In this document: positions 1 to 64,000 of the stretch, piece after piece
Position numbering within the stretch: the first letter of the stretch is position 1
Layout: the number at the start of each line of letters is the position of its first letter
NCBI GenBank assembly: GCA_039944855.1
Contig: JBDUXZ010000024.1
Span: 62,001-126,000, forward strand
DNA: 64,000 nt
Direction of reading: 5' to 3'
Origin: Rhodothermales bacterium
GTDB lineage: Bacteria; Bacteroidota; Rhodothermia; Rhodothermales; JANQRZ01
The notes under the pieces: model-generated
What the model saw: the letters and a program-made list of their open reading frames with translations, nothing else
What the model was told of the DNA's origin: nothing
The model's database searches: none
Made by a program: the position numbers and the translations under genes

Positions 1-1
1 C

Positions 2-49
2 CACGAGGCGGCGCTGTGCGAGCGCGCCATCGAGGTCGGCGGCGATTAA
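2..49 (+). CDS. C-terminal fragment of an unidentified protein
   Basis: Frame 2 is open from the window edge to a TAA at 47-49 and encodes HEAALCERAIEVGGD. The stop overlaps the stop of the convergent comF-family gene, a tight convergent arrangement common in this compact genome. Only 15 residues are visible, so no family can be named and the reading frame itself is only plausible. Confidence 0.35.
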   Translation, partial: HEAALCERAIEVGGD

Positions 50-771
50 TCCCGCGTGCAGGCGAGCACGGCGAGGTCGACCTCGGCCCCGGCGGATCGG
101 AGGACGCGCGCTGCGGCGACAGCGGTAGCACCGGTCGTGAGCACGTCGTCCACGAGGAGGACGCGGCGTCCGGCGACGGCCTCCGCGTCGGGCACGGCGA
201 AGGCGGCTTCGACGTTGCGCCAGCGCTCGGTTTTGGAGAGGCTCGTCTGCGAGTGCGTGGGGCGCGGGCGCGTCAAGCCGTCCGCCCGGACCGGACGGCC
301 GAGCACGGCGGAAATTCCGGCGGCGAGGCGTTCGCTCTGGTTATAGCCGCGTTCCAGCCGTCGCCGTCGGTGGAGCGGGACCGGCACGACGAGGTCTGGC
401 GTCGGCGCGCCGCGCGCTCGCCACGCTTCGCCGACGAGTCGGCCGAGGCGGACGCCGAGCGTCGGGCGGTTGCCGTACTTCAGGGCGTGCTGGATCCGCT
501 GGAGCGTCCCGCCGTCGTCGAAGAGCCAAAGCGCGTCAGCGTGGCCGAAGGCGGCGGGGCCGCCGGGGAGGTCGGCGAGGCGGGGGCGGAGGAGGTCGGG
601 CTCGGCGGGGGGGAGGGCGCGGAGGCAGTCGGGGCAGAGGGGCGGCGCGGCGGTGTCGGGCGGTAGGCGGCCGTCGCAGCCGAGGCAGAGCGAGGGGTAG
701 ACCACGCCGAGGAGGGCGCGGCCGAGGCGGCGGAGCAGGAGGACCGGGCCGGATGGAACCGCTTCATTCAC
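46..771 (-). CDS. ComF family protein (phosphoribosyltransferase-like)
   Basis: A 241-residue protein of the ComF/GntX family, linked to DNA uptake in competent bacteria. Two CxxC pairs near the N-terminus (C29/C32 and C46/C49) form the expected zinc-finger-like knuckle. The C-terminal half is a type I phosphoribosyltransferase fold with the PRPP-loop motif VLLVDDVLTTGAT at about residues 204-216 and the family signature RGYNQS. The GTG start at 771 is chosen because GGAGG lies about 8 nt upstream; an ATG at 879 is in frame but would add 36 residues unlike the family. No other competence genes are visible here, so a DNA-uptake role is from family knowledge only. Confidence 0.88.
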   Translation of the reverse strand: MNEAVPSGPVLLLRRLGRALLGVVYPSLCLGCDGRLPPDTAAPPLCPDCLRALPPAEPDLLRPRLADLPGGPAAFGHADALWLFDDGGTLQRIQHALKYGNRPTLGVRLGRLVGEAWRARGAPTPDLVVPVPLHRRRRLERGYNQSERLAAGISAVLGRPVRADGLTRPRPTHSQTSLSKTERWRNVEAAFAVPDAEAVAGRRVLLVDDVLTTGATAVAAARVLRSAGAEVDLAVLACTRD

Positions 772-898
772 TCGATTTTCCTCCGTTTCGGGGCAGGTCT
801 TCAGGTCGGATTGCGGGGGCGGGGATATCTTGCGTACTCTCCAATCTAGCCCGTTCGCGCTAGCGCTGTCCCCTCGCACGCTTCACCCCTCTCCGACT

Positions 899-1132
899 AT
901 GGCCCGAGACCGCCGCGGCATGCTCATCAAGAACCTTAGCGAGCAGTCGCTCACCATCCGTATGGCGACGCGGAAGCTGGAGCTCGACGCCGGCGAGGAG
1001 ATCGCCGTCACCGCCGAGGAGGTCCGCGACGCCGTCCTCCGCGACCACCTCCAGGTCCGCACGATCGCCGTCGTCCGCCCGACGACCGCCGAGGAGAACG
1101 ACGACCTCGAGCGCGTGCTCGCTGGCGAGTAG
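899..1132 (+). CDS. Small conserved-looking hypothetical protein
   Basis: A 77-residue acidic protein beginning MARDRRGMLIKNLSEQS; translation could also begin at the Met eight codons in. It has no signal peptide or membrane segment. The sequence reads as a short beta-strand region (MLIKNLSEQSLTIRMATRKLELDAGE) followed by a helix and a charged tail ending ERVLAGE. It is transcribed divergently from comF and sits 34 nt before the DUF3524 glycosyltransferase, so the two may be cotranscribed. I do not recognise the family. No Shine-Dalgarno sequence is present at either possible start. Confidence 0.6.
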   Translation: MARDRRGMLIKNLSEQSLTIRMATRKLELDAGEEIAVTAEEVRDAVLRDHLQVRTIAVVRPTTAEENDDLERVLAGE

Positions 1133-1166
1133 CGCCCACGTCCCCTCGTAGAGCCGAGCACCCCCG

Positions 1167-2300
1167 ATGAACGTCCTCGCGCTCGAACCGTGGTACGGCG
1201 GCTCCCACCGTCACTTCCTCGACGGCCTCGCCCGCCACAGCGCGCACGACCTCCGCCTCATCACGATGGCGGACCGCTACTGGAAATGGCGGATGCAGGG
1301 TGGGGCCGTGACGCTCGCCGCGAAGGCGCGGGAGGCGGCCGACGAAGGCTTCGTCCCGGACGTGATTTTCGCCACGGGGATGGTGAACGTGCCGGCGTTC
1401 CTCGCGCTCACGCGCGACCGGTTCGCGGACACGCCCGTCGTCCTCTACTTCCACGAGAATCAGCTCACGTACCCCCTCCGCGACGGGCAGCAACGCGACC
1501 TCACGTACGCGTACATCAACTACCTCTCGGCCCTCGCCGCCGACCGCGTCGTGTTCAACTCGGCGTTCCACCGCGACGAGTTCTTCGAGGCCCTGCCCGA
1601 ACTGCTCCGCCGCTTCCCGGACTACACCCACCTCCGCACGGCGCAGCGCCTCCGTGACAAGAGCGAGGTGCTCCATCTGGGCCTCGACCTCGACGCGCTC
1701 GACCGGAACGCGCCGCTTAGGAAGAAAGATGGCGGCGCGCCCATCGTGCTCTGGAATCAGCGGTGGGAGCATGACAAGAACCCCGAGGCGTTCTTCCGCA
1801 CGATGAACCGGCTCGACGACATCGGCGCCCCGTTCCGGCTGATCCTCGCGGGCGAGCGGTTCGAGGAGCAGCCGCCGGCGTTCGAGACGGCCTTCCGCCG
1901 CTACGCCGACCGCATCATCCACTACGGCTACGCCGAAGACCTCCCCGAGTACGCCCGCCTGCTCCACCGCGCCGACCTCGTGGTCTCGACGTCGAAGCAC
2001 GAGTTCTTCGGCGTCGCCATTATGGAGGCGATCCGCTGCGGCTGCCACCCGCTTCTGCCCGACCGGCTGACCTACCCCGAGTTGATCCCCGCGCAACTCC
2101 ACCGCCCGCTCCTCCACGCGCCCGTGCTCTACGAGGACGAGAACGAGCTCTTCGAAGTGATGCGGCGCATCTTAACGGGGGAGGAGCAGCCGCTCCCGCC
2201 CCCCGTGCTGCGCGCAATCCCCGAGCACCTCGCGTGGTCCGTGCAGATCGGTGCCTACGACGCGCTGTTCGAAGAGGCTTCCATCTCGGCCTCGTCGTAG
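1167..2300 (+). CDS. DUF3524 / tRNA-queuosine alpha-mannosyltransferase-like glycosyltransferase
   Basis: A 377-residue GT-B glycosyltransferase. The N-terminal signature LALEPWYGGSHRHFLDGLA (residues 4-22) and YFHENQLTYP (about 94-103) are hallmarks of the DUF3524/GTDC1 family, whose vertebrate member transfers mannose to queuosine in tRNA-Asp. The C-terminal half looks like a glycosyltransferase family 1 domain, with NQRWEHDKNPEAF and the nucleotide-sugar contact region STSKHEFFGVAIMEA. The family assignment is firm. The substrate in bacteria is not established to my knowledge, so mannosyl-queuosine synthesis is an inference. The start 34 nt after the small upstream gene leaves the family N-terminus intact. 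Its 3' end overlaps the convergent SET gene by 46 nt. Confidence 0.85.
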   Translation: MNVLALEPWYGGSHRHFLDGLARHSAHDLRLITMADRYWKWRMQGGAVTLAAKAREAADEGFVPDVIFATGMVNVPAFLALTRDRFADTPVVLYFHENQLTYPLRDGQQRDLTYAYINYLSALAADRVVFNSAFHRDEFFEALPELLRRFPDYTHLRTAQRLRDKSEVLHLGLDLDALDRNAPLRKKDGGAPIVLWNQRWEHDKNPEAFFRTMNRLDDIGAPFRLILAGERFEEQPPAFETAFRRYADRIIHYGYAEDLPEYARLLHRADLVVSTSKHEFFGVAIMEAIRCGCHPLLPDRLTYPELIPAQLHRPLLHAPVLYEDENELFEVMRRILTGEEQPLPPPVLRAIPEHLAWSVQIGAYDALFEEASISASS

Positions 2301-2674
2301 AGCGTGATGCCCTTCTCGGCCGACTCGGCGTCGAAGGTGAGGTAGTTCGAGGTCAGCTCTTCGCCCGCCTCGATGTCCCGGTTGGCGATCGTGTAGCGGC
2401 CCTCGGGGTCGTCGCAGTTGGGCGAGAGGGAGTGGTTCATGAACTTGGCGTTGTCGCCGCAGAACACGTAGATCCCTTCGGGCGAGAGGTAGCAGTACAT
2501 CCGAAAGCGGGACTGGTACGGCTCCGGGAACAGCTCGAGCTCCTCCGGGCTGATCTTCCAATCCGTGGCGGGGTTGAACTCCCAGAGCAGCGTGCCCTCG
2601 GCGATGGGATGGGGCGTGTACACACCGATGCCGTGGATGGAGCTCTCTTTGAGGAAGGTCGGGACGAGGAACAT
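2255..2674 (-). CDS. SET domain-containing protein (putative lysine methyltransferase)
   Basis: A 139-residue protein that is almost entirely one SET domain. It opens MFLVPTFLKESSIHGIGVYT, where the GIGVY strand is the usual start of the SET fold. Further along it has the S-adenosylmethionine-binding motif FMNHSLSPNC and the catalytic-tyrosine strand GEELTSNYLTFD. Stand-alone bacterial SET proteins methylate lysine on protein targets that are usually unknown. The start at 2674 is preferred because the in-frame upstream extension is low-complexity and leads into the sigma-factor terminator. Its 3' end runs 46 nt into the end of the convergent glycosyltransferase gene. Confidence 0.82.
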   Translation of the reverse strand: MFLVPTFLKESSIHGIGVYTPHPIAEGTLLWEFNPATDWKISPEELELFPEPYQSRFRMYCYLSPEGIYVFCGDNAKFMNHSLSPNCDDPEGRYTIANRDIEAGEELTSNYLTFDAESAEKGITLYDEAEMEASSNSAS

Positions 2675-2770
2675 GGGGCTGAGCGAGGGGAAATTTGGTG
2701 GGCTGCTATTGGGCGTCCCAATACTAGCAAAAGCGCGAGCGATCCCTGCACGTCCACGAGGGCGATCCAT

Positions 2771-2810
2771 AAAAAAAGGAGGTGCGACCGCATGGCGGCG
2801 GCGCACCCCC
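2771..2810 (-). terminator. Rho-independent terminator after the sigma-factor gene
   Basis: On the minus strand GGGGGTGCG (2810-2802) pairs with CGCACCTCC (2786-2778), nine pairs including one G-T, followed directly by seven T (2777-2771). It lies 31 nt past the sigma-factor stop and isolates the SET gene downstream. Confidence 0.85.
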
Positions 2811-2840
2811 TCGGAGGGAAGCCGGGAAGTAAAGCGGGGC

Positions 2841-3605
2841 TCAGGCGGCGGTCCGCGTCTCGACGAGGCAGCCGCGGAGGGTGCCGAGCATCTTCGAGAG
2901 GATCTGCGAGATCCGTGCCTCGGTGAGCCCGAGCTGGCCGGCGATCTCGCGCAGCGTGAGGTCCTCGAAGTAATAGAGGTTCACGATCCGCTGCTCGCGC
3001 TCGGGGAAGCACTCGATGAGCTTGGCGACGTGCTGGTAGAGCGAGTGGCGCTCGAAGCGCTCGTGCTCCTCGGCCGCGGCCGGGTGCGGGATCGTGTCGA
3101 TGGGGGCGACGCCGCGCCCGCTCTCGCTTTGGTGCTCGGCGTGGAGCGAGAGGGTGAAGCGGCGCTGCGCGTCGGAGAGCAGCCCGTGGTAGTCCTCGAC
3201 GCTGAGGCCGAGGTGGTCGGCCACCTGCTGGTCGTGCGGCTCCCCTCCGAGCTGCTGCTGGAGCTGGTCGGCGGCGTGCTGGGCCTCGGCCACGCGGCGG
3301 CGGCGGTCCCGGCTCAGGAGGTCGATGGAGCGGAGGAAGTCGATGAACGCGCCGCGGATGCGGGCGTAGGCGAACGAGGCGAACGAGGTCCCGCGCTCGG
3401 CGTCGTAGCTGTCGAGCGCTTGCAGCATCCCGAACATCCCGGCGTTGACGAGGTCTTCCCGTGTGGCGAGGGGGTGGTCGGGGAGCGTGATGCGCCGGGC
3501 GATCGAGCGCACGAGCGGGAGCGCGGCGACGGCGACGGCCTGCCGGTTCTCAGGCGTGGGGGAGGCGGCGTAGCGTTCGGCAGCGGGCTGGAGCTCGTAG
3601 GCCAT
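2841..3605 (-). CDS. FliA/WhiG-like sigma-70 family RNA polymerase sigma factor
   Basis: A 254-residue group 3 sigma factor. Region 2 spans about residues 25-100 (LPLVRSIARR...DLVNAGMFGMLQALDSYDAERGTSFASFAYARIRGAFIDFLRS), region 3 about 105-165, and region 4 about 185-245 with the helix-turn-helix LTLREIAGQLGLTEARISQIL. The layout, including the RIRGA-x-x-DFLRS string and the following RDRRRR, is that of the FliA/WhiG/SigB clade rather than ECF factors, which lack region 3. No flagellar gene is visible in this window, so its regulon is unknown; stress or surface functions are possible. The gene has its own strong terminator. Confidence 0.9.
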   Translation of the reverse strand: MAYELQPAAERYAASPTPENRQAVAVAALPLVRSIARRITLPDHPLATREDLVNAGMFGMLQALDSYDAERGTSFASFAYARIRGAFIDFLRSIDLLSRDRRRRVAEAQHAADQLQQQLGGEPHDQQVADHLGLSVEDYHGLLSDAQRRFTLSLHAEHQSESGRGVAPIDTIPHPAAAEEHERFERHSLYQHVAKLIECFPEREQRIVNLYYFEDLTLREIAGQLGLTEARISQILSKMLGTLRGCLVETRTAA

Positions 3606-3670
3606 GGGGGAGTCGAGGGCTGAGGCGCGGCGGCGGTCCGGCCTGGGGTGTGCGAGAGAGTGGGGGTGGA

Positions 3671-3904
3671 TCAGGCGTCGTGACCGGGCGAGGACGGCTC
3701 CGCGGCGTGCTGCCGACGGGCGGGCGCTTCCGCGGCGGCTACACTTCCGAGCACCGCATCCACGGCCAGCAGCGCGACGGCCACCGTCGCCGTCGCGAGC
3801 AAGCCGGCGACGAAAGCGTCGGTGAGCGATGCGAAGACGTGCAGGCGACCGACGAAGAACAGGATGCCGGCGAGCAGGGCGTAGTGGGCGAAGAAGTCAC
3901 GCAT
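3671..3904 (-). CDS. Small two-helix membrane protein
   Basis: A 77-residue protein with two hydrophobic stretches, about residues 7-23 (YALLAGILFFVGRLHVF) and 28-55 (rich in A, V and L), then a polar tail. No family was recognised. It is upstream of the sigma-factor gene on the same strand with a 65-nt gap and could be cotranscribed with it. There is no clear Shine-Dalgarno sequence. It is supported only by the coherent membrane topology and a start at a gene-sized gap. Confidence 0.5.
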   Translation of the reverse strand: MRDFFAHYALLAGILFFVGRLHVFASLTDAFVAGLLATATVAVALLAVDAVLGSVAAAEAPARRQHAAEPSSPGHDA

Positions 3905-4287
3905 GGGAGTCGGGGGTGAGAGGCGCTCGGTGAGGTCTGCCTATGCCCTCGACAACATGGGTGCCACTCTCTCCCGCAGGCCTTCGCTGCCCCGTGCGGA
4001 CGGCCCCTCGGTGGCGCACCCGGGCCTGACCTCGACCGGCTTAAACGGGGCTGAGAAACGCCTGAGCCGCTTTCCAATTGCCGATGCTGAAGCCGCGGCG
4101 CTTTACGAACGGCTCATCCAAAAAAGTTTTCGGCGCCCCGTCCGATACCCCCGCATGGGGGAAACTCCGGTACCAATCGTAACAGGCCCGGTAGTTACCG
4201 TAACGGGAGCGTGGCGGGCAGACACGAAACGAGCGGCCCGGGGCATCGCGCTCCGTCCGCTCGTTCTCTCTCAGCATGGTTGGGTAC
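3905..4287. other. Intergenic region with a short inverted repeat
   Basis: About 380 nt without a convincing gene. It is less GC-rich than its neighbours, especially 4080-4205. Near 4194-4204 lies GTTAC-C-GTAAC, an 11-bp near-palindrome that could be a protein-binding site. A 78-codon minus-strand frame at 4041-4277 has no recognisable features. Confidence 0.4.
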
Positions 4288-5532
4288 TTACGTCACCGGC
4301 CCGGCTTCGGCGGGGGCCTCGTACCGGAGGTAGTCCCCCGTTCGCAGCCCTTCGGCGATGACGTCGAACGCGCGGTCCACCTCGTCGGCCGTGTTCCAGA
4401 CCCACGGCGCGAGGCGGAGGTAGCGCCGCTGACGACTATCGGTGAACACGCCCCGGCTCTTTAACCACGCGCACAATAGGTCGGCACTTTCGGCCTCTAG
4501 GATGACCATCGCGCCGCGTCGTTCGGCGGCGCGTGGGGAGCGGAGGGCGAGCCCGGCGGCCTCGGCGCGCTCGATGCAGCGCGCGGTGAGGGCGAGCGAG
4601 TGCGCCCGCACGGCGTCGAGCCCGGCGTCGAGCAGGAGGCGGACCCCTTCGACGGCGTGGTAGAGCGAGGCGACGGCCGTCGTTCCCCCGAGGAAGCGGC
4701 GGCGCACGTCGGGGTGCGGCTCCGGGGCCGTGTGGAACGCGAACGGCTCGGCGTCGGCGAACCAGCCGGCGAGGCGCGGGGTGAGCCGCAGGCCGGGGCG
4801 GACCCAGAGATAGCTGTTGCCCGACGAGCCGCACGCCTCTTTCAACAGACCGCCGAAATAGACGTCGGCCCCCGTCGTCTCCACGTCCACAGGCATCGTC
4901 GAGGCCGCGTGGTACCCGTCGACGGCGAAGAGGGCACCGTGCGCGTGGGCGCGCTCGGCGACGGCGCGGAGGAAGTTGTGTTCGAGCCGCTCGCCCGTCG
5001 TGAAGCCGACGTGGCTGACGAAGACGAGCGCGGTTTCGGGCCCTATTGCGGCGAGCACGGCATCGCGGTCGACGAACCCGTCCGCCGCGGCCGGGAAGAT
5101 GCGGGGGGCGAGGTCGCGCAGCCCAGCCCACTGCTGGACGGAGTGGAGCACGGACGGGAACTCGTTCTCGGTCAGCACGACCTCGCGCCGGCCGTCGGCG
5201 AAGGGCTCATCGCAGGAGAGGAGCGCCTGCACGGTCCAATGCACGTGCGGCTGCATGATGCAACTCCCCAACGTCGCGCCGAGGAGCGGCGCGACGAACG
5301 CGTCGCCGAGGTATTCGGGCAGCGTCCACCACCCGACGCGGTCGCCGGAGCCCGGCCGCCAGCGGTTGGGCACCTCGTTCCACGCATCGACACCACGCGA
5401 CTTCCAATCCTCGACGAAGCCCTCCATCATCGCGGGCACCGTTTTCGGCATCAGCCCGTGCGTGAAAGCGCGGAACTCCACCGCGTCGTCTGGGAGGAAG
5501 AAGTGGTCGCGGAGGTTCATCGGGAGCGGCAT
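4288..5532 (-). CDS. Kynureninase-like aminotransferase class V PLP enzyme
   Basis: A 414-residue fold-type I PLP enzyme whose length and layout match kynureninase, which cleaves kynurenine or 3-hydroxykynurenine to anthranilates plus alanine. Seen: a helical N-terminus, the cofactor-phosphate region LLGATLGS, the cofactor-aspartate strand FAVDGYHAASTMPVD, and the probable PLP lysine in YFGGLLKEACGSSGN. The motif around the lysine differs from the usual YKY of true kynureninases, so another class V activity (cysteine desulfurase-like or lyase) is possible. No tryptophan-degradation genes flank it. An alternative start four codons later (MNLRDHFF) is equally plausible. Confidence 0.75.
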   Translation of the reverse strand: MPLPMNLRDHFFLPDDAVEFRAFTHGLMPKTVPAMMEGFVEDWKSRGVDAWNEVPNRWRPGSGDRVGWWTLPEYLGDAFVAPLLGATLGSCIMQPHVHWTVQALLSCDEPFADGRREVVLTENEFPSVLHSVQQWAGLRDLAPRIFPAAADGFVDRDAVLAAIGPETALVFVSHVGFTTGERLEHNFLRAVAERAHAHGALFAVDGYHAASTMPVDVETTGADVYFGGLLKEACGSSGNSYLWVRPGLRLTPRLAGWFADAEPFAFHTAPEPHPDVRRRFLGGTTAVASLYHAVEGVRLLLDAGLDAVRAHSLALTARCIERAEAAGLALRSPRAAERRGAMVILEAESADLLCAWLKSRGVFTDSRQRRYLRLAPWVWNTADEVDRAFDVIAEGLRTGDYLRYEAPAEAGPVT

Positions 5533-5567
5533 CAGTGGCGGGGAAGAGCGGAAGCTACCATCGCCCC

Positions 5568-5606
5568 AAACAAAGAAGCCGCGCCGGAAAGAACCGGCGC
5601 GGCTTC
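5568..5606 (-). terminator. Rho-independent terminator after rpmA
   Basis: A perfect 13-bp stem (GAAGCCGCGCCGG, 5575-5587 with 5594-5606) with a 6-nt loop, followed on the minus strand by TTTGTTTGG. It lies 25 nt beyond the rpmA stop and ends the rplU-rpmA transcript. Confidence 0.88.
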
Positions 5607-5630
5607 GGGAGTCGCGGGGGCAGCATCGAC

Positions 5631-5891
5631 CTACGCTTCGGCGGGGTCGATGTGCACGAACTTCCTGTCGCGCTGGCCGCGCGTGAAGCGGACGGTGCCG
5701 GCGGACTTCGCGAAGAGCGTGTCGTCGTTGCCGCGGCCGACGTTGAGGCCGGGGTGGAACTTGGTGCCGCGCTGGCGGACGATGATCGAGCCGGCGGTGA
5801 CGGTCTCGCCGCCGTACGCCTTGACGCCGAGCATCTGCGGGTTCGAGTCGCGACCGTTTTTGGAAGAGCCTACGCCTTTCTTATGTGCCAT
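5631..5891 (-). CDS. rpmA: 50S ribosomal protein L27
   Basis: An 86-residue L27, a basic protein of the large ribosomal subunit near the peptidyl-transferase centre. The N-terminus [24 protein letters not shown] and the segment [21 protein letters not shown] are diagnostic. The N-terminal tail starts directly with AHKKG, so there is no cleavable extension as in Firmicutes. It follows rplU with a 78-nt gap containing a 20-bp palindrome (5908-5927). Gene order rplU-rpmA is the usual bacterial one. Confidence 0.98.
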
Positions 5892-5907
5892 GAGTCGGGG
5901 GGTCTGG

Positions 5908-5927
5908 AGACGCAGCGGGCTGCGTCT
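5908..5927. repeat. AGACGCAGC palindrome between rplU and rpmA
   Basis: AGACGCAGC-GG-GCTGCGTCT, a 9-bp stem with a 2-nt centre. Nearly the same element recurs at 29730-29749 between nfeD and the flotillin gene. Both copies lie between genes of one operon. Confidence 0.8.
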
Positions 5928-5969
5928 GTAACGGGATCGGGTTCGTTCGGGCCGAGCAGCGGCCGGGGC

Positions 5970-6305
5970 TTACGCCTCGGAGCTACCGTTCTTTCCGTTG
6001 AGGTTCAGCGCGTCGATCGAGATCTGCGTGTAGGGCTGGCGGTGGCCGTTCTTGACGCGGTAGCCCTTGCGGCGCTTCTTCTTGAAGACGATCACCTTGT
6101 CGCCCTTCATGTGGCCGAGCACCTTCGCCGTGACGGACGCGCCGCCGACAGTCGGAGCGCCGACCTGGATCTCGTCGCCGGAGACGAGGAGGACGCGGTC
6201 AAACGTGAGCGTGTCGCCCACTTCTGCCTTCTGGCGGGGGATGTAGAGCTTGGCGTCCTGCTGGACTTTGAACTGCTTGCCGGAGATATCGACGATGGCG
6301 TACAT
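5970..6305 (-). CDS. rplU: 50S ribosomal protein L21
   Basis: A 111-residue L21, which binds 23S rRNA. It begins MYAIVDISGKQFKVQQDAKL and contains the conserved KVIVFKKKRRKGYRVKNGHRQPYTQI near the C-terminus. It is the first gene of an rplU-rpmA operon read on the minus strand. The 251-nt space upstream also serves the divergent FAH-family gene. Confidence 0.98.
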   Translation of the reverse strand: MYAIVDISGKQFKVQQDAKLYIPRQKAEVGDTLTFDRVLLVSGDEIQVGAPTVGGASVTAKVLGHMKGDKVIVFKKKRRKGYRVKNGHRQPYTQISIDALNLNGKNGSSEA

Positions 6306-6476
6306 AAACGTGTGCGGGCTTGGTGAACCCTCTGCGCGGCGGGCGCGGCCCGTTCGGGGGCGGCTGGCCTGCAGAGGAGCGCGGTGGGCAAAGACTTGCT
6401 AAGCTACGATCCGAAACGAGCCGGCGCTAGCGCTGGGACCCTGCTCGGCCCCCGGCGCGGGGGAATTCAAACAGGC

Positions 6477-6503
6477 TTGACGTGGCGGGGGCGCGCGTAA
6501 AAG
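6477..6503 (+). promoter_or_regulatory. Possible sigma-70-like promoter of the FAH-family gene
   Basis: TTGACG at 6477-6482 is followed after a short 15-nt spacer by TAAAAG at 6498-6503, 54 nt before the ATG. Spacing is below the 17-nt optimum, so this is only suggestive. Confidence 0.3.
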
Positions 6504-6556
6504 TCGGCGCTGCCGTACCCTTCGGCACCGTTCCTGTTCCGCTCCTCCCCGCGCCG

Positions 6557-7231
6557 ATGCTCCTCACCCTGCCTCCCACCGGCCCTACGCTCACCCCCGG
6601 CAAGCTCCTCTGCATCGGCCGCAACTACGCCGAGCACGTCCGCGAGATGGGCGACGTGAAGGACCTGCCCACGGAGCCCGTCGTCTTCCTCAAGCCGTCG
6701 ACGGCGCTCGTCGCCTCGGGCGGGGAGATCGTGATCCCGCCGCAGTCGGAGGACGTGCATCACGAGGTCGAGATCGTGGCGGTAATCGGGCGCGGCGGGA
6801 AGGACATCGACGAGGCGAAGGCGCTGGAGCACGTCGGTGCGTACGCCGTCGGCCTCGACATGACGGCGCGGGACATTCAGCGCAAGGCGAAGGAGGCCCG
6901 CGCGCCGTGGTCGGTGGCGAAGGGGTTCGACACGTTCGCCCCGCTCGGGCCGCTCACACGAGCGGAGGACGTACCGGACCCGCAGACGCTCAGCCTCCAA
7001 CTGACGGTCAACGGCGAAGTCCGGCAGGCGGGGCACGCCCGCGACATGATCTTCCCCCTCCCGTTCGTGATCGCCTACCTCTCGCGCATCTTCACGCTCG
7101 AGCCCGGCGACCTCATCTTCACGGGCACGCCCGAGGGCGTCGGCCCCGTCCACCCCGGCGACGAACTCGTGGCGACGGCAGAGACGGACGATGGCGTCGC
7201 CCTCGAGCCCCTCCGCGTGACGGTACGCTAG
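6557..7231 (+). CDS. Fumarylacetoacetate hydrolase (FAH) family protein
   Basis: A 224-residue enzyme of the FAH superfamily, whose members hydrolyse or decarboxylate small oxo-acids. Length and sequence resemble the FAHD1/YcgM group (acylpyruvase or oxaloacetate decarboxylase). Seen: LCIGRNYAEHVREM, the metal-binding acidic cluster HHEVEIVAVIG, GLDMTARDIQ with the metal aspartate, SVAKGFDTFAPLGP with the catalytic-site lysine, and the C-terminal FTGTPEGVGPV. The ATG at 6557 is chosen over an upstream in-frame ATG at 6482, whose extension is absent from the family. The next gene begins 4 nt after the stop, so the two are probably cotranscribed. Confidence 0.88.
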   Translation: MLLTLPPTGPTLTPGKLLCIGRNYAEHVREMGDVKDLPTEPVVFLKPSTALVASGGEIVIPPQSEDVHHEVEIVAVIGRGGKDIDEAKALEHVGAYAVGLDMTARDIQRKAKEARAPWSVAKGFDTFAPLGPLTRAEDVPDPQTLSLQLTVNGEVRQAGHARDMIFPLPFVIAYLSRIFTLEPGDLIFTGTPEGVGPVHPGDELVATAETDDGVALEPLRVTVR

Positions 7232-7234
7232 CCG

Positions 7235-7651
7235 ATGGTTGCAGGCTACACCAGGCGGCTCTTCTTCCGCAGCGCCGTCGTCACGGCGGGGCTGCCCCTC
7301 CTCGCCCTCCCGTTCTGGATCGCCGACGCGCGCGTCGGGGAGTGGGCAGGGTCGCTCGGGCTTTACGAAGTCCTCGTCGCGCCCCTCCTGCTCGTGCTCG
7401 TGGCGTTCACGTTTTACCGCAAGACGCGGTGGCTGCGGGTTCGGTGGTACATGCTCGCGATGGGCGGGGCGTCGGCGCTCGGCATCGGGCTGTGGTACCT
7501 CGGGCTCGGGATCCACGGCGGCACGCTCTTCCGACCGGACGCGCTGACGCTGGAGCTGATGGGGATCGCGTTCGCCGCCCACATGCTGGCGGCTTACGGC
7601 GCGGTGATGGTCATCGCCGGGATGCGACGGATTCGGGAGCGTGAGGCGTAA
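7235..7651 (+). CDS. Putative four-helix membrane protein
   Basis: A 138-residue protein with four predicted membrane segments (about residues 10-30, 45-60, 75-92, 105-125) and basic loops such as RKTRWLRVRWYM and a C-terminal RRIREREA. It starts 4 nt after the FAH-family gene and is likely translated from the same mRNA. No family was recognised. Confidence 0.7.
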   Translation: MVAGYTRRLFFRSAVVTAGLPLLALPFWIADARVGEWAGSLGLYEVLVAPLLLVLVAFTFYRKTRWLRVRWYMLAMGGASALGIGLWYLGLGIHGGTLFRPDALTLELMGIAFAAHMLAAYGAVMVIAGMRRIREREA

Positions 7652-7653
7652 TA

Positions 7654-7734
7654 CGTGATGCGTGAGTCCGAGCCCAACGGCAGCACTCGATCTCACGCAT
7701 CACGCATCACTCGTCATGCATCACGGAGGGCGTT
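7654..7734. repeat. GCATCAC heptamer repeats with an inverted arm
   Basis: CGTGATGCGTGAG (7654-7666) is the reverse complement of CTCACGCATCACG (7692-7704). The right arm continues as degenerate heptamers (CATCACG, CATCACT, CGTCATG, CATCACG) to about 7734. The hairpin follows the membrane-protein stop by 3 nt and might also end its transcript, though there is no T-tract. Confidence 0.7.
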
Positions 7735-7817
7735 ACGCCGTGCCCTCTCGGGGCGGCCTCCGGTGTAACCGCCCCGCGCTGCCCGCGTAGCAGCGTCCCC
7801 TCCAGCCTCCGCCCGCC

Positions 7818-10235
7818 ATGCCCGTTTCTCGGCTCGTCCCGCTGCTCCTCCTCGCCCTGCTCACCGTCGCCTCGGCGCAGGCGCAGCACGTCCTCACCGG
7901 CCGCATCACGGACGCGCAGACCGGCGACCCGCTGCCCGCCGCGACAGTGCAGGTCGAGGGCACGTACACGGGGACGATCACGAACGGAGCCGGGGCCTAC
8001 GAGCTCCGCGTCGGCGCAGTCCCCGCCGTGCTCGTCGTACGGTTCATCGGGTACGAGACGGCACGGCGGACCGTCGCCGAGGCGGGCGCGGTGGACGTGG
8101 CGCTCGCGCCCGTCGCGCTGCAGGCACCGGAGATCGTGGTGACGGGGGAGAACCCGGCCATCAACATCATGCGCCGCGTGATCGAGCGGAAGCAGGTCTG
8201 GCAGGCCGGGCTGCACTCGTGGCGGGCCGAGGCCTACGCCCGGCAGGTCCTGGGCCGCGACACGAGCATCGTCGGGATCTCCGAGGGCGTGACCGAGGCG
8301 TACTGGCGGCGCGGCGACGGCGTCCGCGAGGTCGTCCGCGGCGTCCGGCGGACGGAGAACATGCAGGACCTCAGCGCCGAGTTCGTCAGCGCCGCCGACG
8401 CGATTCTCAACTTTTACGACGACGAGATCGAGCTCGCCGGCTACGACCTCATGGGGCCGACCTCGCCCGACGCGCTCGGCTTCTACGCCTTCACGCTCGA
8501 AGGCACGCGCTACCTCGACGACGAGATCGTCTACGACATCGCGCTCAAGCCGAAGAACCGCTTGCAGCCCGGCTTCGTCGGCCGCGTCTCCGTGCTCGGC
8601 GGCGCGTATGCGCTGCTCGACGTGGCGCTGCGGCCGAGCGAGTCGGTCCGCATCCCTCTCGTGACGGCGTTCGACCTCGCGTTCGGGCAGCAGTTCTCGT
8701 CGTTCGGGCAGGAGGTGGCGGGCGAGGCCGTCTGGCTCCCGGCCGACTTCCGGCTCGAAGGCCGCGGCCAGTTCGGGATGCTCGGCCTCCAGTTCCCCGA
8801 GATGCGCTTCCGCGTCGTCGCCCGCCTCACCGACTACGCCGTGAACGTCGCCGTGCCGGACTCCCTCTTCGATTCCGACGAACGCTCCGTTGTCGACTCG
8901 GCAGCCGTCGCAGCGGACACCGTCCTCGCGCGAGCGGGCGTCGTCGTCCCGCTCGAACCGCGCGAGGCGGTGGCGTACGCCCGGATCGACAGCACGGACA
9001 CGATTGCGAAGGCGTACCAGCCGACCGGCTTCTTCGCCCGCTTCGTGGACATGGAAGACAACGACGACGGCGGCACGACCGTCAACGTCGGCGGCGGGCG
9101 CAGTGGGGGCCGGGCGCTCCGGTTTGACTACGAGCCGAAGCTGTGGTACAACCGCGTCGAGGCGGCGCACCTCGGCGGCGAAGCGACGGTCGGGCTCGGC
9201 GGTGCGCGGCTGCGGGGCGAACTCGGGTATAGCACGGGGCTCGAAACGCTGACGTACGAGTCGGAGCTGTCCTACCGCGTCCCGCTCACGCGGCGCGACG
9301 GGCTGCGGCTCGCCGTCGGCGTGCGGCGCGAGATCGCCCCGCGCATCGGCTCGCTGGCGTACGGCCGCCTCGTCAACTCGGTCGCCACGCTCGTCGGCGA
9401 GCCGGACTACTTCGACTACTACCGGCGCGAAGGCGCGTTCGCCGAGGCGAGCGGCACCATCCGTCCCCTGCGCACGCGCGTCCGCGTGTTCGGCCTCGCC
9501 GAAGTCCACCGCTCGGTCCGGGCCACGTCGGGCTACGACCTCTTCGGCCGCAACGAACTGCCGCTCTTCAACCCGCTCATCCCCGAAGGCGACCTCCGCT
9601 CGCTCGGTGCCGAAGTAACAGTCGGGAACGTGTCGAGCGGCGTCGAGGCTGCGCTCACCGGGCAGCGCGGCGTCCGCCTCCGCGTCGAGGCCAGCGACGG
9701 CGCGCTCGGCAGCGACTTCGACTTCCTCCGCGCTGACGCCGTCGCCGCCGTGCGTGTCCCGACGTTCCTCCGCCGTCGCCTCTTCCCGAACACACTCGAC
9801 CTCCGCCTCGCGGGCGGCGTCCACGGCGGCGACCTCCCGCTCCAACGCCACTTCGGGATCGACGGCACCGTGCTCGGCTACGCGCCGAGCGGCGTTTTCC
9901 GCTCGCTCCGGGGCCGCCCCGTCGAGGGCGACCGCTACGTCGCGGCGATGTGGGAGCACGACTTCCGCAGCGTCCCGTTCGAGCTCCTCGGGTTCGAAGC
10001 GCTCGCCGCCCGCAACATCAGCCTCAGCGTCTTCGGCGCCCACGGCCGGACGTGGCTCGACGGCTATGACCCCGACGCGCTCGCGCTGTGGGTGGTGCAG
10101 CCATCCGACGGATGGATTCACGAGGTCGGCGTCTCGCTCCACGGCGGGTTCTTCCTCCCCGTCCGGCTCGATCTCGCGTATCGGATCGACGACCCCGGTC
10201 TCTTCGTGTCCTTCGGCGTGGCGCGGCTGTTCTGA
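7818..10235 (+). CDS. Carboxypeptidase-regulatory-like / DUF5686 outer-membrane protein
   Basis: An 805-residue envelope protein. Residues 1-22 form a signal peptide (LLLLALLTVASAQAQ). Residues 24-105 are a CarboxypepD_reg-like beta-sandwich (LTGRITDAQTGDPLPAATV...GTYTGTITNGAGAYEL...FIGYE), the module found at the front of SusC-like proteins. The remainder matches the DUF5686 architecture: a helical stretch NIMRRVIERKQVWQ, then a long beta-barrel ending in FGVARLF with a terminal aromatic residue typical of outer-membrane insertion. This combination is characteristic of Bacteroidota and relatives. Its molecular role is unknown; no SusD partner is adjacent. The ATG at 7818 places the signal peptide at the extreme N-terminus. 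Confidence 0.85.
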   Translation: MPVSRLVPLLLLALLTVASAQAQHVLTGRITDAQTGDPLPAATVQVEGTYTGTITNGAGAYELRVGAVPAVLVVRFIGYETARRTVAEAGAVDVALAPVALQAPEIVVTGENPAINIMRRVIERKQVWQAGLHSWRAEAYARQVLGRDTSIVGISEGVTEAYWRRGDGVREVVRGVRRTENMQDLSAEFVSAADAILNFYDDEIELAGYDLMGPTSPDALGFYAFTLEGTRYLDDEIVYDIALKPKNRLQPGFVGRVSVLGGAYALLDVALRPSESVRIPLVTAFDLAFGQQFSSFGQEVAGEAVWLPADFRLEGRGQFGMLGLQFPEMRFRVVARLTDYAVNVAVPDSLFDSDERSVVDSAAVAADTVLARAGVVVPLEPREAVAYARIDSTDTIAKAYQPTGFFARFVDMEDNDDGGTTVNVGGGRSGGRALRFDYEPKLWYNRVEAAHLGGEATVGLGGARLRGELGYSTGLETLTYESELSYRVPLTRRDGLRLAVGVRREIAPRIGSLAYGRLVNSVATLVGEPDYFDYYRREGAFAEASGTIRPLRTRVRVFGLAEVHRSVRATSGYDLFGRNELPLFNPLIPEGDLRSLGAEVTVGNVSSGVEAALTGQRGVRLRVEASDGALGSDFDFLRADAVAAVRVPTFLRRRLFPNTLDLRLAGGVHGGDLPLQRHFGIDGTVLGYAPSGVFRSLRGRPVEGDRYVAAMWEHDFRSVPFELLGFEALAARNISLSVFGAHGRTWLDGYDPDALALWVVQPSDGWIHEVGVSLHGGFFLPVRLDLAYRIDDPGLFVSFGVARLF

Positions 10236-10315
10236 ACCGGCTCCGTCGTGTGGCGAGATTTCGAGTTGTGCGTAACTCGTGAAGGAGGAGGCCCGTAGCG
10301 CAGATACACCAACCC

Positions 10316-10331
10316 TGCTAAAAATTTAGCA
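10316..10331 (+). promoter_or_regulatory. AT-rich palindrome upstream of a secreted protein gene
   Basis: TGCTAAA-AA-TTTAGCA, a 7-bp inverted repeat in an otherwise GC-rich leader, 14 nt before the ATG at 10346. Its place fits an operator or a leader hairpin near the ribosome site. Confidence 0.4.
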
Positions 10332-10345
10332 AAGAGGTTTCTGCC

Positions 10346-10828
10346 ATGACACGCGCCATCGCCCTTCTCCTCGTCCTCGCCGTCGCCGCTCCTGCCCTCG
10401 CCGGCCCTCTGTCCCCTGAAACCCCCGAGTGGCCCACGCCGGAGGCCACGTGGAAGAAGGCCGATTGGGACGCCTTCAGCCAGAACCTCGTCGTCGGCCT
10501 CGCCACGGAGAACGACGGGCTCCGCGCGAGTGCGCTCCAGATGATCATCCGCTACGGCGACAACCTCGACGTTCGCGACGCGACGTTCGACGTCGTCGAG
10601 ATCTACCGCAGCCATCCGAACGAGCGGATGCGCCGCCTCGCCGCCGTGACGTGCCTGCACCTGAAGAATGAGTGGGCGATGAGCTTCCTCCGCATGTCCG
10701 AGCCGTTCGAGGGCTCCGACACCGTGCTCCACACCGTCCGCGCCCTCCTCGCCGAGCACGACGCCCGCAAGCAGGCACGGGTCGAAGTCGGCTCGCTCGG
10801 CATGATCGCCGACGAGACCGAGCGCTAG
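10346..10828 (+). CDS. Secreted hypothetical protein with helical repeats
   Basis: A 160-residue protein with a signal peptide (TRAIALLLVLAVAAPALAGP, cleavage near residue 19). The mature part is alpha-helical, with HEAT-like stretches such as LRASALQMIIRYGDNLDVRDATFDVVEIY and ERMRRLAAVTCLHLKNEWAMSFL, followed by a charged tail. HEAT-like repeats suggest protein binding in the periplasm, but no specific family is recognised. The next gene follows after 107 nt. Confidence 0.7.
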   Translation: MTRAIALLLVLAVAAPALAGPLSPETPEWPTPEATWKKADWDAFSQNLVVGLATENDGLRASALQMIIRYGDNLDVRDATFDVVEIYRSHPNERMRRLAAVTCLHLKNEWAMSFLRMSEPFEGSDTVLHTVRALLAEHDARKQARVEVGSLGMIADETER

Positions 10829-10935
10829 CCCCGCCGGGGTTCGGCGCGTCCGCCGGGGGGTGGCGTGCCGACCCCCGACGACGGCGCGAGGGCTACCTTC
10901 CATGTCGCAGCCCTCACCGCCACCGCTTGACTCCG

Positions 10936-11325
10936 ATGCGCCTCGACCGCCTCCGCGACCTCTGCCTCGCCCTCCCCGAAACCACCGAAGGATTGCCGTT
11001 CGGCCCCGACCCACTCGTGTTCAAAGTCGCCGGGAAGATGTTCGCCCTCCTCTCGCTCGACACGATCCCGAACCGCGTCGGGCTGAAGTGTGACCCCGAT
11101 TGGGCGCTCACGCTCCGCGAGGAATACGACGGCATCGGCACGAGCCCGTACCTCCACAAGCGGCTGTGGAACTCGGTGACGCTCGACGGCAGCGTACCGT
11201 CGGCGCTCGTGCGCGACCTCGTCGAGCATTCGTACCGCCAGGTCGTCGCCGGGTTGAAGAAGGCGGATCGGCTTCGGATCGAGGCGGCCGAGGGCTACCC
11301 GGCCGCCTCTTCGGAGTACGGTTGA
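10936..11325 (+). CDS. MmcQ/YjbR family DNA-binding-like protein
   Basis: A 129-residue protein of the MmcQ/YjbR (CyaY-like fold) family. Seen: CLALPETTEGLPFGPDPLVFKVAGKMFALLSL at the start, the central VGLKCDPDWALTLREEYDGIGTSPYLHKRLWNSV, and a C-terminal helix LVEHSYRQVVAGLKKADR. These are the family's conserved blocks. The family is often annotated as DNA-binding on structural grounds, but its cellular role is unknown. The ATG at 10936 gives the standard family length. Confidence 0.85.
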   Translation: MRLDRLRDLCLALPETTEGLPFGPDPLVFKVAGKMFALLSLDTIPNRVGLKCDPDWALTLREEYDGIGTSPYLHKRLWNSVTLDGSVPSALVRDLVEHSYRQVVAGLKKADRLRIEAAEGYPAASSEYG

Positions 11326-11391
11326 CGAGGGGACGGAACACACCTCGGAACTGGCATAAGGTGCGAGTCCAAGCGCTATGCCTTTCCACTC

Positions 11392-11476
11392 GTCATCCCC
11401 GCGCAGACACGAGTGTCGTAGGCGGGGACCCACAGGAATAAGCCAGCCGGTGGGTCCCCGCCTGCGCGGGGATGAC
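11392..11476. repeat. GTCATCCCC...GGGGATGAC palindromic element
   Basis: An 85-bp element with 15-nt terminal arms (GTCATCCCCGCGCAG and its complement at 11462-11476) and a second inner pair, GGCGGGGACCCAC with GTGGGTCCCCGCC. It forms a nested hairpin between two convergent genes, at the 3' ends of the MmcQ-like gene and the T9SS cargo gene. Terminal GTCATCC/GGATGAC-type arms recur at 26558-26636 and 41521-41652. Confidence 0.85.
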
Positions 11477-11553
11477 CCTGTATTGAGGATCGGAGCACAG
11501 TTGACTCACGAAGCCGTTCGCCTGAGTGGGCTCGTCCGAGTTCGTGGCCCGGT

Positions 11554-14500
11554 TTAGCGGACGAGCACGAGCCGCTGCGTGGCGGCCGAGCGGCCCGCTT
11601 CGAGCCGGGCGATGTACACGCCCGAGGCCGCGCGAGCACCGGCCGCACCACGCCCGTCCCACACCACGTTGTACGTCCCCGCCGCCTGCGGCTCGGCGAC
11701 GAGCGTGCGGACGCGCCGACCGAGCACGTCGTACACCGTTAGCCGGACGTCGACCGCTTCGGGGAGCGTGTAGCCGAGCGTCGTCTGCTCGCGGAACGGG
11801 TTGGGGTAGCCGCCGTCGAGCGAGAACGCCGTCGGAATCGCGTCGTCGTCGGAGGCCGTGAGGATATCGCCCGTCGAAGCAAGCAACGCGAGGCGGCCGT
11901 GGCGCGAGCCGACGGCGATCTCCGGCGCGCCGTTCCCGTCGATGTCGGGGACCACGGCGACGACTTCCGCAGCCTGATCGAGCGTGCCGTTGCCGATGGT
12001 GTAGCCCCACACAGTCGAGCCGTCGGCACCGGAGAGGAGGAGGGCACGGCCGCCGCCCGTCGCAGCCGAAAGGTCGGCGATGCCGTCGCCGGTGACATCG
12101 CGAAGCGCGGCGACGCCGAAGACCTGCGTGAAGCCGGTCACGGCCCAGATCGGTGTGCCGTCATCTCCGTCGACCACGCGGAGCGCGCCCGACGAGGTGC
12201 CCACCGCGACATCGGCGGAGCCGTTTCCGTTGAGATCGTCGGTGACGGCGATGGCCCAGCCCGTCGCGAGGCCCGTCTGCTGCCAGACGACTTCGCCCGT
12301 CAGCCCGTCGAGCCGGACGAGGCGGTTCGTGCTGCCGAGCCCGTTATTGCCAGTGTAAAGAAGGTCTTCGCCGCCGTCGCCGAGCGGGTACGGGGCGAAC
12401 ACGAACGGCGTCGTCTGCGGTTCATGTGTCCACAGGAAGAGTCCGTCGTCGGCGGCCCACGCCGAGACGAAGCGGTTCGGGTCCTCGCCGCCGCCCGCCA
12501 CCGCGAGCACCTCGCCGTTGGCGAGCGCGATCTGCTCGACGACGAACGAGGGGAGGCCCGGCGTCCGCGACCACAACTCCTCGCCCGTCGCCCCGTCGAG
12601 CCCGTAGACCCGGCGGTTGTTGAACGGGTTCGGGCTCTGCGCGCTGGCGGTGCCCGTGCCCGTCGCCACGTCCGGCACGCCGTCGCCGGTCACGTCGAAG
12701 CGGGCCGAAACGGAGTAATACGACGCGAGGAACGGGTCGGTCTCGGAGCCGACCTCCCAGATCACCGAGCCGTCGACGCCGCTGAGGGCGAAGACGTGGT
12801 CGTTGCCGCCGTCGGTCGAGAAGATCACGTCGGGCGTGCCGTCGCCGTCGAGGTCGTGGCCGGTTTCGAGCGCGGTCTCGAAGAGGCCGTCGGTGCCGGA
12901 GATCGCGCCGCAGTTGTTGTTGTCGGTGCACGTGTCGAAGGACCACAGCACGTCGCCCGTGCCCCAGCCGTTGCCGTTGACGGCGAAGACGAGGTAGTTC
13001 TCCGTCCCGACGATGAGGTCGTCGTTGCCGTCGCCCGTGAGGTCGCCGGCCGAGGCGATGTGGGTGATTTTGAGGTCGTCGAAGCTCGTGTTCGGGTTGT
13101 CCGGGACGGTGAGCGTCCACAGCGCGTCGCCGCCCTCGATCTCCGGGTCGACGCCGATGCCGGTAAGGGTGACGTCGATGGTCGGCTCGTTCGGGTTCTC
13201 CGTAGCGAGCGTGAGCGTCGCCGCATACGCGCCGACGGCCGGGGGCGCGAAGGCGACGAGGACGGTGACGGTGTCGAAGGTGGCGATCTGGAGCGGGTAG
13301 TCGAGGTCGGGAATCGAGAAGGCGTCAGCGTCGCCGGAGATCGTGATGCCCGTGACCGTCGGGTCGAGGTCGCCCGTGCCGATGATCTGGAGCGGCCAGA
13401 GCGCCTGCGCGAAGCTGCCGTACGGGTTCTCGATGCGGACCTCGCCGAAGTCGTGCTCGTCCTCCGCCACGCCGACGTCTGGCTCCGCGATTACCCCGAA
13501 GCCGACGACGGAGATCTCGACCGTCGCGTTCGCCACATCGTTCGTCGTGAACGAGAGAGTCGCTTCGAGCGGCCCATAGTCGAAAGCCAGCGCGAATAGC
13601 TCGACGGCACCCGATTCGCCCGGCGCGAGCGTGAACGGGTCTCCGTCGCTGGCGAGGACGAACGCGCTGCTCCCGGTGAGCGTCTGCTCGCCGATTTCGA
13701 GCGGGGCGTCGCCCTCGTTCGTGATCGTCACGGCTCCGCCCACCGGCAGCGATGTGTCGACGACGCCGAAGTCGAGCACGTCCACGTCGTCGGCATAGAC
13801 CGGCGTGCCCTCGGTCGAGAGGTCGATCTTGTAAATCACGTCGTCGAAGCCGCCGGGCTCGTCCATCACGGCGTAGAGGAACTGCGCGCCGTCGTAGGCG
13901 AGGCCACGCGGCCGGCCAGCGCCCGTCGGCACCTCCAGCGTGTCGAGCACGTCACCCGTGATGCGGTCGAGCTTCCAGAGGACTTCGATATCGGAACCGG
14001 AGTCATCGCCGACGTTCGTCGCCCACATCGTCCCATCGTAAAGGAGCGCGATCCCGCCGGGCTGCGTCGAGGGGAAGGGTAGGGTGTTGAGTACATCGCC
14101 ATTGAACGCGTCGATGACGACAATCCCAGCCTCGTCGTCGGGGTGCGCCTTCGCCACCAACAAGGCCTGATCACCTCCAAATCCTTCAATAAAGGCAAGC
14201 CCATTCGAGAGCTGGCTGGGCGCGGGGATCTGATCGAGCACGGCACCTTCTGGGCTCACGGTGAAGATCTCGGGCGACGACGTGAAGCTCTCGCTCACGC
14301 GGAAGTTCTCGCCGTCCCACGTCAGGCCGAGCGGCGTCGGGAATGCCTCCCCGAGAGAAATCGTCGAGAGCACCGAACCGTCGTCGGGATCGATCTGCAA
14401 GATGCGGGGCTCCGACGACGAGCGGACGACGGCCCACAGCGAGCCGTCGTGGAAGTCGAGTCCGTGGAGCGTCGGGTTGCCGGGGATCTCGAAGAACTCG

Positions 14501-14580
14501 ACGTAGGTCTGCGCGCGGACGGAGCCGGCGGCGAGTGTCGCGAGGGCAGCGCAGAGGAGGAATGCGTAGCGGAGAGGCAT
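11554..14580 (-). CDS. Large secreted FG-GAP/PQQ-like repeat protein with type IX sorting domain
   Basis: A 1008-residue secreted protein. In order: signal peptide (to about residue 24, ending SVRAQ); an N-terminal beta-propeller of about 230 residues (LHGLDFHDGSLWAV, GLTWDGENF); two choice-of-anchor D/ASH-like Ig modules at about 260-370 (DVLDFGVVDTSLPVGG...TITNEGDAPLEI) and 370-480 (DEHDFGEVRIE); then FG-GAP/PQQ-like propeller repeats at about 490-900 with many D-G-D/N calcium-type loops (GDLTGDGNDDLIVG, DVTGDGIADLS). The C-terminal about 85 residues are a T9SS type A sorting domain (GGYPNPFREQTTLGYTLPE, YDVLGRRVRTL, ASGVYIARLEAG). Predicted surface-attached or released. The ligand is unknown. 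Confidence 0.85.
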   Translation of the reverse strand: MPLRYAFLLCAALATLAAGSVRAQTYVEFFEIPGNPTLHGLDFHDGSLWAVVRSSSEPRILQIDPDDGSVLSTISLGEAFPTPLGLTWDGENFRVSESFTSSPEIFTVSPEGAVLDQIPAPSQLSNGLAFIEGFGGDQALLVAKAHPDDEAGIVVIDAFNGDVLNTLPFPSTQPGGIALLYDGTMWATNVGDDSGSDIEVLWKLDRITGDVLDTLEVPTGAGRPRGLAYDGAQFLYAVMDEPGGFDDVIYKIDLSTEGTPVYADDVDVLDFGVVDTSLPVGGAVTITNEGDAPLEIGEQTLTGSSAFVLASDGDPFTLAPGESGAVELFALAFDYGPLEATLSFTTNDVANATVEISVVGFGVIAEPDVGVAEDEHDFGEVRIENPYGSFAQALWPLQIIGTGDLDPTVTGITISGDADAFSIPDLDYPLQIATFDTVTVLVAFAPPAVGAYAATLTLATENPNEPTIDVTLTGIGVDPEIEGGDALWTLTVPDNPNTSFDDLKITHIASAGDLTGDGNDDLIVGTENYLVFAVNGNGWGTGDVLWSFDTCTDNNNCGAISGTDGLFETALETGHDLDGDGTPDVIFSTDGGNDHVFALSGVDGSVIWEVGSETDPFLASYYSVSARFDVTGDGVPDVATGTGTASAQSPNPFNNRRVYGLDGATGEELWSRTPGLPSFVVEQIALANGEVLAVAGGGEDPNRFVSAWAADDGLFLWTHEPQTTPFVFAPYPLGDGGEDLLYTGNNGLGSTNRLVRLDGLTGEVVWQQTGLATGWAIAVTDDLNGNGSADVAVGTSSGALRVVDGDDGTPIWAVTGFTQVFGVAALRDVTGDGIADLSAATGGGRALLLSGADGSTVWGYTIGNGTLDQAAEVVAVVPDIDGNGAPEIAVGSRHGRLALLASTGDILTASDDDAIPTAFSLDGGYPNPFREQTTLGYTLPEAVDVRLTVYDVLGRRVRTLVAEPQAAGTYNVVWDGRGAAGARAASGVYIARLEAGRSAATQRLVLVR

Positions 14581-14659
14581 GGGACCGAGGGTTAGGTCGA
14601 CGGGAGGGCCAAGGTAGGCGCTGCACGGTATAGCCGCAACGGGGCGATGCCGTCCGGCT

Positions 14660-14684
14660 GAACATCGGGGAAGGGTGGGCCGTT
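14660..14684 (+). promoter_or_regulatory. ECF-like promoter variant upstream of the SOD-like gene
   Basis: GAAC at 14660-14663 and CGTT at 14681-14684 are separated by 17 nt, one more than in the four matched promoters at 25339, 33518, 54287 and 56815. It lies 69 nt before the ATG, and the leader is likewise pyrimidine-rich. Confidence 0.45.
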
Positions 14685-14752
14685 ACAGGTCGGGAAGGCG
14701 CGAGTGATAGCGCCTCGGACACTTCTCTCTATCCATTCTCTCCTCTACCGCC

Positions 14753-15469
14753 ATGAACGCCCTCTCTCTCTCCGCACGACGGCCGCTCTTCCTGGCCCTC
14801 TTCGCCCTCCTCCTCTTCCCCGCCTGCTCCACGACCGAGCGCGCCGCCGACACCACCGCCGACGCCGCCGAGGACGTAGGCGACTTCACGGTCAACGCCG
14901 CCGAGGAAACGGCCGAGTTCGCCGCCGACGTCGGCGAGACGGTCTACGATGCGGCCGGCACCGCGTGGGATGCCACCACCGACCTCTTCGACGACGACGA
15001 CGACCTCGACGCCGCCGCACTCGTCCGGCCCACCTCCGCCGGCTCGGCGCAGGGCACCGTGAAGTTCTACGAGATGGACGACGCCCTGCGCGTCACCATC
15101 AGCCTCCGTGACCTCGACCCAGGGATGCACGGCTTCCACATCCACCAGAACCCCTCGTGTGACGCCGCCGACACCGACGGCGACGGGATGATGGAGCCCG
15201 CCGGGGCCGCCGGTGGTCACTGGGACCCCCACAACACCAACAACCACGGCGCGCCGACCGAGAACGTGAGCGACAAGCACGCCGGCGACCTGGGCAACAT
15301 CGAGGCCGGCCCCGATGGGACCGCCACTACGACCTTTACCGTCACCGATTTCGATCATGATGTGGACGGCCGCGCTATCGTGGTGCATTCGGGCCGCGAC
15401 GACCTCGAGACCGACCCCGCCGGCGGTGCCGGGACGCCCGTCGCCTGCGGCGTCATCATGGACCGCTGA
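14753..15469 (+). CDS. Cu/Zn superoxide dismutase family lipoprotein
   Basis: A 238-residue envelope protein. A lipobox-like LLLFPAC places the lipidated cysteine at C25. Residues 30-90 form an Ala/Asp/Glu-rich amphipathic helix ending in a run of Asp. Residues 95-238 are a SodC domain: copper ligands H129 and H131 (HGFHIHQN), bridging H156, zinc ligands H165, H176 and D179 (KHAGDL), copper ligand H212 (VVHSGRDD), and disulfide C136-C232. The active-site arginine that normally lies three residues before the last cysteine is replaced by proline (P229 in GTPVACGV), which may lower superoxide attraction. Has its own terminator. The preceding motif suggests stress control. Confidence 0.88.
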   Translation: MNALSLSARRPLFLALFALLLFPACSTTERAADTTADAAEDVGDFTVNAAEETAEFAADVGETVYDAAGTAWDATTDLFDDDDDLDAAALVRPTSAGSAQGTVKFYEMDDALRVTISLRDLDPGMHGFHIHQNPSCDAADTDGDGMMEPAGAAGGHWDPHNTNNHGAPTENVSDKHAGDLGNIEAGPDGTATTTFTVTDFDHDVDGRAIVVHSGRDDLETDPAGGAGTPVACGVIMDR

Positions 15470-15488
15470 GGGCGGGACGGTGGGGGAT

Positions 15489-15532
15489 AGAAGGTAGAGG
15501 ACGGATCTGCCACCCTCCATCCTCTACCTTCT
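15489..15532. repeat. Inverted repeat AGAAGGTAGAGGA
   Basis: AGAAGGTAGAGGA (15489-15501) and its exact complement (15520-15532) with an 18-nt loop, just after the SOD-like gene and before the main terminator. It resembles the other 7-8 bp purine-rich repeat units in this window. Confidence 0.65.
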
Positions 15533-15535
15533 CCC

Positions 15536-15580
15536 CACGCGCCCGCTGCCACGTCGTTGGCAGCGGGCGCGTGTATTTTA
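15536..15580 (+). terminator. Strong rho-independent terminator after the SOD-like gene
   Basis: A perfect 16-bp stem (15536-15551 with 15558-15573) with a 6-nt loop, followed by TATTTTA. It ends 29 nt before the mutS start and so separates the two genes. Confidence 0.88.
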
Positions 15581-15609
15581 GCGCGACCCTCCCCGCGCCC
15601 GACCGACCG

Positions 15610-18360
15610 ATGCCCGACGAGACTCCGAGCCTATTCCCCCTCTCCGAGAAGGAAGAGAAGAAGCGGAAGAAGAAGGCCGGCAAATCCGCCACGCCGCTCA
15701 TGCGGCAATACTGGAAGATCAAGAACCGCCACCCCGGCGCGATCCTCCTCTTCCGCATGGGCGACTTCTACGAGACCTTCGAGGACGACGCGAAGATCGT
15801 CTCCGACGTGCTCGGCATCACGCTGACGAAGCGCTCGAACGGCGCGGCCGACGACGTGCCCCTCGCCGGCTTCCCGCACCACGCGCTCGACGCGCACCTC
15901 CCGAAGCTCGTGCAGGCCGGCTACCGCGTCGCCGTGTGTGAGCAGACCGAGGACCCGAAGTACGCCAAGAAGATCGTCAAGCGCGACGTGGTCGAGGTCG
16001 TCACGCCGGGCGTGTCGTTCCGCGACGGGCTGCTCACGCCGAAGCAGAGCCACTACCTCGCCGCCGCCGTGTGGGGCCGGGAGAAGAACGAGAAGGGTTG
16101 GGTCGGCTTCGCGTTCGTGGACGCGACGACGGGCGAATTCTTCGTCACCGAAGTGCCCGAGGCGCGGTTCGAGGAGTTGCTGCTGACCGTCGACCCGGCC
16201 GAACTGCTCGTCGACAAGCGGCAGAAGGAGGAGGCGAAGCGGATCCGGGGGACGCACTTCGCGCTCACGCCGCAGGAGGACTGGGTGTTCGGCTACGACT
16301 TCGCCTACGAGACGCTCCTCCGCCACTTCCAGACGCACTCGCTCAAGGGCTACGGCGTCGAGGAACTGGGCCTCGGGCTCGTCGCGGCGGGCGCGGCGCT
16401 CTACTACCTCGGCGAGACGCAGAAGGGTCGCGTCCCGCACGTCCGCCGCATCCAGCGCTACGCCGCCGACGACTACATCGCACTCGACCCGCAGACGAAG
16501 CGCAACCTCGAACTCGTCGCCTCGATGCAGGGCGGGCGTGAGGGCTCGCTCATCCAGATCCTCGACCGGACGAACACGCCGATGGGCGGGCGGATGCTGC
16601 GGCAGTGGCTCGTCCGCCCGCTCCGCTCCGTCGACAAGATCCAGCAGCGGCTCGACGCCGTCGACGCGCTCTTCACCGGGGCGCGCCTGCGCCGCGCGCT
16701 CCGCGACGAGCTGAAGCACGTCGGCGACCTCGAACGGCTCGCGGCGAAGGTCTGCACGGGGCGGGCGACGCCGCGCGACCTCGTCACCCTCAAGCTCACA
16801 CTCCGTCAGATTCCGCTCCTCAAACAGGCGCTCGAAAGCGAGACGTGCGAGACGCTTGCGAAGGTCCGCGACGGACTCACGCTCTGCACCGGCCTCGTCG
16901 AGCGGATCGGCGCGGCGCTCGACGACGAGCCGCCGGCGAAGACGGACGCGGGCGGCTACATCCGAGCCGGGTTCTCCGAAGAGCTCGACGACCTGCGCGG
17001 GATCGCGTCGTCGGGGAAGGAGACGCTGGCGCGGTTGCAGGCCGAGGAGAGCAAGCGGACGGGGATTCCGAGCCTGAAGGTCGGTTACAACAGGGTGTTC
17101 GGCTATTACCTCGAAATCACGAACGCGCACAAGGACAAAGTCCCCGACGACTACATCCGCAAGCAGACGCTCGTCAACGCCGAGCGTTACATCACGCCCG
17201 CGCTGAAGCAGTACGAGGAGAAGATCCTCACGGCCGAGGAGCGCATCGTCGAACTCGAAGCGCAGCTCTTCGCCGAGCTGCGGATGGAGGTCGCCGAGGC
17301 GGTCGAGCCCGTGCAGCGCAACGCCCGATTCCTCGCGCTCCTCGACGTGTTCTGCTCGCTGGCCGAAGTCGCTGAGCAGCACGGCTACGTCCGCCCCGCG
17401 ATCGACGACAGCCGCGTGCTCGACATCACCGACGGCCGGCACCCCGTCGTGGAGCGGGCGCTGCCGGCGGGCGAGGCGTTCATCCCCAACTCCGTCCGGC
17501 TCGACGACGACGAGCAGATCCTCATCATCACCGGGCCGAACATGGCCGGCAAGAGCGTCGTGCTCCGCCAGGTCGGGCTGATCGTGCTCCTCGCCCAAGT
17601 CGGCGGGTTCGTGCCGGCCCAGCGGGCGCGCATCGGCGTGGTCGACAAGATTTTTACGCGCGTCGGCGCGAGCGACAACCTCGCGGCGGGGGAGAGCACG
17701 TTCCTCGTCGAGATGAACGAGACGGCGAGCATCCTCAACAACGCCACGCCGCGCTCGCTGATCTTGCTCGACGAGGTCGGGCGCGGCACGTCCACGTTCG
17801 ACGGGCTGAGTATCGCGTGGGCCGTCGTCGAGTACCTCCACGAGCACGCCGAGGTGGCCGCCCGCACGCTCTTCGCCACGCACTACCACGAACTGAATGC
17901 GCTCGCCGACCGGCTCGGGCGCGTCCGCAACGCTCGCGTGCAGGTGCAGGAGCACGACGGCAAAGTCATCTTCCTCCGCAAGCTGATCCCCGGCGGCGCC
18001 GACCACTCGTACGGCATCGAGGTCGCGCGGATGGCGGGGCTGCCCGAGGCGGTGATCCGCCGCGCAAAGGCCGTGCTCCACCACCTCGAAGCGCACAACG
18101 TCGCCGAGGAGATCGCCCACGCTGGCGGCCCGCCGCCTGATTCACCGGACGCCTCGGGCGACGGCGCGATGCCCGCCGCTCACGCCGCGCGCCCTGCCTC
18201 CGTTGCTCCCGCCGTGCCGCCCGCGCTCCCCGAAGCCGCCCACCCGGACCCCGCCATCATCGAAGTCATGGACCGGCTCGACGACTTCGACCCCGACCGG
18301 ATGACGCCCATCGAGGCGCTGATGGCGCTCGCCGAGCTGAAGCGGATCGCCGAGCGCTGA
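15610..18360 (+). CDS. mutS: DNA mismatch repair protein MutS
   Basis: A 916-residue MutS1, which recognises mismatches and small loops and recruits MutL using ATP. Domain I carries the Phe-x-Glu mismatch wedge in RMGDFYETFEDD near residue 50. Domains II to IV follow, with NTPMGGRMLRQWL and KVGYNRVFGYYLEITNAH in the lever and clamp. Domain V has the Walker A GPNMAGKSVVLRQ near residue 642, LVEMNETASIL, Walker B LILLDEVGRGTSTFDG, and FATHYHEL. A Pro/Ala-rich linker precedes the C-terminal helix DRMTPIEALMALAELKRI, the usual tetramerisation tail. The Lys/Glu-rich N-terminus (SEKEEKKRKKKAGKS) extends slightly beyond the family core. Start ATG at 15610. Confidence 0.98.
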   Translation: MPDETPSLFPLSEKEEKKRKKKAGKSATPLMRQYWKIKNRHPGAILLFRMGDFYETFEDDAKIVSDVLGITLTKRSNGAADDVPLAGFPHHALDAHLPKLVQAGYRVAVCEQTEDPKYAKKIVKRDVVEVVTPGVSFRDGLLTPKQSHYLAAAVWGREKNEKGWVGFAFVDATTGEFFVTEVPEARFEELLLTVDPAELLVDKRQKEEAKRIRGTHFALTPQEDWVFGYDFAYETLLRHFQTHSLKGYGVEELGLGLVAAGAALYYLGETQKGRVPHVRRIQRYAADDYIALDPQTKRNLELVASMQGGREGSLIQILDRTNTPMGGRMLRQWLVRPLRSVDKIQQRLDAVDALFTGARLRRALRDELKHVGDLERLAAKVCTGRATPRDLVTLKLTLRQIPLLKQALESETCETLAKVRDGLTLCTGLVERIGAALDDEPPAKTDAGGYIRAGFSEELDDLRGIASSGKETLARLQAEESKRTGIPSLKVGYNRVFGYYLEITNAHKDKVPDDYIRKQTLVNAERYITPALKQYEEKILTAEERIVELEAQLFAELRMEVAEAVEPVQRNARFLALLDVFCSLAEVAEQHGYVRPAIDDSRVLDITDGRHPVVERALPAGEAFIPNSVRLDDDEQILIITGPNMAGKSVVLRQVGLIVLLAQVGGFVPAQRARIGVVDKIFTRVGASDNLAAGESTFLVEMNETASILNNATPRSLILLDEVGRGTSTFDGLSIAWAVVEYLHEHAEVAARTLFATHYHELNALADRLGRVRNARVQVQEHDGKVIFLRKLIPGGADHSYGIEVARMAGLPEAVIRRAKAVLHHLEAHNVAEEIAHAGGPPPDSPDASGDGAMPAAHAARPASVAPAVPPALPEAAHPDPAIIEVMDRLDDFDPDRMTPIEALMALAELKRIAER

Positions 18361-18428
18361 CGGCCCGGTGATCGGCACGGCTCGGTGCGGTACTTTCCCG
18401 GAGTCCCTCGTGCCCTGACGCCGTCGCC

Positions 18429-18935
18429 ATGCCTGCCCGGATGCGCCCCCGCTTCGAGTTCGTCGCCCCGTGCCCGCCGGCGCAGGCGGCGGAGCGTCTG
18501 CGCGAAGCGCTCGGCCGGCCCGAGGCGTGGTGCCGGGGGAATGTCTACCGCGGCCACGCCGTGTTCTACGTCCCCGCCGCCGAGGAGCGCGTCTGGTCCC
18601 CGTTCCTCTCGCTCGACTTCGACGGCGTCCACGAGCAGACGCGGGTGCGGGGGCTCTACGGCCCGAAGCCCGCGACGTGGAGCCTGTTCATCGCGGGCTA
18701 CGCCATCTGCGGGTGCCTCGCCCTCTTCGCCCTCGTCTACGGCTGGGCGCAGTGGTCGATCGATCAGACGCCGTGGGCGTTCGCCGTGCTGCCCGCCTCT
18801 GCCCTCGGCGCGCTCGGTGTCTACGGCCTCGCCCGCTATGGGCAGTGGCGCGGCCGGGCGCAGATGGAAGCCCTCCGCCAGTTCGTCGACGAGGCGGTCG
18901 GGGCGCCGGCCGAACCTGAGAGCGTGCGCGGCTAG
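18429..18935 (+). CDS. Hypothetical protein with two membrane helices
   Basis: A 168-residue protein: a soluble N-terminal domain of about 75 residues (PRFEFVAPCPPAQAAERLREALGRP), two membrane helices at about 82-103 and 113-135, and a short cytoplasmic tail with a helix RAQMEALRQFVDEAVG. No family was recognised. An internal ATG four codons in (MRPRFEF) is an equal start candidate. Its stop overlaps the end of the convergent BLUF gene by 4 nt. Confidence 0.6.
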   Translation: MPARMRPRFEFVAPCPPAQAAERLREALGRPEAWCRGNVYRGHAVFYVPAAEERVWSPFLSLDFDGVHEQTRVRGLYGPKPATWSLFIAGYAICGCLALFALVYGWAQWSIDQTPWAFAVLPASALGALGVYGLARYGQWRGRAQMEALRQFVDEAVGAPAEPESVRG

Positions 18936-19366
18936 ACCTGGTGGTCGTGGCGCTGCTCGGCGAGGCGCTCGACGTCGGCGACGGTCTCGGGGAGGGCGCG
19001 GACGGTTTCGAGCGCCATCGACCAGTGGGGGAAGAGGCGGCGCTCGCGCGTCCCTCGGGCAAGGACCTCGACATCGGTGTGACGGCGGTCTGCGTCGATC
19101 CGGTCGTAGGTAGCGCGGACGGCGGCCTCGGGGCCTTCGAGCCACTGCACGAACACGCCCGGCCCCTCGAACGGGACGAGCGTGGTCGGCGGCGGGGCTT
19201 CGGGGTCGGGCTCGGGCAGCGGGGTGGGCGGGCCGTAGAGCAGCAACCCCGTCACGCCGACGCGGGCGTTGTTGCGCATCGACGACATCAGGATGGGCAG
19301 CAGATCGCGCTCGTCGAGTTCGCGGGTGGCGCGGGAGCGGTAGAGGAGCGTGTGCAGGAGGGACAT
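18932..19366 (-). CDS. BLUF domain blue-light photoreceptor, copy 1
   Basis: A 144-residue single-domain BLUF protein, a flavin-binding blue-light sensor of the PixD/BlrB size class. Flavin-site residues are all present: Y9 in LLYRS, N32/N33 in SSMRNNARVGVTG, Q74 in FVQWLEG, and W115-x-M117 in PHWSMAL. R94/R95 and H96 (DRRHTDV) match the conserved DxRH. Unusually, about 27 residues rich in proline separate the GLLLY strand from FVQWLEG, where canonical BLUF domains have about four. There is no fused output domain, so signalling should be through a partner protein. A second copy lies 96 nt upstream in the same orientation. Confidence 0.9.
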   Translation of the reverse strand: MSLLHTLLYRSRATRELDERDLLPILMSSMRNNARVGVTGLLLYGPPTPLPEPDPEAPPPTTLVPFEGPGVFVQWLEGPEAAVRATYDRIDADRRHTDVEVLARGTRERRLFPHWSMALETVRALPETVADVERLAEQRHDHQV

Positions 19367-19462
19367 GCGAAGAGGGCGCTAGCGAGGGGGACCGCAAGGT
19401 AACGGTGTCGCACCTCTTCGGGCTCCCCACCGCACCGACGACGTTCCACGGGTATCGGTGGG

Positions 19463-19900
19463 CTACGGGGTGGGCTGGTGGCGGGCCGCGGCGAGGCGTG
19501 CGATCGCGTCGGCGGAGGAGGGGAGAGCCCCGCTCGGCTCCAGGGCCATCGCCCAGTGAGGGAAGAGCCGGTGCGTGCTCGTGCCGGTCCCGAGGAGGAC
19601 GAGGTCCGTGTGGCGGGTGTCGTGGGCGATGCGGTCGAAGTAGAGCGCCCGCACTGCGTCCTCGGGCCCTTCGAGCCATTGGACGAACGCCCCCGGCCCG
19701 TCGAAGGGGACGACGCTCGTGAGCATCGTCAGGTCCGCCTCGGCGTTGGGGAGCGACTCCTTCGGGCCGTAGAGCAGGACCCCGGTGATGCCGTCGCGCG
19801 CGTTGTTGCGCAGCGAAATCATGAGGAGGCGGAGGAGGTCGTGCGCGTCGAGGACTCGGACGGAATGGGACCTGTAGAGGAGCGTGAAGAGGTCCGGCAT
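19463..19900 (-). CDS. BLUF domain blue-light photoreceptor, copy 2
   Basis: A 145-residue BLUF paralogue with the same layout as copy 1: Y9 (LLYRS), N32/N33 (SLRNNARDGITG), Q74 (FVQWLEG), W116-x-M118 (PHWAMAL) and DTRH. It shares the long insertion between GVLLY and FVQWLEG, and both proteins have the same spacing from Y44 to Q74 although the insert sequences differ. The start at 19900 (MPDLFTLLYRS) matches copy 1 exactly; an upstream in-frame Met at 20023 would add 41 non-homologous residues. This is the upstream gene of the tandem pair, with 96 nt between the two. Confidence 0.9.
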   Translation of the reverse strand: MPDLFTLLYRSHSVRVLDAHDLLRLLMISLRNNARDGITGVLLYGPKESLPNAEADLTMLTSVVPFDGPGAFVQWLEGPEDAVRALYFDRIAHDTRHTDLVLLGTGTSTHRLFPHWAMALEPSGALPSSADAIARLAAARHQPTP

Positions 19901-20076
19901 GGGCGTCGGGTTCGGGTCTAAGCGCAAAGTACAAAAACCTTGATCGAAGGGTGTGGCAGGCTCCGGCATGCCTGCGGCGAGCCGTAGCCGGGGGCGTCTC
20001 GGTTTCTCGATCGCGAGGACCAAATAGGACGGGCAGGAGGTTAGACCTCTCCCTTCTCCCGGTTAGCCCTTCCGCC

Positions 20077-20637
20077 ATGTTCTTCAACTCCTGGGACGCG
20101 CTCGGCCGCATCCTCCTCGTCGGCACGCTGGCGTACGTCGCGCTCGTCTTCGTCCTCCGCATCTCCGGCAAGCGGACGCTCTCGAAGATGAATGCGTTCG
20201 ACTTCGTCGTCACCGTCGCCCTCGGCTCGACACTGGCCTCGACGATCCTCTCGAAAGACACGGCCCTCGCCGAAGGCGTGCTCGCGCTCGCGCTCCTCAT
20301 CGGTCTCCAGTTCTTCATCACGTGGTGCTCGGTCCGCTGGGAGTGGTTCCAAAGCCTGGTCAAGTCCGTGCCGACACTCATCTACTACCGGGGCGAGTTC
20401 CAGCAGGCGGCGATGAAGCGCGAACGTGTGACGACGGAGGAGGTCCGCTCAGCCGTGCGGAAGCATGGGAACGCGAAGATGGCCGACGTCGCCGCCGTCG
20501 TGCTCGAGAGCGACGGGTCGTTCACGGTGATGAGCGACCTGGAGAAAGGCGATGCCCACGATGCGCTGGCGAACGTGGAGGGAACCAGCGACCGACCTCA
20601 CCTCCAGCCCGGCCAGACGAAGGGGGCTGTCGCTTGA
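20077..20637 (+). CDS. DUF421 (YetF-like) membrane protein
   Basis: A 186-residue protein of the DUF421/YetF family. Three N-terminal membrane helices lie at about residues 8-28, 38-58 and 63-83. The family block RISGKRTLSKMNAFDFVVTVALGSTLAS sits between helices 1 and 2, and the cytosolic domain carries PTLIYYRGEFQQAAMKRERVTTEEVRSAVRKHG. Bacillus homologues act in the spore envelope, but the biochemical function is unknown. The ATG at 20077 gives the normal family N-terminus. A pyrimidine-rich stretch precedes the start. Confidence 0.88.
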   Translation: MFFNSWDALGRILLVGTLAYVALVFVLRISGKRTLSKMNAFDFVVTVALGSTLASTILSKDTALAEGVLALALLIGLQFFITWCSVRWEWFQSLVKSVPTLIYYRGEFQQAAMKRERVTTEEVRSAVRKHGNAKMADVAAVVLESDGSFTVMSDLEKGDAHDALANVEGTSDRPHLQPGQTKGAVA

Positions 20638-20640
20638 GAC

Positions 20641-20747
20641 GTGTGGAGGTATGGAGGTGTGGACGTAAGCTTGGAGAGGTATCGACTCAATAAATTCTAG
20701 CCACGGACCACGGACCACGGACCACGGACCACGGACCACGGACCACC
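20641..20747. repeat. GTGTGGAN octamers followed by CCACGGA heptamers
   Basis: Three octamers (GTGTGGAG, GTATGGAG, GTGTGGAC, 20641-20664) are followed at 20701-20747 by six exact copies of CCACGGA plus a partial copy. The block fills the space between the convergent DUF421 and permease genes and ends 1 nt before the permease stop codon. Confidence 0.88.
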
Positions 20748-20748
20748 G

Positions 20749-22971
20749 TCAGGCCAGCACCTGCCCGAAGGCGATCTCCTCGGCGGCGAGGACGAAGACG
20801 GTCGAGGGGAGCCCCGCCGTGCGCTCGCGGAAGCGGGCGTAGTAGGCCTCGAAGTCGTCCCCCTCCGTCGGGGCTGCCATGCCGAGGAAGACGAGGTCGG
20901 CGTTGGCCGAGGCCGTGCGCAGGATCTCGTCGAACGGGCGGCCCTCGGCGACGATCACGTCGAGCGCCGCGCCGGTGCGCGTCCGGGCGATGATGGGGAG
21001 GAGGCCGGCGCGCGTGGCCTCGGCGGCGGCGGCGTCCGGGGCGACGATCTTCAGGCGGATCTCGCTGCCGCGCCACGTCAGGCTCGTCGAGAGGAGGTAG
21101 GCGAGGATCAGCATAAGCCCGCCGTTCCCCTTCAGCCCGCCCCACCACACGTCGATCCGCTTGCGCTCTCCGTAGCCTCGGTCTTCGTCGTCGCGCACGA
21201 TGACGACGTTGCGGCGGGCGGAGTAAAAGTGCTCGATCATCGCGCAGTAGCGAGCGCGGAGGGCGGGGTCCTGGCTGTCGCCGAGGAGCACGGTGTTCGG
21301 CGTGAGCGAGCCGAGCCCGTACGACTCGACGAGGCGCTCGGCGCCGACGAACGGGTCGGGTGCGGCGATGACGCGGGCGAGGCCCTGCACGGCGCGCTGG
21401 GCGAGGTACTCGCGGATGTTCTTCTCCATCGCTTGCTGGCGCTCGGCCGAGACGCCGGGCGTGGTGAGCACGGTCGAGACGGTGAGGAGCGCGCGGTTGT
21501 GCGAGATGGCGCGGGCGAGGTCGATGAGGTGCCAGCGCCGCGTCGGCGCGCCGGAGAGGACGAGGAGGTGGGGCCGCCAGTTCTTCGCATCGGCCTCGTC
21601 GCGGAGCCGCATCAGCCCGGCGCGCGTGATCGCCATCCACAGCCCGCTCCGCACGTCGCCCCACGCCGACTCCAGGCTCCGCCGCTCCAGCCACACGTAG
21701 ACGCCGAGCACGAAGAGCACGGCCACGACCGTCGCCGCCGCGTTGATGAGGAACATCACGGCCACGCAGCCGAGCGCGCCGAGGAGCGAGAACGCCCAGT
21801 GGACCTGGAACGTCGGCCGGAACGACGGGCTCCGCAGGAACCGCTCGATGCCCGCCGCGATGTTGAGCACGCCGTAGGTCGTGAGGAAGAACATCGTGAG
21901 GACGGGCGCGATCAGGTTGAGGTCGCCGAAGTAGACGGCGACGAGCGCGAGCGCGAGCGTGAGGACGGTCCCGGCGCGCGGCGCGTCGTCGTCGCCGGAG
22001 CCCTTGCCGAGCCAGCCGAGCTTGCGCGGCAGCACGCCGTCGCGCGCGAGGGCCTGCAGCACGCGCGGCGCACCGAGGACCGAGCCGAGCGCGCTCGACA
22101 GCGTTGCGCCCCAGACGCCGAGCAGGATCGCGTCGCCCCAGTACGCCATCTTCCGCATGATGAGCGGGTCCGCGATCAGCGTCGCCGCGTCGGCGCGCAT
22201 CGCGAGGAGGACCGGGAGCGCCATGTAGATGAGGTAGCCCACGCCGACGGCGGCGAACGTCCCGCGCGGGATCGAGCGGCTCGGGTCGCGGAGGTCGCCC
22301 GACATGTTGACCCCGGCCATGATCCCCGTGACGGCGGGGAAGAACACGGCGAAGACGACCCAGAACGGCTCGCTCAGCCGGTCCGCCGCGCCCCACATCT
22401 CGATACTCGTCTCCTCGATCGGGCTCCCGAAGAGGAGGGAGACGAGCGAGAGCGCAATCGCGGCCATGATGAAGTACTGCGCCCGGATCGCCGTCTTCGC
22501 CGAGACGAGCGCGAGCACGGCCACCGCCACCGTCGTCACGAGCCCGACGACCTTCTCGTTCACCGCCGGGAACGCCCGCCCGACGCTCTCCGCGAAACCG
22601 ATCGTGTAGAGCGCGATCGAGAGCGCCTGCGCGAGGTAGAGCGGGATGCCGACCGCCCCGCCCGTCTCGATCCCGAGCGAGCGGCTGATCATGTAGTACG
22701 CCCCGCCCGCCCGCACCCGCTGGTCCGTCGAGATCGCCGCGATCGAGAGCGCCGTCAGAAACGTGATCGCCGTCGAGAGCGTGACGATGAGCAGCGCCCC
22801 GAGCAGGCCGACGTTGCCGACCACCCACCCGAAGCGGAGGTACATGATGACGCCGAGGATCGTCAGGATCGACGGCGTGAAGACGCCGCCGAACGTGCCG
22901 AGCCCGCCCTCTTTGCCGGGGGCGACGAGTTCGTGCGGGGGACGGAGGCGCTGACGGAGACGGCGGAGCAT
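20749..22971 (-). CDS. Cation-chloride cotransporter-like APC superfamily permease
   Basis: A 740-residue integral membrane transporter. Residues 25-455 hold about 12 hydrophobic segments. The first helix region GTFGGVFTPSILTILGVIMYLRFGWVVGN and the AGGAYYMISRSLG motif are those of the SLC12 cation-chloride cotransporter branch of the APC superfamily, which moves Na+/K+ with chloride in animals. FFPAVTGIMAGVNMSGDLRDP is a further hallmark. The C-terminal about 280 residues form a cytosolic regulatory domain (RPHLLVLSGAP, VDVWWGGLKGNGGLMLILAYLL), again matching SLC12 proteins. The substrate in bacteria is inferred; osmotic adjustment in a marine cell would fit. Confidence 0.85.
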   Translation of the reverse strand: MLRRLRQRLRPPHELVAPGKEGGLGTFGGVFTPSILTILGVIMYLRFGWVVGNVGLLGALLIVTLSTAITFLTALSIAAISTDQRVRAGGAYYMISRSLGIETGGAVGIPLYLAQALSIALYTIGFAESVGRAFPAVNEKVVGLVTTVAVAVLALVSAKTAIRAQYFIMAAIALSLVSLLFGSPIEETSIEMWGAADRLSEPFWVVFAVFFPAVTGIMAGVNMSGDLRDPSRSIPRGTFAAVGVGYLIYMALPVLLAMRADAATLIADPLIMRKMAYWGDAILLGVWGATLSSALGSVLGAPRVLQALARDGVLPRKLGWLGKGSGDDDAPRAGTVLTLALALVAVYFGDLNLIAPVLTMFFLTTYGVLNIAAGIERFLRSPSFRPTFQVHWAFSLLGALGCVAVMFLINAAATVVAVLFVLGVYVWLERRSLESAWGDVRSGLWMAITRAGLMRLRDEADAKNWRPHLLVLSGAPTRRWHLIDLARAISHNRALLTVSTVLTTPGVSAERQQAMEKNIREYLAQRAVQGLARVIAAPDPFVGAERLVESYGLGSLTPNTVLLGDSQDPALRARYCAMIEHFYSARRNVVIVRDDEDRGYGERKRIDVWWGGLKGNGGLMLILAYLLSTSLTWRGSEIRLKIVAPDAAAAEATRAGLLPIIARTRTGAALDVIVAEGRPFDEILRTASANADLVFLGMAAPTEGDDFEAYYARFRERTAGLPSTVFVLAAEEIAFGQVLA

Positions 22972-23011
22972 GAGCCGGGGGCGGGGCGAGCGGGCCGCGA
23001 AGGATAACGCA

Positions 23012-23046
23012 GCGGGCCCTCCGAATGCACGACTCGGAGGGCCCGC
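23012..23046 (-). terminator. Hairpin terminator-like element after the EcsC operon
   Basis: A perfect 13-bp stem (GCGGGCCCTCCGA, 23012-23024 with 23034-23046) with a 9-nt loop, 42 nt past the stop of the last operon gene. There is no clear T-tract on either strand, so termination is probable rather than certain. Confidence 0.6.
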
Positions 23047-23087
23047 CTGTCACGTGGCGACCCGCGAAGGCCGCTGACTCCGTGCGC

Positions 23088-23606
23088 TCACTTCGGGTCG
23101 AACTTCGTCCCCGGCGTGCGCGAGGCCGCGTTCGGCTTCACGTCTTTGATGTCGGCGTTCGTGCCCGAGCCCTGCGGCATCGGCCCGGCCGCGCTGGAGT
23201 TCTCCTGCACCACGCCGGGGTCGTCGGCTGTTCCGACGCGCGGGTTCGGGACGCCGCTCCGGCCGAGCGCCCGCCCAGCACTCGCGAGCAGGCCCCCGAG
23301 CCGTTCGATCTTCGACGTGACGGCGTCGTCGTCGGCCTGGTCGGCGGCCTCGGTCGTCTGCTCACCGAGGCGTTCGAGGATGCGGCCCACCTCGCCGCCG
23401 TCGATGGGTTTGGCCGCGAGGGCGGCGCGCAGCTCGCCGAGGACGGTGGCGACGCCGTTCATCCCGTCGTGGTCGGCGAGGGTGTCGAGCCAGCGTTCGA
23501 TCGTGGAGCGGGCGGCGGCGGGGGAGAGCGCGGCCACACCGCCGTCGAGGACGCCGAGGGTGGCGTCGAGTTGCTGGCGGGCGTCGGTGGTCTGGTTCGA
23601 ATTCAT
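23088..23606 (-). CDS. Helical hypothetical protein, paralogue 1 of 3
   Basis: A 172-residue soluble protein, last gene of a four-gene operon. Its first about 115 residues match the two genes upstream: a helix with Trp (STIERWLDTLADHDGMNGVATVLGELRAAL), the line GGEVGRILERLGEQTTEAADQAD, and KIERLGGLLASAGRALG. The C-terminal 55 residues are disordered and polar (NPRVGTADDPGVVQENS...TPGTKFDPK). No enzyme motif, signal peptide or membrane segment was seen. The shared pattern is ...W...L....l......lgeLk..L.....dG..ig.iL.rLG.qT..AA..A.......k.erLG.lL..aG. The family is not known to me. Confidence 0.75.
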   Translation of the reverse strand: MNSNQTTDARQQLDATLGVLDGGVAALSPAAARSTIERWLDTLADHDGMNGVATVLGELRAALAAKPIDGGEVGRILERLGEQTTEAADQADDDAVTSKIERLGGLLASAGRALGRSGVPNPRVGTADDPGVVQENSSAAGPMPQGSGTNADIKDVKPNAASRTPGTKFDPK

Positions 23607-23678
23607 AACGGGAGAGGGGCGAATAATGAAGAGATGAGGTGCTGCACGCAGACGGGCGGGTCCGCAGACGGGCGGGTC

Positions 23679-24164
23679 CTACGAGTCGCGCTCGTCGGGA
23701 TCGGGCGCGAGGCCCTTCTCGGTCTGCGAGACGGGCGCGCTCGCCGGGCCGTCGAGGACGTTTTGCTGATGGGCCTCGACGGGTTCGGCGCCGAGCGTCG
23801 TCCCCGCGCGGGAGAGGAGGGTGCCGAGGCGTTCGAGCTTCGGCGAGAGGCGGGCGTCGTCGGCGTCGGCCGCCGCGCTCGTGGTCTGCTCGCCGAGGCG
23901 GAGGAGGAGGCTGCCGATGGCGGGACCGTCGAGCCGATCGGATTGGAGTTCATCCTTGAGCTCAGCGAGGAGGTTGGCGATCGCGTGGAGGTCGTCGCGC
24001 TCGGCGTTTTTTAGCGTGCCGTACCACGTGTCGATCACGCCGATCGCGGTGCCCGGAGCGAGCGAGGTGACGCCGGCTTCGAGCGCGGCCGACGTGTTCT
24101 CGAGGTCGCGCTGGTACGTGTCGTCGAGGCCGGAGCCGCCGGTGATGTCGGAGGAAGTAAGCAT
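23679..24164 (-). CDS. Helical hypothetical protein, paralogue 2 of 3
   Basis: A 161-residue protein with the same helical core as its neighbours: AIGVIDTWYGTLKNAERDDLHAIANLLAELKDEL, then GPAIGSLLLRLGEQTTSAAADADDARLSPKLERLG and LLSRAGTTLG. A disordered tail ends APDPDERDS. The start at 24164 (MLTSSDITGG) is chosen because the longer reading upstream is arginine-rich antisense-like sequence running into the preceding gene. The leader is pyrimidine-rich without a Shine-Dalgarno sequence. It is cotranscribed with the EcsC gene and the two other paralogues. Confidence 0.75.
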   Translation of the reverse strand: MLTSSDITGGSGLDDTYQRDLENTSAALEAGVTSLAPGTAIGVIDTWYGTLKNAERDDLHAIANLLAELKDELQSDRLDGPAIGSLLLRLGEQTTSAAADADDARLSPKLERLGTLLSRAGTTLGAEPVEAHQQNVLDGPASAPVSQTEKGLAPDPDERDS

Positions 24165-24219
24165 GAGAGAGGGGAAAGGAGAGGAGGGGAATAGAGAAGA
24201 GAGGAGAAGCAGGGAGCGG

Positions 24220-24597
24220 TCAGGCGTCGGCGGCGCGGGGGCCGCGGAGGGCGTGGCCGGCGTGGAGGAGCACGTTCCCGAGCCGCTCGACGGCCTTGCC
24301 GATCTCCTCGCGCTCGGCCTCCTTCGCCGCCGCGACCGTCTGCTTGCCGAGCCGGGCGAGGATCTCACCGATGGCGTCGCCGTCGAGGTCGGGGCCGAGC
24401 AAGCTGGCCTTCAGCTCCCCGAGCCCGTTGGCGATCTCGTTGAGGTCGGCACGGTCGGACTCGTCGAGGATGCGGTGCCAGTCGTCGATCCGGTTGACGG
24501 ATTTGGAGAGGGAGAACTGGTCGAGGCCGCGTTCGAGGTCGTCGATCGTAGCGTTGAGTTCGGCGGCTTGCACGCCTTCGGGGAGGGACTCGATCAT
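24220..24597 (-). CDS. Helical hypothetical protein, paralogue 3 of 3
   Basis: A 125-residue protein and the most compact member of the trio, containing only the shared core: VNRIDDWHRILDESDRADLNEIANGLGELKASLLG, GDAIGEILARLGKQTVAAAKEAEREEIGKAVERLGNVLLHAGHALRG. It lacks the disordered C-terminal tail of the other two copies. It begins 44 nt after the EcsC gene stop in the same operon. Function unknown. Conservation of G, L and T in LGxQT across all three copies marks the most constrained segment. Confidence 0.75.
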   Translation of the reverse strand: MIESLPEGVQAAELNATIDDLERGLDQFSLSKSVNRIDDWHRILDESDRADLNEIANGLGELKASLLGPDLDGDAIGEILARLGKQTVAAAKEAEREEIGKAVERLGNVLLHAGHALRGPRAADA

Positions 24598-24641
24598 GGG
24601 GAGAGGGGCGGAGAGAGGAGAGGAGGGAAGCGGGGCGGGCG

Positions 24642-25304
24642 TCAGCCGGCCCCGTCGCCGGAGGCCAGCTCAGCGGGGGTGAGGAGGGGCTTGCCATCGG
24701 TCAGGAACGTCTGGCGGGCGGCCTCGGCCACCTTCCCCGTCGAGTAGGCGTCCGACGCCCCGCCGATGAACCCGCCGAGGATGGGGAGGCTGCGCCGCGG
24801 GAGCCGGCTCGTGACGACCTTCTTCGCCGTCCACTTCGTCGCACGCGTCGCCACGCCGACGGCGCCTTCGGCGAGGAAGCGGATGCCGCGCTCGGCGAGC
24901 TTCACGGCCGAGCGGTCGAAGACCTCCGCTGCCTCGTCGCTCTCCTGCAGGTGCTCGGCGTCGGACCCGCTGACGAGGCAGGCAATCGAGCGCTTGCGGA
25001 CCTCGTCGTCGTGGATGTCGTGGCCGCCCATGAACGCCGTCGCGGCGCAGAGGTGGAGTTGGAGCGTCGCCACGCCGATGATGTTGGCGGGGAGCGTGAT
25101 GGGGAGCGTGATGAACCCGCCGAGCCCGAACACGAAGCCGGTGCTGCCGCAGAGGAGGGTGTACGTGCCCGTCATCTCTTCGGCGCGTTCGTGGAGCGTG
25201 CCGGGGCCGGCGAGGAAGCGGGCGGCGGTTTCGGCGGGCGTTCCGAGGACGGGGAGGCCGTCGACGGCGCGGTTATAGAGCGGCTTGAGGAGGAGTGATT
25301 TCAT
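24642..25304 (-). CDS. EcsC family protein
   Basis: A 220-residue protein of the EcsC family, named for the third gene of the Bacillus Ecs transporter locus; the molecular role is unresolved. A hydrophobic hairpin region at about residues 45-90 (TLLCGSTGFVFGLGGFITLPITLPANIIGVATLQ) is the conserved block. The C-terminal glycine-rich segment LPILGGFIGGASDAYSTGKVAEAARQTF is also typical. It is the first gene of an operon with three paralogous small helical proteins, driven by a candidate ECF-like promoter at 25339-25363. No ATP-binding EcsA or membrane EcsB gene is nearby. Confidence 0.82.
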   Translation of the reverse strand: MKSLLLKPLYNRAVDGLPVLGTPAETAARFLAGPGTLHERAEEMTGTYTLLCGSTGFVFGLGGFITLPITLPANIIGVATLQLHLCAATAFMGGHDIHDDEVRKRSIACLVSGSDAEHLQESDEAAEVFDRSAVKLAERGIRFLAEGAVGVATRATKWTAKKVVTSRLPRRSLPILGGFIGGASDAYSTGKVAEAARQTFLTDGKPLLTPAELASGDGAG

Positions 25305-25338
25305 CGAAGGGCGGGGGAAGGAAGGGAAGTGGAGAGGT

Positions 25339-25363
25339 ATACCGGCGGGCCGTGCGATGGGTT
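25339..25363 (-). promoter_or_regulatory. Candidate ECF-like promoter of the EcsC operon
   Basis: On the minus strand AACCC (25363-25359), 14 nt, then CGGTAT (25344-25339), 34 nt before the ATG at 25304. Element order and spacing equal those at 33518, 54287 and 56815, although the -10-like box is CGGT rather than CGTT. Confidence 0.5.
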
Positions 25364-25403
25364 GCGTGCCGGGCCGGAAGTGGTGCCGGAAGCCGCCCCG
25401 GTC

Positions 25404-25679
25404 TCACGCCGTGTAGCGGTCGAGGTAGTCGTCGATCTCGGAGCGTATCGTGCGGCGGAGCGGGCGGAGCATGAGCCCGAGGCGGACGGTGACGCGGACG
25501 GAGTCGGGCGCGGCGTGGAAGTGGCCGTCGAACCCCGGCCCCTGCGCGACGAGCGTGTCGCCCTCCCAGTACGCCTCCAGCGTCATGTGATCGGCCAGCT
25601 CGTGGACGACTTCTTCGGCGGCGTGGCGGGCCCCGTCGAGGCCGAGGTCGTGGCGGCGGGTCACGTCGATGTGCGCCAT
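25404..25679 (-). CDS. Polyhydroxyalkanoic acid system family protein
   Basis: A 91-residue protein matching the small PHA-granule-associated family (PHA_gran_rgn): IDVTRRHDLGLDGARHAAEEVVHELADHMTLEAYWEGDTLVAQGPGFDGHFHAAPDSVRVTVRLGLMLRPLRRTIRSEIDDYLDR. The alternating beta-strands followed by a C-terminal helix are typical of it. No PHA synthase or phasin is in the window, so a link to polyester storage is from the family name only. A small membrane-protein gene lies 28 nt upstream on the same strand. Confidence 0.75.
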   Translation of the reverse strand: MAHIDVTRRHDLGLDGARHAAEEVVHELADHMTLEAYWEGDTLVAQGPGFDGHFHAAPDSVRVTVRLGLMLRPLRRTIRSEIDDYLDRYTA

Positions 25680-25707
25680 GGTCAGAGCAGGTTCGGTGGG
25701 AGGGAAG

Positions 25708-25875
25708 TCAGCAGCCGAAGTAGAGGAGAATGGCGGGGAGTGTCAGCCAGAGGAGGCCTTTGACGAGGAAGAAGAGGAACCCCGCCGCCCCGAAGCGCTT
25801 GAGCCACGTCGTACTTTTGCGCGCTCCAGCAGCGGGCGGACGGTCAGGAGAGTCTGGCTCGAGAGGTTCGGACAT
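25708..25875 (-). CDS. Small single-pass membrane protein
   Basis: A 55-residue protein starting MSEPLEPDSPDRPPAAG, then a basic patch KSTTWLKRFGAAG and one hydrophobic helix (FLFFLVKGLLWLTLPAILLYF) ending in GC. It is in the same direction as, and 28 nt before, the PHA-system gene, so the pair is probably an operon. No family is recognised. The proline-rich soluble N-terminus would lie in the cytoplasm by the positive-inside rule. Confidence 0.55.
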   Translation of the reverse strand: MSEPLEPDSPDRPPAAGARKSTTWLKRFGAAGFLFFLVKGLLWLTLPAILLYFGC

Positions 25876-25952
25876 CGGGCGTAGGCGGCTGACGAGGTCC
25901 AACGCCGTCTCCCGCGCTCGTGATTCCAACCACCGCTTTCCCGCTCGTCCCC

Positions 25953-26504
25953 ATGATCGAACCCTTCCTCGGCCTCCACCCCCGCCTCGACGGCGCCAAC
26001 TTCGTCGCTCCCACCGCCGCCGTCATCGGCGACGTGACGCTCGGCCGCGACGCGAGCATCTGGCACGGCGCGAGCCTGCGCGGCGACGTCCACTTCATCC
26101 GCATCGGCGCAGGTTCGAACGTGCAAGACAACGCGACCGTCCACGTCAGCCGGGGGACGCACCCCTGCGTGATCGGCGACGGGGTGACGATCGGGCACAA
26201 CGCCGTCGTCCACGGCTGCACGGTCGAGGACGACTGCCTGATCGGGATGGCTGCCGTCGTGCTCGACGGGGCGGTCATCGGGGCGGGGAGCCTCGTCGGG
26301 GCCGGGGCGCTCGTCACCGGCGATACGATCATCCCGCCGCGCTCGCTCGTGCTCGGCTCGCCCGCGAAGGCCGTCCGCTCGCTGACGGACGAGGAGGAGG
26401 AGCGCATCCGCGCGAATGCCGCGCACTACGTCCGCATGAGCGCGATGTACCGCGGTGAGGTGACGCCCGAGGTGAACCCGTTCTACGAGCGCGCCGACGG
26501 CTGA
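25953..26504 (+). CDS. Gamma carbonic anhydrase family protein
   Basis: A 183-residue left-handed beta-helix protein of the gamma carbonic anhydrase (YrdA/PaaY-like) family. Hexapeptide repeats run from about residue 18 to 150. Metal-binding histidines appear in NATVHVSRGTHP, GHNAVVHGC and the usual G-H pair, and RGDVHFIRIG with NVQDNATVH are family hallmarks. The C-terminal helix (TDEEEERIRANAAHYVRM) caps the trimer. The ATG at 25953 gives the standard N-terminus; an ATG eleven codons upstream would add a stretch not seen in the family. Carbonic anhydrase activity is not guaranteed in this subgroup. Confidence 0.92.
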   Translation: MIEPFLGLHPRLDGANFVAPTAAVIGDVTLGRDASIWHGASLRGDVHFIRIGAGSNVQDNATVHVSRGTHPCVIGDGVTIGHNAVVHGCTVEDDCLIGMAAVVLDGAVIGAGSLVGAGALVTGDTIIPPRSLVLGSPAKAVRSLTDEEEERIRANAAHYVRMSAMYRGEVTPEVNPFYERADG

Positions 26505-26557
26505 GACGCCGATGAGGATCTCGCTCTTTTGAGAAGCTCAGCGAACCGTTTCTACGT

Positions 26558-26636
26558 GTCATCCCGAGCGCAGCCGAGGGATCTCTAACGAGTAACGCGG
26601 TGCCTTGGAGAGATCCTTCGACAAGCTCAGGATGAC
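26558..26636. repeat. GTCATCC...GGATGAC hairpin element
   Basis: A 79-bp element: GTCATCCCGAGCGCAGCCGA at the left, and on the right arm AGATCCTTCGACAAGCTCAG then GATGAC, the partial inverse. Flanking TTGAGAA (26529-26535) and TTCTCAA (26648-26654) form an outer pair. It lies in the 422-nt space between the carbonic anhydrase and M48 genes, which otherwise holds no gene. Confidence 0.8.
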
Positions 26637-26689
26637 ACTGATGAGCGTTTCTCAACAGAGCAAGAGGCCCTAACAACCCCCCCCACCTT

Positions 26690-26828
26690 GTCATTGCGAG
26701 GAGCGCAGGGACTCGTCCCGAAGTGACGCGGCAATCTCCAGTTTGCTGTACTTCAGTTTGCTGTAATCGGGAGATGGGCTGCGCCGAGCCTTCGGATTGC
26801 CGCGCTCCTTTACTCGCCTCCGACGACG
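26690..26828. repeat. GTCATTGCGAGGAGCG element with degraded right arm
   Basis: The left end GTCATTGCGAGGAGCG leads to GACGCGGCAATCTCC at about 26724-26738. A divergent inverse copy, CGGATTGCCGCGCTCCTTTA then CTCGC, lies at about 26793-26817. I recall similar sequences as widespread intergenic repeats in bacteria, but could not check. The copy is imperfect, suggesting decay. Between it and the M48 gene (26829-26926) nothing is recognised. Confidence 0.6.
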
Positions 26829-26926
26829 TAGGATGTGCAGAGAATGTGAGACAGAAAAGGGAGAGGGTTGTAATCGTGGTTAGGGATAGCGTATTCTCGG
26901 CGCTGAATTTCTAACCCGGTGCTCTC

Positions 26927-28204
26927 TTGCTACGTGCTCTGCCCCTCCGTATCGCCGCGCTCCTGCTGCTCCCGCTCGTCGCCGGGTGCAGCGGCAGCCG
27001 CCCCGCCGCGCCGGCCGTCCCGCTCCCCGCCGGCCTGAGCCCGTCCGAGCAAAAGCTGTGGACGACGAGCGCGTACGAAGTCGAACGGCTGCAGCGGAGC
27101 GGCCTCGTCAACGCCGACCCGGCCCTCACCGCGTACGTGCAGGAGGTGGGAATGCGCCTCGTACCCGAGCGGCTGAACGTCCCGGCGACGTTTCGCTTCC
27201 ACGTGGTGATGGACCCCGACGCGAACGCCTTCGCGCTGCCGGACGGCAACATCTACGTCCACCTCGGCCTCCTCGCCCGGGTCCAGCGCGAGGATCAGCT
27301 TGCCCAGGTGCTCGGCCACGAAGTGCGCCACGTCACCGGCCGCCACTCGGCTGTGAAATACGACCAGGCGCGCGGGATCGCGGGCGCCACGCAGGTGCTC
27401 AGCGTGGCAGCGGCCATCGGGTTCGGGGCGATGGGCGGCGGCGGGGTCCAATTCTGGGGCGGCGTCTCCCAGCTCGGCCTCGCGCTCACCGCGAGCGCCG
27501 CGATCAACGGCCACGGCCGCGCCGCCGAGGAGGACTCCGACCTCTACGCCGTCCAAGCGATGGATGCCGAGGGGTACGACCTCTGCGCGGCGACCGAACT
27601 GTTCGAGTTGCTCCTCGCCGAGCACGGGCAGGCATCGGCCGCGACGACGTTTTTCTACGGCAGCCACCCCCAACTCACGAAGCGAATGGCGTACACCCGC
27701 GAGCGCGCCGAGCACCTCCACGGCGGCGACCTCGCCTGCGAGCCGGCCCCGCGCGACAGCGTGTACCTCGCCCGCACGGCCGGCGTCCGCGCCGCCCAGG
27801 TCGAACTCTGGGTGCGGTCCGAGCGCTTCGACCGCGCGTTGGAGGCCGCGGACCGCGCGCTCGCCGTTGACTCGACCGACGCGTACCTCCGGTTCTGGCG
27901 CGCCGAAGCGCTCCGCCTCGGCCCCGAGGACGCGGCATCGCGACAGCAGGCCGAGGACGACTACTGGCGCGCCACCGAGCTCGACACGACGTACGCCGCG
28001 CCGTACCGCGGGATCGGCCTCCTCGCCGAAGAGGACGGTGATGCCGAGGCGGCCATCGATGCCTACGACTACTACCTCTACCTCGACCCCGAGGCGAAGG
28101 ACCGGCGCTACATCCAACACCGCATCGCCACGCTGCGCGGTGCGGGCAGCGACGCTGTCGAAACCGAATCCACCGAAACCAACGAGTCCACCGACGGGGA
28201 GTAG
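26927..28204 (+). CDS. M48 family zinc metallopeptidase with TPR repeats, lipoprotein
   Basis: A 425-residue envelope protease of the BepA/LoiP type. Lipoprotein signal LLLLPLVAGC puts the lipid on C21. The M48 domain has the zinc motif HEVRH (residues 131-135) and a downstream acidic ligand in AAEEDSDLYAV (about 201). The C-terminal half holds tetratricopeptide-like repeats (FDRALEAADRALAVDSTDAYL, AIDAYDYYLYLDPEAKDRRY), as in BepA, which assists outer-membrane protein assembly. TTG at 26927 is the only reasonable start, because an in-frame TAA lies five codons upstream and the signal peptide begins at once. A Thr/Glu-rich tail ends the protein. Confidence 0.88.
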   Translation: MLRALPLRIAALLLLPLVAGCSGSRPAAPAVPLPAGLSPSEQKLWTTSAYEVERLQRSGLVNADPALTAYVQEVGMRLVPERLNVPATFRFHVVMDPDANAFALPDGNIYVHLGLLARVQREDQLAQVLGHEVRHVTGRHSAVKYDQARGIAGATQVLSVAAAIGFGAMGGGGVQFWGGVSQLGLALTASAAINGHGRAAEEDSDLYAVQAMDAEGYDLCAATELFELLLAEHGQASAATTFFYGSHPQLTKRMAYTRERAEHLHGGDLACEPAPRDSVYLARTAGVRAAQVELWVRSERFDRALEAADRALAVDSTDAYLRFWRAEALRLGPEDAASRQQAEDDYWRATELDTTYAAPYRGIGLLAEEDGDAEAAIDAYDYYLYLDPEAKDRRYIQHRIATLRGAGSDAVETESTETNESTDGE

Positions 28205-28244
28205 CCCACGCGCGCCCTCGCCTCAACCAACGTTTACGACGAAT

Positions 28245-28964
28245 ATGCACCACGCACGCTCCCTCTTCCTCCTCCTCGCCGTGGCGACGCTCGCCGGGTG
28301 TACGACCACGCTCCGGACGAGCGAGAGCTTCGACCAGGAACGCGCTTCCATCGAGGCGATCGCCGTCATGCCGCCCGAGGTGAGCTACCAGCTCCGCACC
28401 GCGACGCTCAGCGAGATGTCGCCCGAGACGGCCATCGAGGTCAACGCCGTCGTCCTGCAGGCGCTCGAAAACGTGCTCGCCGAGTCGCGCTTCGCCGTCG
28501 CCCCGCTCGCGCTCACGGACAGCCTGCTCGCGGCCGACGCCGACCTCGCGCTCGGGCTGACGCGGGCGCGCGAGAGCTTCGGCCTCGCCGCCGACTCGCT
28601 CCGGGCGACAAAGCACAAAGTGCTCACGCTCACCGTCGACCCCGAAGTCGGGCAGTTCGCCGACCAGGCCGACGCCGACTACCTCCTCTTCGCTCGCGGC
28701 GCCAGCTTCGGAAGCTCGACGGGCGCGTCGGCGCGCGACGCCGTCGTCGCCGTCGCTAGCCTGCTGCTCTTCGGCGGGGCCGGGATCTCGCAGCAGAAGG
28801 GTATCGTGCTGGAGCTCGCCCTCGTCAACGCGAATACGGCCGAGGTCGTGTGGTACAACCGCAACAAGCCCGGCCAGACGAGCTTCGACCCGCTCGACGT
28901 GGACAGCATCGAGAAGCTGTGCACGGCCCTCCTCAAGCCGCTGGCAGGGCCGAAACGGTCGTAG
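28245..28964 (+). CDS. Hypothetical lipoprotein
   Basis: A 239-residue lipoprotein with lipobox LAVATLAGC (lipidated C19). The mature part begins TTTLRTSESFDQERASIEAIAVMPP, resembling periplasmic lipoproteins of the DUF799/GNA1162-like type (a short strand AVMPP, then helices, then FARGASFGSSTG and a hydrophobic stretch VVAVASLLLFGGAG). The closing block GIVLELALVNANTAEVVWYNRNKPGQTSFDPLD is also typical of that group. The link is by appearance only. The gene starts 40 nt after the M48 protease stop and is probably cotranscribed, so a role in envelope maintenance is reasonable. Confidence 0.75.
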   Translation: MHHARSLFLLLAVATLAGCTTTLRTSESFDQERASIEAIAVMPPEVSYQLRTATLSEMSPETAIEVNAVVLQALENVLAESRFAVAPLALTDSLLAADADLALGLTRARESFGLAADSLRATKHKVLTLTVDPEVGQFADQADADYLLFARGASFGSSTGASARDAVVAVASLLLFGGAGISQQKGIVLELALVNANTAEVVWYNRNKPGQTSFDPLDVDSIEKLCTALLKPLAGPKRS

Positions 28965-28990
28965 GCTGCGAGGGCTAACCGGCAGGCCTC

Positions 28991-29022
28991 GGGGCCGGGG
29001 CAGAGGGCGCCTCGGCCCCTTT
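28991..29022 (+). terminator. Terminator after the M48-lipoprotein operon
   Basis: GGGGCCG (28991-28997) pairs with CGGCCCC (29013-29019), a 7-bp GC stem with a 15-nt loop, followed by TTTCTGTGG. The T-run is short, so strength is moderate. Confidence 0.55.
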
Positions 29023-29136
29023 CTGTGGAGCGCGCGTGAAAGCCGTTATTCCAGCCGGCGTCGGTGTAACAGCCTCCGTTGCGCCCCCGTATCGCAGGCC
29101 GTATCCTGTCAGTCCGTTCCACGATCCGGGCGCGCC

Positions 29137-29703
29137 ATGCTGGATGTTTATTGGATCTGCCTCGTCGGAGGATTGATCTTCTCCGTGCTCACGCTCCTCC
29201 TCGGCGACGTGCTCGACGGGGTGCTCGATGGGCTCGACGGGATCGACTTCCTCGACCCGCTCTCGATCGTCGGCGGGCTGACGGTCTTCGGCGGCGCGGG
29301 CGTTGTGCTCACGGAGTCGATGGACCTTGGCGGCGCAACGACGACCGCTGCCGCCGCCCTCATCGGCGTCGGGCTCGCCGTGCTGATGCACTTCGTCTAC
29401 GTCCGCCCGATGAAGCGGAGCGAGAACTCGACGGGCTTCTCGCTGCGCGAGTACCACGGCAAGCTCGGCGAGGTCATCACCACGATCCCGGCGACGGGCT
29501 ACGGCGAGGTCCTCGTCAAGATGGGCGCGGGCAACACGTTCCGCACCGCCGCCTCGTTCGACGGCGCGCCGATCCCGCAGGGGACCCGCATCGTCGTCGT
29601 CGAGATCCGTGACGGCGACCTGCTCGTGACGCCGTTCGACGAGTTGACGCCGGTGGATGGTTCGCCTCCGTCCGGCTCGCCCTCTCGCCTGCCCGCCGCC
29701 TGA
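29137..29703 (+). CDS. NfeD/YuaF-like membrane protein
   Basis: A 188-residue membrane protein of the NfeD-short/YuaF kind that partners with flotillins. Three hydrophobic segments lie at about residues 5-22, 43-60 and 70-88. The soluble C-terminal part reads as an OB-fold (YHGKLGEVITTIPATGYGEVLVKMG...GTRIVVVEIRDGDLLVTPFD). It is followed 73 nt later by a flotillin-like gene, the standard nfeD-floT arrangement in membrane-microdomain operons. A 20-bp palindrome (29730-29749) sits between the two. Confidence 0.8.
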   Translation: MLDVYWICLVGGLIFSVLTLLLGDVLDGVLDGLDGIDFLDPLSIVGGLTVFGGAGVVLTESMDLGGATTTAAAALIGVGLAVLMHFVYVRPMKRSENSTGFSLREYHGKLGEVITTIPATGYGEVLVKMGAGNTFRTAASFDGAPIPQGTRIVVVEIRDGDLLVTPFDELTPVDGSPPSGSPSRLPAA

Positions 29704-29729
29704 TTTCGACCAACCGTGCCATCCCGTAC

Positions 29730-29749
29730 AGACGCAGCATGCTGCGTCT
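29730..29749. repeat. AGACGCAGCATGCTGCGTCT perfect palindrome
   Basis: A perfect 20-bp palindrome in the nfeD-flotillin gap. It is near-identical to 5908-5927 in the rplU-rpmA gap and would form an mRNA hairpin between two cotranscribed genes. Confidence 0.85.
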
Positions 29750-29776
29750 CTACCTGCAACCCGACTCGGAGGATTT

Positions 29777-31288
29777 ATGGACCCGACCCTGCTCGCGCTC
29801 ATCATCACGATTTCCGCCATCGTTCTGCTCGTGATGGTCCTCGCGTCGCGGTATAAAACCGTCAGCCCGGACGAGGCCATGATCATCACCGGCGCGGCGA
29901 TGGGTGGCAAGAACGTCCTCACCGACGAGTCTGGCCGCCGCGTCAAGATCGTGCGCGGCGGCGGGGCGTTCATCGTCCCGATCGTGCAGCAGCGCGAACG
30001 GCTCTCGCTCCTCTCGCACAAGCTCGACGTGATGACGCCGGAGGTCTACACCGCCGAGGGCGTCCCCGTGATGACCGACGGCGTGGCCGTCATCAAGGTG
30101 GGCTCATCGGTGGAGGACGTGGCGACGGCGGCCGAGCAGTTCCTCGGCAAGCCCGACGAGGAACTGCGGGCCGAGGCTCGCGAGGTCCTCGAAGGCCATC
30201 TCCGCGCCATCCTAGGGACGCTGACCGTCGAGGAGGTCTACCGCAACCGCGACAAGTTCGCGCAGGAGGTGCAGTCTGTCGCCGCGCGGGACTTGAAGAA
30301 GATGGGGCTCCAGATCGTGAGCTTCACGATTAAAGATGTCCGCGACAAGAACGGCTACCTCGAAGCGCTCGGCCGCCCGCGCATCGCCGCCATCAAGCGC
30401 GACGCCGACATCGCTGAAGCCGAGGCCATGCGCGACGCCAGGATCAAAAAGGCCGAGGCCGACGAGAACGGCCAGAAGGCCGAGCTCCTCCGCGACACGA
30501 ACGTGGCGGAGGCGACGAAGGACAAGGAACTGAAGGTCGCCGCGTTCAAGCGCGATCAGGACACGGCCAAGGCCGAAGCCGACCTCGCCTACGCCGTGCA
30601 GGAAGCGACGAGCCAGCGCCTCGTCGTCGAGGAGCAGATGCAGGTGGAACTCGTGCGGAAGCAGCGCGAGGTCGAGCTCGAAACCCTCGAGATCGAGCGG
30701 CGCGAGCGGGAGTACGACGCCGAGGTGAAAAAGAAGGCCGACGCCGAGCGCTACCGCGTCGAGCAGGCGGCGGAGGCCGCCAAGAGCCAGCGCATCCGCG
30801 AGGCGGAGGCCCAACAGTTCGCCATCGAGGCCGAGGCGAAGGCTCGCGCCGAGGGGACCCGCGCCGAAGGCTCCGCCGAGGCCGACGTCATCCGTGCGAA
30901 AGGCCTCGCCGAAGCCGAGGCCAAAGAGAAGCTCGCCGAGGCGTTCGAGAAGTACGGCGAGGCGGCCGTGCTCGATATCCTCGCGAAAATGCTGCCCGAG
31001 CTCGCCGGCCGCATCGCCGAGCCGATCGGGAAGATCGACAAGATCTCGGTCGTGGACGGCGGCGGCGGGCAGGGTGCGACGCGCGTCGCGGGCTACGTCA
31101 CCGAACTGATGGCGTCGTCGAACGAGATGCTGAGCAACGTCGCCGGCGTCGATCTCAACGCGCTTGCCCGCCGGCTCGTCGGTGCGTCGGACGACACGCC
31201 GCGCGTCCCACCCCGGCTCGCCCAACCCCCGGCGCCCGCCCGTGGCGACGGCGACTCGGTGGAGCCGGAGCCGCGAGACAACACATAA
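29777..31288 (+). CDS. Flotillin-like SPFH protein (FloT/YqiK family)
   Basis: A 503-residue membrane-microdomain scaffold. One N-terminal membrane helix (LLALIITISAIVLLVMVLA) is followed by the SPFH/PHB domain at about residues 45-230 (GGGAFIVPIVQQRERLSLLSHKLD, DGVAVIKVGSS, AAEQFLGK, REVLEGHLRAILGTLTVEEVYRNRDKFA). A long charged coiled coil spans 230-410 with Ala-Glu repeats (EAEAMRDARIKKAEADENG, EAEAQQFAIEAEAKARAEG), then a C-terminal oligomerisation segment. GGAGG stands 8 nt before the ATG, one of the few clear Shine-Dalgarno sites in the window. Operon with nfeD. Expected to organise membrane proteins and respond to envelope stress. Confidence 0.92.
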   Translation: MDPTLLALIITISAIVLLVMVLASRYKTVSPDEAMIITGAAMGGKNVLTDESGRRVKIVRGGGAFIVPIVQQRERLSLLSHKLDVMTPEVYTAEGVPVMTDGVAVIKVGSSVEDVATAAEQFLGKPDEELRAEAREVLEGHLRAILGTLTVEEVYRNRDKFAQEVQSVAARDLKKMGLQIVSFTIKDVRDKNGYLEALGRPRIAAIKRDADIAEAEAMRDARIKKAEADENGQKAELLRDTNVAEATKDKELKVAAFKRDQDTAKAEADLAYAVQEATSQRLVVEEQMQVELVRKQREVELETLEIERREREYDAEVKKKADAERYRVEQAAEAAKSQRIREAEAQQFAIEAEAKARAEGTRAEGSAEADVIRAKGLAEAEAKEKLAEAFEKYGEAAVLDILAKMLPELAGRIAEPIGKIDKISVVDGGGGQGATRVAGYVTELMASSNEMLSNVAGVDLNALARRLVGASDDTPRVPPRLAQPPAPARGDGDSVEPEPRDNT

Positions 31289-31348
31289 ACCCTCTGCGCG
31301 CGCCCAAACCAGCCCGACCTATTCGTTCTCTCCTGATTTCCCCGTCGC

Positions 31349-31876
31349 ATGCACGACGCGCCCCACCCCACCGTTCTCGTCCTCATCGGTGTGTCCGGCA
31401 TCGGCAAGACGAGCGTGGGGCGCGCCGTGGCGGAGCAACTCGGCTGGGCGTTCTTCGATGCCGATGACTTCCACCCGGCCGCGAACGTGGCAAAGATGCG
31501 AGCGGGGGAGGGGCTGACCGACGCCGACCGCGACCCGTGGCTCGACGCCGTCCGAGCGGTCATTGAGCGGGGGCTCCGCGAGGGCACGCCACTCGTTCTC
31601 GCCTGCTCAGCGCTGAGGGCGTCGTACCGTGCGCGCTTACACGCGGGCCATCCGCAGGTGCAGTTCGTATGGCTCGACGTAGCAGCGACGGAGATCGCGG
31701 AGCGGTTGGCATCGCGGGAAGACCATTTTGCCGGCCCCGATCTGCTGGCGAGTCAACTCGATACGTGGGAGCCCCCGGCACGCCACGAGGCCGTGCACGT
31801 CCGGGCCAACGGGACCGTGAACGAGGTCGCGCGACGCGTGGTCGCCACGCTCGCACTCCCACGCATCTCGGAGTAA
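31349..31876 (+). CDS. gntK: Gluconokinase
   Basis: A 175-residue gluconokinase, which phosphorylates D-gluconate to 6-phosphogluconate for the pentose phosphate or Entner-Doudoroff route. The P-loop is LIGVSGIGKTSVGRAVA (residues about 12-28), and the gluconate-binding block is FFDADDFHPAANVAKMRAGEGLTDADRDPWL. ACSALRASYRARL and the RLASREDHFAGPDLLASQLDTWEPP lid complete the family pattern. It stands alone: no gluconate transporter or regulator is adjacent. The 60-nt gap after the flotillin gene allows either cotranscription or an own promoter. Confidence 0.93.
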   Translation: MHDAPHPTVLVLIGVSGIGKTSVGRAVAEQLGWAFFDADDFHPAANVAKMRAGEGLTDADRDPWLDAVRAVIERGLREGTPLVLACSALRASYRARLHAGHPQVQFVWLDVAATEIAERLASREDHFAGPDLLASQLDTWEPPARHEAVHVRANGTVNEVARRVVATLALPRISE

Positions 31877-31885
31877 CGACGCCGG

Positions 31886-32431
31886 CTAGCTCGACCGAAC
31901 CCGCTTCTTGACCGGCTTGTCGTCGTACTCGACGGGCTGCCCGAGGTGATCCTTGCCTTCCTCGAACAGTTCGAGGTACGACGTGACGGGATAGCGGTCC
32001 CCGTAGATCTCCTTCATCTTCTGGTAGCGCAGCTTGCACGCCATCTTGAAGGCGGTCTCCTCGCCGTACTTCCGGATCGAGAACGACGTCCCGCGTGCTT
32101 CGCCGGGGGCCGGATTCCAGGAGACGGCGTAGACCTCGTGGCGGTGACCGTGACGATCGCGCTTAAACGTGCGCGACACGCCGAGTACGCCCGTGGCGTT
32201 GTTCTTGTTGTGCCGGATGAGACGCCGTTTCGGCTCGCTCTCTGGCATGGCATCGACCTCTTCCTTCAGGCTCTCGCGGTACTTCAGGGCTTGCTGGAAT
32301 GCGTCCTCTTTGCTCCCGCACTTCCGATCGCTGAAGAGCTTGGAGTAGGTCTTTCCGTGCCGATAGACACGGACTTGCCACCCGTGAGTCGAGTCGGAAT
32401 CGATACGAATAACTCCCTTTGCTCTCGGCAT
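31886..32431 (-). CDS. Bacterial protein with two AP2-like DNA-binding domains
   Basis: A 181-residue basic protein. Two segments have the AP2/ERF fold pattern of three strands then a helix. Unit 1, at about residues 5-55, has GVIRIDSDSTHGWQVRVYRHGKTYSKLF then SKEDAFQQALKYRESL. Unit 2, at about 78-145, has TGVLGVSRTFKRDRHGHRHEVYAVSWNPAP then GEETAFKMACKLRYQKMKEI. Bacterial AP2 domains are mainly known attached to homing endonucleases; none is fused here, pointing to a transcription factor or a domesticated relic. The upstream space is unusually AT-rich. The C-terminal about 35 residues are charged (ELFEEGKDHLGQPVEYDDKP). Confidence 0.75.
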   Translation of the reverse strand: MPRAKGVIRIDSDSTHGWQVRVYRHGKTYSKLFSDRKCGSKEDAFQQALKYRESLKEEVDAMPESEPKRRLIRHNKNNATGVLGVSRTFKRDRHGHRHEVYAVSWNPAPGEARGTSFSIRKYGEETAFKMACKLRYQKMKEIYGDRYPVTSYLELFEEGKDHLGQPVEYDDKPVKKRVRSS

Positions 32432-32619
32432 GGATCTGGGTCTCCTGGTGGACTAAGTTGGGCCTGGGTGGGACAATATATGGCGTACCCACGGAGAATA
32501 CACCCCTTTTCCTAATTGCGCACCGCAAGCAGCGGATTTTAAAGTACTCCGCTTTAGTAATGAACCTGGACCCTAACTAGTATGATGCCGACTACGGGTT
32601 TTGACCCGGCCGTTAGCCA
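32432..32619. other. AT-rich intergenic region between AP2-like and DUF1206 genes
   Basis: 188 nt, visibly lower in G+C than its surroundings, with AATATATGG near 32476 and a 6-bp hairpin AGCGGA...TCCGCT around 32533-32555. A GACCCGGCC direct repeat spans about 32604 to 32632. It probably holds the AP2-like gene promoter and the DUF1206 3' region. Confidence 0.4.
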
Positions 32620-33444
32620 TCACGACCCGGCCGGGATCCGTCGGTAGCGGGCGAGGACGCCGCAGTACACGCCGTACGCGACGAACCCGAGGGCAACGAC
32701 CCCGAGCAGGTACGGCCCATAGGGCTGTGCGGCGAGCGTGTCGAGCGCGCCTTCTAAGCCACGCGCTTCTTCCGGGTTCGCGGTGAGAGCGGCCTGGATT
32801 AAGAAAACGCCGATGATGCCGAACACCACGCCGCGCGCCGCGAGCCCGGCCTGCCCCACGCGCTTCGTCCACGTCCGCTCGGTCGCGCTCATCTCGCCGG
32901 TCTTCAGCTTGTCGAAGAACTCGGCCTCGTACGCCTTGTAGAGCTGGTAGAGGCCGATCCCAATCGTGATGGCGCCGGCGATGCCGACGAGCCACACGCC
33001 AAACGGCTGTGCCATGAGTTTCGCCGTCCACGTGTCGGCCCCGCTCTCACCCCCGCTTCCACCGTTGCCGAGTAGGAGCCGCAAGGCCGCCCACCCGAGC
33101 CCGGCGTAGATCACGCCGCTGCCGAAGTAGCCGATCCGTTTGATGACGCCCTCGGCGTCGGTCCCTTTGTTGTCCGGGTCGAGGAAGGCCTGGACGAAAC
33201 GCCAGAGGGCATAGCCGAACAGCCCGATGGCGGCGGCACCGACGAGGATTTGGCCGAAGGGTCCGTCCGCGATCGTCCGGAGCACGCCGCGCGACCCGCT
33301 CGTCTCGCCGCCCGAGCCGAAGGCCGCCATCACGGCGAGCACGCCGATAAGGCCGTAGACGACGCCTTTGACGGCGTACCCGAAGCGGGCGAGTTTCTCG
33401 ACGGTATCGCTGTGCGCAGCCTGTTGCGGAGAGGGGTGATTCAT
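32620..33444 (-). CDS. DUF1206 membrane protein
   Basis: A 274-residue integral membrane protein of the DUF1206 family. It is built of three repeats of about 85 residues, each with two helices: ARFGYAVKGVVYGLIGVLAVMAAFG, KRIGYFGSGVIYAGLGWAALRLLLG and GQAGLAARGVVFGIIGVFLIQAALT begin the units. Each carries the family's aromatic/GxxYxGxG pattern. Function is unknown; members are often stress-inducible. The start at 33444 (MNHPSPQQAAHSDTVEKL) is preceded by a strongly pyrimidine-rich leader and a candidate ECF-like promoter about 75 nt upstream. Confidence 0.88.
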   Translation of the reverse strand: MNHPSPQQAAHSDTVEKLARFGYAVKGVVYGLIGVLAVMAAFGSGGETSGSRGVLRTIADGPFGQILVGAAAIGLFGYALWRFVQAFLDPDNKGTDAEGVIKRIGYFGSGVIYAGLGWAALRLLLGNGGSGGESGADTWTAKLMAQPFGVWLVGIAGAITIGIGLYQLYKAYEAEFFDKLKTGEMSATERTWTKRVGQAGLAARGVVFGIIGVFLIQAALTANPEEARGLEGALDTLAAQPYGPYLLGVVALGFVAYGVYCGVLARYRRIPAGS

Positions 33445-33517
33445 GACGAGAAGAGATGAGGTGAGAAGAGAGGGGAATGGACAAGGCATTGGAGCCGAGC
33501 GCGCCCTATCCTCCCCT

Positions 33518-33543
33518 TCAACCTGTCAGCGTGCCGCTGGTTC
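33518..33543 (-). promoter_or_regulatory. Candidate ECF-like promoter of the DUF1206 gene
   Basis: On the minus strand GAACCA, 14 nt, GGTTGA (33543-33518). Identical spacing to the SDR and SnoaL-like gene promoters. The leader to the ATG at 33444 is about 73 nt and pyrimidine-rich. Confidence 0.55.
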
Positions 33544-33594
33544 GATGCGGTTAGCTCGCGCGGACCGGGTTCGTTACTCACGCAGAGACCCACG

Positions 33595-34371
33595 ATGAAT
33601 CTCCACGACTTCGCCTCGTCATTCCCGTCCTCCCTGTTGGACGAGGTGGGGCATCGGCCCTACCCCGTTCCCGGTCGGCCGTGGGTACTGCGGCAGACGT
33701 GGCGGAGGCTGCTCTTCCTCCACTGGCCCGTCCCGGTCGCGGTACTGCGGGGCTTAATTCCTCCGGTGTTCGAGGTGGACACGTTCGACGGGGAAGCATG
33801 GCTAGGCGTGGTCCCGTTCGAGATGGAGGGCGTCCGTCCACGCGGTCTGCCCGCCGTCTCACGCCTCTCCGACTTCGCCGAGTTGAACGTGCGAACGTAC
33901 GTCCGGCATCGCGGGAAGCAGGCCGTGTATTTCTTCAGCCTCGACGCGGCGAGCCGCCCGGCCGTGCGGATAGCGAGGGGGCTATTCCACCTCCCATACT
34001 TCGATGCGCACATGGCCGTGGCGGAGTCGGACGCGGCCGTGCACTACCACAGCTACCGCACGCATCGGGGAGCGAGACCGGCGACATTTGTCGGCGCCTA
34101 CCGGCCGACCGGACCCGCGGCGCAGAGCGAACCGGGCACGCTCGATCACTGGCTGACGGAGCGGTACGCGTTCGGGACGACGGACCGGCAGGGGCGCGCC
34201 GTGCTCGGGGAGATCCACCACCCGCCGTGGCCGCTCCAGCCCGCCGAGGCCGAGGTGCAGACAAACACGATGGCGGAGGCGGCCGGCATCGGGTTGCCGG
34301 ACACGCCGCCGCTGCTGCACTACGCCGAGCGGATCGACATGCTCGGCTGGGCGCCGAAGCGGGTCGAGTGA
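33595..34371 (+). CDS. DUF2071 (YqjF family) protein
   Basis: A 258-residue soluble protein matching the YqjF/DUF2071 family. Seen: RQTWRRLLFLHWPVPVAVLRGLIPP near the start, DTFDGEAWLGVVPFEMEGVRPRG, LSDFAELNVRTYVRHRGKQAVYFFSLDA and GLFHLPYFDAHMAVAE. These are the conserved family blocks. No catalytic role is established. The gene is divergent from DUF1206, with 150 nt between starts, and convergent with the HmuY-like gene. Confidence 0.88.
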   Translation: MNLHDFASSFPSSLLDEVGHRPYPVPGRPWVLRQTWRRLLFLHWPVPVAVLRGLIPPVFEVDTFDGEAWLGVVPFEMEGVRPRGLPAVSRLSDFAELNVRTYVRHRGKQAVYFFSLDAASRPAVRIARGLFHLPYFDAHMAVAESDAAVHYHSYRTHRGARPATFVGAYRPTGPAAQSEPGTLDHWLTERYAFGTTDRQGRAVLGEIHHPPWPLQPAEAEVQTNTMAEAAGIGLPDTPPLLHYAERIDMLGWAPKRVE

Positions 34372-34385
34372 ATCGGCTGGAAGAC

Positions 34386-34979
34386 TCAGCGGAGTTGTCG
34401 GGAGCCGTCGGTCTGGAAGAGGTAGCGGAACGTGTAGTAGCGGAAGCCCACGTCGGGGGCGATCTCGGCAGGGCCGGGGGCACCGAGGTAGTAGCTGTCG
34501 ATCTGCACCTTCGCGTAGCGTCCGTCGGCGGTGCGGACGGCGAGGACGACGGGACGCGGTGAGACGATGCCGGTCGCGAAGTCGTAGTCGTACCACCCGT
34601 TGCCGGCGCCGCCCGGAATCGCCGTCTCCATTCTGTCGATGCCCTGGTCTACGACGTAAGCCTCCGATGGCGGCGCTTCGGTGACGGCCGCGAAGCTCGT
34701 GTCGTGGAGCACGACGACGCCCCCTTCGCCCGGTCCGGACGAGCCGCCGTTGACGAGGATCGTCGTGGACTTGAAGGCAAGGTCCCACTTCGCAGAGGCG
34801 GAGTCGGCGGCGGGGACGACGGTGCCATCGCGGAGGCTGTAGAACGTGTAATGGCCGTCCTCGCCCCGGGCGTCCAGGTCTGCCACGGTCACCACAGTGG
34901 GTGTCGGCGCAGGCCGCGTGGAGAGGCACGCCGTGAGGAGGAGGGGGAGGGCCGCGAGAGCAAGATAACGGGGGCGCAT
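34386..34979 (-). CDS. HmuY family lipoprotein
   Basis: A 197-residue lipoprotein with a signal peptide ending LPLLLTAC (lipidated C18). The mature domain follows the HmuY pattern: YTFYSLRDGTVVPAADSASAKWDLAFKSTTILVNGGSSGPGEG, then GNGWYDYDFATGIVSPRPVVLAVRTADGRYAKVQIDSYYLG and a closing YYTFRYLFQTDGSRQL. HmuY binds haem at the cell surface of Porphyromonas. The His ligands of that protein are not obviously kept here, and no HmuR-type receptor is adjacent, so haem binding is uncertain. An ATG five codons upstream (34994) is an alternative start. Confidence 0.8.
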   Translation of the reverse strand: MRPRYLALAALPLLLTACLSTRPAPTPTVVTVADLDARGEDGHYTFYSLRDGTVVPAADSASAKWDLAFKSTTILVNGGSSGPGEGGVVVLHDTSFAAVTEAPPSEAYVVDQGIDRMETAIPGGAGNGWYDYDFATGIVSPRPVVLAVRTADGRYAKVQIDSYYLGAPGPAEIAPDVGFRYYTFRYLFQTDGSRQLR

Positions 34980-35166
34980 GGCGTGGGGAGTCATTCGAGA
35001 GCGGGAGGAGGCTACGTTGCGTAATCCGTTCGGGTCGCGGCGGTTGAATGAATTTTCTGCGGGGGGCGATGGCATGGTAGGTGCTCGTCGTCCGTTGTAC
35101 CATGAAACGGGTTGCTGTTTCGCGCGTCGTAAGCGGTAGCCCCTCTCCACTCCGACCGCTCCCCCC

Positions 35167-35877
35167 GTGCACCGCATCGCCGCCCGTAACCGTTTGCTCG
35201 CGCGCCGCTCCCGCCAGCGGATGCGGCAGGCACGGGCCGCGCTCGCTGCCCAGCGGCAGCGGCTCCGCGAGGAGATCGCCAGCGGGGTGACGCACGGGAT
35301 CGGGTTGCTGCTGGCCGTCGCGGCGGTGCCGGTGCTCATCGTGCTCGGCGCGCTCCGCGGCGACGCCGTCCACGTCGCCGGCTTCACGGTCTACGGCTCC
35401 TCGCTCGTCCTCGTCTACGCGACGTCGACGCTCTACCACGCCTTCCAGCAGCCGCGGCTCAAGCACGTCTTTCGCATCCTCGACCACGCGGCGATCTACC
35501 TCCTCATCGCGGGGACGTACACGCCGGTCACCCTCTTGAGCATGAACGGGCCGTGGGGGTGGACGCTGCTGACGCTCGTGTGGGCGCTCGCCGTGTTCGG
35601 CTGCGTGTTCAAGCTGTTCTTCGTGGACCGCTACGAGGGCTTTTCAACGGTGCTCTACCTCGTGATGGGGTGGCTCGTCGTCCTCGTCATCAAGCCGTTC
35701 CTCGCTGGGGTGCCGACCGTGCCGCTGCTGTGGCTGATCGCGGGCGGGCTGTGCTACACCGTAGGCGTCGTGTTCTTCGTGTGGGAACGGTTGCCGTACA
35801 ACCACGCCGTGTGGCACCTCTTCGTCATCGGTGGGAGCGCGTGCCACTACGTCGCGATGCTGCTCTATGTGTGGTGA
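35167..35877 (+). CDS. Hemolysin III / PAQR family membrane protein (YqfA-like)
   Basis: A 236-residue seven-helix membrane protein of the hemolysin III/PAQR family. Zinc-site motifs are visible: SGVTHGIGLLLAV in helix 1, STLYHAF after helix 2 with the conserved S...H, HVFRILDHAAIYLLIAGTYTPV, and the C-terminal pair in NHAVWHLFVIGGSACHYVAMLLYV. An unusually basic, Arg-rich N-terminus of 35 residues precedes the first helix. GTG at 35167 is used as start. PAQR relatives have been linked to membrane-lipid homeostasis; haemolytic activity should not be assumed. Confidence 0.9.
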   Translation: MHRIAARNRLLARRSRQRMRQARAALAAQRQRLREEIASGVTHGIGLLLAVAAVPVLIVLGALRGDAVHVAGFTVYGSSLVLVYATSTLYHAFQQPRLKHVFRILDHAAIYLLIAGTYTPVTLLSMNGPWGWTLLTLVWALAVFGCVFKLFFVDRYEGFSTVLYLVMGWLVVLVIKPFLAGVPTVPLLWLIAGGLCYTVGVVFFVWERLPYNHAVWHLFVIGGSACHYVAMLLYVW

Positions 35878-35885
35878 GTCGCGAC

Positions 35886-35937
35886 GTGTGGGGGTACGGA
35901 GGGGTGGGAGTAAAATCACGTCCACACGTCCACACCT
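35886..35937. repeat. GTGTGGAC octamers forming an inverted repeat
   Basis: GTGTGGGG, GTACGGAG, GGGTGGGA on the plus strand face CACGTCCACACGTCCACACC (GTGTGGAC twice on the minus strand) across a short AT-rich centre. It lies between the convergent hemolysin III and glycosyltransferase genes, where it could act as a two-way terminator. Confidence 0.75.
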
Positions 35938-37099
35938 AAAGCTTCCGATCCTTCCAGTTGATCTCGGGGAAGAAGAGGAGGACGGTGGGGAGCGTGACGA
36001 GGTAGAAGAACAGATACGCTTCGAAGGCGGGGAACGTCCGCAGCAGTCCGCGCCGCCGGCTCGGGCCGAGGGCCGTCCAGAGCACCGCGAAGTCCGCACC
36101 GACCTTGACCGCGAGGACCGCGAGCGTGGGGCCCGGCGCGACGAACAGGCCGACTAGCGGGAGGAGGTGTGCGAGGTGCGTGAGGGCGTACGCGGCGTAG
36201 ACCGCCGGCCGCGCTTTCATTCCCCCGCGCGCCCAGCGCCGACGCTGTTGGTACACGTCGGTGATGCGGTGGAGCGGAAGCGTGACGTTGCGGAGCGCGG
36301 GGTCGGCGGGGTAGCGGAGGCGGGCGTCGGTCTGCTCGTGGATGCTCTTGAAGAGCATGTAGTCCTCGGTCACCGAGAACGGGAGCGCGGGGTAGCCGCC
36401 GACGGCCTCGTAGAGCGAGCGGCGGAACGCCATGTTGTTACCCATCGCGGTGAGCGGCCGGCCGGCCTCGGCGAGGACGGAGGAGACGGCGAGGAGGTAC
36501 GCCCAGTCGAGCGCCTGCAACTCGCTCAGCCGGTCATCGGGCGTGTCGATGTACGTCTGGCCGCAGACCATCCCCGTCTCGGGGTCGTCGAAGTAGGCGA
36601 CGAGGCTGCGGGCCCACTCCGGCGGCGGCGCGCAATCGGCGTCGGAGACGAGGAGGATGTCGTGGTCGCAGGCCTCGACGGCGGAGTGGATGGCGAGGGC
36701 CTTGCCCCGGAGCGTGCCGTAGGGCGCGGGCACGTCGACGGCGTGCACGGTTGGCAGCACGGCCGGAGGCCCGCTTTGGTCGTCGTCGAGGTCGTCGCCC
36801 GCGAGCACGGCGGCGGCGGTGCGGACGCGGTAGCGCTCGATCACGGCCGCCGTCCCGTCCGTCGAGTGGTCGTCGGCGACGAAGATGTCGATCCGGTCGG
36901 CGGGGTAGTCCTGCGCGAGGAGGGCGTCGAGGCAGCGCGAGAGCCGGGTCTCCTCATTCCGCGCCGCCACGAGCACGGCGATGCGCGGGAGTGGAGCCGT
37001 CGCCACGGGCCGATGCCGCCGCGACAGCCGGGCCGTGAGCACGGCGAGGCCGAGCATCAGCGCGGCGTAGATGGCGGTGGGAAGGAGGAGGAACGTCAT
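35936..37099 (-). CDS. Family 2 glycosyltransferase, membrane-bound (last gene of glycan operon)
   Basis: A 387-residue GT2. An N-terminal helix (LLLPTAIYAALMLGLAVLTA) leads to the catalytic domain: IAVLVAARNEETRLSRCLDALLAQDYP, the nucleotide-binding DDHSTDG, the metal motif SDADCAPPP, a conserved TEDYMLF, and the acceptor-site QQRRRWARGG, which is the QxxRW motif of processive or hyaluronan/cellulose-synthase-like enzymes. Three C-terminal helices follow. The ATG overlaps the stop of the deacetylase gene by 4 nt (ATGA), indicating translational coupling. Sugar and acceptor are unknown. Confidence 0.9.
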   Translation of the reverse strand: MTFLLLPTAIYAALMLGLAVLTARLSRRHRPVATAPLPRIAVLVAARNEETRLSRCLDALLAQDYPADRIDIFVADDHSTDGTAAVIERYRVRTAAAVLAGDDLDDDQSGPPAVLPTVHAVDVPAPYGTLRGKALAIHSAVEACDHDILLVSDADCAPPPEWARSLVAYFDDPETGMVCGQTYIDTPDDRLSELQALDWAYLLAVSSVLAEAGRPLTAMGNNMAFRRSLYEAVGGYPALPFSVTEDYMLFKSIHEQTDARLRYPADPALRNVTLPLHRITDVYQQRRRWARGGMKARPAVYAAYALTHLAHLLPLVGLFVAPGPTLAVLAVKVGADFAVLWTALGPSRRRGLLRTFPAFEAYLFFYLVTLPTVLLFFPEINWKDRKL

Positions 37100-37785
37100 G
37101 CGGGGGCGCGGTCGAGCGAGGCGCGGTCGAACGAAGCAGGGTCGAGCGAGGCGAAGCGGTAGCCGTCGGCCAGGAGGTAGGGGAGGGCGCGGGCGAGGGC
37201 CGTCGGCGTCACGCGCCGGGCGTGTCCCCCCTCGTGCAGCACGATCACGGAGCCCGGCCGCGCACTCCCGACGACGCGCTGAAAGACGACCTCCGCAGTG
37301 GCCGAAGATAGGAAGTCCCCGGGCATCACGTCCCACATCACCATCCGCTGCCCGCGCGCCCGGCACCACGCCCGCATCGCGAACGTGAAGTGGCCGTACG
37401 GGGGCCGCATCCACCGCACGGCCTCGCCGGTCACGTCCTCCAGCGTCGCCGTCGCCCGCTCCATCTCGGCGGTGACGGTCGCGGCGGGCGTCTTCCACGG
37501 GTCGGGGTGCGTGTCGGTGTGCTGCCCCACGACGTGCCCCGCGTCGCGGATGGCGCGGACGAGGTCGGGGCGGCGGCGTGACGGGGCACCGAGCAGGAAG
37601 AACGCAGCCGGGACCTCATAGCGAGCGAGGAGGTCGAGGAGGGCGGGCGTCGCCTCGTCGGGGCCATCGTCGAAGGTGAGGTAGAGCGTGCGCGAGCCGT
37701 CGTTCCGCCGCCAGAGGAGGTCGGGGAAGAGGCGGGCCGCCGTGCGCGGGGCCGCAGCGCCGAGAAAAAGCGTGAGCGCGCTCAT
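37096..37785 (-). CDS. Polysaccharide deacetylase family protein
   Basis: A 229-residue NodB-domain deacetylase. Motif 1 is TLYLTFDDGPDEATP, with the catalytic base and metal-binding Asp. Motif 2 is GQHTDTHPDPW, supplying the two metal histidines. Motif 3 is RWMRPPYGHFT, and motifs 4-5 include WDVMPGDF and SVIVLHEGG. Such enzymes remove N-acetyl groups from glycans or peptidoglycan. There is no cleavable signal peptide, so it may act in the cytoplasm or at the membrane on a lipid-linked intermediate. Both ends overlap neighbours by ATGA (37096-37099 and 37782-37785). Confidence 0.9.
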   Translation of the reverse strand: MSALTLFLGAAAPRTAARLFPDLLWRRNDGSRTLYLTFDDGPDEATPALLDLLARYEVPAAFFLLGAPSRRRPDLVRAIRDAGHVVGQHTDTHPDPWKTPAATVTAEMERATATLEDVTGEAVRWMRPPYGHFTFAMRAWCRARGQRMVMWDVMPGDFLSSATAEVVFQRVVGSARPGSVIVLHEGGHARRVTPTALARALPYLLADGYRFASLDPASFDRASLDRAPA

Positions 37786-38984
37786 CGGTCGATCCGCCGG
37801 CCCTTCCACTCGTAGCCGCCGAGGGCGCCGGCCGCGCCCATCGCCACGATGTACGGGAGGTGGAGGAGTTGAGCGGGGAGGAAGTACGCCATCAACCGAG
37901 CGCGTCCGAAATGGCGACACGCAGGGCCGAGCAGGGCCGCTTCGGGGAGGGCTTTGAGCGCGAACCCGGTCAGCAGCGGGAGCGCCAGCCCCGGCACGAA
38001 CGGCAGCGCGAGCAGGCCGCCGAGGAGCACGACGTAGAACGTGTAGATCGCCCCGATGAGCGCGACGAGCGCGGGGTGCGGGTAGTGCGCGCCCTTCGAC
38101 GCCCACCGGCGGCGCTGCTCGAAGAAGGCGCCGGGGCTGTCCGGCGCATCCGTCAGCACGGCGGCGTTGGGGTCGGGGCAGAAGCGGACGCGCCAGTCCG
38201 TCGTGTACGCGATCTTCTGCATCAGCAGTTCGTCGTCGCCCGAGGTCAGGTGGTCGATCCCGCTAAACCCGCCGAGGTCGTGGAACACGTCCCTGCGGTA
38301 CGCCACGTTCGCCCCGTTGCACAGGTTCGGCCGGCCGATCCCGATCGCGCCCGCGCCGACGGCGACGAGCCCGAGGAATTCGAGCGCCGCCACGTCCGCG
38401 GCCGGACTGCCGGTCGGGTAGAGCACCGGCCCGGAGACGAGCGCCGTGCCGTCGTCGAACGTCGCGGCCATCGTCCGAATCCAGCCGGGGGGGACCGTGC
38501 AGTCGGCGTCGGTCGTGAGGATGATCTCGCCGCGCGCGTGCTCGATGCCTTTCTCGATCGCGCGCTTTTTGTGGGCGCGGGCGCGGTCCTCGTTCTCCGG
38601 CATCGAGATGAGACGGAGGCGCGGTGGCTCATCGTCCGATTCGAACCCGGCCGGGATGGCGGCCTCGTTGTAGCGCGCCATCGCCCGACGCACGAGGTCC
38701 GGCGTCGCGTCGCCCGAGAGGTCGTCGACGACGAGGACTTCGAAGCGGTCCTCGGGGTAGTCCCCGGCGAAGATCGAGTCGAGGCAGGCGGTGATCGACG
38801 CCGCTTCGTCGCGCGCCGGAACGATGACGGTAACGTGTGGGGGTGTGGACGTGTGGAGGTGTGGACGTGGGGAGGGCCCGTCCTCCCTTTCCCGCACGAC
38901 GCGGCGGAAGCCGACGGCGAAACTGCCGATCGCGAGGGCGTAGACCAACCCCGACCCAAGCAGGATCGCCGCGAATACGCCCAT
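37782..38984 (-). CDS. Family 2 glycosyltransferase with repeat-encoded linker
   Basis: A 400-residue GT2. An N-terminal membrane helix (FAAILLGSGLVYALAIGSFAVGF) is joined to the catalytic domain by the linker PSPRPHLHTSTPPH, encoded by five GTGTGGAN octamers. The catalytic core has VTVIVPARDEAASITACLDSI, VLVVDDLSGDAT, TTDADCTVPP, TSGDDELLMQKI and EQRRRWASKG (QxxRW-type). Four C-terminal hydrophobic segments follow. It is the second gene of the operon; its start overlaps the flippase-like gene stop by 1 nt (TGATG). It resembles the other GT2 in the operon, suggesting two sequential sugar transfers or a duplication. Confidence 0.9.
   Translation of the reverse strand: MGVFAAILLGSGLVYALAIGSFAVGFRRVVREREDGPSPRPHLHTSTPPHVTVIVPARDEAASITACLDSIFAGDYPEDRFEVLVVDDLSGDATPDLVRRAMARYNEAAIPAGFESDDEPPRLRLISMPENEDRARAHKKRAIEKGIEHARGEIILTTDADCTVPPGWIRTMAATFDDGTALVSGPVLYPTGSPAADVAALEFLGLVAVGAGAIGIGRPNLCNGANVAYRRDVFHDLGGFSGIDHLTSGDDELLMQKIAYTTDWRVRFCPDPNAAVLTDAPDSPGAFFEQRRRWASKGAHYPHPALVALIGAIYTFYVVLLGGLLALPFVPGLALPLLTGFALKALPEAALLGPACRHFGRARLMAYFLPAQLLHLPYIVAMGAAGALGGYEWKGRRIDR
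38835..38874. repeat. GTGTGGAN octamer array inside a glycosyltransferase gene
   Basis: Five octamers in plus-strand order: GTGTGGGG, GTGTGGAC, GTGTGGAG, GTGTGGAC, GTGGGGAG. They encode the linker RPHLHTSTPPH of the minus-strand glycosyltransferase. The same unit appears between genes at 20641-20664 and 35886-35937. Confidence 0.85.
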
Positions 38985-39949
38985 CACGAGCGGACCTCCA
39001 CCGGCGCGGGCACGGGGCCGTCGTCCGGCGTCAGCCGCAGCTTCAGCACGAACGGCAGGCCGACGAGCGACGGCAGCAGGAGGTTGACGCAGAACAGCAG
39101 GAACGCCGCGTTGAACGCCGCCGCCGCCGCGATCCCGAGCGCGCCCATGAAGTAGACCGCCGCGCCCTCGCGGATGCCGAGGTCGGCGAGCGTGAACGAC
39201 GGGATCGCGCTCTTGGCGAAGAACACGAGCGCCACGCCGCCCGCCGCCGCCAGCCAGCTCGCCGCCGGGGCGAAGGCGAAGACGAGGAAGACGAACTGCG
39301 CCGAGAAGATGCCGTAGCGGACGGCCGAGAGCGCGAGGAGCGACCGCGCATCGCGCCGGTCGAAGGCGTCGAGGAAGGCGAGGCGGTGCGCGAAACGCTG
39401 CGGGACGACGAGCGCGAGGAGCCGTCGGGCGATGCGCGGGTGCAGCAGGAGGTAGACGAACGCCGCCGTGCCGACGAGTCCAACGCCGAGCACCGTCGCC
39501 CACGCGAGCGCCGGCACATCGGTCCGCGTCAGCAGGAACGGGACGAGGGCGGCGAGGCCGACGACGAGGCTGCACGCGAGCGTCGCCATGCGCTCGGCGA
39601 ACGTGAGCGCGGCCAGCTCCCACGCCGGGGCGTCGCGGAGGTAGAAGGCGCGGCCCGCGTAGTCGCCGAGGCGGCCGGGTGTGACGAGCCCGAGCGGGTA
39701 GCCGCTGAGCACGGCCGCGAGCGTCTCCGCGAAGCGCACGTCGGGCGCGATCCGTCGCACGAGCCGGTGCCAGCGGTACGCCTCCAGCCCTACGTTCGCG
39801 GGCAGGAGCGCGAGCGCCGCCGCGATCCACCACCCGTTCGCCGTCCGCGTCGCCGCGAGGATCTCCTCGCCGTCCACGAGGTGCGCCACGTACACGACCG
39901 TCGCGACGGCGAGGACGAGCTTGAGGACGAAGAAGGCGAACGAGCGCAC
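38984..39949 (-). CDS. Flippase-like (lysylphosphatidylglycerol synthase TM-domain) protein
   Basis: A 321-residue membrane protein with about eight hydrophobic helices, of the flippase-like/LPG synthase transmembrane family (YbhN-like). Seen: LPANVGLEAYRWHRLVRRI, the family signature GYPLGLVTPGRLGDYAGRAFYL, and FAKSAIPSFTLADLGIREGAAVYFMG with the conserved D.G.RE. It lacks the catalytic synthetase domain of MprF, so it probably moves or presents a lipid-linked substrate. It is the first gene of a four-gene, overlapping operon with two GT2 enzymes and a deacetylase. That context suggests export of a deacetylated glycan or glycolipid. Confidence 0.87.
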   Translation of the reverse strand: MRSFAFFVLKLVLAVATVVYVAHLVDGEEILAATRTANGWWIAAALALLPANVGLEAYRWHRLVRRIAPDVRFAETLAAVLSGYPLGLVTPGRLGDYAGRAFYLRDAPAWELAALTFAERMATLACSLVVGLAALVPFLLTRTDVPALAWATVLGVGLVGTAAFVYLLLHPRIARRLLALVVPQRFAHRLAFLDAFDRRDARSLLALSAVRYGIFSAQFVFLVFAFAPAASWLAAAGGVALVFFAKSAIPSFTLADLGIREGAAVYFMGALGIAAAAAFNAAFLLFCVNLLLPSLVGLPFVLKLRLTPDDGPVPAPVEVRS

Positions 39950-40013
39950 GCGGCGGACGGGGCGGGTGGGGAGATCGGCCGAGAAGATAGAGCCGTCGCG
40001 CAGGGGACGGGGT

Positions 40014-40154
40014 GAAGAGCGGAAGAGTCGAAGAGCGGAAGAGTCGAAGAGCGGAAGAGTCGAAGAGCGGAAGAGTGGAAGAGAGGAAGAGTGGAAGAGA
40101 GGAAGAGTGGAAGAGAGGAAGGGTGGAAGAGAGGAAGGGTGGAAGAGACGGCGC
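40014..40154. repeat. GGAAGAGT/CGAAGAGC octamer tandem array
   Basis: About 17 octamers in plus orientation. A first block alternates GAAGAGCG-GAAGAGTC, changing at about 40075 to GAAGAGAG-GAAGAGTG and then to GAAGAGAG-GAAGGGTG. The graded drift suggests local duplication. It lies 65 nt upstream of the flippase-like gene start, so its transcript would be CU-rich. Confidence 0.92.
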
Positions 40155-40167
40155 GTTCCGTGTCGCT

Positions 40168-40230
40168 GTCCTCGATTCGTCGCCGTCCCCGATTCGTCGC
40201 CGTCCCCGATTCGTCGTCTCCCCGATCGTC
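40168..40230. repeat. CGATTCGTCGCCGTCCCC 18-bp tandem repeat
   Basis: About three and a half copies of an 18-bp unit directly following the octamer array. With it, the whole 296-nt space between the flippase-like and barrel genes is nearly all repeat. Confidence 0.85.
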
Positions 40231-40245
40231 GCCCCCTCTCAGCCG

Positions 40246-41448
40246 TCAGCGCACGACTGGGTAGAGATCGCGGATCTCGTAGACCAGCCGCACCGTGCCC
40301 AGCCGGAACCCCTCGGGCGAGAGCCCCACCTGCCCGCTGATCACGACGCGCTCGCGTTCGAGGTTCACGAACTGCAGGCCCAGCGATAGCGCGGGGCGGA
40401 GCCGCGTCCGCGTACCCTCATCCGAGAAGTCCGTCCCGAAGGCGATGCCGGGGGCGAACTGCTCGAACACGTCGTCGTAGGCGTTCGCCGCGCTGACGGC
40501 GACGTTCGCGTCGAAGGCGAACCAGTCGAGGAGCGTGAGGAGGGGAAAGTGGTAGCCAGCGGTGAAGACGAGGAGATCGTGCCCGTGGAAGCGCGTCGAG
40601 GTGTAGGCGTCGAGGAGGTCGTCGTCGAGCACGGGGAGGGCGTAGAACGGGAGTACGTCGTCGCCGATGGGCCGCGTGAGGGCGAGGATGGCGCGGCCGA
40701 AGAGGACGTGGCGCTCGGCCGGGAGCGGGACGAAGCCGTAGGCGCTCGCCGTCCCGGCGTAGTAGCGGAAGGCGTCGTCGCCGAGCCCGTCGTAGCGCCG
40801 CCCCGTCAGCAGGAAGAGCGCGCCCCGCGAGCTGTACCGCGGCTTGTCGCGCGTGTCGACGGCGACTTCGAGCCCGTACGTGACCCCCGTTGTCGGCGTG
40901 TTGACGGACTCGAAGAGCGTCCGTTGCGAAGCGGCGTCGAGGCGGAGGAAGGCGTCGGGATCGCGGTCGCGGAACGAGTGGACGTTCGTGTGGAGGAGGC
41001 GGACGACGGGCTGGAGCAGGAGCGGCCCCGTCCCGAGCGGGTACCACCCCACGCGGAGTTCGGCCTCGACGCGTTCGAGGTCTACGAACACGTTGTCGTC
41101 GGCGCTCGACTGCGGGCCGAGGCCGTAGAACCGGTAGACCTGATCCGTCACGTACTGTCCCGCTACGCCGGTATAGAGCGGCGCTTCGAACGGGTCGCTC
41201 GTGAAGAACGCCGCGCGGTAGCGCCCGAACCGCTGCATCGCCTGCGCCGTGACGAACAGCTCCGTCCCCGGCGCGAACACGTTTTTGAGCGCGACGCCTC
41301 CGCCGACGCCGAACCCTTTCGTCGAGGAGTAGAACGCGTTGGGGATGATGCGGAAGCCGACTTCGATGCCGTCGTCGGTGGTGTCGGCGGGGACGAGGGA
41401 GGGCGGAGCGAGGGGGAGGAGGAGCGCCAGCAGGAGGCAGAGCAGCAT
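40246..41448 (-). CDS. BamA/TamA-like outer-membrane barrel protein
   Basis: A 400-residue protein with signal peptide (LLCLLLALLLPLAPPSLVPA) followed by a beta-barrel. STKGFGVGGGVALKNVFAPG begins the barrel, and GLEVAVDTRDKPRYSSRGALFLLTGRRY resembles the surface-antigen (Omp85) signature DTRDxxxxPxxG. HDLLVFTAGYHFPLL and the Asp/Arg-rich loops fit external loops. No POTRA repeats are present, so it is a barrel-only relative, not the essential BamA. The ATG at 41448 is chosen to place the signal peptide at the terminus. Confidence 0.8.
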   Translation of the reverse strand: MLLCLLLALLLPLAPPSLVPADTTDDGIEVGFRIIPNAFYSSTKGFGVGGGVALKNVFAPGTELFVTAQAMQRFGRYRAAFFTSDPFEAPLYTGVAGQYVTDQVYRFYGLGPQSSADDNVFVDLERVEAELRVGWYPLGTGPLLLQPVVRLLHTNVHSFRDRDPDAFLRLDAASQRTLFESVNTPTTGVTYGLEVAVDTRDKPRYSSRGALFLLTGRRYDGLGDDAFRYYAGTASAYGFVPLPAERHVLFGRAILALTRPIGDDVLPFYALPVLDDDLLDAYTSTRFHGHDLLVFTAGYHFPLLTLLDWFAFDANVAVSAANAYDDVFEQFAPGIAFGTDFSDEGTRTRLRPALSLGLQFVNLERERVVISGQVGLSPEGFRLGTVRLVYEIRDLYPVVR

Positions 41449-41789
41449 GGAGGGGCAGTGCGCGTCCGGGAGAAGACTGTTGGAGAGCGTCGGCCGCCCT
41501 ATTGCAAAGCTCAAAGAAGTGTCATCCTGAGCGAACGCGAAGAACCCGAAGGCTCGGCGAAGCCCATCTCGCCGCCACTCTCGCGCGCTGTCGTGGTCGG
41601 TAGCGACGGTTCAGACCTCGCGTTCGAGATCCTTCACTGTGTTCAGGATGACTAAGGTGCTAGGCTTTGCAAGAGAGCGAGCATCGGTCAAATATAGGCG
41701 GTGCCAACTGCCCGGCGTCCGTCTATTCGCGCCGGCTCGTTCGCTCGACGCCCTATCTTGCGGCTCGCCCTCTCCCCATCGCCACGCCC
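41449..41789. other. Intergenic region dominated by a hairpin repeat
   Basis: 341 nt with no gene. It contains the repeat at 41502-41672. The rest is the purD leader, without a recognisable promoter motif. Confidence 0.5.
41502..41672. repeat. GTCATCC...GGATGAC element with outer TTGCAAAGC arms
   Basis: Inner ends GTCATCCTGAGCGAACGCGA (41521) and AGATCCTTCACTGTGTTCAG then GATGAC (to 41652). Outer inverted pair TTGCAAAGC (41502-41510) with GCTTTGCAA (41664-41672). It follows the same nested plan as 26529-26654, in the space upstream of purD. Confidence 0.8.
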
Positions 41790-43091
41790 ATGCACGTCCT
41801 GATCATCGGCGGCGGCGGGCGCGAGCACGCGCTGTGCTACGCCCTCGCCCGCAGCCCCCGCCGCCCCACGCTCACCTGCGCCCCCGGCAACGCGGGCACT
41901 GCCGCGCTCGCCACGAACGTCGCGCTCGACGCGAGCGACGTGGACGGCCTCCTCGCCTTCGCACAAGAGCATGCCGTCGACCTCACGATCGTCGGGCCGG
42001 AGGCGCCGCTCGTGGCCGGGCTCGTGGACCGGTTCGAGGCCGCCGGCCTCGCCGTCGTGGGCCCGACGGCGGCGGCGGCGCAGCTCGAAGGGAGCAAGCA
42101 GTTCGCCAAAGCCTTCATGGAGCGCCACGGCATCCCGACCGCCGCGTCGCGCTCGTTCACGGCGAACGACTACGACGCGGCCGTCGCCTACGTCGAGGCC
42201 GGTTCGTTCCCCGTCGTGCTGAAGGCGGATGGGCTCGCGGCGGGCAAAGGCGTCCACATCTGCGAGAGCGCCGACGCGGCCCGCGCGTCGCTCCGCGAGA
42301 TGCTGCTCGACGAGGCTTACGGCGAGGCCGGCGCGACGGTCGTCGTCGAAGAGTTCATGCGCGGCGAGGAGGCCAGCGTCTTCGTGCTCACCGACGGGGC
42401 CGACTACGTCCTCCTCCCGCCCGCGCAGGACCACAAACGCATCGGCGAGGGCGACACGGGGCCGAACACGGGCGGGATGGGGGCCTACGCGCCCGCGCCC
42501 GTCGTGACGCCGTCGGTGCTCCGCGCCGTCGAAAAACAGGTCGTGCGACCCGTGCTCGAAGGCATGGCCGAGGAGGGGACGCCGTACCGTGGCGTGCTCT
42601 ACGTCGGGCTGATGATGACGGACGAGGGGCCGAAGGTCGTCGAGTTCAACTGCCGCTTCGGCGATCCCGAGGCCCAGGTCATCCTCCCGCTCGTCGCCTC
42701 CGACGTGGTCGACCTCTTCGAAGCGCTCGGCGCGCATCGTCTCGGCGAGGTCGACGTGACCGTAGCCGAGGAGACGGCGGCGTGCGTCGTCCTCGCCTCG
42801 GCGGGCTACCCGGGCGCGTATCCGAAAGGCCACGCGATCTCCGGCTTCGACGCCGTGCCGAAGGACACCGTCGTGTTCCACGCGGGCACGGCCGAGCGCG
42901 ACGGCGAGATCGTGACGGCCGGGGGCCGCGTGCTCGGCGTGACCGGCTTCGGGCCGGATCTGCAGCACGCGCTCGACGCGGCCTACGCCGGGGTCGACGC
43001 GCTCCACTTCGAGGGCGTGCAGTTCCGCCGCGACATCGGGCAGAAGGGGCTTGGCCGCGCCGCCGAGGCGAAGCAGGCCGTCGCGGAATGA
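41790..43091 (+). CDS. purD: Phosphoribosylamine--glycine ligase
   Basis: A 433-residue GAR synthetase, the second step of purine synthesis, joining glycine to phosphoribosylamine with ATP. The N-terminal block MHVLIIGGGGREHALCYALA and PGNAGTAALA, then VGPEAPLVAGLVD, are diagnostic. The ATP-grasp domain has KAFMERHGIPTA, VVLKADGLAAGKGV, EEFMRGEEASVFVL, PAQDHKRIGEGDTGPNTGGMGAYAP, and the metal-binding VVEFNCRFGDPEAQVILP. Length is normal. The next gene overlaps its stop by 4 nt, giving a purD-lipoprotein-csaA operon. No other pur gene is present in the window. Confidence 0.98.
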   Translation: MHVLIIGGGGREHALCYALARSPRRPTLTCAPGNAGTAALATNVALDASDVDGLLAFAQEHAVDLTIVGPEAPLVAGLVDRFEAAGLAVVGPTAAAAQLEGSKQFAKAFMERHGIPTAASRSFTANDYDAAVAYVEAGSFPVVLKADGLAAGKGVHICESADAARASLREMLLDEAYGEAGATVVVEEFMRGEEASVFVLTDGADYVLLPPAQDHKRIGEGDTGPNTGGMGAYAPAPVVTPSVLRAVEKQVVRPVLEGMAEEGTPYRGVLYVGLMMTDEGPKVVEFNCRFGDPEAQVILPLVASDVVDLFEALGAHRLGEVDVTVAEETAACVVLASAGYPGAYPKGHAISGFDAVPKDTVVFHAGTAERDGEIVTAGGRVLGVTGFGPDLQHALDAAYAGVDALHFEGVQFRRDIGQKGLGRAAEAKQAVAE

Positions 43092-44023
43092 GGCGGCTCA
43101 CGCTCGCGCTGTTGTGCGCCGTGCTGCTCGCGGCGTGCGCGCCCCGGCCGGTCGAGGCGCCGCGCGACGAGGCGCCGGCCGACACGCTCGCGGCGCAGCC
43201 GTTCGGGCCCATCTTCGAGGATGCCCGCGCGCTCGGCTCGGACCCGGCGGGGCGGCTCTACGTCGTGGACGCGGGCGCGGCGACGGTCGTCACGCTCACG
43301 GCCAAGGGCCTGCCGCTCGGCCTGCTCGGCGGGCCGGGCACCGGCGATTACGCCCTCCTCGATCCCTCCGACCTCGACCCGACGAACGGTCTCCGGCTCG
43401 ACATCGCGGACACGGGCAACGCCCGCATCCAACGGTTCTCCAGCGATGGCCGCCTCCTCGCCAGCCTCCCCGTCCCCTCCGACCTCCGCGACGGCGACGC
43501 CCGCCAGCGCGCCTTCCGAGACACGCCGGCGGCGGATCGGGGCGCCGGGCAGGGGCGACCGATCGCCGTCGCCACCGCCGTTTCGGGCGAGGTCTACGCC
43601 GTCGAAGAGGTGCAGGGCCTTGTCGTCCGCTGGGACGACCAGCGGCGCTTCGACCGCGTCGTGGGCGGGCTCGATGCGGGGGAAGGCGCGCTGAGCCAGC
43701 CCGTCGACCTCGCGCTCGGCCCCGACGGCCGCCTCTTCGTCGCCGACCGAGGCCACGCCGCCGTGCTCGTCTACGACCGCTTCGGCCTCTACCTCCGCCG
43801 CATCGCCGACGGCACGGCCCGCGACCTCCGCGCCGTCGCCGTCGTCGGCGACCGGCTCGTGCTCGTGCTGCCGCGCCGCCTGCTCGTCTACGGCCTCGAC
43901 GGGCGGCTGCTCGACACGCTTGCAGTTGTGCTCTCCGAGCCGCTCGTAGACGTGACCGGGAGCGAGGGCCGGCTCATCCTGCTCACCGCGACGCGGCTCT
44001 ACGACGCCGGAATGCTGCCATGA
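43088..44023 (+). CDS. NHL-repeat-like lipoprotein
   Basis: A 311-residue lipoprotein; LLCAVLLAAC gives lipidated C17. The mature protein is a beta-propeller of NHL/YncE-type blades: DPAGRLYVVDAGAATVVTLT, LDIADTGNARIQRFSSDGRLLASL, VSGEVYAVEEVQGLVVRWD, LGPDGRLFVADRGHAAVLVYDRFGLYL. It probably binds ligand or protein at the outer membrane. The gene starts at the ATGA overlap with purD and ends at an ATGA overlap with csaA, so it is translationally coupled to two unrelated housekeeping genes. Confidence 0.82.
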   Translation: MRRLTLALLCAVLLAACAPRPVEAPRDEAPADTLAAQPFGPIFEDARALGSDPAGRLYVVDAGAATVVTLTAKGLPLGLLGGPGTGDYALLDPSDLDPTNGLRLDIADTGNARIQRFSSDGRLLASLPVPSDLRDGDARQRAFRDTPAADRGAGQGRPIAVATAVSGEVYAVEEVQGLVVRWDDQRRFDRVVGGLDAGEGALSQPVDLALGPDGRLFVADRGHAAVLVYDRFGLYLRRIADGTARDLRAVAVVGDRLVLVLPRRLLVYGLDGRLLDTLAVVLSEPLVDVTGSEGRLILLTATRLYDAGMLP

Positions 44024-44367
44024 CCGATTCGCCCGCCGAGATCACGTTCGACGACTTTCTCCGCGTGGAGCTTCACGTCGGGACGGTGCGGAGCGCGGCG
44101 CTGAACCCGAAGGCGCGCGTGCCGGCGTACGTGTTAGAGATCGACTTCGGCCCGCTCGGGACGCGGACGAGTTCGGCGCAGCTTACGGAGCGGTACGCGG
44201 CGGACGACCTCGTCGGGCGGCAGGTCATCGCCGTGCTCAACTTCCCGCCGAAGCGGGTGGCGGGCGTGAAGTCCGAGGTGCTCGTGCTCGGCGCCGTGGG
44301 CGATGCGGCGGGCACGACGCTGCTCACCCTCACGCATCCCGTCGCCGACGGCACACGCGTGGCGTGA
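44020..44367 (+). CDS. csaA: CsaA-type tRNA-binding protein
   Basis: A 115-residue single EMAP/Trbp111-like OB-fold, nearly all of the CsaA family. The sequence ITFDDFLRVELHVGTVRSAALNPKARVPAYVLEIDFGPLGTRTSSAQLTERYAADDLVGRQVIAVLNFPPKRVAGVKSEVLVLG closely follows Bacillus CsaA. The family binds tRNA as a dimer and has been proposed as a secretion-related chaperone. The ATG overlaps the lipoprotein stop by 4 nt. An inverted repeat follows the stop (44370-44428). Confidence 0.93.
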   Translation: MTDSPAEITFDDFLRVELHVGTVRSAALNPKARVPAYVLEIDFGPLGTRTSSAQLTERYAADDLVGRQVIAVLNFPPKRVAGVKSEVLVLGAVGDAAGTTLLTLTHPVADGTRVA

Positions 44368-44369
44368 CG

Positions 44370-44428
44370 GGCGGCGCATCTTGACTTGGTACGGTCAGGA
44401 GGTTTAATTGGGAGAGCCGTGCGCCGCC
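44370..44428. repeat. GGCGGCGCA inverted repeat flanking a promoter
   Basis: GGCGGCGCA (44370-44378) and TGCGCCGCC (44420-44428) enclose the promoter at 44381-44409. They could be an operator pair or a hairpin at the end of csaA. Confidence 0.5.
44381..44409 (+). promoter_or_regulatory. Sigma-70-like promoter of the first PA-domain gene
   Basis: TTGACT (44381-44386), a 17-nt spacer, TTAATT (44404-44409), 53 nt before the ATG at 44463. This is the best match to the standard -35/-10 pair seen in the window. Confidence 0.6.
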
Positions 44429-44462
44429 GTGCGCGGTGTCCTCTCCTCGTCCGGTATGTGCC

Positions 44463-46043
44463 ATGCGCACGATTCGAATCTCTGCCCTCCTCTTCGCGCT
44501 CGCTCCGGCACTCGCCCTCGCGCAAGGCCCAGACAGCATCCGCGTCGAGCACAACGGGGTTCAATATCCTGGCTACGGGGCCACGTTCGGTGCCCGATTC
44601 CCTCAGCCAGGCACTACCATTGGCCCCGATACCCTCGTGCACGTCGCCGGGAGTGGCGAGACGGCGCCGGCCGGTCAGGGCTGCGATCCGCTCGTCAACG
44701 CGGACGAGGTGGAAGGGAACATCGCCATGGTCGAGCGCGGCACGTGCACCTTCGTGCTGAAAGTCCAGAACGCGGTAGCGGCTGGAGCCGCGGCTGTCAT
44801 CGTCTATAATGACGTGGATGACAAACCCGGTATCGTCGTGATGGGTGGGGAGTGCGAGCCCGATGTGTGCTCGGTCCCTGCTGTATTTATCTCCTACCGA
44901 AGTGGGCTTAACATCCTCGCCGAATTAGAGTCTCCCAAGATCGTCACGCTTATTCCGATCCGGGTCACGGAGCCCCCGCCGCCCCCCTCCGTCGGCACCC
45001 ACAACACGGGCGTCGTACAGTTCGACGTGACCGACTATGGGTTTCTCGGTACCGATGCCCAGTTCGACGGGACGGGCTTCGTCTTCAACGGCGAGCAGGG
45101 GCTGTTCGTCAGCAGCGTGCTCGTCGGCATCGACGGGGAGGTGGTGTCGAACCCCTACCGCGGCGGGTCCGAGTGGACGGCGGTATCGGAGGTCACGCCG
45201 ATCGCGCCTCCGTTCCCAGCTCCGTTCGACCATTTCGACCAGGGCTTCGTGACGGCGTTCGAGAACGCAGACCTCGGCATTCGCGTGATGGAGCGCTCGT
45301 ACTCGCGGGAGAACGATCCCTACGTGATCGTCAAACTTGAGGTGGAAAACATCTCGGGCAGCGACATCTCGGACGCCTACCTCGGTCTCTTCGCGGATTT
45401 CGATGCGGGGACGACGTGGGACGACGACGCGGCGGGGTTCGAGCAGAATCTCAACCTCGTGTATGTCTTCGACCCAGTTGAGGCTGCGCCCTTCTTCGGC
45501 CTAGTGGCCATCACAGCGCCGGACCTCTCCGGGTACAGTACCGTCGCCGCAACGGCCGACGACGCCCAACTCTGGGAAGCGCTCACGTCAGAAGTAGAGA
45601 TCAGCCCCGACCCTGCCCAGCGCGCGGTCGTGATCGGCACCGGGCCCTACGCGATCGCGGCGGGGACGAACGCTGTGGCACTCTTCGCCTTCGTCGGCGG
45701 TACGGACATCGAGGATCTCCTCGTCACCGCACAGGGCTTCTTTGTCATTATCGATTCTGCGGAGGCGACGACGCCGGAGGGCACGTTCGTCCTCGGGTCT
45801 GCCTACCCGAACCCGTTCGCGCAGGGCACAACGATCCCGTTCGACCTCCCGACGGCGCAACGCGTACGCCTCGCCGTCTACGACGTGCTCGGGCGCGAGG
45901 TGGCCGTCCTCGTCGACGGGCCGCGCCCGGCCGGGGAGCAGGCGGTGGCGTTCGACGCGGCGGCGCTGCCGAGCGGGGTGTACCTCGTACGGCTCGAAGC
46001 AGGGGCGATGCGGCTCACCCAGGCACTCACCGTCGTCCGCTAG
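44463..46043 (+). CDS. Secreted PA-domain protein with type IX sorting domain, copy 1
   Basis: A 526-residue secreted protein: signal peptide to about residue 22 (ALLFALAPALALAQG), then a protease-associated (PA) domain at about residues 60-165 (CDPLVNADEVEGNIAMVERGTCTFVLKVQNAVAAGAAAVIVYND). A beta-rich region of about 240 residues follows (FVFNGEQGLFVSSVLVG, RSYSRENDPYVIVKLEVENISG, DAYLGLFADFD). The last about 80 residues are a T9SS sorting domain (GSAYPNPFAQGTTIPFDLP, YDVLGREVAVLVDG, PSGVYLVRLEAG). No peptidase catalytic triad is evident, so the PA domain may serve binding. Tandem with a near copy. Confidence 0.85.
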   Translation: MRTIRISALLFALAPALALAQGPDSIRVEHNGVQYPGYGATFGARFPQPGTTIGPDTLVHVAGSGETAPAGQGCDPLVNADEVEGNIAMVERGTCTFVLKVQNAVAAGAAAVIVYNDVDDKPGIVVMGGECEPDVCSVPAVFISYRSGLNILAELESPKIVTLIPIRVTEPPPPPSVGTHNTGVVQFDVTDYGFLGTDAQFDGTGFVFNGEQGLFVSSVLVGIDGEVVSNPYRGGSEWTAVSEVTPIAPPFPAPFDHFDQGFVTAFENADLGIRVMERSYSRENDPYVIVKLEVENISGSDISDAYLGLFADFDAGTTWDDDAAGFEQNLNLVYVFDPVEAAPFFGLVAITAPDLSGYSTVAATADDAQLWEALTSEVEISPDPAQRAVVIGTGPYAIAAGTNAVALFAFVGGTDIEDLLVTAQGFFVIIDSAEATTPEGTFVLGSAYPNPFAQGTTIPFDLPTAQRVRLAVYDVLGREVAVLVDGPRPAGEQAVAFDAAALPSGVYLVRLEAGAMRLTQALTVVR

Positions 46044-46081
46044 GGTGCTCGCCCACCGCACGCTCACAGGGAGATGAATCG

Positions 46082-47683
46082 ATGACAACCGTCCGCTACG
46101 CGCTGCTCGTCTTTTCCACCCTCGCGCCGGCGCTAGCCCTCGCGCAAGGGGCGGATACCGTCAACGTCGAAGTCGCCGGCGCGACGTATGGTGCTTGGGG
46201 AGCCAACTTCGGTCCCCGGTTCCCGAGCGGCCTGGTCATTGGACCCGACACGCTCGTCCATGTCGCGGGAACGGGCGAGACTGCTCCGGCCGAGCAGGGC
46301 TGCGATCCGCTCACCAACGCGGACGACGTCGCCGGCAACGTCGCGATGGTTCTGCGGGGCACGTGCACCTTCGTGGTGAAGGTGCAGAACGCCGCCGCGG
46401 CGGGGGCCGTGGCCGTCGTGGTCTACAACGACGACCGCAATGGGAACGAAGACGAGTCCCTCGTCCAGATGGGCGGTGACTGCGACGAAGAAGAGGGGTG
46501 CACGATCCGGGCGGTCTTTATCTCGCGAGCCAGCGGGCTCGCCATCCTCACCGAATTGGATTTCCCCAAGATCGTCACCCTCTACTCCGCGCGCCTCTGC
46601 GAACCCACGGGCAATGCGCTCTCCACGGGTCCCGTTACGACATTCCTCTACAGCAATGGATTCGTGGGTGCCGCGCCGAACGTGTTCTGCAACTCAGGCT
46701 TTAGGTTTCATGGAGCCGAGGGAGGAGAGAATGGTTTAGCCGTCGCTTCGGTGCTCGTCGGTCAGGCTAGCGAGACTGACACGACCGTGACGGGGAGTCC
46801 TTACGTGAGCGAGTCGGAGTACGAGTGGGGGTCTCTGGATTTCGTAGCTCCCCCATTTGCTCCTCCTTTTGAGAATTTTGACCGCGCATTGACGGCGTCG
46901 TACGCTTCGGCTCAAGGGGTAGTGGCGAGCGCATACACCAGGGAAGGAGACGCTTTCATCGTCCTCGACCTCGGCGTGACGAACACGACAGATGGCGACC
47001 TTGCTGGTATCTACGTCGGCCTCTTTGCCGACTGGGAGGTGGGCGATGCCGGGCAGAACCTCGGCGGGTTCGACGCGAGCACGAACCTCCTCTACGTCTA
47101 CGATGACAGCGGCACGTCGGAGAATTACTTCGGCGTGGCGGCCCTCGACGTCGATGGGGTGTCGGGGTGGACGCTGGCGACGGACGAGGACGCCACCGAT
47201 CCCAGCCTCTTCGCGGGGCTCACGATGCAGGGCGAGGCGCTGAGTGAGCCGCAGGACGCGCGCACGGTCGTCGGCGTCGGGCCGTTCGACCTCGCGCCGG
47301 GGGACGCCGTCAACGCCCGGTTCGCCATGCTCGCGGGAACGGGCCTCAGCGACATCGTCGCGAGCGCGGCGGCGGCGCAGGCGGCGGTGACGGTGGCGGC
47401 GGAGGACGGCGTGCCGGAAGAGGCCTTCGCTCTCGACGCAGCCTACCCGAACCCGTCTGCGGATCGCACGACGATCCCGTTCACGCTGCCGACGGCGCAG
47501 CGCGTCCGGCTCGCCGTCTACGACGTGCTCGGGCGCGAGGTGGCCGTGCTCGTGGACGGGGCGCGCCCGGCCGGGGAGCAGGCGGTAACGTTCGATGCAT
47601 CGGCACTGCTGAGCGGTGTCTACGTCGCGCGGTTGGAAGCGGGGACGGTGCAACTCACGCAGCGGGTGACGGTCGTGCGGTGA
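46082..47683 (+). CDS. Secreted PA-domain protein with type IX sorting domain, copy 2
   Basis: A 533-residue paralogue of the preceding gene, 38 nt downstream. Signal peptide to about residue 22 (PALALAQGADTV), PA domain (CDPLTNADDVAGNVAMVLRGTCTFVVKVQNAAAAGAVAVVVYNDD), the beta-rich middle (FRFHGAEGGENGLAVASVLVG, SAYTREGDAFIVLDLGVTN, GIYVGLFADWE), and the sorting domain (DAAYPNPSADRTTIPFTLP, YDVLGREVAVLVDGARPAGEQAV). The two C-terminal domains are far more alike than the middles, consistent with recent exchange or strong selection on the sorting signal. Likely cotranscribed with copy 1. Confidence 0.85.
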   Translation: MTTVRYALLVFSTLAPALALAQGADTVNVEVAGATYGAWGANFGPRFPSGLVIGPDTLVHVAGTGETAPAEQGCDPLTNADDVAGNVAMVLRGTCTFVVKVQNAAAAGAVAVVVYNDDRNGNEDESLVQMGGDCDEEEGCTIRAVFISRASGLAILTELDFPKIVTLYSARLCEPTGNALSTGPVTTFLYSNGFVGAAPNVFCNSGFRFHGAEGGENGLAVASVLVGQASETDTTVTGSPYVSESEYEWGSLDFVAPPFAPPFENFDRALTASYASAQGVVASAYTREGDAFIVLDLGVTNTTDGDLAGIYVGLFADWEVGDAGQNLGGFDASTNLLYVYDDSGTSENYFGVAALDVDGVSGWTLATDEDATDPSLFAGLTMQGEALSEPQDARTVVGVGPFDLAPGDAVNARFAMLAGTGLSDIVASAAAAQAAVTVAAEDGVPEEAFALDAAYPNPSADRTTIPFTLPTAQRVRLAVYDVLGREVAVLVDGARPAGEQAVTFDASALLSGVYVARLEAGTVQLTQRVTVVR

Positions 47684-47780
47684 TGGACCCCCCGTCCCGT
47701 TCGCATCGTGCTTCGCACTCAGCGCTCACGGGACTGCCCCCCTTCAAGGGTACAGCCGCGCGTTGCCGGGAGTGAACGGA

Positions 47781-47792
47781 GGGACGCGTCCC
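47781..47792. repeat. GGGACGCGTCCC palindrome
   Basis: A perfect 12-bp palindrome in the 273-nt space between the PA-domain and barrel genes. It may be a regulatory site; nothing else was recognised there. Confidence 0.35.
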
Positions 47793-47956
47793 GGAATGAG
47801 CGACCGCGAGCGCGGCGGGGGGGCGCGCACCGCCTTGCCGCGCCGCGCCGCAGAGGCTAGCTTAGCGGCCCCGCCCACGCCACGAGGAATCGCCCCGGTC
47901 GTTCGTTACTCCCCGCTCCCGCTGTCCGCGCCCGGCCCCGCCGCCGCGAACGACCG

Positions 47957-50900
47957 ATGCTCCGCCGACTTCTCCCGCTCCTCCTCGCCCTCGTGTGCGC
48001 GCCCGCGCTCGCACAGACGCCCGTGGCGGACGGCGACCTCGGCGCGTTCCGCGACACGCTCGACCTCCGGCAGCCGCTGAAGCTCCGCCCGTTCGTCCTC
48101 CCGCAGACGCTCGCGCTCCGGCTCAACCGCGTCCGCCTCGACACGACGCAGTTCGCGCTCGACGCCCGCTCCGGCGACCTCCGACTCACGCTCGACCCGC
48201 GCCCGCAGGTCACCGACACGCTCGTCGCCGTCTACCGCACGCTCCCATTCGCCGACCTCGACCGGACGTTCGCGCGGCGGCGCGTCGAGGCCGAGACCGA
48301 CACGCTCGGGCGGCGGCGCGTGGTCGAGGCCGTGCGCGACCCCCGCGACGAGCCGCTCTTCGCCGAGGCGCCCCGGCTGCGGCGGCGCGGGTCGATCTCG
48401 CGCGGGATCGTCGCCGGCAACCGGCGCGACGTATCGATTGAGTCCGGCCTGCGTATGGAGCTCTCCGGCGATATCGCCGACGGCGTCGAGGTCCAGGCCG
48501 TGCTCACCGACGAGAATACGCCGATCCAGCCCGAGGGCACGACGCAGCGGCTCTCCGACTTCGACCGCGTCTACGTCCAGCTCGACACGCGGCGCGGGCA
48601 GGCCCGGCTCGGCGACATCGACGTGGCGTTCACCGGGACCGAGTTCGCGCCGTACGTCCGCAAATTGCAGGGCGCGGCCGTCACCGCGCGGGCTCCGGCG
48701 CTCGGTGGCGTGTTCGCGGGCGGCGAAGCGACGGTCGCCGGGGCGACGGCGCGGGGGCTGTTTCAGAGTCAAGACATCGTCGCTGTCGAGGGCGTGCAGG
48801 GGCCGTACCGGCTGGAAGGGCGCGACGGCGAGCAATTCATCATCGTCATCGCGGGCTCGGAGCGGGTCTACCTCAACGGCCTCCTCCTCACGCGCGGCGA
48901 GGCGGCCGACTACGTCATCGACTACGCGACGGGCGAGGTCACGTTCAGCCCGCGCCGACTGGTCACGTCTGAGAGCCGGATCACGGTCGATTTCGAGTAC
49001 ACGACGAGCGAGTTCACGCGGACCGTCATCGGGACCGAGGCCGAGGCGCGGCTGTGGCCCCGCGCCGACGGGACGGCTCGCGCGCGCATCCGCGGCACGC
49101 TCCTCCGCGAAGCCGACGGCGCGGCGTTCGCCGACGAACTCGGCCTCACTGAAGCCGACCTCGACCTCATCGCCGCTTCGGGCGACGCGCCCGCCGTCCG
49201 CCCCGGTGAAGAGCGCGTGCCGTTCGACCCGGAGAGCCCGTTCGTGCTCTACACTCGCCGCGACACCCTCTTCGCTGGGGTGCCGTACGCCATCTTCGTC
49301 CCCGCAACCGCCGCCGCCGACTCCGTCTTCCGCGTCCGCTTCTCGCGCGTCACGCCCGGCACCGGGACGTATCAGCGCGCCGGCCGCGCCGTCAACGGCA
49401 TCCTCTACGAGTGGGTCGGGCCGACGGGTGGCGACTACGTCCCGCTCCGCATCCTCCCGAAGCCCGCGCTCCAGCAGGTCCTCGACCTCACGGCGAACGT
49501 CGAGATCCTGCCCCGGCTCGAACTCTTCGGCGAGCTTGCGCGCTCCACGAACGACCCGAATCGACTGAGCGATGGGGAAACCGCGAACGACGGCGGCGGG
49601 GCGTACTACGCCGGGCTGCGCCTGCAACCGACGCCGCTCCAGTTCGGCCAGCGGGAGTTCGGGCGGCTCTCGGCCGAGGTCGTGGGGCGCTACAAAGCGG
49701 ACGAGTTCCGGCCGCTCAGCCGGATTCGGCCCGTCGAGTTCAACCGGAAGTGGAACGTGTCGCGGGCGGGCGCGGGCTTCGCCGGGCTCGACACGCTCGC
49801 CGAAGCGACGGCCGAGGGGTTTGTCCGGCTCGACCTCGCCGAGACCTCCTTCGTGCAGGCCGAGGCGGGGCAGATCGAGATCGGCGACCTTTTCCGAGGG
49901 CAGCGCGGTGCGCTCGACCTCGCCCTCCGCCCGGACCGCCTGCCGGGCCTCGCATACCGGCTCGACGTGATCGACTCCGAGAACGGCTTCGCCGCCGAGG
50001 ACGGGCAGTGGCTCCGCCAACTCGGCCGCATCGACTATCCCGTCTTGCAGGACCGGCTCGTGCCCTTCGTCGAAGTCGAGCAGGAGCGGCGGGACCAACG
50101 CGCGCTCGGCACGGACAGCCTCGTCGCGGATGCGCTCGCGTTCGTCGAGGTCCGGCCCGGCGTGCAGTGGGTGAGCCCGACGCTCACGGCCGGGGCGGGC
50201 GTCGAGTGGCGTGACGAGCAACTCCCGCTCGGCGGCGCGTTCGCCGACGCGGCCACGGTGTACACGATTCGCACGGATGCGCGCTTCCGTCCGTCGGCGA
50301 CGTACACGACCGAGGCGCAGGTCGCGTACCGCACGCGGAGCTACACCGACGCCTTCCAGCGCGAAGGGCTGCTCGACAACGAGAGCGTCGTGCTGCGGTG
50401 GACGAACCGGTGGTCGCCGCTCGCCCGGGCCGTCGAGCTGAACACCGTCTACGAGGCGCAGACCGAGCGCTCGCCCGTGCTGCAGGAGATCTACCTCCTC
50501 GTCGGGCAGGAGCTCGGCGAGTACGTGTGGGAGGACGCGAACGGCGACGGCGTGCCCCAACTCGACGAGTTCCGCGAGGAGGTGACGCCGCTCGAAGGCG
50601 ACTACCTCCGCACCTTCGTCCCCGGCGACGAGCTGATCCCGACGATCGGCGTGCAGGGCCGCGTCCGCCTCCGGCTCGATCCGGCGCGGCTCTTCGACGG
50701 CGACGTGACGGGGTGGCGGCGCGCGCTCGCGAACGTCACCTCGCTCACGACGCTCGACGTGCAGGAGACGTCCGAGGAGCCCGACCTCGCCGACGTCTAC
50801 TTCCTCCGCCCGAGCGCGCTGCAAGACCCCGTGACGACGCTCAACGGCCGCTTCCGCGTCGGGCAGGAGTTCGCGTTCTTCCCGAGCGAGACGCGCTACG

Positions 50901-51490
50901 GCGGGCGGCTCTTCGGCCAGCACCTCCGCAGCACGAACCGCCTCGCGACGGGGCTCGAACGGCGGCTCGTGCAGCAGGCCGAGGCCGAAATCCGTGGCGC
51001 GCTCTCAGGCCCGCTCACCGGACGATTACGCGGCGCGTTTGACCGCAGCCAGTCCGAGAGCCCGTTCGCCTCGCGGCGCTTCGACATCCGCGGCGTCGAG
51101 GTCGAGCCCGAGGCGACGTGGCGGTTCGGCCCGGCGCTCTCGCTCACCGGCGGCGTCCGCTACGCCCGCAACCGCGACGTGGCAGGTGAAGAGCGGACGG
51201 CCCGGATCCTCCTGCTCCCTGTCCGTGCCCGCATTGCCGTGGCGAACCGGCTGCAACTGCTCTTGCAGGGTGAGCGCGCCGACGTCCGTCTCGACGGCCC
51301 CGAGGCGGTGGGGCAGACGGCGTTCGAACTGACCGAGCGGCGCGGGCGCGGCGTGTCGTACCTGTGGAGCGCGAGCGGGCAGTACAGCATCAACCGCTTC
51401 CTCCGCGCCTCGCTGAACTACGAGGGCCGCGCGCCCGCCGAGGCGCCCGTGATCCACAACGTCCGCGTCCAACTCAGCGCCGTGTTCTGA
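47957..51490 (+). CDS. Very large outer-membrane beta-barrel protein
   Basis: A 1177-residue protein with signal peptide (LLPLLLALVCAPALAQT) and beta-barrel composition throughout, ending in NVRVQLSAVF with a terminal Phe. Near residues 145-240 is a module reading ISRGIVAGNRRDVSIESGLRMELSGDIADGVEVQAVLTDENTPIQPEGTTQRLSDFDRVYVQLDTRRGQARLGDID. It reminds me of the start of SprA-like type IX translocon barrels (LSG-x-I-x-D...I.PEG.T..L..FD.VY.Q), though the whole is about half their size. A short Ca-loop-like WEDANGDGVPQLDEF lies in a surface loop. Transport or T9SS involvement is a guess. Confidence 0.75.
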   Translation: MLRRLLPLLLALVCAPALAQTPVADGDLGAFRDTLDLRQPLKLRPFVLPQTLALRLNRVRLDTTQFALDARSGDLRLTLDPRPQVTDTLVAVYRTLPFADLDRTFARRRVEAETDTLGRRRVVEAVRDPRDEPLFAEAPRLRRRGSISRGIVAGNRRDVSIESGLRMELSGDIADGVEVQAVLTDENTPIQPEGTTQRLSDFDRVYVQLDTRRGQARLGDIDVAFTGTEFAPYVRKLQGAAVTARAPALGGVFAGGEATVAGATARGLFQSQDIVAVEGVQGPYRLEGRDGEQFIIVIAGSERVYLNGLLLTRGEAADYVIDYATGEVTFSPRRLVTSESRITVDFEYTTSEFTRTVIGTEAEARLWPRADGTARARIRGTLLREADGAAFADELGLTEADLDLIAASGDAPAVRPGEERVPFDPESPFVLYTRRDTLFAGVPYAIFVPATAAADSVFRVRFSRVTPGTGTYQRAGRAVNGILYEWVGPTGGDYVPLRILPKPALQQVLDLTANVEILPRLELFGELARSTNDPNRLSDGETANDGGGAYYAGLRLQPTPLQFGQREFGRLSAEVVGRYKADEFRPLSRIRPVEFNRKWNVSRAGAGFAGLDTLAEATAEGFVRLDLAETSFVQAEAGQIEIGDLFRGQRGALDLALRPDRLPGLAYRLDVIDSENGFAAEDGQWLRQLGRIDYPVLQDRLVPFVEVEQERRDQRALGTDSLVADALAFVEVRPGVQWVSPTLTAGAGVEWRDEQLPLGGAFADAATVYTIRTDARFRPSATYTTEAQVAYRTRSYTDAFQREGLLDNESVVLRWTNRWSPLARAVELNTVYEAQTERSPVLQEIYLLVGQELGEYVWEDANGDGVPQLDEFREEVTPLEGDYLRTFVPGDELIPTIGVQGRVRLRLDPARLFDGDVTGWRRALANVTSLTTLDVQETSEEPDLADVYFLRPSALQDPVTTLNGRFRVGQEFAFFPSETRYGGRLFGQHLRSTNRLATGLERRLVQQAEAEIRGALSGPLTGRLRGAFDRSQSESPFASRRFDIRGVEVEPEATWRFGPALSLTGGVRYARNRDVAGEERTARILLLPVRARIAVANRLQLLLQGERADVRLDGPEAVGQTAFELTERRGRGVSYLWSASGQYSINRFLRASLNYEGRAPAEAPVIHNVRVQLSAVF

Positions 51491-51525
51491 TGGTGCAGGG
51501 CGCCGGCTCGGATGCCGTGCGTTGC

Positions 51526-52959
51526 TCAGGCTGGTACGTGGCTCAGCTGGCGCGGGAGCGGCCGGGCGGCATCTGACGGAGCCAGCTCGGGCTTCATCTG
51601 CAATACGAGGAACGTCACGTCGTCGCGGAGGGGGTGGCCGCCGTTCCAGTCGGCCATGACGCGGCGGAGGTGGGCGATGAGGGCGTCGGCCGAGCCGGCG
51701 ATCCCCGCCCGGACGTGGGCTTCGACCTCGCCGTAGCCGAGCATCTCGCCCGCGTCGTTGAACAGCTCCGGGAAGCCGTCGCTCATCAGCACGACGGTGT
51801 CGCCGGGGTCGAGCCGGAGCGCCTGCGTCGTGTATGGGTAGTCGGCGAAGCCGCCGAGGGGCATCCCTTTGAGCGGGACCGACTCGACGGTGTTGGTGGC
51901 GGCGCGGTGAATGAGCGCGTGCGGCATCCCGGCCCCGGCGAGTTCGAGCGTGTCCCCGCGCAGCCGCCCGAGCGCGAGCGCCATGAACAGCCGGCCCTGC
52001 CCGATCCGCTTCATCGGGCCCGAGGCGTGGCTGAGGATCTCGTGGAGGTCGTCGTCGGCCGAGCGGCAGGCGAAGAACATCTTCGTCGCCGTCACCATCA
52101 CGCCGGCCTCGGCCCCGTGCCCCGTCGCGTCGCCGATGGCGAAGGTCAGCGTGCCGTCCTCGGCGAGGTCGACATCGTAGTAATCGCCGCCGACTTCGGT
52201 GGCGGTCTCCATATGGACGGCGAGGTCGGCGTGGGGGAGGGCGGGGAGGGCGCGCGGGAGGAGCGAGATCTGGAGTTGGCGGCTGGCGTCGAGCTCGGCC
52301 GACTTCCGCGCGTGCTCGGCCGTGAGCACGCGGTTCTGCTCGTCGAGCACCTGGTTCTTGGCGAAGAGCTTCCGCGCGTAGAACTCGAGGGCGTAGCTGG
52401 CGACCATCCCGCTGGTGTTCGCCGACGCGAGGAAGAACGCGTTGTTCGTCAGGACGTGGAGCGGCGTCGGGATGAGCAGGAGCGTCACGAGGTAGTAGAT
52501 CCCGATGATGGCCCAACTCACCGCCGTGGCGTAGACGAAGCGGAGGCGCAGGAGGGCGTGGACGTAGAACAGGATGAGCATCAGCCCCGCGTAGTAGTCG
52601 TAGTACCCGTTCGGGTCCTGCCCGACGTAGGCCAGGACCGCGGCCCCGATGCCGGCCACGAGCGGGACGAGGCTGACGATCCGCTGCATCGTCCGCGCCG
52701 TGAACGCGCGGGTGTACGTCACCCCGAGGAGGACGAGCAGGAGGGAGCACACCACCACGCGGATCACCCGGACCTCGGCGAGGGAGTCCGGGATCATCAC
52801 GGCGTCGAGGAAGCCGAAGAGGGCGTACTGCCCGCAGCCGAGCAGGATGGCCAATCGGACGAGCCGGACGGACTTCCGGTAATAATCTCGCCGGAAGCTC
52901 GCTTCGCGGTCGGGCGAGGCGAAGCGGAGTGTCAGCGGGTGGAGCGCGGCGTGATCCAT
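51526..52959 (-). CDS. Membrane SpoIIE-type PP2C phosphatase
   Basis: A 477-residue protein phosphatase. Residues 30-200 contain about six membrane helices. A coiled-coil linker follows (VLDEQNRVLTAEHARKSAELDASRQLQISLLP), then a SpoIIE/PPM domain at about 235-455: METATEVGGDYYDVDLAEDGTLTFAIGDATGHGAEAGVMV with the metal-binding Asp residues, AGAGMPHALIHR, PLGGFADYPYTTQALRLDPGDTVVLMSDGFPE and RDDVTFLVLQM. Such enzymes act on anti-sigma antagonists in stress and light signalling. No anti-sigma factor or STAS protein is adjacent. The sensor is probably the membrane part. Confidence 0.92.
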   Translation of the reverse strand: MDHAALHPLTLRFASPDREASFRRDYYRKSVRLVRLAILLGCGQYALFGFLDAVMIPDSLAEVRVIRVVVCSLLLVLLGVTYTRAFTARTMQRIVSLVPLVAGIGAAVLAYVGQDPNGYYDYYAGLMLILFYVHALLRLRFVYATAVSWAIIGIYYLVTLLLIPTPLHVLTNNAFFLASANTSGMVASYALEFYARKLFAKNQVLDEQNRVLTAEHARKSAELDASRQLQISLLPRALPALPHADLAVHMETATEVGGDYYDVDLAEDGTLTFAIGDATGHGAEAGVMVTATKMFFACRSADDDLHEILSHASGPMKRIGQGRLFMALALGRLRGDTLELAGAGMPHALIHRAATNTVESVPLKGMPLGGFADYPYTTQALRLDPGDTVVLMSDGFPELFNDAGEMLGYGEVEAHVRAGIAGSADALIAHLRRVMADWNGGHPLRDDVTFLVLQMKPELAPSDAARPLPRQLSHVPA

Positions 52960-53079
52960 CGGTGCGGCCTGAGGCGCAACCCTCGGCGTGCAAGGGGTTG
53001 GGGAAAATAGACTCGACGTAGCCCGCCGTCGTTATGTGGCGCGGCGACGGTGAAATTTTAGCGCTGCTGCCAGGCTCTC

Positions 53080-53247
53080 CTATCGGGGGCCGGGCCTACC
53101 GATCACGGCCGGCGCTTTCACGCGGCGGCACCGCTCGCTGCAATAGACGACGCGGTCCCAGTCACGCGCCCACTTCTTCCGCCACGCGAACGGACGCCTG
53201 CAGACCGGACAGACCTTCGTTGGGAGGTGGGGTTTACGGTGGGCCAT
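53080..53247 (-). CDS. DUF2256 zinc-knuckle protein
   Basis: A 55-residue protein of the DUF2256 family: [41 protein letters not shown]. Two CxxC-type pairs (CPVC and C-x4-C at YCSERC) form a small zinc ribbon. In many genomes this family neighbours cryptochrome/photolyase genes; that is recall, not checked, and no photolyase is in the window. Function unknown. It lies between the phosphatase and the SDR, same direction as both. Confidence 0.85.
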
Positions 53248-53286
53248 CGGCTGCGGGGATGGGGGCGAGCTGGGACACAACGCGAA

Positions 53287-53315
53287 CGGGCGGACCGAGA
53301 AAGAATCTCCGCCCG
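53287..53315 (-). terminator. Possible terminator after the SDR gene
   Basis: CGGGCGGA (53287-53294) and TCCGCCCG (53308-53315), an 8-bp stem with a 13-nt loop, 32 nt after the SDR stop. There is no strong T-run, so it is weakly supported. Confidence 0.4.
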
Positions 53316-53347
53316 CCCGCATTGTTCGTTCGGCGTCCGCCCGAGGA

Positions 53348-54250
53348 CTACATCGTCGGGTTGCCGCCGGTGACGCCGAAGACTTCGCCGGTGATGTAGC
53401 CGGCCTCCTGCGTGGCGAGGAAGACGAACGTCGGCGCGATCTCGGCGGGCTGGCCGGGGCGCCCGAGCGGCACACTCGACCCGAACTCCTCGATGTTGTC
53501 CTGTGGCTGGCCACCGGAGGGCTGGAGCGGTGTCCAGAACGGGCCGGGCGCGACGGCGTTGACGCGGATCCCGCGCTCGGCCATCTGCTTGGCGAGCGCC
53601 TTCGTGAACCCGATGATTGCCCACTTCGTCGAGGCATAGTCGAGCAGGTTCGCCGACGGCTTGTAGCCCTGAATCGACGAGACATTGATGATGGAGGCAC
53701 CGGCGGGCAGTTTCGGGATCGCGGCCTTCGCGAGCCAGAACATCGCGTAGACGTTGGTCTTGTACGTCTGGTCGAACTGCTCGGTCGTGATGTCGAGAAT
53801 GCTCTCTTGGAACTGCTGCTTGCCGGCGTTGATCACGAGGACGTCGAGCCCGCCGAGGGCCTCGCGCGCGTCGTCGATGAGGGAGGTGCAGAACGCCTCG
53901 TCGGTGAGGTCGCCGGGGAGGCGGACGAGCGTGCCGCCCTCGCCCTCGATCAGCTCTTGCAGCGACTCGGCGTCGTCGCTCTCGCTCGGGAGGTAGTTGA
54001 TGGCGACGGCGGCGCCCTCGCGGGCATACGCGATCGCGGTGGCGCGGCCGATGCCGGAGTCGCCGCCGGTGATGAGCGCCTTGCGGCCCGTCATCCGGCC
54101 GAAGCCGCGGTAGCTGTCCTCGCCGTGGTCGGGGCGGGGCTCCATCTTCTCGATCGTGCCGGGGGCGTCCTGCGGCTGACGGGGAAAGGGGGGCTGCGGA
54201 TACTGCGTCCGCGGGTCCTGCATGGCGTACTGGTTCGGCGTGTCGGACAT
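53348..54250 (-). CDS. Short-chain dehydrogenase, general-stress (GSP39/YdaD-like) type
   Basis: A 300-residue SDR. The Pro/Gln-rich N-terminus ([16 protein letters not shown]...[14 protein letters not shown]) is the distinctive extension of the Bacillus general stress protein 39 group. The Rossmann motif is [21 protein letters not shown], the NAG motif is VINAGKQQF, the catalytic Ser is in INVSSIQGY and the YxxxK in [30 protein letters not shown] and a final GEVFGVTGG are family features. The substrate is unknown. The start follows a long pyrimidine-rich leader and a candidate ECF-like promoter 37 nt upstream. Confidence 0.93.
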
Positions 54251-54286
54251 GAGAGGGGGGAGATGAGAGAGGGGAAGGGAGCGGGC

Positions 54287-54312
54287 TAAACGGCGCAACG
54301 CGGCGCGGGTTC
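54287..54312 (-). promoter_or_regulatory. Candidate ECF-like promoter of the SDR gene
   Basis: On the minus strand GAACCC, 14 nt, CGTTTA (54312-54287), 36 nt before the ATG at 54250. One of four promoters with this exact spacing. GAACCC/CGTTTA is identical to the SnoaL-like gene's pair. Confidence 0.65.
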
Positions 54313-54357
54313 GCCTAACCCGCGCGTCTTCACCGGGTCTGTCCACCGGCGGACGGA

Positions 54358-55167
54358 CTATTGGACGAGCGTGACGACGAGCACGTCGTAGAGCGCGTGC
54401 GTCCACGCGGCGATGCCGAAGCCGCGGACGAGGAAGACGGCGTTGAGCGCGAGCCCGAAGAGAAACCGGAACGTGAACGACGGCAGCGCAAACGGGTCGC
54501 CGAGTGGGCCGATGTAGTGGACTGCGCTGAACACGAGCGCGCCGACGAGCGCGGCGACGACGTACGCCCGGCCCCGCGTCCACGGCGTCAGCCGGTGGAG
54601 GGCAGCGAACAGCCCGCCGACGAGGAAGACGCGGAACACCAGCTCCTCGTAGATCCCGGCCCCGAGCGAGAGTGCCAGCATCATGAACCGCCCCGGCTGT
54701 CCTACCTGCGCCGCCATCACGTCGGGCGCCACGGCGAAGAGCACGCCCACGACGTAGCCGACGAGGGCCGCGAGCACAACGGCATAGACGAGGCTCTCGG
54801 CCACCATCCACCCGAAATACCGCCGCCGGATCGGGATGTCCTTCTTCCGCTCCGCCACGAACACGACGAGTCCCGCGACGAGGACGGCGACGCCGAGCGC
54901 GAGCATCCCCGTCGCGCCAAACCACGCCAGCAGCCGCGTGATCCACACCTCGGCCCCGACGCGGACCTGCACCGGCCCGCTGCCCGCGTTCGCGACGAGG
55001 ATCAGCACGTGGTAGCCGACGAGGAGCGGGAGCGCAGCGAGGAAGCTGTACGTCGCCGTGCGCGAGAGGGCGACGTACTCGCGCCGGCCGGGCCGCAGCG
55101 GGAGGCGGTCGAGCCACGCGGGGCCGGGCGTGCTGGAAGGCGAGGGAGAGGAATCAGGCATCGTCAT
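54358..55167 (-). CDS. CPBP family intramembrane metalloprotease
   Basis: A 269-residue membrane protein with about seven helices. The CPBP (Abi) motifs are present: EE-x3-R in AGIYEELVFRVFLVGG, and the downstream FSAVHYIG with the metal-site His. Related enzymes process prenylated peptides or bacteriocin-linked targets; some are self-immunity factors. Start ATG 55167 (MTMPDSSP) or 55161. Both stand immediately behind a rho-independent terminator for the upstream cyclophilin gene, so its own promoter is not obvious; see the terminator entry. Confidence 0.88.
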   Translation of the reverse strand: MTMPDSSPSPSSTPGPAWLDRLPLRPGRREYVALSRTATYSFLAALPLLVGYHVLILVANAGSGPVQVRVGAEVWITRLLAWFGATGMLALGVAVLVAGLVVFVAERKKDIPIRRRYFGWMVAESLVYAVVLAALVGYVVGVLFAVAPDVMAAQVGQPGRFMMLALSLGAGIYEELVFRVFLVGGLFAALHRLTPWTRGRAYVVAALVGALVFSAVHYIGPLGDPFALPSFTFRFLFGLALNAVFLVRGFGIAAWTHALYDVLVVTLVQ

Positions 55168-55201
55168 AAAAAAGTCGGGACGCACAGAAGTACGTCCCGA
55201 C
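55168..55201 (-). terminator. Rho-independent terminator after cyclophilin, abutting the CPBP start
   Basis: Perfect 9-bp stem GTCGGGACG/CGTCCCGAC (55174-55182 with 55193-55201), 10-nt loop, then six T (minus strand 55173-55168). The next three bases are the CPBP ATG (55167-55165), so the run of T ends at the start codon. Confidence 0.88.
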
Positions 55202-55223
55202 GGAAGCAGAGATGCGGGGCACT

Positions 55224-55706
55224 CTAGGATTCGGTGATCGTCACTTTATCCATCGTGTCGCCCTGCTCGACGGCATCGACGACGTCCTGCCCGTCCATCA
55301 CCTTTCCGAAGACGGTGTGGCGGCCGTTGAGGTGGGGCTGCGGGGCGTGCGTGATGAAGAACTGGCTGCCGTTCGTGTTCGGGCCGGCGTTCGCCATCGA
55401 GAGCGAGCCGGTCTCGTGCTTGAGCGGGTTGTCGCGGACCTCGTCCTCGAACTGGTAGCCGGGGCCGCCTCGGCCGTTGCCGTCGGGGTCGCCGCCCTGG
55501 ATCATGAAGTTGGGGATCACGCGGTGGAACGTGAGTCCGTCGTAGAACCCGTCGCGCGCGAGCGAGACGAAGTTGTTGACGGTCTTGGGCGCGTGCTCGG
55601 CGTAGAGCTTGATCTCGATCGTGCCCTTGCCGGTCTCGATCGTCGCCGTGTAGTTCTTGTCGGTGTCGATTTGCATCGCGGGTGGGCTGTCGTAGGAGGT
55701 AGCCAT
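55224..55706 (-). CDS. Cyclophilin-type peptidyl-prolyl cis-trans isomerase
   Basis: A 160-residue cyclophilin. Active-site blocks are [66 protein letters not shown] and [10 protein letters not shown], with catalytic Arg in FHRV, then Q, F and the H of RHTVFG. There is no signal peptide, so it is probably cytosolic. Start ATG at 55706 ([14 protein letters not shown]), with an alternative at 55676. Ends in a strong terminator. It catalyses proline isomerisation in folding. Confidence 0.95.
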
Positions 55707-55823
55707 GCGGGGAAGTGGTTGGGTGAGGAGGGGAAGGGACTGCAACGGAGGAACGGACGGCGGGTTCGGCGAAACGGCGTGCCCCTGTTGGGCGACGGGC
55801 GATACGGCGCTATCCTGTACCCC

Positions 55824-56348
55824 ATGCACCGCTCCGCCCTCATGCTCTGCTACCTGCTTCGCCCGGTCGGTCTGATCTTCGCCGTCCTCCTCGCGCTCGG
55901 CAGCGTCCCCGAGTGTCGGGCGCAGTCGGCCCCCACCGCAGCCGACAGCATCGCCGCGCAGCGAGCGGAGGACGAGCACCTCGCCCGGCGCGGATTTTAC
56001 CGACGCCGGGCTACCGGCGTGGGGTGGTTCGCAACACGGTCCGATCCAGTGATGGCACGGAGCCTCCGGCTCAGCGACGTGCTCCGCATCGTACCCGGAA
56101 TCAACGTGATTGAGCAGGGCGCGGGCGCGCTCGTCGTGAGCGGGCGGAGCCCCGGCCACTGCCCGCTCGCCGTGTTCGTGGACGGGACGTACACCACGAT
56201 CCGAAACGTGGACGAGCTATCGGTCGAAGACACCGCGGCCGTCGAAGTCTACCGGGGACCGACAGACATCCCGGCCGGGTTCCACGCGCCGGGGTACGAC
56301 CGGACGTGCGGGGCCCTGCTCGTCTGGAGCCGGATGCAGGTGGATTAA
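55824..56348 (+). CDS. TonB-dependent receptor plug-like protein without barrel
   Basis: A 174-residue secreted protein: signal peptide ([20 protein letters not shown]), a charged stretch, then one plug-like domain ([72 protein letters not shown]). The pattern LRxxPG...GxRxxxxxCPxxVxxDG...V..IEVYRGP is that of receptor plugs, but the protein ends in SRMQVD with no beta-barrel. Cys pairs (in the PGHCP and DRTCGA motifs) suggest a disulfide. The 3' end overlaps the convergent SnoaL-like gene by 4 nt. Not a truncation artefact visible in the DNA: a normal stop occurs. Confidence 0.75.
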
Positions 56349-56773
56349 TCGTCGTTCGGCACGTCGACGAGGCCGAGCTGTTTCAGGATCTGGAGCTGAT
56401 CGGTGACGCCCCAGCGCTCGACGCATTGTCCGTCCTCGAATCGGGCCATCTGCATGGCAGAGGTCTCGAACCGGCGGCCGGTCGGGGCGAAGCCCATGAA
56501 CTCGCCTTTGTGCGTGCCGCTGACGTTGTAGCGCATCGTGACGTAGCCATTGTCGTCGGCGTGTAGCTCGATGGGTTCCGGCTTGAGGTCGGGGAAGGCC
56601 TGGCGGAAGCCGCGGAAGAACGCCTTGACGCCCTCGCGGTCGGGGCTCTGGTCGCCGGGGTCGTGGTCCACGAAGTCGTCGGCGAGGATGTCGTCGAGCT
56701 TGTCGAGGTCGCCGCTGGCGACGGCGTCGCCCCACTGTTTCTGGAGGTCGAGGTTGCGCTGCTTGTCGGTCAT
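56345..56773 (-). CDS. SnoaL-like ester cyclase family protein
   Basis: A 142-residue protein of the SnoaL/ester-cyclase NTF2-like fold: WGDAVASGDLDKLDDILADDFVDHDPGDQSPDREGVKAFFRGFRQAFPDLKPEPIELHADDNGYVTMRYNVSGTHKGEFMGFAPTGRRFETSAMQMARFEDGQCVERWGVTDQLQILKQLG. The HD pair in VDHDP and the D in FPDL mark the typical pocket. Cyclase activity is not implied outside polyketide clusters; in this setting it may be a stress protein. Leader is pyrimidine-rich and a candidate ECF-like promoter lies 42 nt upstream. Ends by overlapping the plug gene. Confidence 0.88.
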   Translation of the reverse strand: MTDKQRNLDLQKQWGDAVASGDLDKLDDILADDFVDHDPGDQSPDREGVKAFFRGFRQAFPDLKPEPIELHADDNGYVTMRYNVSGTHKGEFMGFAPTGRRFETSAMQMARFEDGQCVERWGVTDQLQILKQLGLVDVPNDD

Positions 56774-56814
56774 GGAGAGGGGAGAAGAGGGAGAGAGAGG
56801 AGAAAGGGGTAGCG

Positions 56815-56840
56815 TAAACGGGCGCGCGGCGCGTGGGTTC
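56815..56840 (-). promoter_or_regulatory. Candidate ECF-like promoter of the SnoaL-like gene
   Basis: On the minus strand GAACCC, 14 nt, CGTTTA (56840-56815), 42 nt before the ATG at 56773. It sits in the 68-nt space behind the ABC exporter gene. Confidence 0.65.
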
Positions 56841-56841
56841 G

Positions 56842-58659
56842 TTACGACGGAGAGGGCACGGGCGCGAGGTCGCCAGCGGGCTCGCGGAACTGGAGGTCGG
56901 CGAGGCGGCGGTAGAGGCCGTTGAGTGCCATCAGCTCGGCGTGCGTGCCGTCCTCCACGATGCGGCCGCCGTCGAGCACGAGGATGCGGTCGGCGTCGCG
57001 GACGGTGGAGAGGCGGTGGGCGATGACGAACGCGGTGCGGCCCCGGAGCAGGCGGTCGAGGGCCTCCTGCACGAGCGCTTCGCTCTCGGAGTCGAGCGCG
57101 CTCGTGGCCTCGTCGAGGAGGAGGATGCGCGGGTCTTTGAGGAGGGCGCGGGCAATCGCCACGCGCTGGCGCTGGCCGCCGGAGAGCTTCACCCCGCGCT
57201 CGCCGACTTCGGTTGCGAAGCCCTCAGGCAATGCTTCGATAAACCCTGCGGCGTTCGCTGTCTCGGCGGCGACGCGCACGTCTTCGTCGCTGGCGTCGAG
57301 CCGGCCGTAGCGGATGTTCTCGGCGATCGACGCGCCGAAAAGCTGGATCTCCTGCGAGACGAGGCCGATCTGGTCGCGGATGGTCAGCGTCTGCACGTCG
57401 CGGAGGTCGTGGCCGTCGAGGAGGATGCGCCCGGCGTCGGGGTCGTAGAACCGGGGGATGAGGTTCATCAGCGTCGTCTTCCCCGCCCCGCTCGGCCCGA
57501 CGAGGGCGACGGTCTGGCCGGGTTCGACCGCGAACGACACGTCGCGCAGGATCGGCTGGCCCGCGTCGTAGCTGAACGTCACGGCCTCGAACGTCACGCG
57601 GCCGTCGAGGCGCGGGAGCGGGCGGGCGTCCGGCGCGTCGCGGATCTCGGGCTCGGTATCGATGAGTTCGAACACGCGCTCCGACGCGCCCGCCGCCGAG
57701 CTGTACGACGTGTAGAGCCGTGAGAGTATGCCGACGCTCTGCGCGATCGAGAAGGCGTAGAAGATGAACGCCACGAGGTCGCCCGCCGTCAGCCGCCCGG
57801 CGAGGACTTCGACGCCGCCGTACCAGAAAATCGCGACGAGCACGCTGAAGAACAGCAGCCCGACGACGGACCAGAACGCCGAGCTGATGAGCGCCTGCCG
57901 CCGCGACGTGCCGAAGAGGTCCTCGACGGCGTCGCCGTAGCGGCCGGTCTCATAGGCCTCGCGCGCGAAGGCCTTTACCACGCGGACGCCCGAGATCGCC
58001 TCCTCCGCGATCGCCGTTGTCTCGGCGAGGCGGTCCTGGATCTGCCGGGCGTAGCGGCGGACGATCGCCCCGAAGTAGCGCGAGAGCAGGATCACGACGG
58101 GCACCGTCCCGAACACGACGAGCGAGAGCCGCCAGTTCAGCACGAGCATCAGCGCGACCGAACCGAAGAGCGTCAGCGACTGCGAGACGAGCTGGCTGAG
58201 GTCGGTCGTCGCCGCCGAGCGGAGGCTGCCGACGTCGTTCGTGAGCCGCGACGTGATCTCGCCGGTCCGGCTGCCGGTGTAGAACCGGAGGTCGAGCCGG
58301 TGGAGGTGGGCGTAGATCTGCTGCCGCAGGTCGGCGATGATCCGCTCGCCGACCCACGCCATCCAGTACGAGCCGACGAAACTGACGGCGGTGCGGAGGA
58401 GGAAGAGGCCGAAGAGCGCGAGGGCGAGGAAGTCGAGCGTCCCCCGGTCGCCGTTCTGGAACACGGCGTCGAGGAGTTCGCGCAGCCCGAGGGGGACGAC
58501 GAGCGAGACGAGCGAGCCGACGACGGAGAGGCCGAGCGCTGCGAGGAGCCGGACGCGGTACGGTCGAGCGTAGCTCAGGATGCGCCGCAACATCCGGCCG
58601 AGCGGGGGCCGGGGGGCGTCTTTGTCGTCCTTCGTGTCCTTTCGGTCGGTCAGGGCCAT
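56842..58659 (-). CDS. MsbA-like ABC exporter (fused membrane and ATPase domains)
   Basis: A 605-residue half-transporter that works as a homodimer. Residues 30-330 are the six-helix ABC transporter domain (RIIADLRQQIYAHLHRLDLRFYTGSRTGEITSRLTND). The ATPase follows with Walker A VALVGPSGAGKTTLMNL, Q-loop GLVSQEIQLF, signature LSGGQRQRVAIARALL, Walker B ILLLDEATSALDSESE and H-loop VIAHRLSTV. The coupling pattern matches lipid A or multidrug exporters (MsbA/BmrA). No lipid A gene is directly linked, so the substrate is open. Ends 1 nt before the SnoaL-like gene promoter. Confidence 0.95.
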   Translation of the reverse strand: MALTDRKDTKDDKDAPRPPLGRMLRRILSYARPYRVRLLAALGLSVVGSLVSLVVPLGLRELLDAVFQNGDRGTLDFLALALFGLFLLRTAVSFVGSYWMAWVGERIIADLRQQIYAHLHRLDLRFYTGSRTGEITSRLTNDVGSLRSAATTDLSQLVSQSLTLFGSVALMLVLNWRLSLVVFGTVPVVILLSRYFGAIVRRYARQIQDRLAETTAIAEEAISGVRVVKAFAREAYETGRYGDAVEDLFGTSRRQALISSAFWSVVGLLFFSVLVAIFWYGGVEVLAGRLTAGDLVAFIFYAFSIAQSVGILSRLYTSYSSAAGASERVFELIDTEPEIRDAPDARPLPRLDGRVTFEAVTFSYDAGQPILRDVSFAVEPGQTVALVGPSGAGKTTLMNLIPRFYDPDAGRILLDGHDLRDVQTLTIRDQIGLVSQEIQLFGASIAENIRYGRLDASDEDVRVAAETANAAGFIEALPEGFATEVGERGVKLSGGQRQRVAIARALLKDPRILLLDEATSALDSESEALVQEALDRLLRGRTAFVIAHRLSTVRDADRILVLDGGRIVEDGTHAELMALNGLYRRLADLQFREPAGDLAPVPSPS

Positions 58660-58725
58660 AGGCAGGGGGCGGTCGCCTCAGCAACCGCCCCCGCCGAACC
58701 CGGTTCCGCCTGACGGCGGCGGGGG

Positions 58726-60048
58726 CTACTCTTCGTACTGCTCGCGCTCGATGGCGATGCCGGCGCCGGAGAGCTTGCCTTCGAGGTCCTCGTAACCGCG
58801 GTCGAGGTGGTAGACGCGGAGGACGTGGGTCTCGCCGTCGGCGACCATGCCGGCGAGGACGAGGGAGACGCTCGCGCGGAGGTCCGTGCTCATCACGGTC
58901 GCGCCGCTGAGGCCGTTCCGGCCGTGGCCCTGCACCGCCACCGTGTGGTCCGTCACCGAGCATTCGACGCCCATCCGGCCGAGCTCGGGGATGTGCTTGA
59001 AGCGGTCGGTGTAGATCGTGTCGGTGATCTCTGACGTGCCCTCGGCCTGCGTCATCATCACGGTCCACTGCGCTTGGAGGTCCGTCGCGAAGCCGGGATA
59101 CGGGTCGGTCACGATCGAGACGGGCTGGATTTTCTCGGGGACGGTGACGGTGACGATCTCGTGCGGGCCGTCCGATTCGGGGCGGACGGAGAAGTCGGCG
59201 CCGGTAGCGCGAAAGGCTTCGGGGAAGGCGTCGCCGAGGTGCTCGGCGCGGGCACCCGTGATCTCGAACGTGGCGCCGGGTTTACCCGCCATCACGGCGG
59301 CGATCATGTACGTCCCGAGTTCGATCCGGTCCGGGCAGTTCCAGAAGTCGACGGCGTTGAGCCGCTCGACGCCCTGGATCGTGAGCGTCTTCGTGCCGAG
59401 CCCATCGATCTGGGCGCCCATCTGCTGGAGCATCTCGCCGAAGACGACGACGTCGGGCTCGGCGGCGACGTTGTCGAGCACGGTCTCGCCGTCGGCGAGG
59501 ACAGCGGCGAGCATCACGTTGATCGTCGCGCCGACGGAAACGGGGTCGAAGCGGAAGTGGCCACCTTTGAGCCGGCCTCCGGGCGCTTTCGCCACGACGT
59601 CGCCCTGTTCGAGGGTGACCTCGGCGCCGAGCGCTTCCATCCCCTTGATGTGGAGGTCGACGGGCCGGGGACCCCACGCGCAGCCGCCGGGGAGCGAGAC
59701 GCGGGCTTTCCCGCAGCGGCCGAGGAGTGCGCCGAGCATGTAAAACGAGGCCCGCATCTTCTTCACGAGGTCGTAGGGCGCCTCGGGGTGGTTCACGTTC
59801 GTCGCGTCGATCACCATCGAATCCGGCGTCGAGGGGTCGTCGTCGGGCTTGTAGTTGACGGCGCAGCCCGAGACGCGGAGCACGTTCGCGAACGTGCTCA
59901 CGTCGTTGAGGACGGGCATGTTGTGGAGCGTCGTGACGCCGTCGGCGAGGACGGCGGCGGCCATGAGCGGGAGGGCTGTGTTCTTCGATCCGCCGACGTG
60001 AATGGAGCCGGTGAGGGGGCGTCCGCCCTGAATGACGAGCTTGTCCAT
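58726..60048 (-). CDS. murA: UDP-N-acetylglucosamine 1-carboxyvinyltransferase
   Basis: A 440-residue MurA, the first committed enzyme of peptidoglycan synthesis, transferring enolpyruvate from PEP to UDP-GlcNAc. N-terminal [23 protein letters not shown] has the substrate lysine K22. The catalytic cysteine is C124 in [20 protein letters not shown], so fosfomycin sensitivity would be expected. [12 protein letters not shown] and the closing REQYEE are normal. The start at 60048 is the family start; an ATG six codons upstream is less likely. Cotranscription with the ABC exporter is possible but there are 66 nt between. Confidence 0.97.
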
Positions 60049-60260
60049 GAAGGGATGTGGGTGCATATCCGGCGAGCGCCGGACGTGGAGGGGAGGCGTG
60101 GGTAGCCCGCAGCGAGGAGCGTCGGAAGATAGAGCCACGGGCAAGAGAACAGAAACGGGTATCGCCCGGCGGGGGTCCGACCTGTTCATAACTTCGAAGA
60201 CGCGAGGGAACGACGGGCTAGCCGGGCGTGTGGACGGGTACACCACGCGACGCCTTCCCG

Positions 60261-61430
60261 ATGCCCTCCGTCTACCTCGACCACGCCGCCACGACGCCGC
60301 TCGACGACGCCGTGCTCGACGCGATGCTGCCGTACCTCCGCGAGCACTACGGGAATGCGTCGTCGGTCCACGCGCTCGGGCGGCGGGCGCGGTTCGCGGT
60401 GGAGGACGCCCGCGAGCGCGTCGCGGCGCTCCTCGGCGCGGAGCCGGGCGAGATTGTCTTTACGAGCGGCGGGACGGAGGCGGACAACGCGGCACTGCGC
60501 GGTGTGCTCACAAGTCCGGACCGGCGCGGCCCCGGCCTCGTTACGTCCGCCGTCGAGCACGAGGCGGTCCTCCGACCGGCCGAAGCGCTCGAAGTCGCCG
60601 GGCATCCGGTCACGATCCTCACGCCGCAGCCGTCGGGCGCAGTGACGGCCGCGCAGGTCGCCGATGCGATCACGGACGCCACCGGCCTCGTCTCGCTCAT
60701 GGCGGTCAACAACGAGCTCGGCACGCGGAACCCGATTCGGGACATTGCCGCCGTTTGCCACGCGCACGGCGTGGCGTTCCACACCGACGCCGTGCAGGCC
60801 GCCGGGCTCTACGATCTCGACGTGAACGAACTCGGCGTGGACCTCCTCTCGCTCTCGGCGCACAAGGTGTACGGACCGAAAGGCGCCGGCGTGCTCTACG
60901 TCCGCGCGGGCACGCCGTTCGCTCCGCTGATGCTCGGCGGGTCGCAGGAGCGAAAGCGGCGCGGGGGGACGGAGAACGTCGCCGCCGTCGTCGGCCTCGC
61001 CGCGGCATTCGAGCGGGCGCAGGCATCGGCCGAGGCCGAGCGGACCCGGCTGCGCGGGCTCCAGACCCGGCTCGCCGATGCGATCCGCGCGCGCTTTCCC
61101 GACGTCCGGTTCAACACGCCGCTCGCCGACGAGGCGGACACCGCGCCGCACATCCTCAACGTGTCGTTCTCACCCACAGAAGGGCGCGTGGTGGACGGCG
61201 AGATGTTGCTGCTCGGGCTCGACCTCGCCGGGGTCCACGCCTCCAGCGGGAGCGCGTGCACGAGCGGGGCCGTCGAGCCGAGCCACGTCCTCCGCGCGCT
61301 CGACGTTCCGCGCGCGACGGCGAACGCGACGGTCCGCCTCTCCCTCGGCCGGAGCACGACGGAAGCCGACGTGGACTTCGCGGCCGATCAACTCGCCGTC
61401 GTCGTCGGGAGGATGGGCGGCGCGGGCTGA
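60261..61430 (+). CDS. Cysteine desulfurase (IscS/NifS family)
   Basis: A 389-residue PLP enzyme that takes sulfur from cysteine for Fe-S clusters and thiolated tRNA. YLDHAATTPL at the start, FTSGGTEADNAAL, SAVEHEAVLRPAEAL, FHTDAVQAAGL, and PLP-lysine motif LSLSAHKVYGPKGAGVLYVR are present. The catalytic Cys lies in SSGSACTSGAVEPSHVL, the class I (IscS/NifS) loop. Start ATG at 60261 (MPSVYLDHAA) is used; an upstream GTG/ATG frame from 60228 adds eleven residues unlike the family. No iscU or mnmA is next to it. Confidence 0.95.
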   Translation: MPSVYLDHAATTPLDDAVLDAMLPYLREHYGNASSVHALGRRARFAVEDARERVAALLGAEPGEIVFTSGGTEADNAALRGVLTSPDRRGPGLVTSAVEHEAVLRPAEALEVAGHPVTILTPQPSGAVTAAQVADAITDATGLVSLMAVNNELGTRNPIRDIAAVCHAHGVAFHTDAVQAAGLYDLDVNELGVDLLSLSAHKVYGPKGAGVLYVRAGTPFAPLMLGGSQERKRRGGTENVAAVVGLAAAFERAQASAEAERTRLRGLQTRLADAIRARFPDVRFNTPLADEADTAPHILNVSFSPTEGRVVDGEMLLLGLDLAGVHASSGSACTSGAVEPSHVLRALDVPRATANATVRLSLGRSTTEADVDFAADQLAVVVGRMGGAG

Positions 61431-61436
61431 TCGGCG

Positions 61437-62045
61437 TCAGTCGGCGGCTTGGGCGTCGGTGTCGGCCTCGCGGGCGGCGGCCTCGGCCTTCTCGCGGGCG
61501 CGCGTCTCGGGGTTGAAGCGGCGGAAGGACTTCTGGAAGAACACGTTGTTCGGCACGTACGTGACGTGGCCGCCGTCCTCCTCCAGCATCACGAAGAGCG
61601 GGCGGATGTCGCGCACCTTCCCGCCGAGTTCCACCTCGGGCAGTTCGATCTCATCGTTGATCTTGAATGGGTCCGAGAGGAAGAGAAAGAGGCCCGCGAC
61701 GATGTTCGAGAGCAGGCTCCACACCGCAAAGAAGCCGATCGCGACGAGGCCGAGGAAGCCCGTCACGAACACCCACAGCTTCTCCTGATCGAAGCCCCAG
61801 ACGTAGGCCAGCGAGAAGGCGATGAAGATCAGCGTGAAGACGCGGGCGATCCGATAGACGAACCGGCCCCGTAGCCGGTGCATCTGCCGCACGTTCACGA
61901 ACCGGACGATGGCCGTCTTGAGCGCGTAGAGCCCGAGCGCCGCGAGCACCACGATGCCTGCCGTGACGACACTGCGCAGCAAGAAGTCGGTGGTGTGGAC
62001 GACGTCTTGCACGAACAACGAATCTGTAACGAAGAGCGAGTCCAC
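61437..62045 (-). CDS. MscS-like mechanosensitive ion channel
   Basis: A 202-residue small channel. Three membrane helices at about residues 23-43, 65-85 and 90-118; the pore-lining helix includes VTGFLGLVAIGFFAVWSLLSNIVAGLFLFLSDPFKINDEI, typical of MscS TM3 and the start of the beta domain. A short beta domain (VGG-KVRDIRPLFVMLEEDGGHVTYVPNNVFFQKSFRRF) follows, then a charged tail (AAAREADTDAQAAD). It would release solutes at osmotic downshock. The stop is 6 nt from the convergent cysteine-desulfurase stop. Confidence 0.92.
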   Translation of the reverse strand: MDSLFVTDSLFVQDVVHTTDFLLRSVVTAGIVVLAALGLYALKTAIVRFVNVRQMHRLRGRFVYRIARVFTLIFIAFSLAYVWGFDQEKLWVFVTGFLGLVAIGFFAVWSLLSNIVAGLFLFLSDPFKINDEIELPEVELGGKVRDIRPLFVMLEEDGGHVTYVPNNVFFQKSFRRFNPETRAREKAEAAAREADTDAQAAD

Positions 62046-62118
62046 GGAGAGGGGGAGGGCTGGATGGGCGGAGCCCTACGCTACGGGCGAGGCCAACGGA
62101 CGCGCCACCGCCCGCGCG

Positions 62119-62667
62119 CTAATTCATCTGCGGATCATCGGGGTAGTTCGACAGCAGGGCGTACTCGCCGCCGAGCCCGCGCATGATGTCGCGCCACAGC
62201 ACCGCCGGGTCGCCGTCGAAGACCTGCGGGGCCGAGGCGGGGAGGACGACCCACCCGCCCTCGTCGACCTCCGTCGCGAGCTGGCCCGGTCCCCAGCCCG
62301 AGTAGCCGACGAAGAACCGGAAACCTTCGCCGTCGAGCTGCCCGAGGCGAACGCGCTCGACGATCTCCTCGAACGGCCCGCCCCACCCCACGCCGTCGAG
62401 CACGGCGACGGCGTCGTCCACCTCGTCGGCGTAGGCGTGGAGGTAGTGGAGCGTGTCCATCTGCACGGGGCCGCCAAGGTAGAGCAGGTGGTCGAGCCCG
62501 ACGGGCTCGGCGAGCACTTCGGGGAGGTGGAGCTCGGTTGGCCGGTTAAGCACGAGGCCGAAGGAGCCTTCGGCGTTGTGGTCGCAGAGGAGGATGACCG
62601 TCCGCCGGAAGTTGGGGTCGAGCAGGGCCGGATCGGCCACGAGGAGGACGCCGGGAGCGAGGTCCAT
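62119..62667 (-). CDS. YqgE/AlgH family protein
   Basis: A 182-residue protein of the YqgE/AlgH family. LAPGVLLVADPALLDPNFRRTVILLCDHNAEGSFGLVLNRPTEL and YLGGPVQMDTLHYLHAY, then FFVGYSGWGPGQLATEVDEGGWVVLPA, are the conserved blocks. Its role is unresolved; in Pseudomonas it was first linked to alginate regulation, which is not expected here. Cotranscription with the MscS gene (73 nt downstream) is possible. Confidence 0.95.
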   Translation of the reverse strand: MDLAPGVLLVADPALLDPNFRRTVILLCDHNAEGSFGLVLNRPTELHLPEVLAEPVGLDHLLYLGGPVQMDTLHYLHAYADEVDDAVAVLDGVGWGGPFEEIVERVRLGQLDGEGFRFFVGYSGWGPGQLATEVDEGGWVVLPASAPQVFDGDPAVLWRDIMRGLGGEYALLSNYPDDPQMN

Positions 62668-62742
62668 GCCGGAGCGCGGTGGAAGAGCGGGAGGGGCGGC
62701 GGAGCGAGCAAAATAAGCGATGCCCCGTTGGGGCGCCCGCCC

Positions 62743-63609
62743 TCAGAACCCCTTCGCGGCGAGGTGGTGGGCGATCTGGAGAAAGAACGCCTTCGAGTCG
62801 AAGGCGCCGGGGGCGAGGCGGAGGCCGATCTGCCGGGCGTGGTCGGCGTCGAGCAGGCCGAGGAACGTGCCCCACTTCGCGCTCTCGACGGGGACGAGGC
62901 CGTCGTTGATGCCGGCGGCGTCGTAGAGCACGCGGTTCGGGACGATGAGCGGGGGGTAGATCGGCAGGTCCGTGCCGCGCCCGGCGTGCCCGGCGTACGA
63001 GGCGTAGTACACGTCGGGGTGGTCGGGATGCGCGGGGTTGAACGTGTTGCACACCCAGTCGGGCGCGAGCTCGCAGAGGGCGTCCTCGGTGTGGGGCGCC
63101 TCGCGCTCGTAGGCGGCGCGACCGATGAAGTCCATGAAGCCGACGGCCCAGCTCTGCAGCCGCTCGGGCTGCGCGTGGAGGTAGTCCACGACGGCGCTGC
63201 CCCGGTGCGGCGTCGAGATCGTGACGAGCGAGGCGACCTCGGCGGCGCGGCCGAGCGTGCCGATGAGGTAGCGCCCGTCGAGCCCGGCCGACGAGAAGGC
63301 GACGAGGTTGACGCGCTCGGCCCCCGTCTCCGCCCGCACGCGGTCGATCCGCTCGGCCCACGCCCGGGCGCGCGTGGCGATCGTGTCGTAGGGGTTGACG
63401 TGGGGGGCGTAGGCCCAGATGCCGTGCCCGCGCAGGTGCATCGCCTCGGCGTGGAGCACGCCGCCCTGCATCAGGTTCGCGAGGGCCCCGAACCCGTGCA
63501 TCAGCACGACGGGGTAGCGCGTCGGCACGAGCGGCGGCTGCGGGAACGGTACGAGCTCGACGGCGCGGCGGGCGAGGGTTTCGGCGCGGTGAGCGAGGTG
63601 TTCGAGCAT
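62743..63609 (-). CDS. Lipase-like alpha/beta hydrolase
   Basis: A 288-residue hydrolase of the triacylglycerol lipase family. The oxyanion strand YPVVLMHGFGAL, the nucleophile elbow VNLVAFSSAGLDGRYLIG, the lid-like middle, the Asp in NDGLVPVESAKWG and the His in LDADHARQIG follow lipase order. The elbow reads A-F-S-S-A rather than the usual G-x-S-x-G, an unusual variant. No signal peptide is evident from the start at 63609; an in-frame upstream Met at 63723 adds 38 residues that look like antisense-type sequence. Substrate unknown. Confidence 0.85.
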   Translation of the reverse strand: MLEHLAHRAETLARRAVELVPFPQPPLVPTRYPVVLMHGFGALANLMQGGVLHAEAMHLRGHGIWAYAPHVNPYDTIATRARAWAERIDRVRAETGAERVNLVAFSSAGLDGRYLIGTLGRAAEVASLVTISTPHRGSAVVDYLHAQPERLQSWAVGFMDFIGRAAYEREAPHTEDALCELAPDWVCNTFNPAHPDHPDVYYASYAGHAGRGTDLPIYPPLIVPNRVLYDAAGINDGLVPVESAKWGTFLGLLDADHARQIGLRLAPGAFDSKAFFLQIAHHLAAKGF

Positions 63610-63719
63610 GGGCGACCGAGCAGGCGGGACGGGGAGCGTGGGATGCGCGGGGGAGGAGACGCCGCTAACGCCGCCGCTCCGCCCTCGGGTCCACGACAGC
63701 TCGCGGCGAAAGGGCGGCT

Positions 63720-64000
63720 TCAAACGAGCCCCGTCGCCAGCAGCATCGCCGCGCCGGCCACGACGGGCACGCGGACGTTGTCGTTGATCGGCACGGGGAG
63801 TGCTTCGACGAACGCCGCCGTCAGCGCCCCGACCGCGAGTACGACGACGGCTACGCCCGGTACCGGGATCAGGCCGAAGGGGAGTGCCGCCAGCAGCCCC
63901 GTCACGAAGAACGCCGCCGAGCCCTCCACCGACTTCTCGGAAAACGGGTAGCGCGTCCGCCCGAACCGCCGCCCGATGACGGCCGCCGCGCCGTCGCCGA
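63720..64000 (-). CDS. Diacylglycerol/polyprenol kinase family protein (C-terminal part)
   Basis: Open from the window edge to the stop at 63720, so the N-terminus is missing. The visible about 93 residues read GDGAAAVIGRRFGRTRYPFSEKSVEGSAAFFVTGLL, followed by hydrophobic helices (LIPVPGVAVVVLAVGALTAAFVEAL). The G-D-G...GRRFG...KS.EGS string is the signature of the SEC59/DGK1/VTE5 (phytol or dolichol kinase-like) family. Cofactor (CTP) use is from family knowledge. Confidence 0.9.
   Translation of the reverse strand, partial: GDGAAAVIGRRFGRTRYPFSEKSVEGSAAFFVTGLLAALPFGLIPVPGVAVVVLAVGALTAAFVEALPVPINDNVRVPVVAGAAMLLATGLV

Follow-up and report, generated by a model that had tools for sequence, protein, structure and literature searches.

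BLUF domains find use in optogenetics, and the route by which the signal of the hydrogen-bond switch reaches the surface of the BLUF protein is still debated. The Gln/Trp/Met triad of this switch has been reviewed (PMC4630285). Short BLUF proteins act through partners, the precedent being PixD-PixE (PMC5899715, PMC6695109). The short BLUFs PixD, BlrB, and Tll0078 have two C-terminal helices, alpha3-alpha4 (PMC6695109), and C-terminal truncation of PixD abolishes the stable dimer as well as the complex with PixE (PMC5899715).

A sequence-only reading of the window, i.e., the stretch of 64,000 nucleotides from a Rhodothermales bacterium analyzed here, had reported two adjacent BLUF genes at positions 18932 to 19900 with complete flavin-site residues and no output domain. 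All three claims were confirmed, and both open reading frames were found on the minus strand. The features of the locus are the following:

18429-18935 (+), 168-aa protein of no known family, probably a membrane protein; its stop codon overlaps that of the convergent BLUF-B by 4 bp
18932-19366 (−), BLUF-B, downstream copy, 144 aa
19145-19231 (−), extended beta2-beta3 hairpin of BLUF-B (codons 46-74), rich in Pro and Glu
19367-19462 (no strand), gap between BLUF-A and BLUF-B, 96 bp, from the sequence
19463-19900 (−), BLUF-A, upstream and faster-diverging copy, 145 aa
19679-19765 (−), extended beta2-beta3 hairpin of BLUF-A (codons 46-74), following beta2 Tyr44-Gly45 and running through the switching Gln74
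19901-20076 (no strand), intergenic region between BLUF-A and the divergent yetF; predicted promoter region, from the gene layout
20077-20637 (+), yetF (YetF by Pfam)
20749-22971 (−), homologue of SLC12-type cation-chloride cotransporters, with Pfam amino-acid permease and SLC12 domains

Both proteins matched the Pfam BLUF family (PF04940, curated cut-off 25 bits), BLUF-B with 89.2 bits (E 2e-25) and BLUF-A with 79.1 bits (E 2.7e-22), and the Pfam search returned no other domain and thus no output or effector domain for either. A sequence search of the PDB matched each copy to about 20 BLUF chains, and AppA, PixD, Tll0078, BlrB, and photoactivated cyclases were matched by both. With a single BLUF domain, no effector, and 144 and 145 residues, the proteins are short BLUFs, and the pair adds a new member to this class. 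The GC contents at the three codon positions were 0.71/0.48/0.94 and 0.77/0.48/0.92, and the pN/pS ratio between BLUF-A and BLUF-B was 0.64; judged by these values, both are real genes under constraint. The 96-bp gap is compatible with co-transcription, and the layout makes the region 19901-20076 a probable promoter region common to BLUF-A and yetF. A consensus scan of the BLUF locus for promoters and terminators gave nothing above chance, and a scan for RNA families was also empty.

Both copies carry Tyr9, Asn32/Asn33, Gln74, and an intact Trp-x-Met motif (Trp115/116, Met117/118), and in an alignment of 30 BLUFs Y9, N33, Q74, and M117 were invariant. A natural variant of the switch-side Trp was seen in G317, a genome of the same family, whose single BLUF (L067, 9573-10031) has Gln at this position (RQFAGQAMGF). 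The AlphaFold2 (AF2) models, with mean pLDDT values of 83.5 for BLUF-B and 78.8 for BLUF-A, showed the ferredoxin-like BLUF fold (beta-alpha-beta-beta-alpha-beta-beta) in both cases, and the best Foldseek matches of the BLUF-B model were Tll0078, PixD, AppA, and BlrB. As modeled, the fold and active site of BLUF-A and BLUF-B are unremarkable, apart from an unusually long loop beside the switching Gln.

This loop had gone unmentioned in the sequence-only reading. In both copies the spacing from the beta2-Tyr (Tyr44) to Gln74 is 29 residues, compared to 6 in canonical BLUFs, which amounts to an extension of 23 residues. The canonical spacing was found in 58 of 79 aligned BLUFs; of the remaining rows, the two with values below 6 are incomplete. 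In the PDB alignments, AppA and a photoactivated cyclase showed the same 6 residues. The short beta2-beta3 turn of 6 residues, which is usual in known structures and no requirement for membership, is thus present in neither window copy. Spacings of 11 to 21 residues occurred in 17 BLUFs of family f11 from the same order. Seven f11 BLUFs that stand alone resemble the window pair in having the long hairpin, an LPx[TS] tail, and, in most cases, a PG-x-F-V-Q-W segment; a tree of 32 rows grouped them with the pair, albeit with weak support (86/70). Residues 46-70 form a low-confidence loop in both AF2 models, so the added stretch is probably flexible, and any role given to it is a guess for the same reason. 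About 27 residues remain after Met117, for which the two models predicted one helix (residues 129-141 and 130-140) in place of the alpha3-alpha4 cap that is usual in studied short BLUFs. Within the phylum sample, the PDB, plasmids, and the few proteobacterial loci used for comparison, the extended hairpin makes this group a modest structural variant of the short BLUF photoreceptors. In the papers searched we came across no account of such an extension next to the switching Gln, although this does not prove that none exists.

The two copies are 58% identical, and they were sisters in trees of 74 rows (support 99/87) and 32 rows (support 99/96). Since they are each other's closest relatives, the pair represents, as judged from these trees, a lineage-specific tandem duplication. 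A search of the whole host genome yielded these two BLUF genes only; their adjacency is therefore not due to chance but to duplication. In the 74-row tree the terminal branch of BLUF-A (0.49) was longer than that of BLUF-B (0.15), i.e., BLUF-A diverged about three times faster, and from this asymmetry one copy could be drifting. The sequence-only reading had made its interpretation hinge on conservation of the pair in relatives, and this was not observed. A pair of the window type was present in one genome only, and of the genomes of the same family, G316 carries a different, canonical BLUF pair unrelated to that of the window and G317 a single BLUF. With the window copies being mutual nearest relatives, the window pair is therefore not a conserved unit.

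Further adjacent BLUF genes were found in G254, G096, G325, G326, and G327, and in G324 with one gene in between. This intervening gene (L077, 9660-10262, minus strand) belongs to the pyridoxamine 5′-phosphate oxidase family (Pfam PNPOx_N), which is of the flavin-binding type. In the tree, the pairs of G316, G096, f11, and the window were separate events, and G254 contains two unrelated BLUFs that adjoin each other. By this topology the order has seen at least five separate origins of side-by-side BLUF genes. One ancestral duplication behind all pairs was considered and rejected, as it is without support in the tree. Among genomes with at least two BLUFs, the genes were paired in 8 of 14 within the order, compared to 1 of 9 in the remainder of the phylum sample, and as a gene pair alone BLUF-A/BLUF-B is ordinary. 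The statement of the sequence-only reading that little is known about BLUFs in this lineage holds for the literature, where our search found no paper pairing BLUF with Rhodothermaeota, but not for the genomes: 35 of the 296 sampled from the phylum encode BLUF, which is therefore not exotic there. Outside this sample, a profile built from the two sequences retrieved only five distant proteobacterial BLUFs from a genome-wide named collection, and a plasmid search 12 distant BLUFs.

Downstream of the pair and convergent to BLUF-B lies the gene for the 168-aa protein, and beyond it come those for MutS and a Cu/Zn superoxide dismutase. On the upstream side, yetF is divergent from BLUF-A, with the gene for the SLC12-type transporter behind it. 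A PixE-like response regulator was not found near the pair, the neighbors being MutS, the 168-aa protein, YetF, and the SLC12 transporter. As none of these four is located near BLUFs in relatives, none is proposed as a partner. Within the family the 168-aa protein has a relative only in G316 (62% identity), in another setting. When the open reading frames around about 39 BLUF loci were compared all against all, the window shared only the BLUFs and an unrelated long protein of secreted type, and of the conserved neighbors that the sequence-only reading had suggested looking for, none emerged: no gene adjoining the pair is also conserved beside BLUFs elsewhere. A neighbor common to all BLUF pairs did not emerge either, the G316 pair lying by TerB and AbgT genes and the G325 pair by genes for trehalose synthesis. 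The latter encode trehalose-6-phosphate synthase and phosphatase (L080, 4641-6989) and are matched in the G327 locus L086. Elsewhere in the window, three small paralogous proteins with 37% to 42% identity are encoded in tandem on the minus strand (23088-23606, 23679-24173, and 24220-24597); they had no Pfam match and are adjoined by an EcsC-like protein (24642-25304, below the Pfam cut-off). The host genome also encodes rhodopsin and proteins of the photolyase/cryptochrome family, and therefore the host very likely lives in a sunlit habitat.

Building on the gene identity, residues, duplication, constraint, hairpin length, and modeled fold described above, we consider it likely that BLUF-A and BLUF-B are two single-domain blue-light receptors, duplicated in tandem, that act by contacting another protein in a light-dependent manner, with the hairpin lengthened and the cap reduced to one helix. 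According to the intact residues and established BLUF chemistry, each copy would hold FAD between its two core helices, and blue light would rearrange the hydrogen-bond network of Tyr9, Gln74, and Trp/Met, leading to a state red-shifted by about 10 nm. Because an output domain is absent, signaling would proceed through a separate protein, by analogy to PixD and BlsA. The window proteins are without part of the PixD-type cap and may therefore use another interface, which the long hairpin loop rather than the C-terminal cap would likely shape, be it for oligomerization or partner binding. The two copies would probably assemble into homo- or heterodimers whose kinetics differ. The rhodopsin and photolyase-family genes of the host agree with this reading; against it count that no neighboring gene is conserved with the pair and that one of the unequally diverged copies could be drifting.

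Why two copies are retained can be seen differently. The sequence-only reading had thought of two sensors of different sensitivity or of heterodimers feeding one partner, and a model in which the copies differ in sensitivity or kinetics, or form an obligate heterodimer, is possible, although we lean against it. It agrees with the presence of all switch residues in two complete copies under constraint and with the roughly threefold faster divergence of BLUF-A, as well as with the several short BLUFs of Acinetobacter nosocomialis that cover different temperature ranges (PMC9020721) and with a PixD response that depends on excitation of two subunits (PMC5899715). Duplication alone, however, explains the pair; it is lineage-specific, and the BLUF pairs that recur in the order arose independently and share no common neighbor. 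The unequal branch lengths and the confinement of the pair to one genome could also mean that one copy no longer senses light and is kept as a constitutive partner or dimerization subunit, or that the duplicate is redundant. We regard this as unlikely, since all switch residues have been preserved in the two copies, pN/pS is below 1, and the duplicate, at 58% identity, has existed too long to be a mere transient.

A different question is whether the BLUFs of this group act on two proteins encoded near the f11 BLUFs. One is X, a rare GT4-type glycosyltransferase of about 550 aa, and the other is Y, a divergent nucleotidyltransferase resembling MurU; in this scenario light would control sugar metabolism by adjusting the synthesis of cell-surface glycans. 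A photolyase had also been considered as the conserved neighbor of the f11 BLUFs and was rejected, the neighbor being the glycosyltransferase. The loci of X are the following:

L077, L082, L086, L088, L090, and L104, X next to BLUF, mostly together with Y
L134 in the window genome (G000), contig C3, 121905-123527, X and Y together; the BLUF pair is on contig C24

Within the order, 7 of 114 genomes carry X, and no sampled genome from the rest of the phylum does. In six of the seven carriers, which belong to two different families, a BLUF gene is at most about 1 kb away from X; one of these six is G337, which is from a family other than f11 and has a canonical BLUF. In f11 all six BLUF genomes have Y and five have X, whereas the three BLUF-less genomes have neither. 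The seventh carrier is the window genome, which encodes a divergent X-Y pair, while its two family-mates are without X. Against an action on X and Y speaks that X is unlinked to the window pair, that most f11 cases stem from one arrangement, leaving few independent events (f11, G337, and G000), that the window genome shares further genes with f11 (YetF), and that G325 has a BLUF pair and Y yet no X. We consider such an action improbable for the group. Because of the few independent events and the other genes shared between G000 and f11, X is treated only as the best lead to a BLUF partner, for which the co-occurrence is suggestive. A short-BLUF subfamily in which the lengthened hairpin is the signaling surface that controls the glycosyltransferase and MurU-like module by direct protein contact, placing surface-glycan synthesis under blue-light control, is a speculation to which we assign quite a low probability.

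Returning to the pair as tandem-duplicated receptors with a lengthened hairpin, the natural group to which it belongs has 5 to 23 additional residues in the strand connection that runs directly into the switching Gln, which indicates that this edge tolerates insertion. The strand edge before the Gln may be a signaling surface. The duplicated pair offers two closely related copies for a natural comparison, and the rare glycosyltransferase as a lead makes the role of single-domain BLUFs in the phylum directly testable.

Compared to known systems, the window copies resemble cyanobacterial PixD (Slr1694) and Tll0078 in the single domain, the fold, the Tyr/Asn/Gln/Trp-x-Met residues, and the lack of an output domain, but their hairpin is 23 residues longer, they have a single C-terminal helix instead of alpha3-alpha4, and, unlike with PixD, no PixE-like gene adjoins the pair. 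The best PDB sequence match of BLUF-B was the BLUF domain of AppA from Rhodobacter sphaeroides (E 3e-15), including the F-x-QWLEG segment, yet AppA is a large multidomain protein with a canonical hairpin (6 residues from Tyr to Gln). BlsA and the AnBLUFs of Acinetobacter and BlrB of Rhodobacter are likewise short, are thought to signal via protein partners, and occur as several paralogues per genome. The BLUF genes of A. nosocomialis, unlike the window pair, lie in three separate genomic contexts (PMC9020721), and no long hairpin was seen in BlrB, the match of which begins after the hairpin. The solo BLUFs of f11 (L078, L081, L083, L085, L087, L088, and L090) are single genes instead of a tandem pair and have hairpins of 14 to 21 residues compared to 29, but they share with the window copies the extended hairpin, mostly the PG-x-F-V-Q-W segment, the RLFPxW motif, and the LPx[TS]-helix tail.
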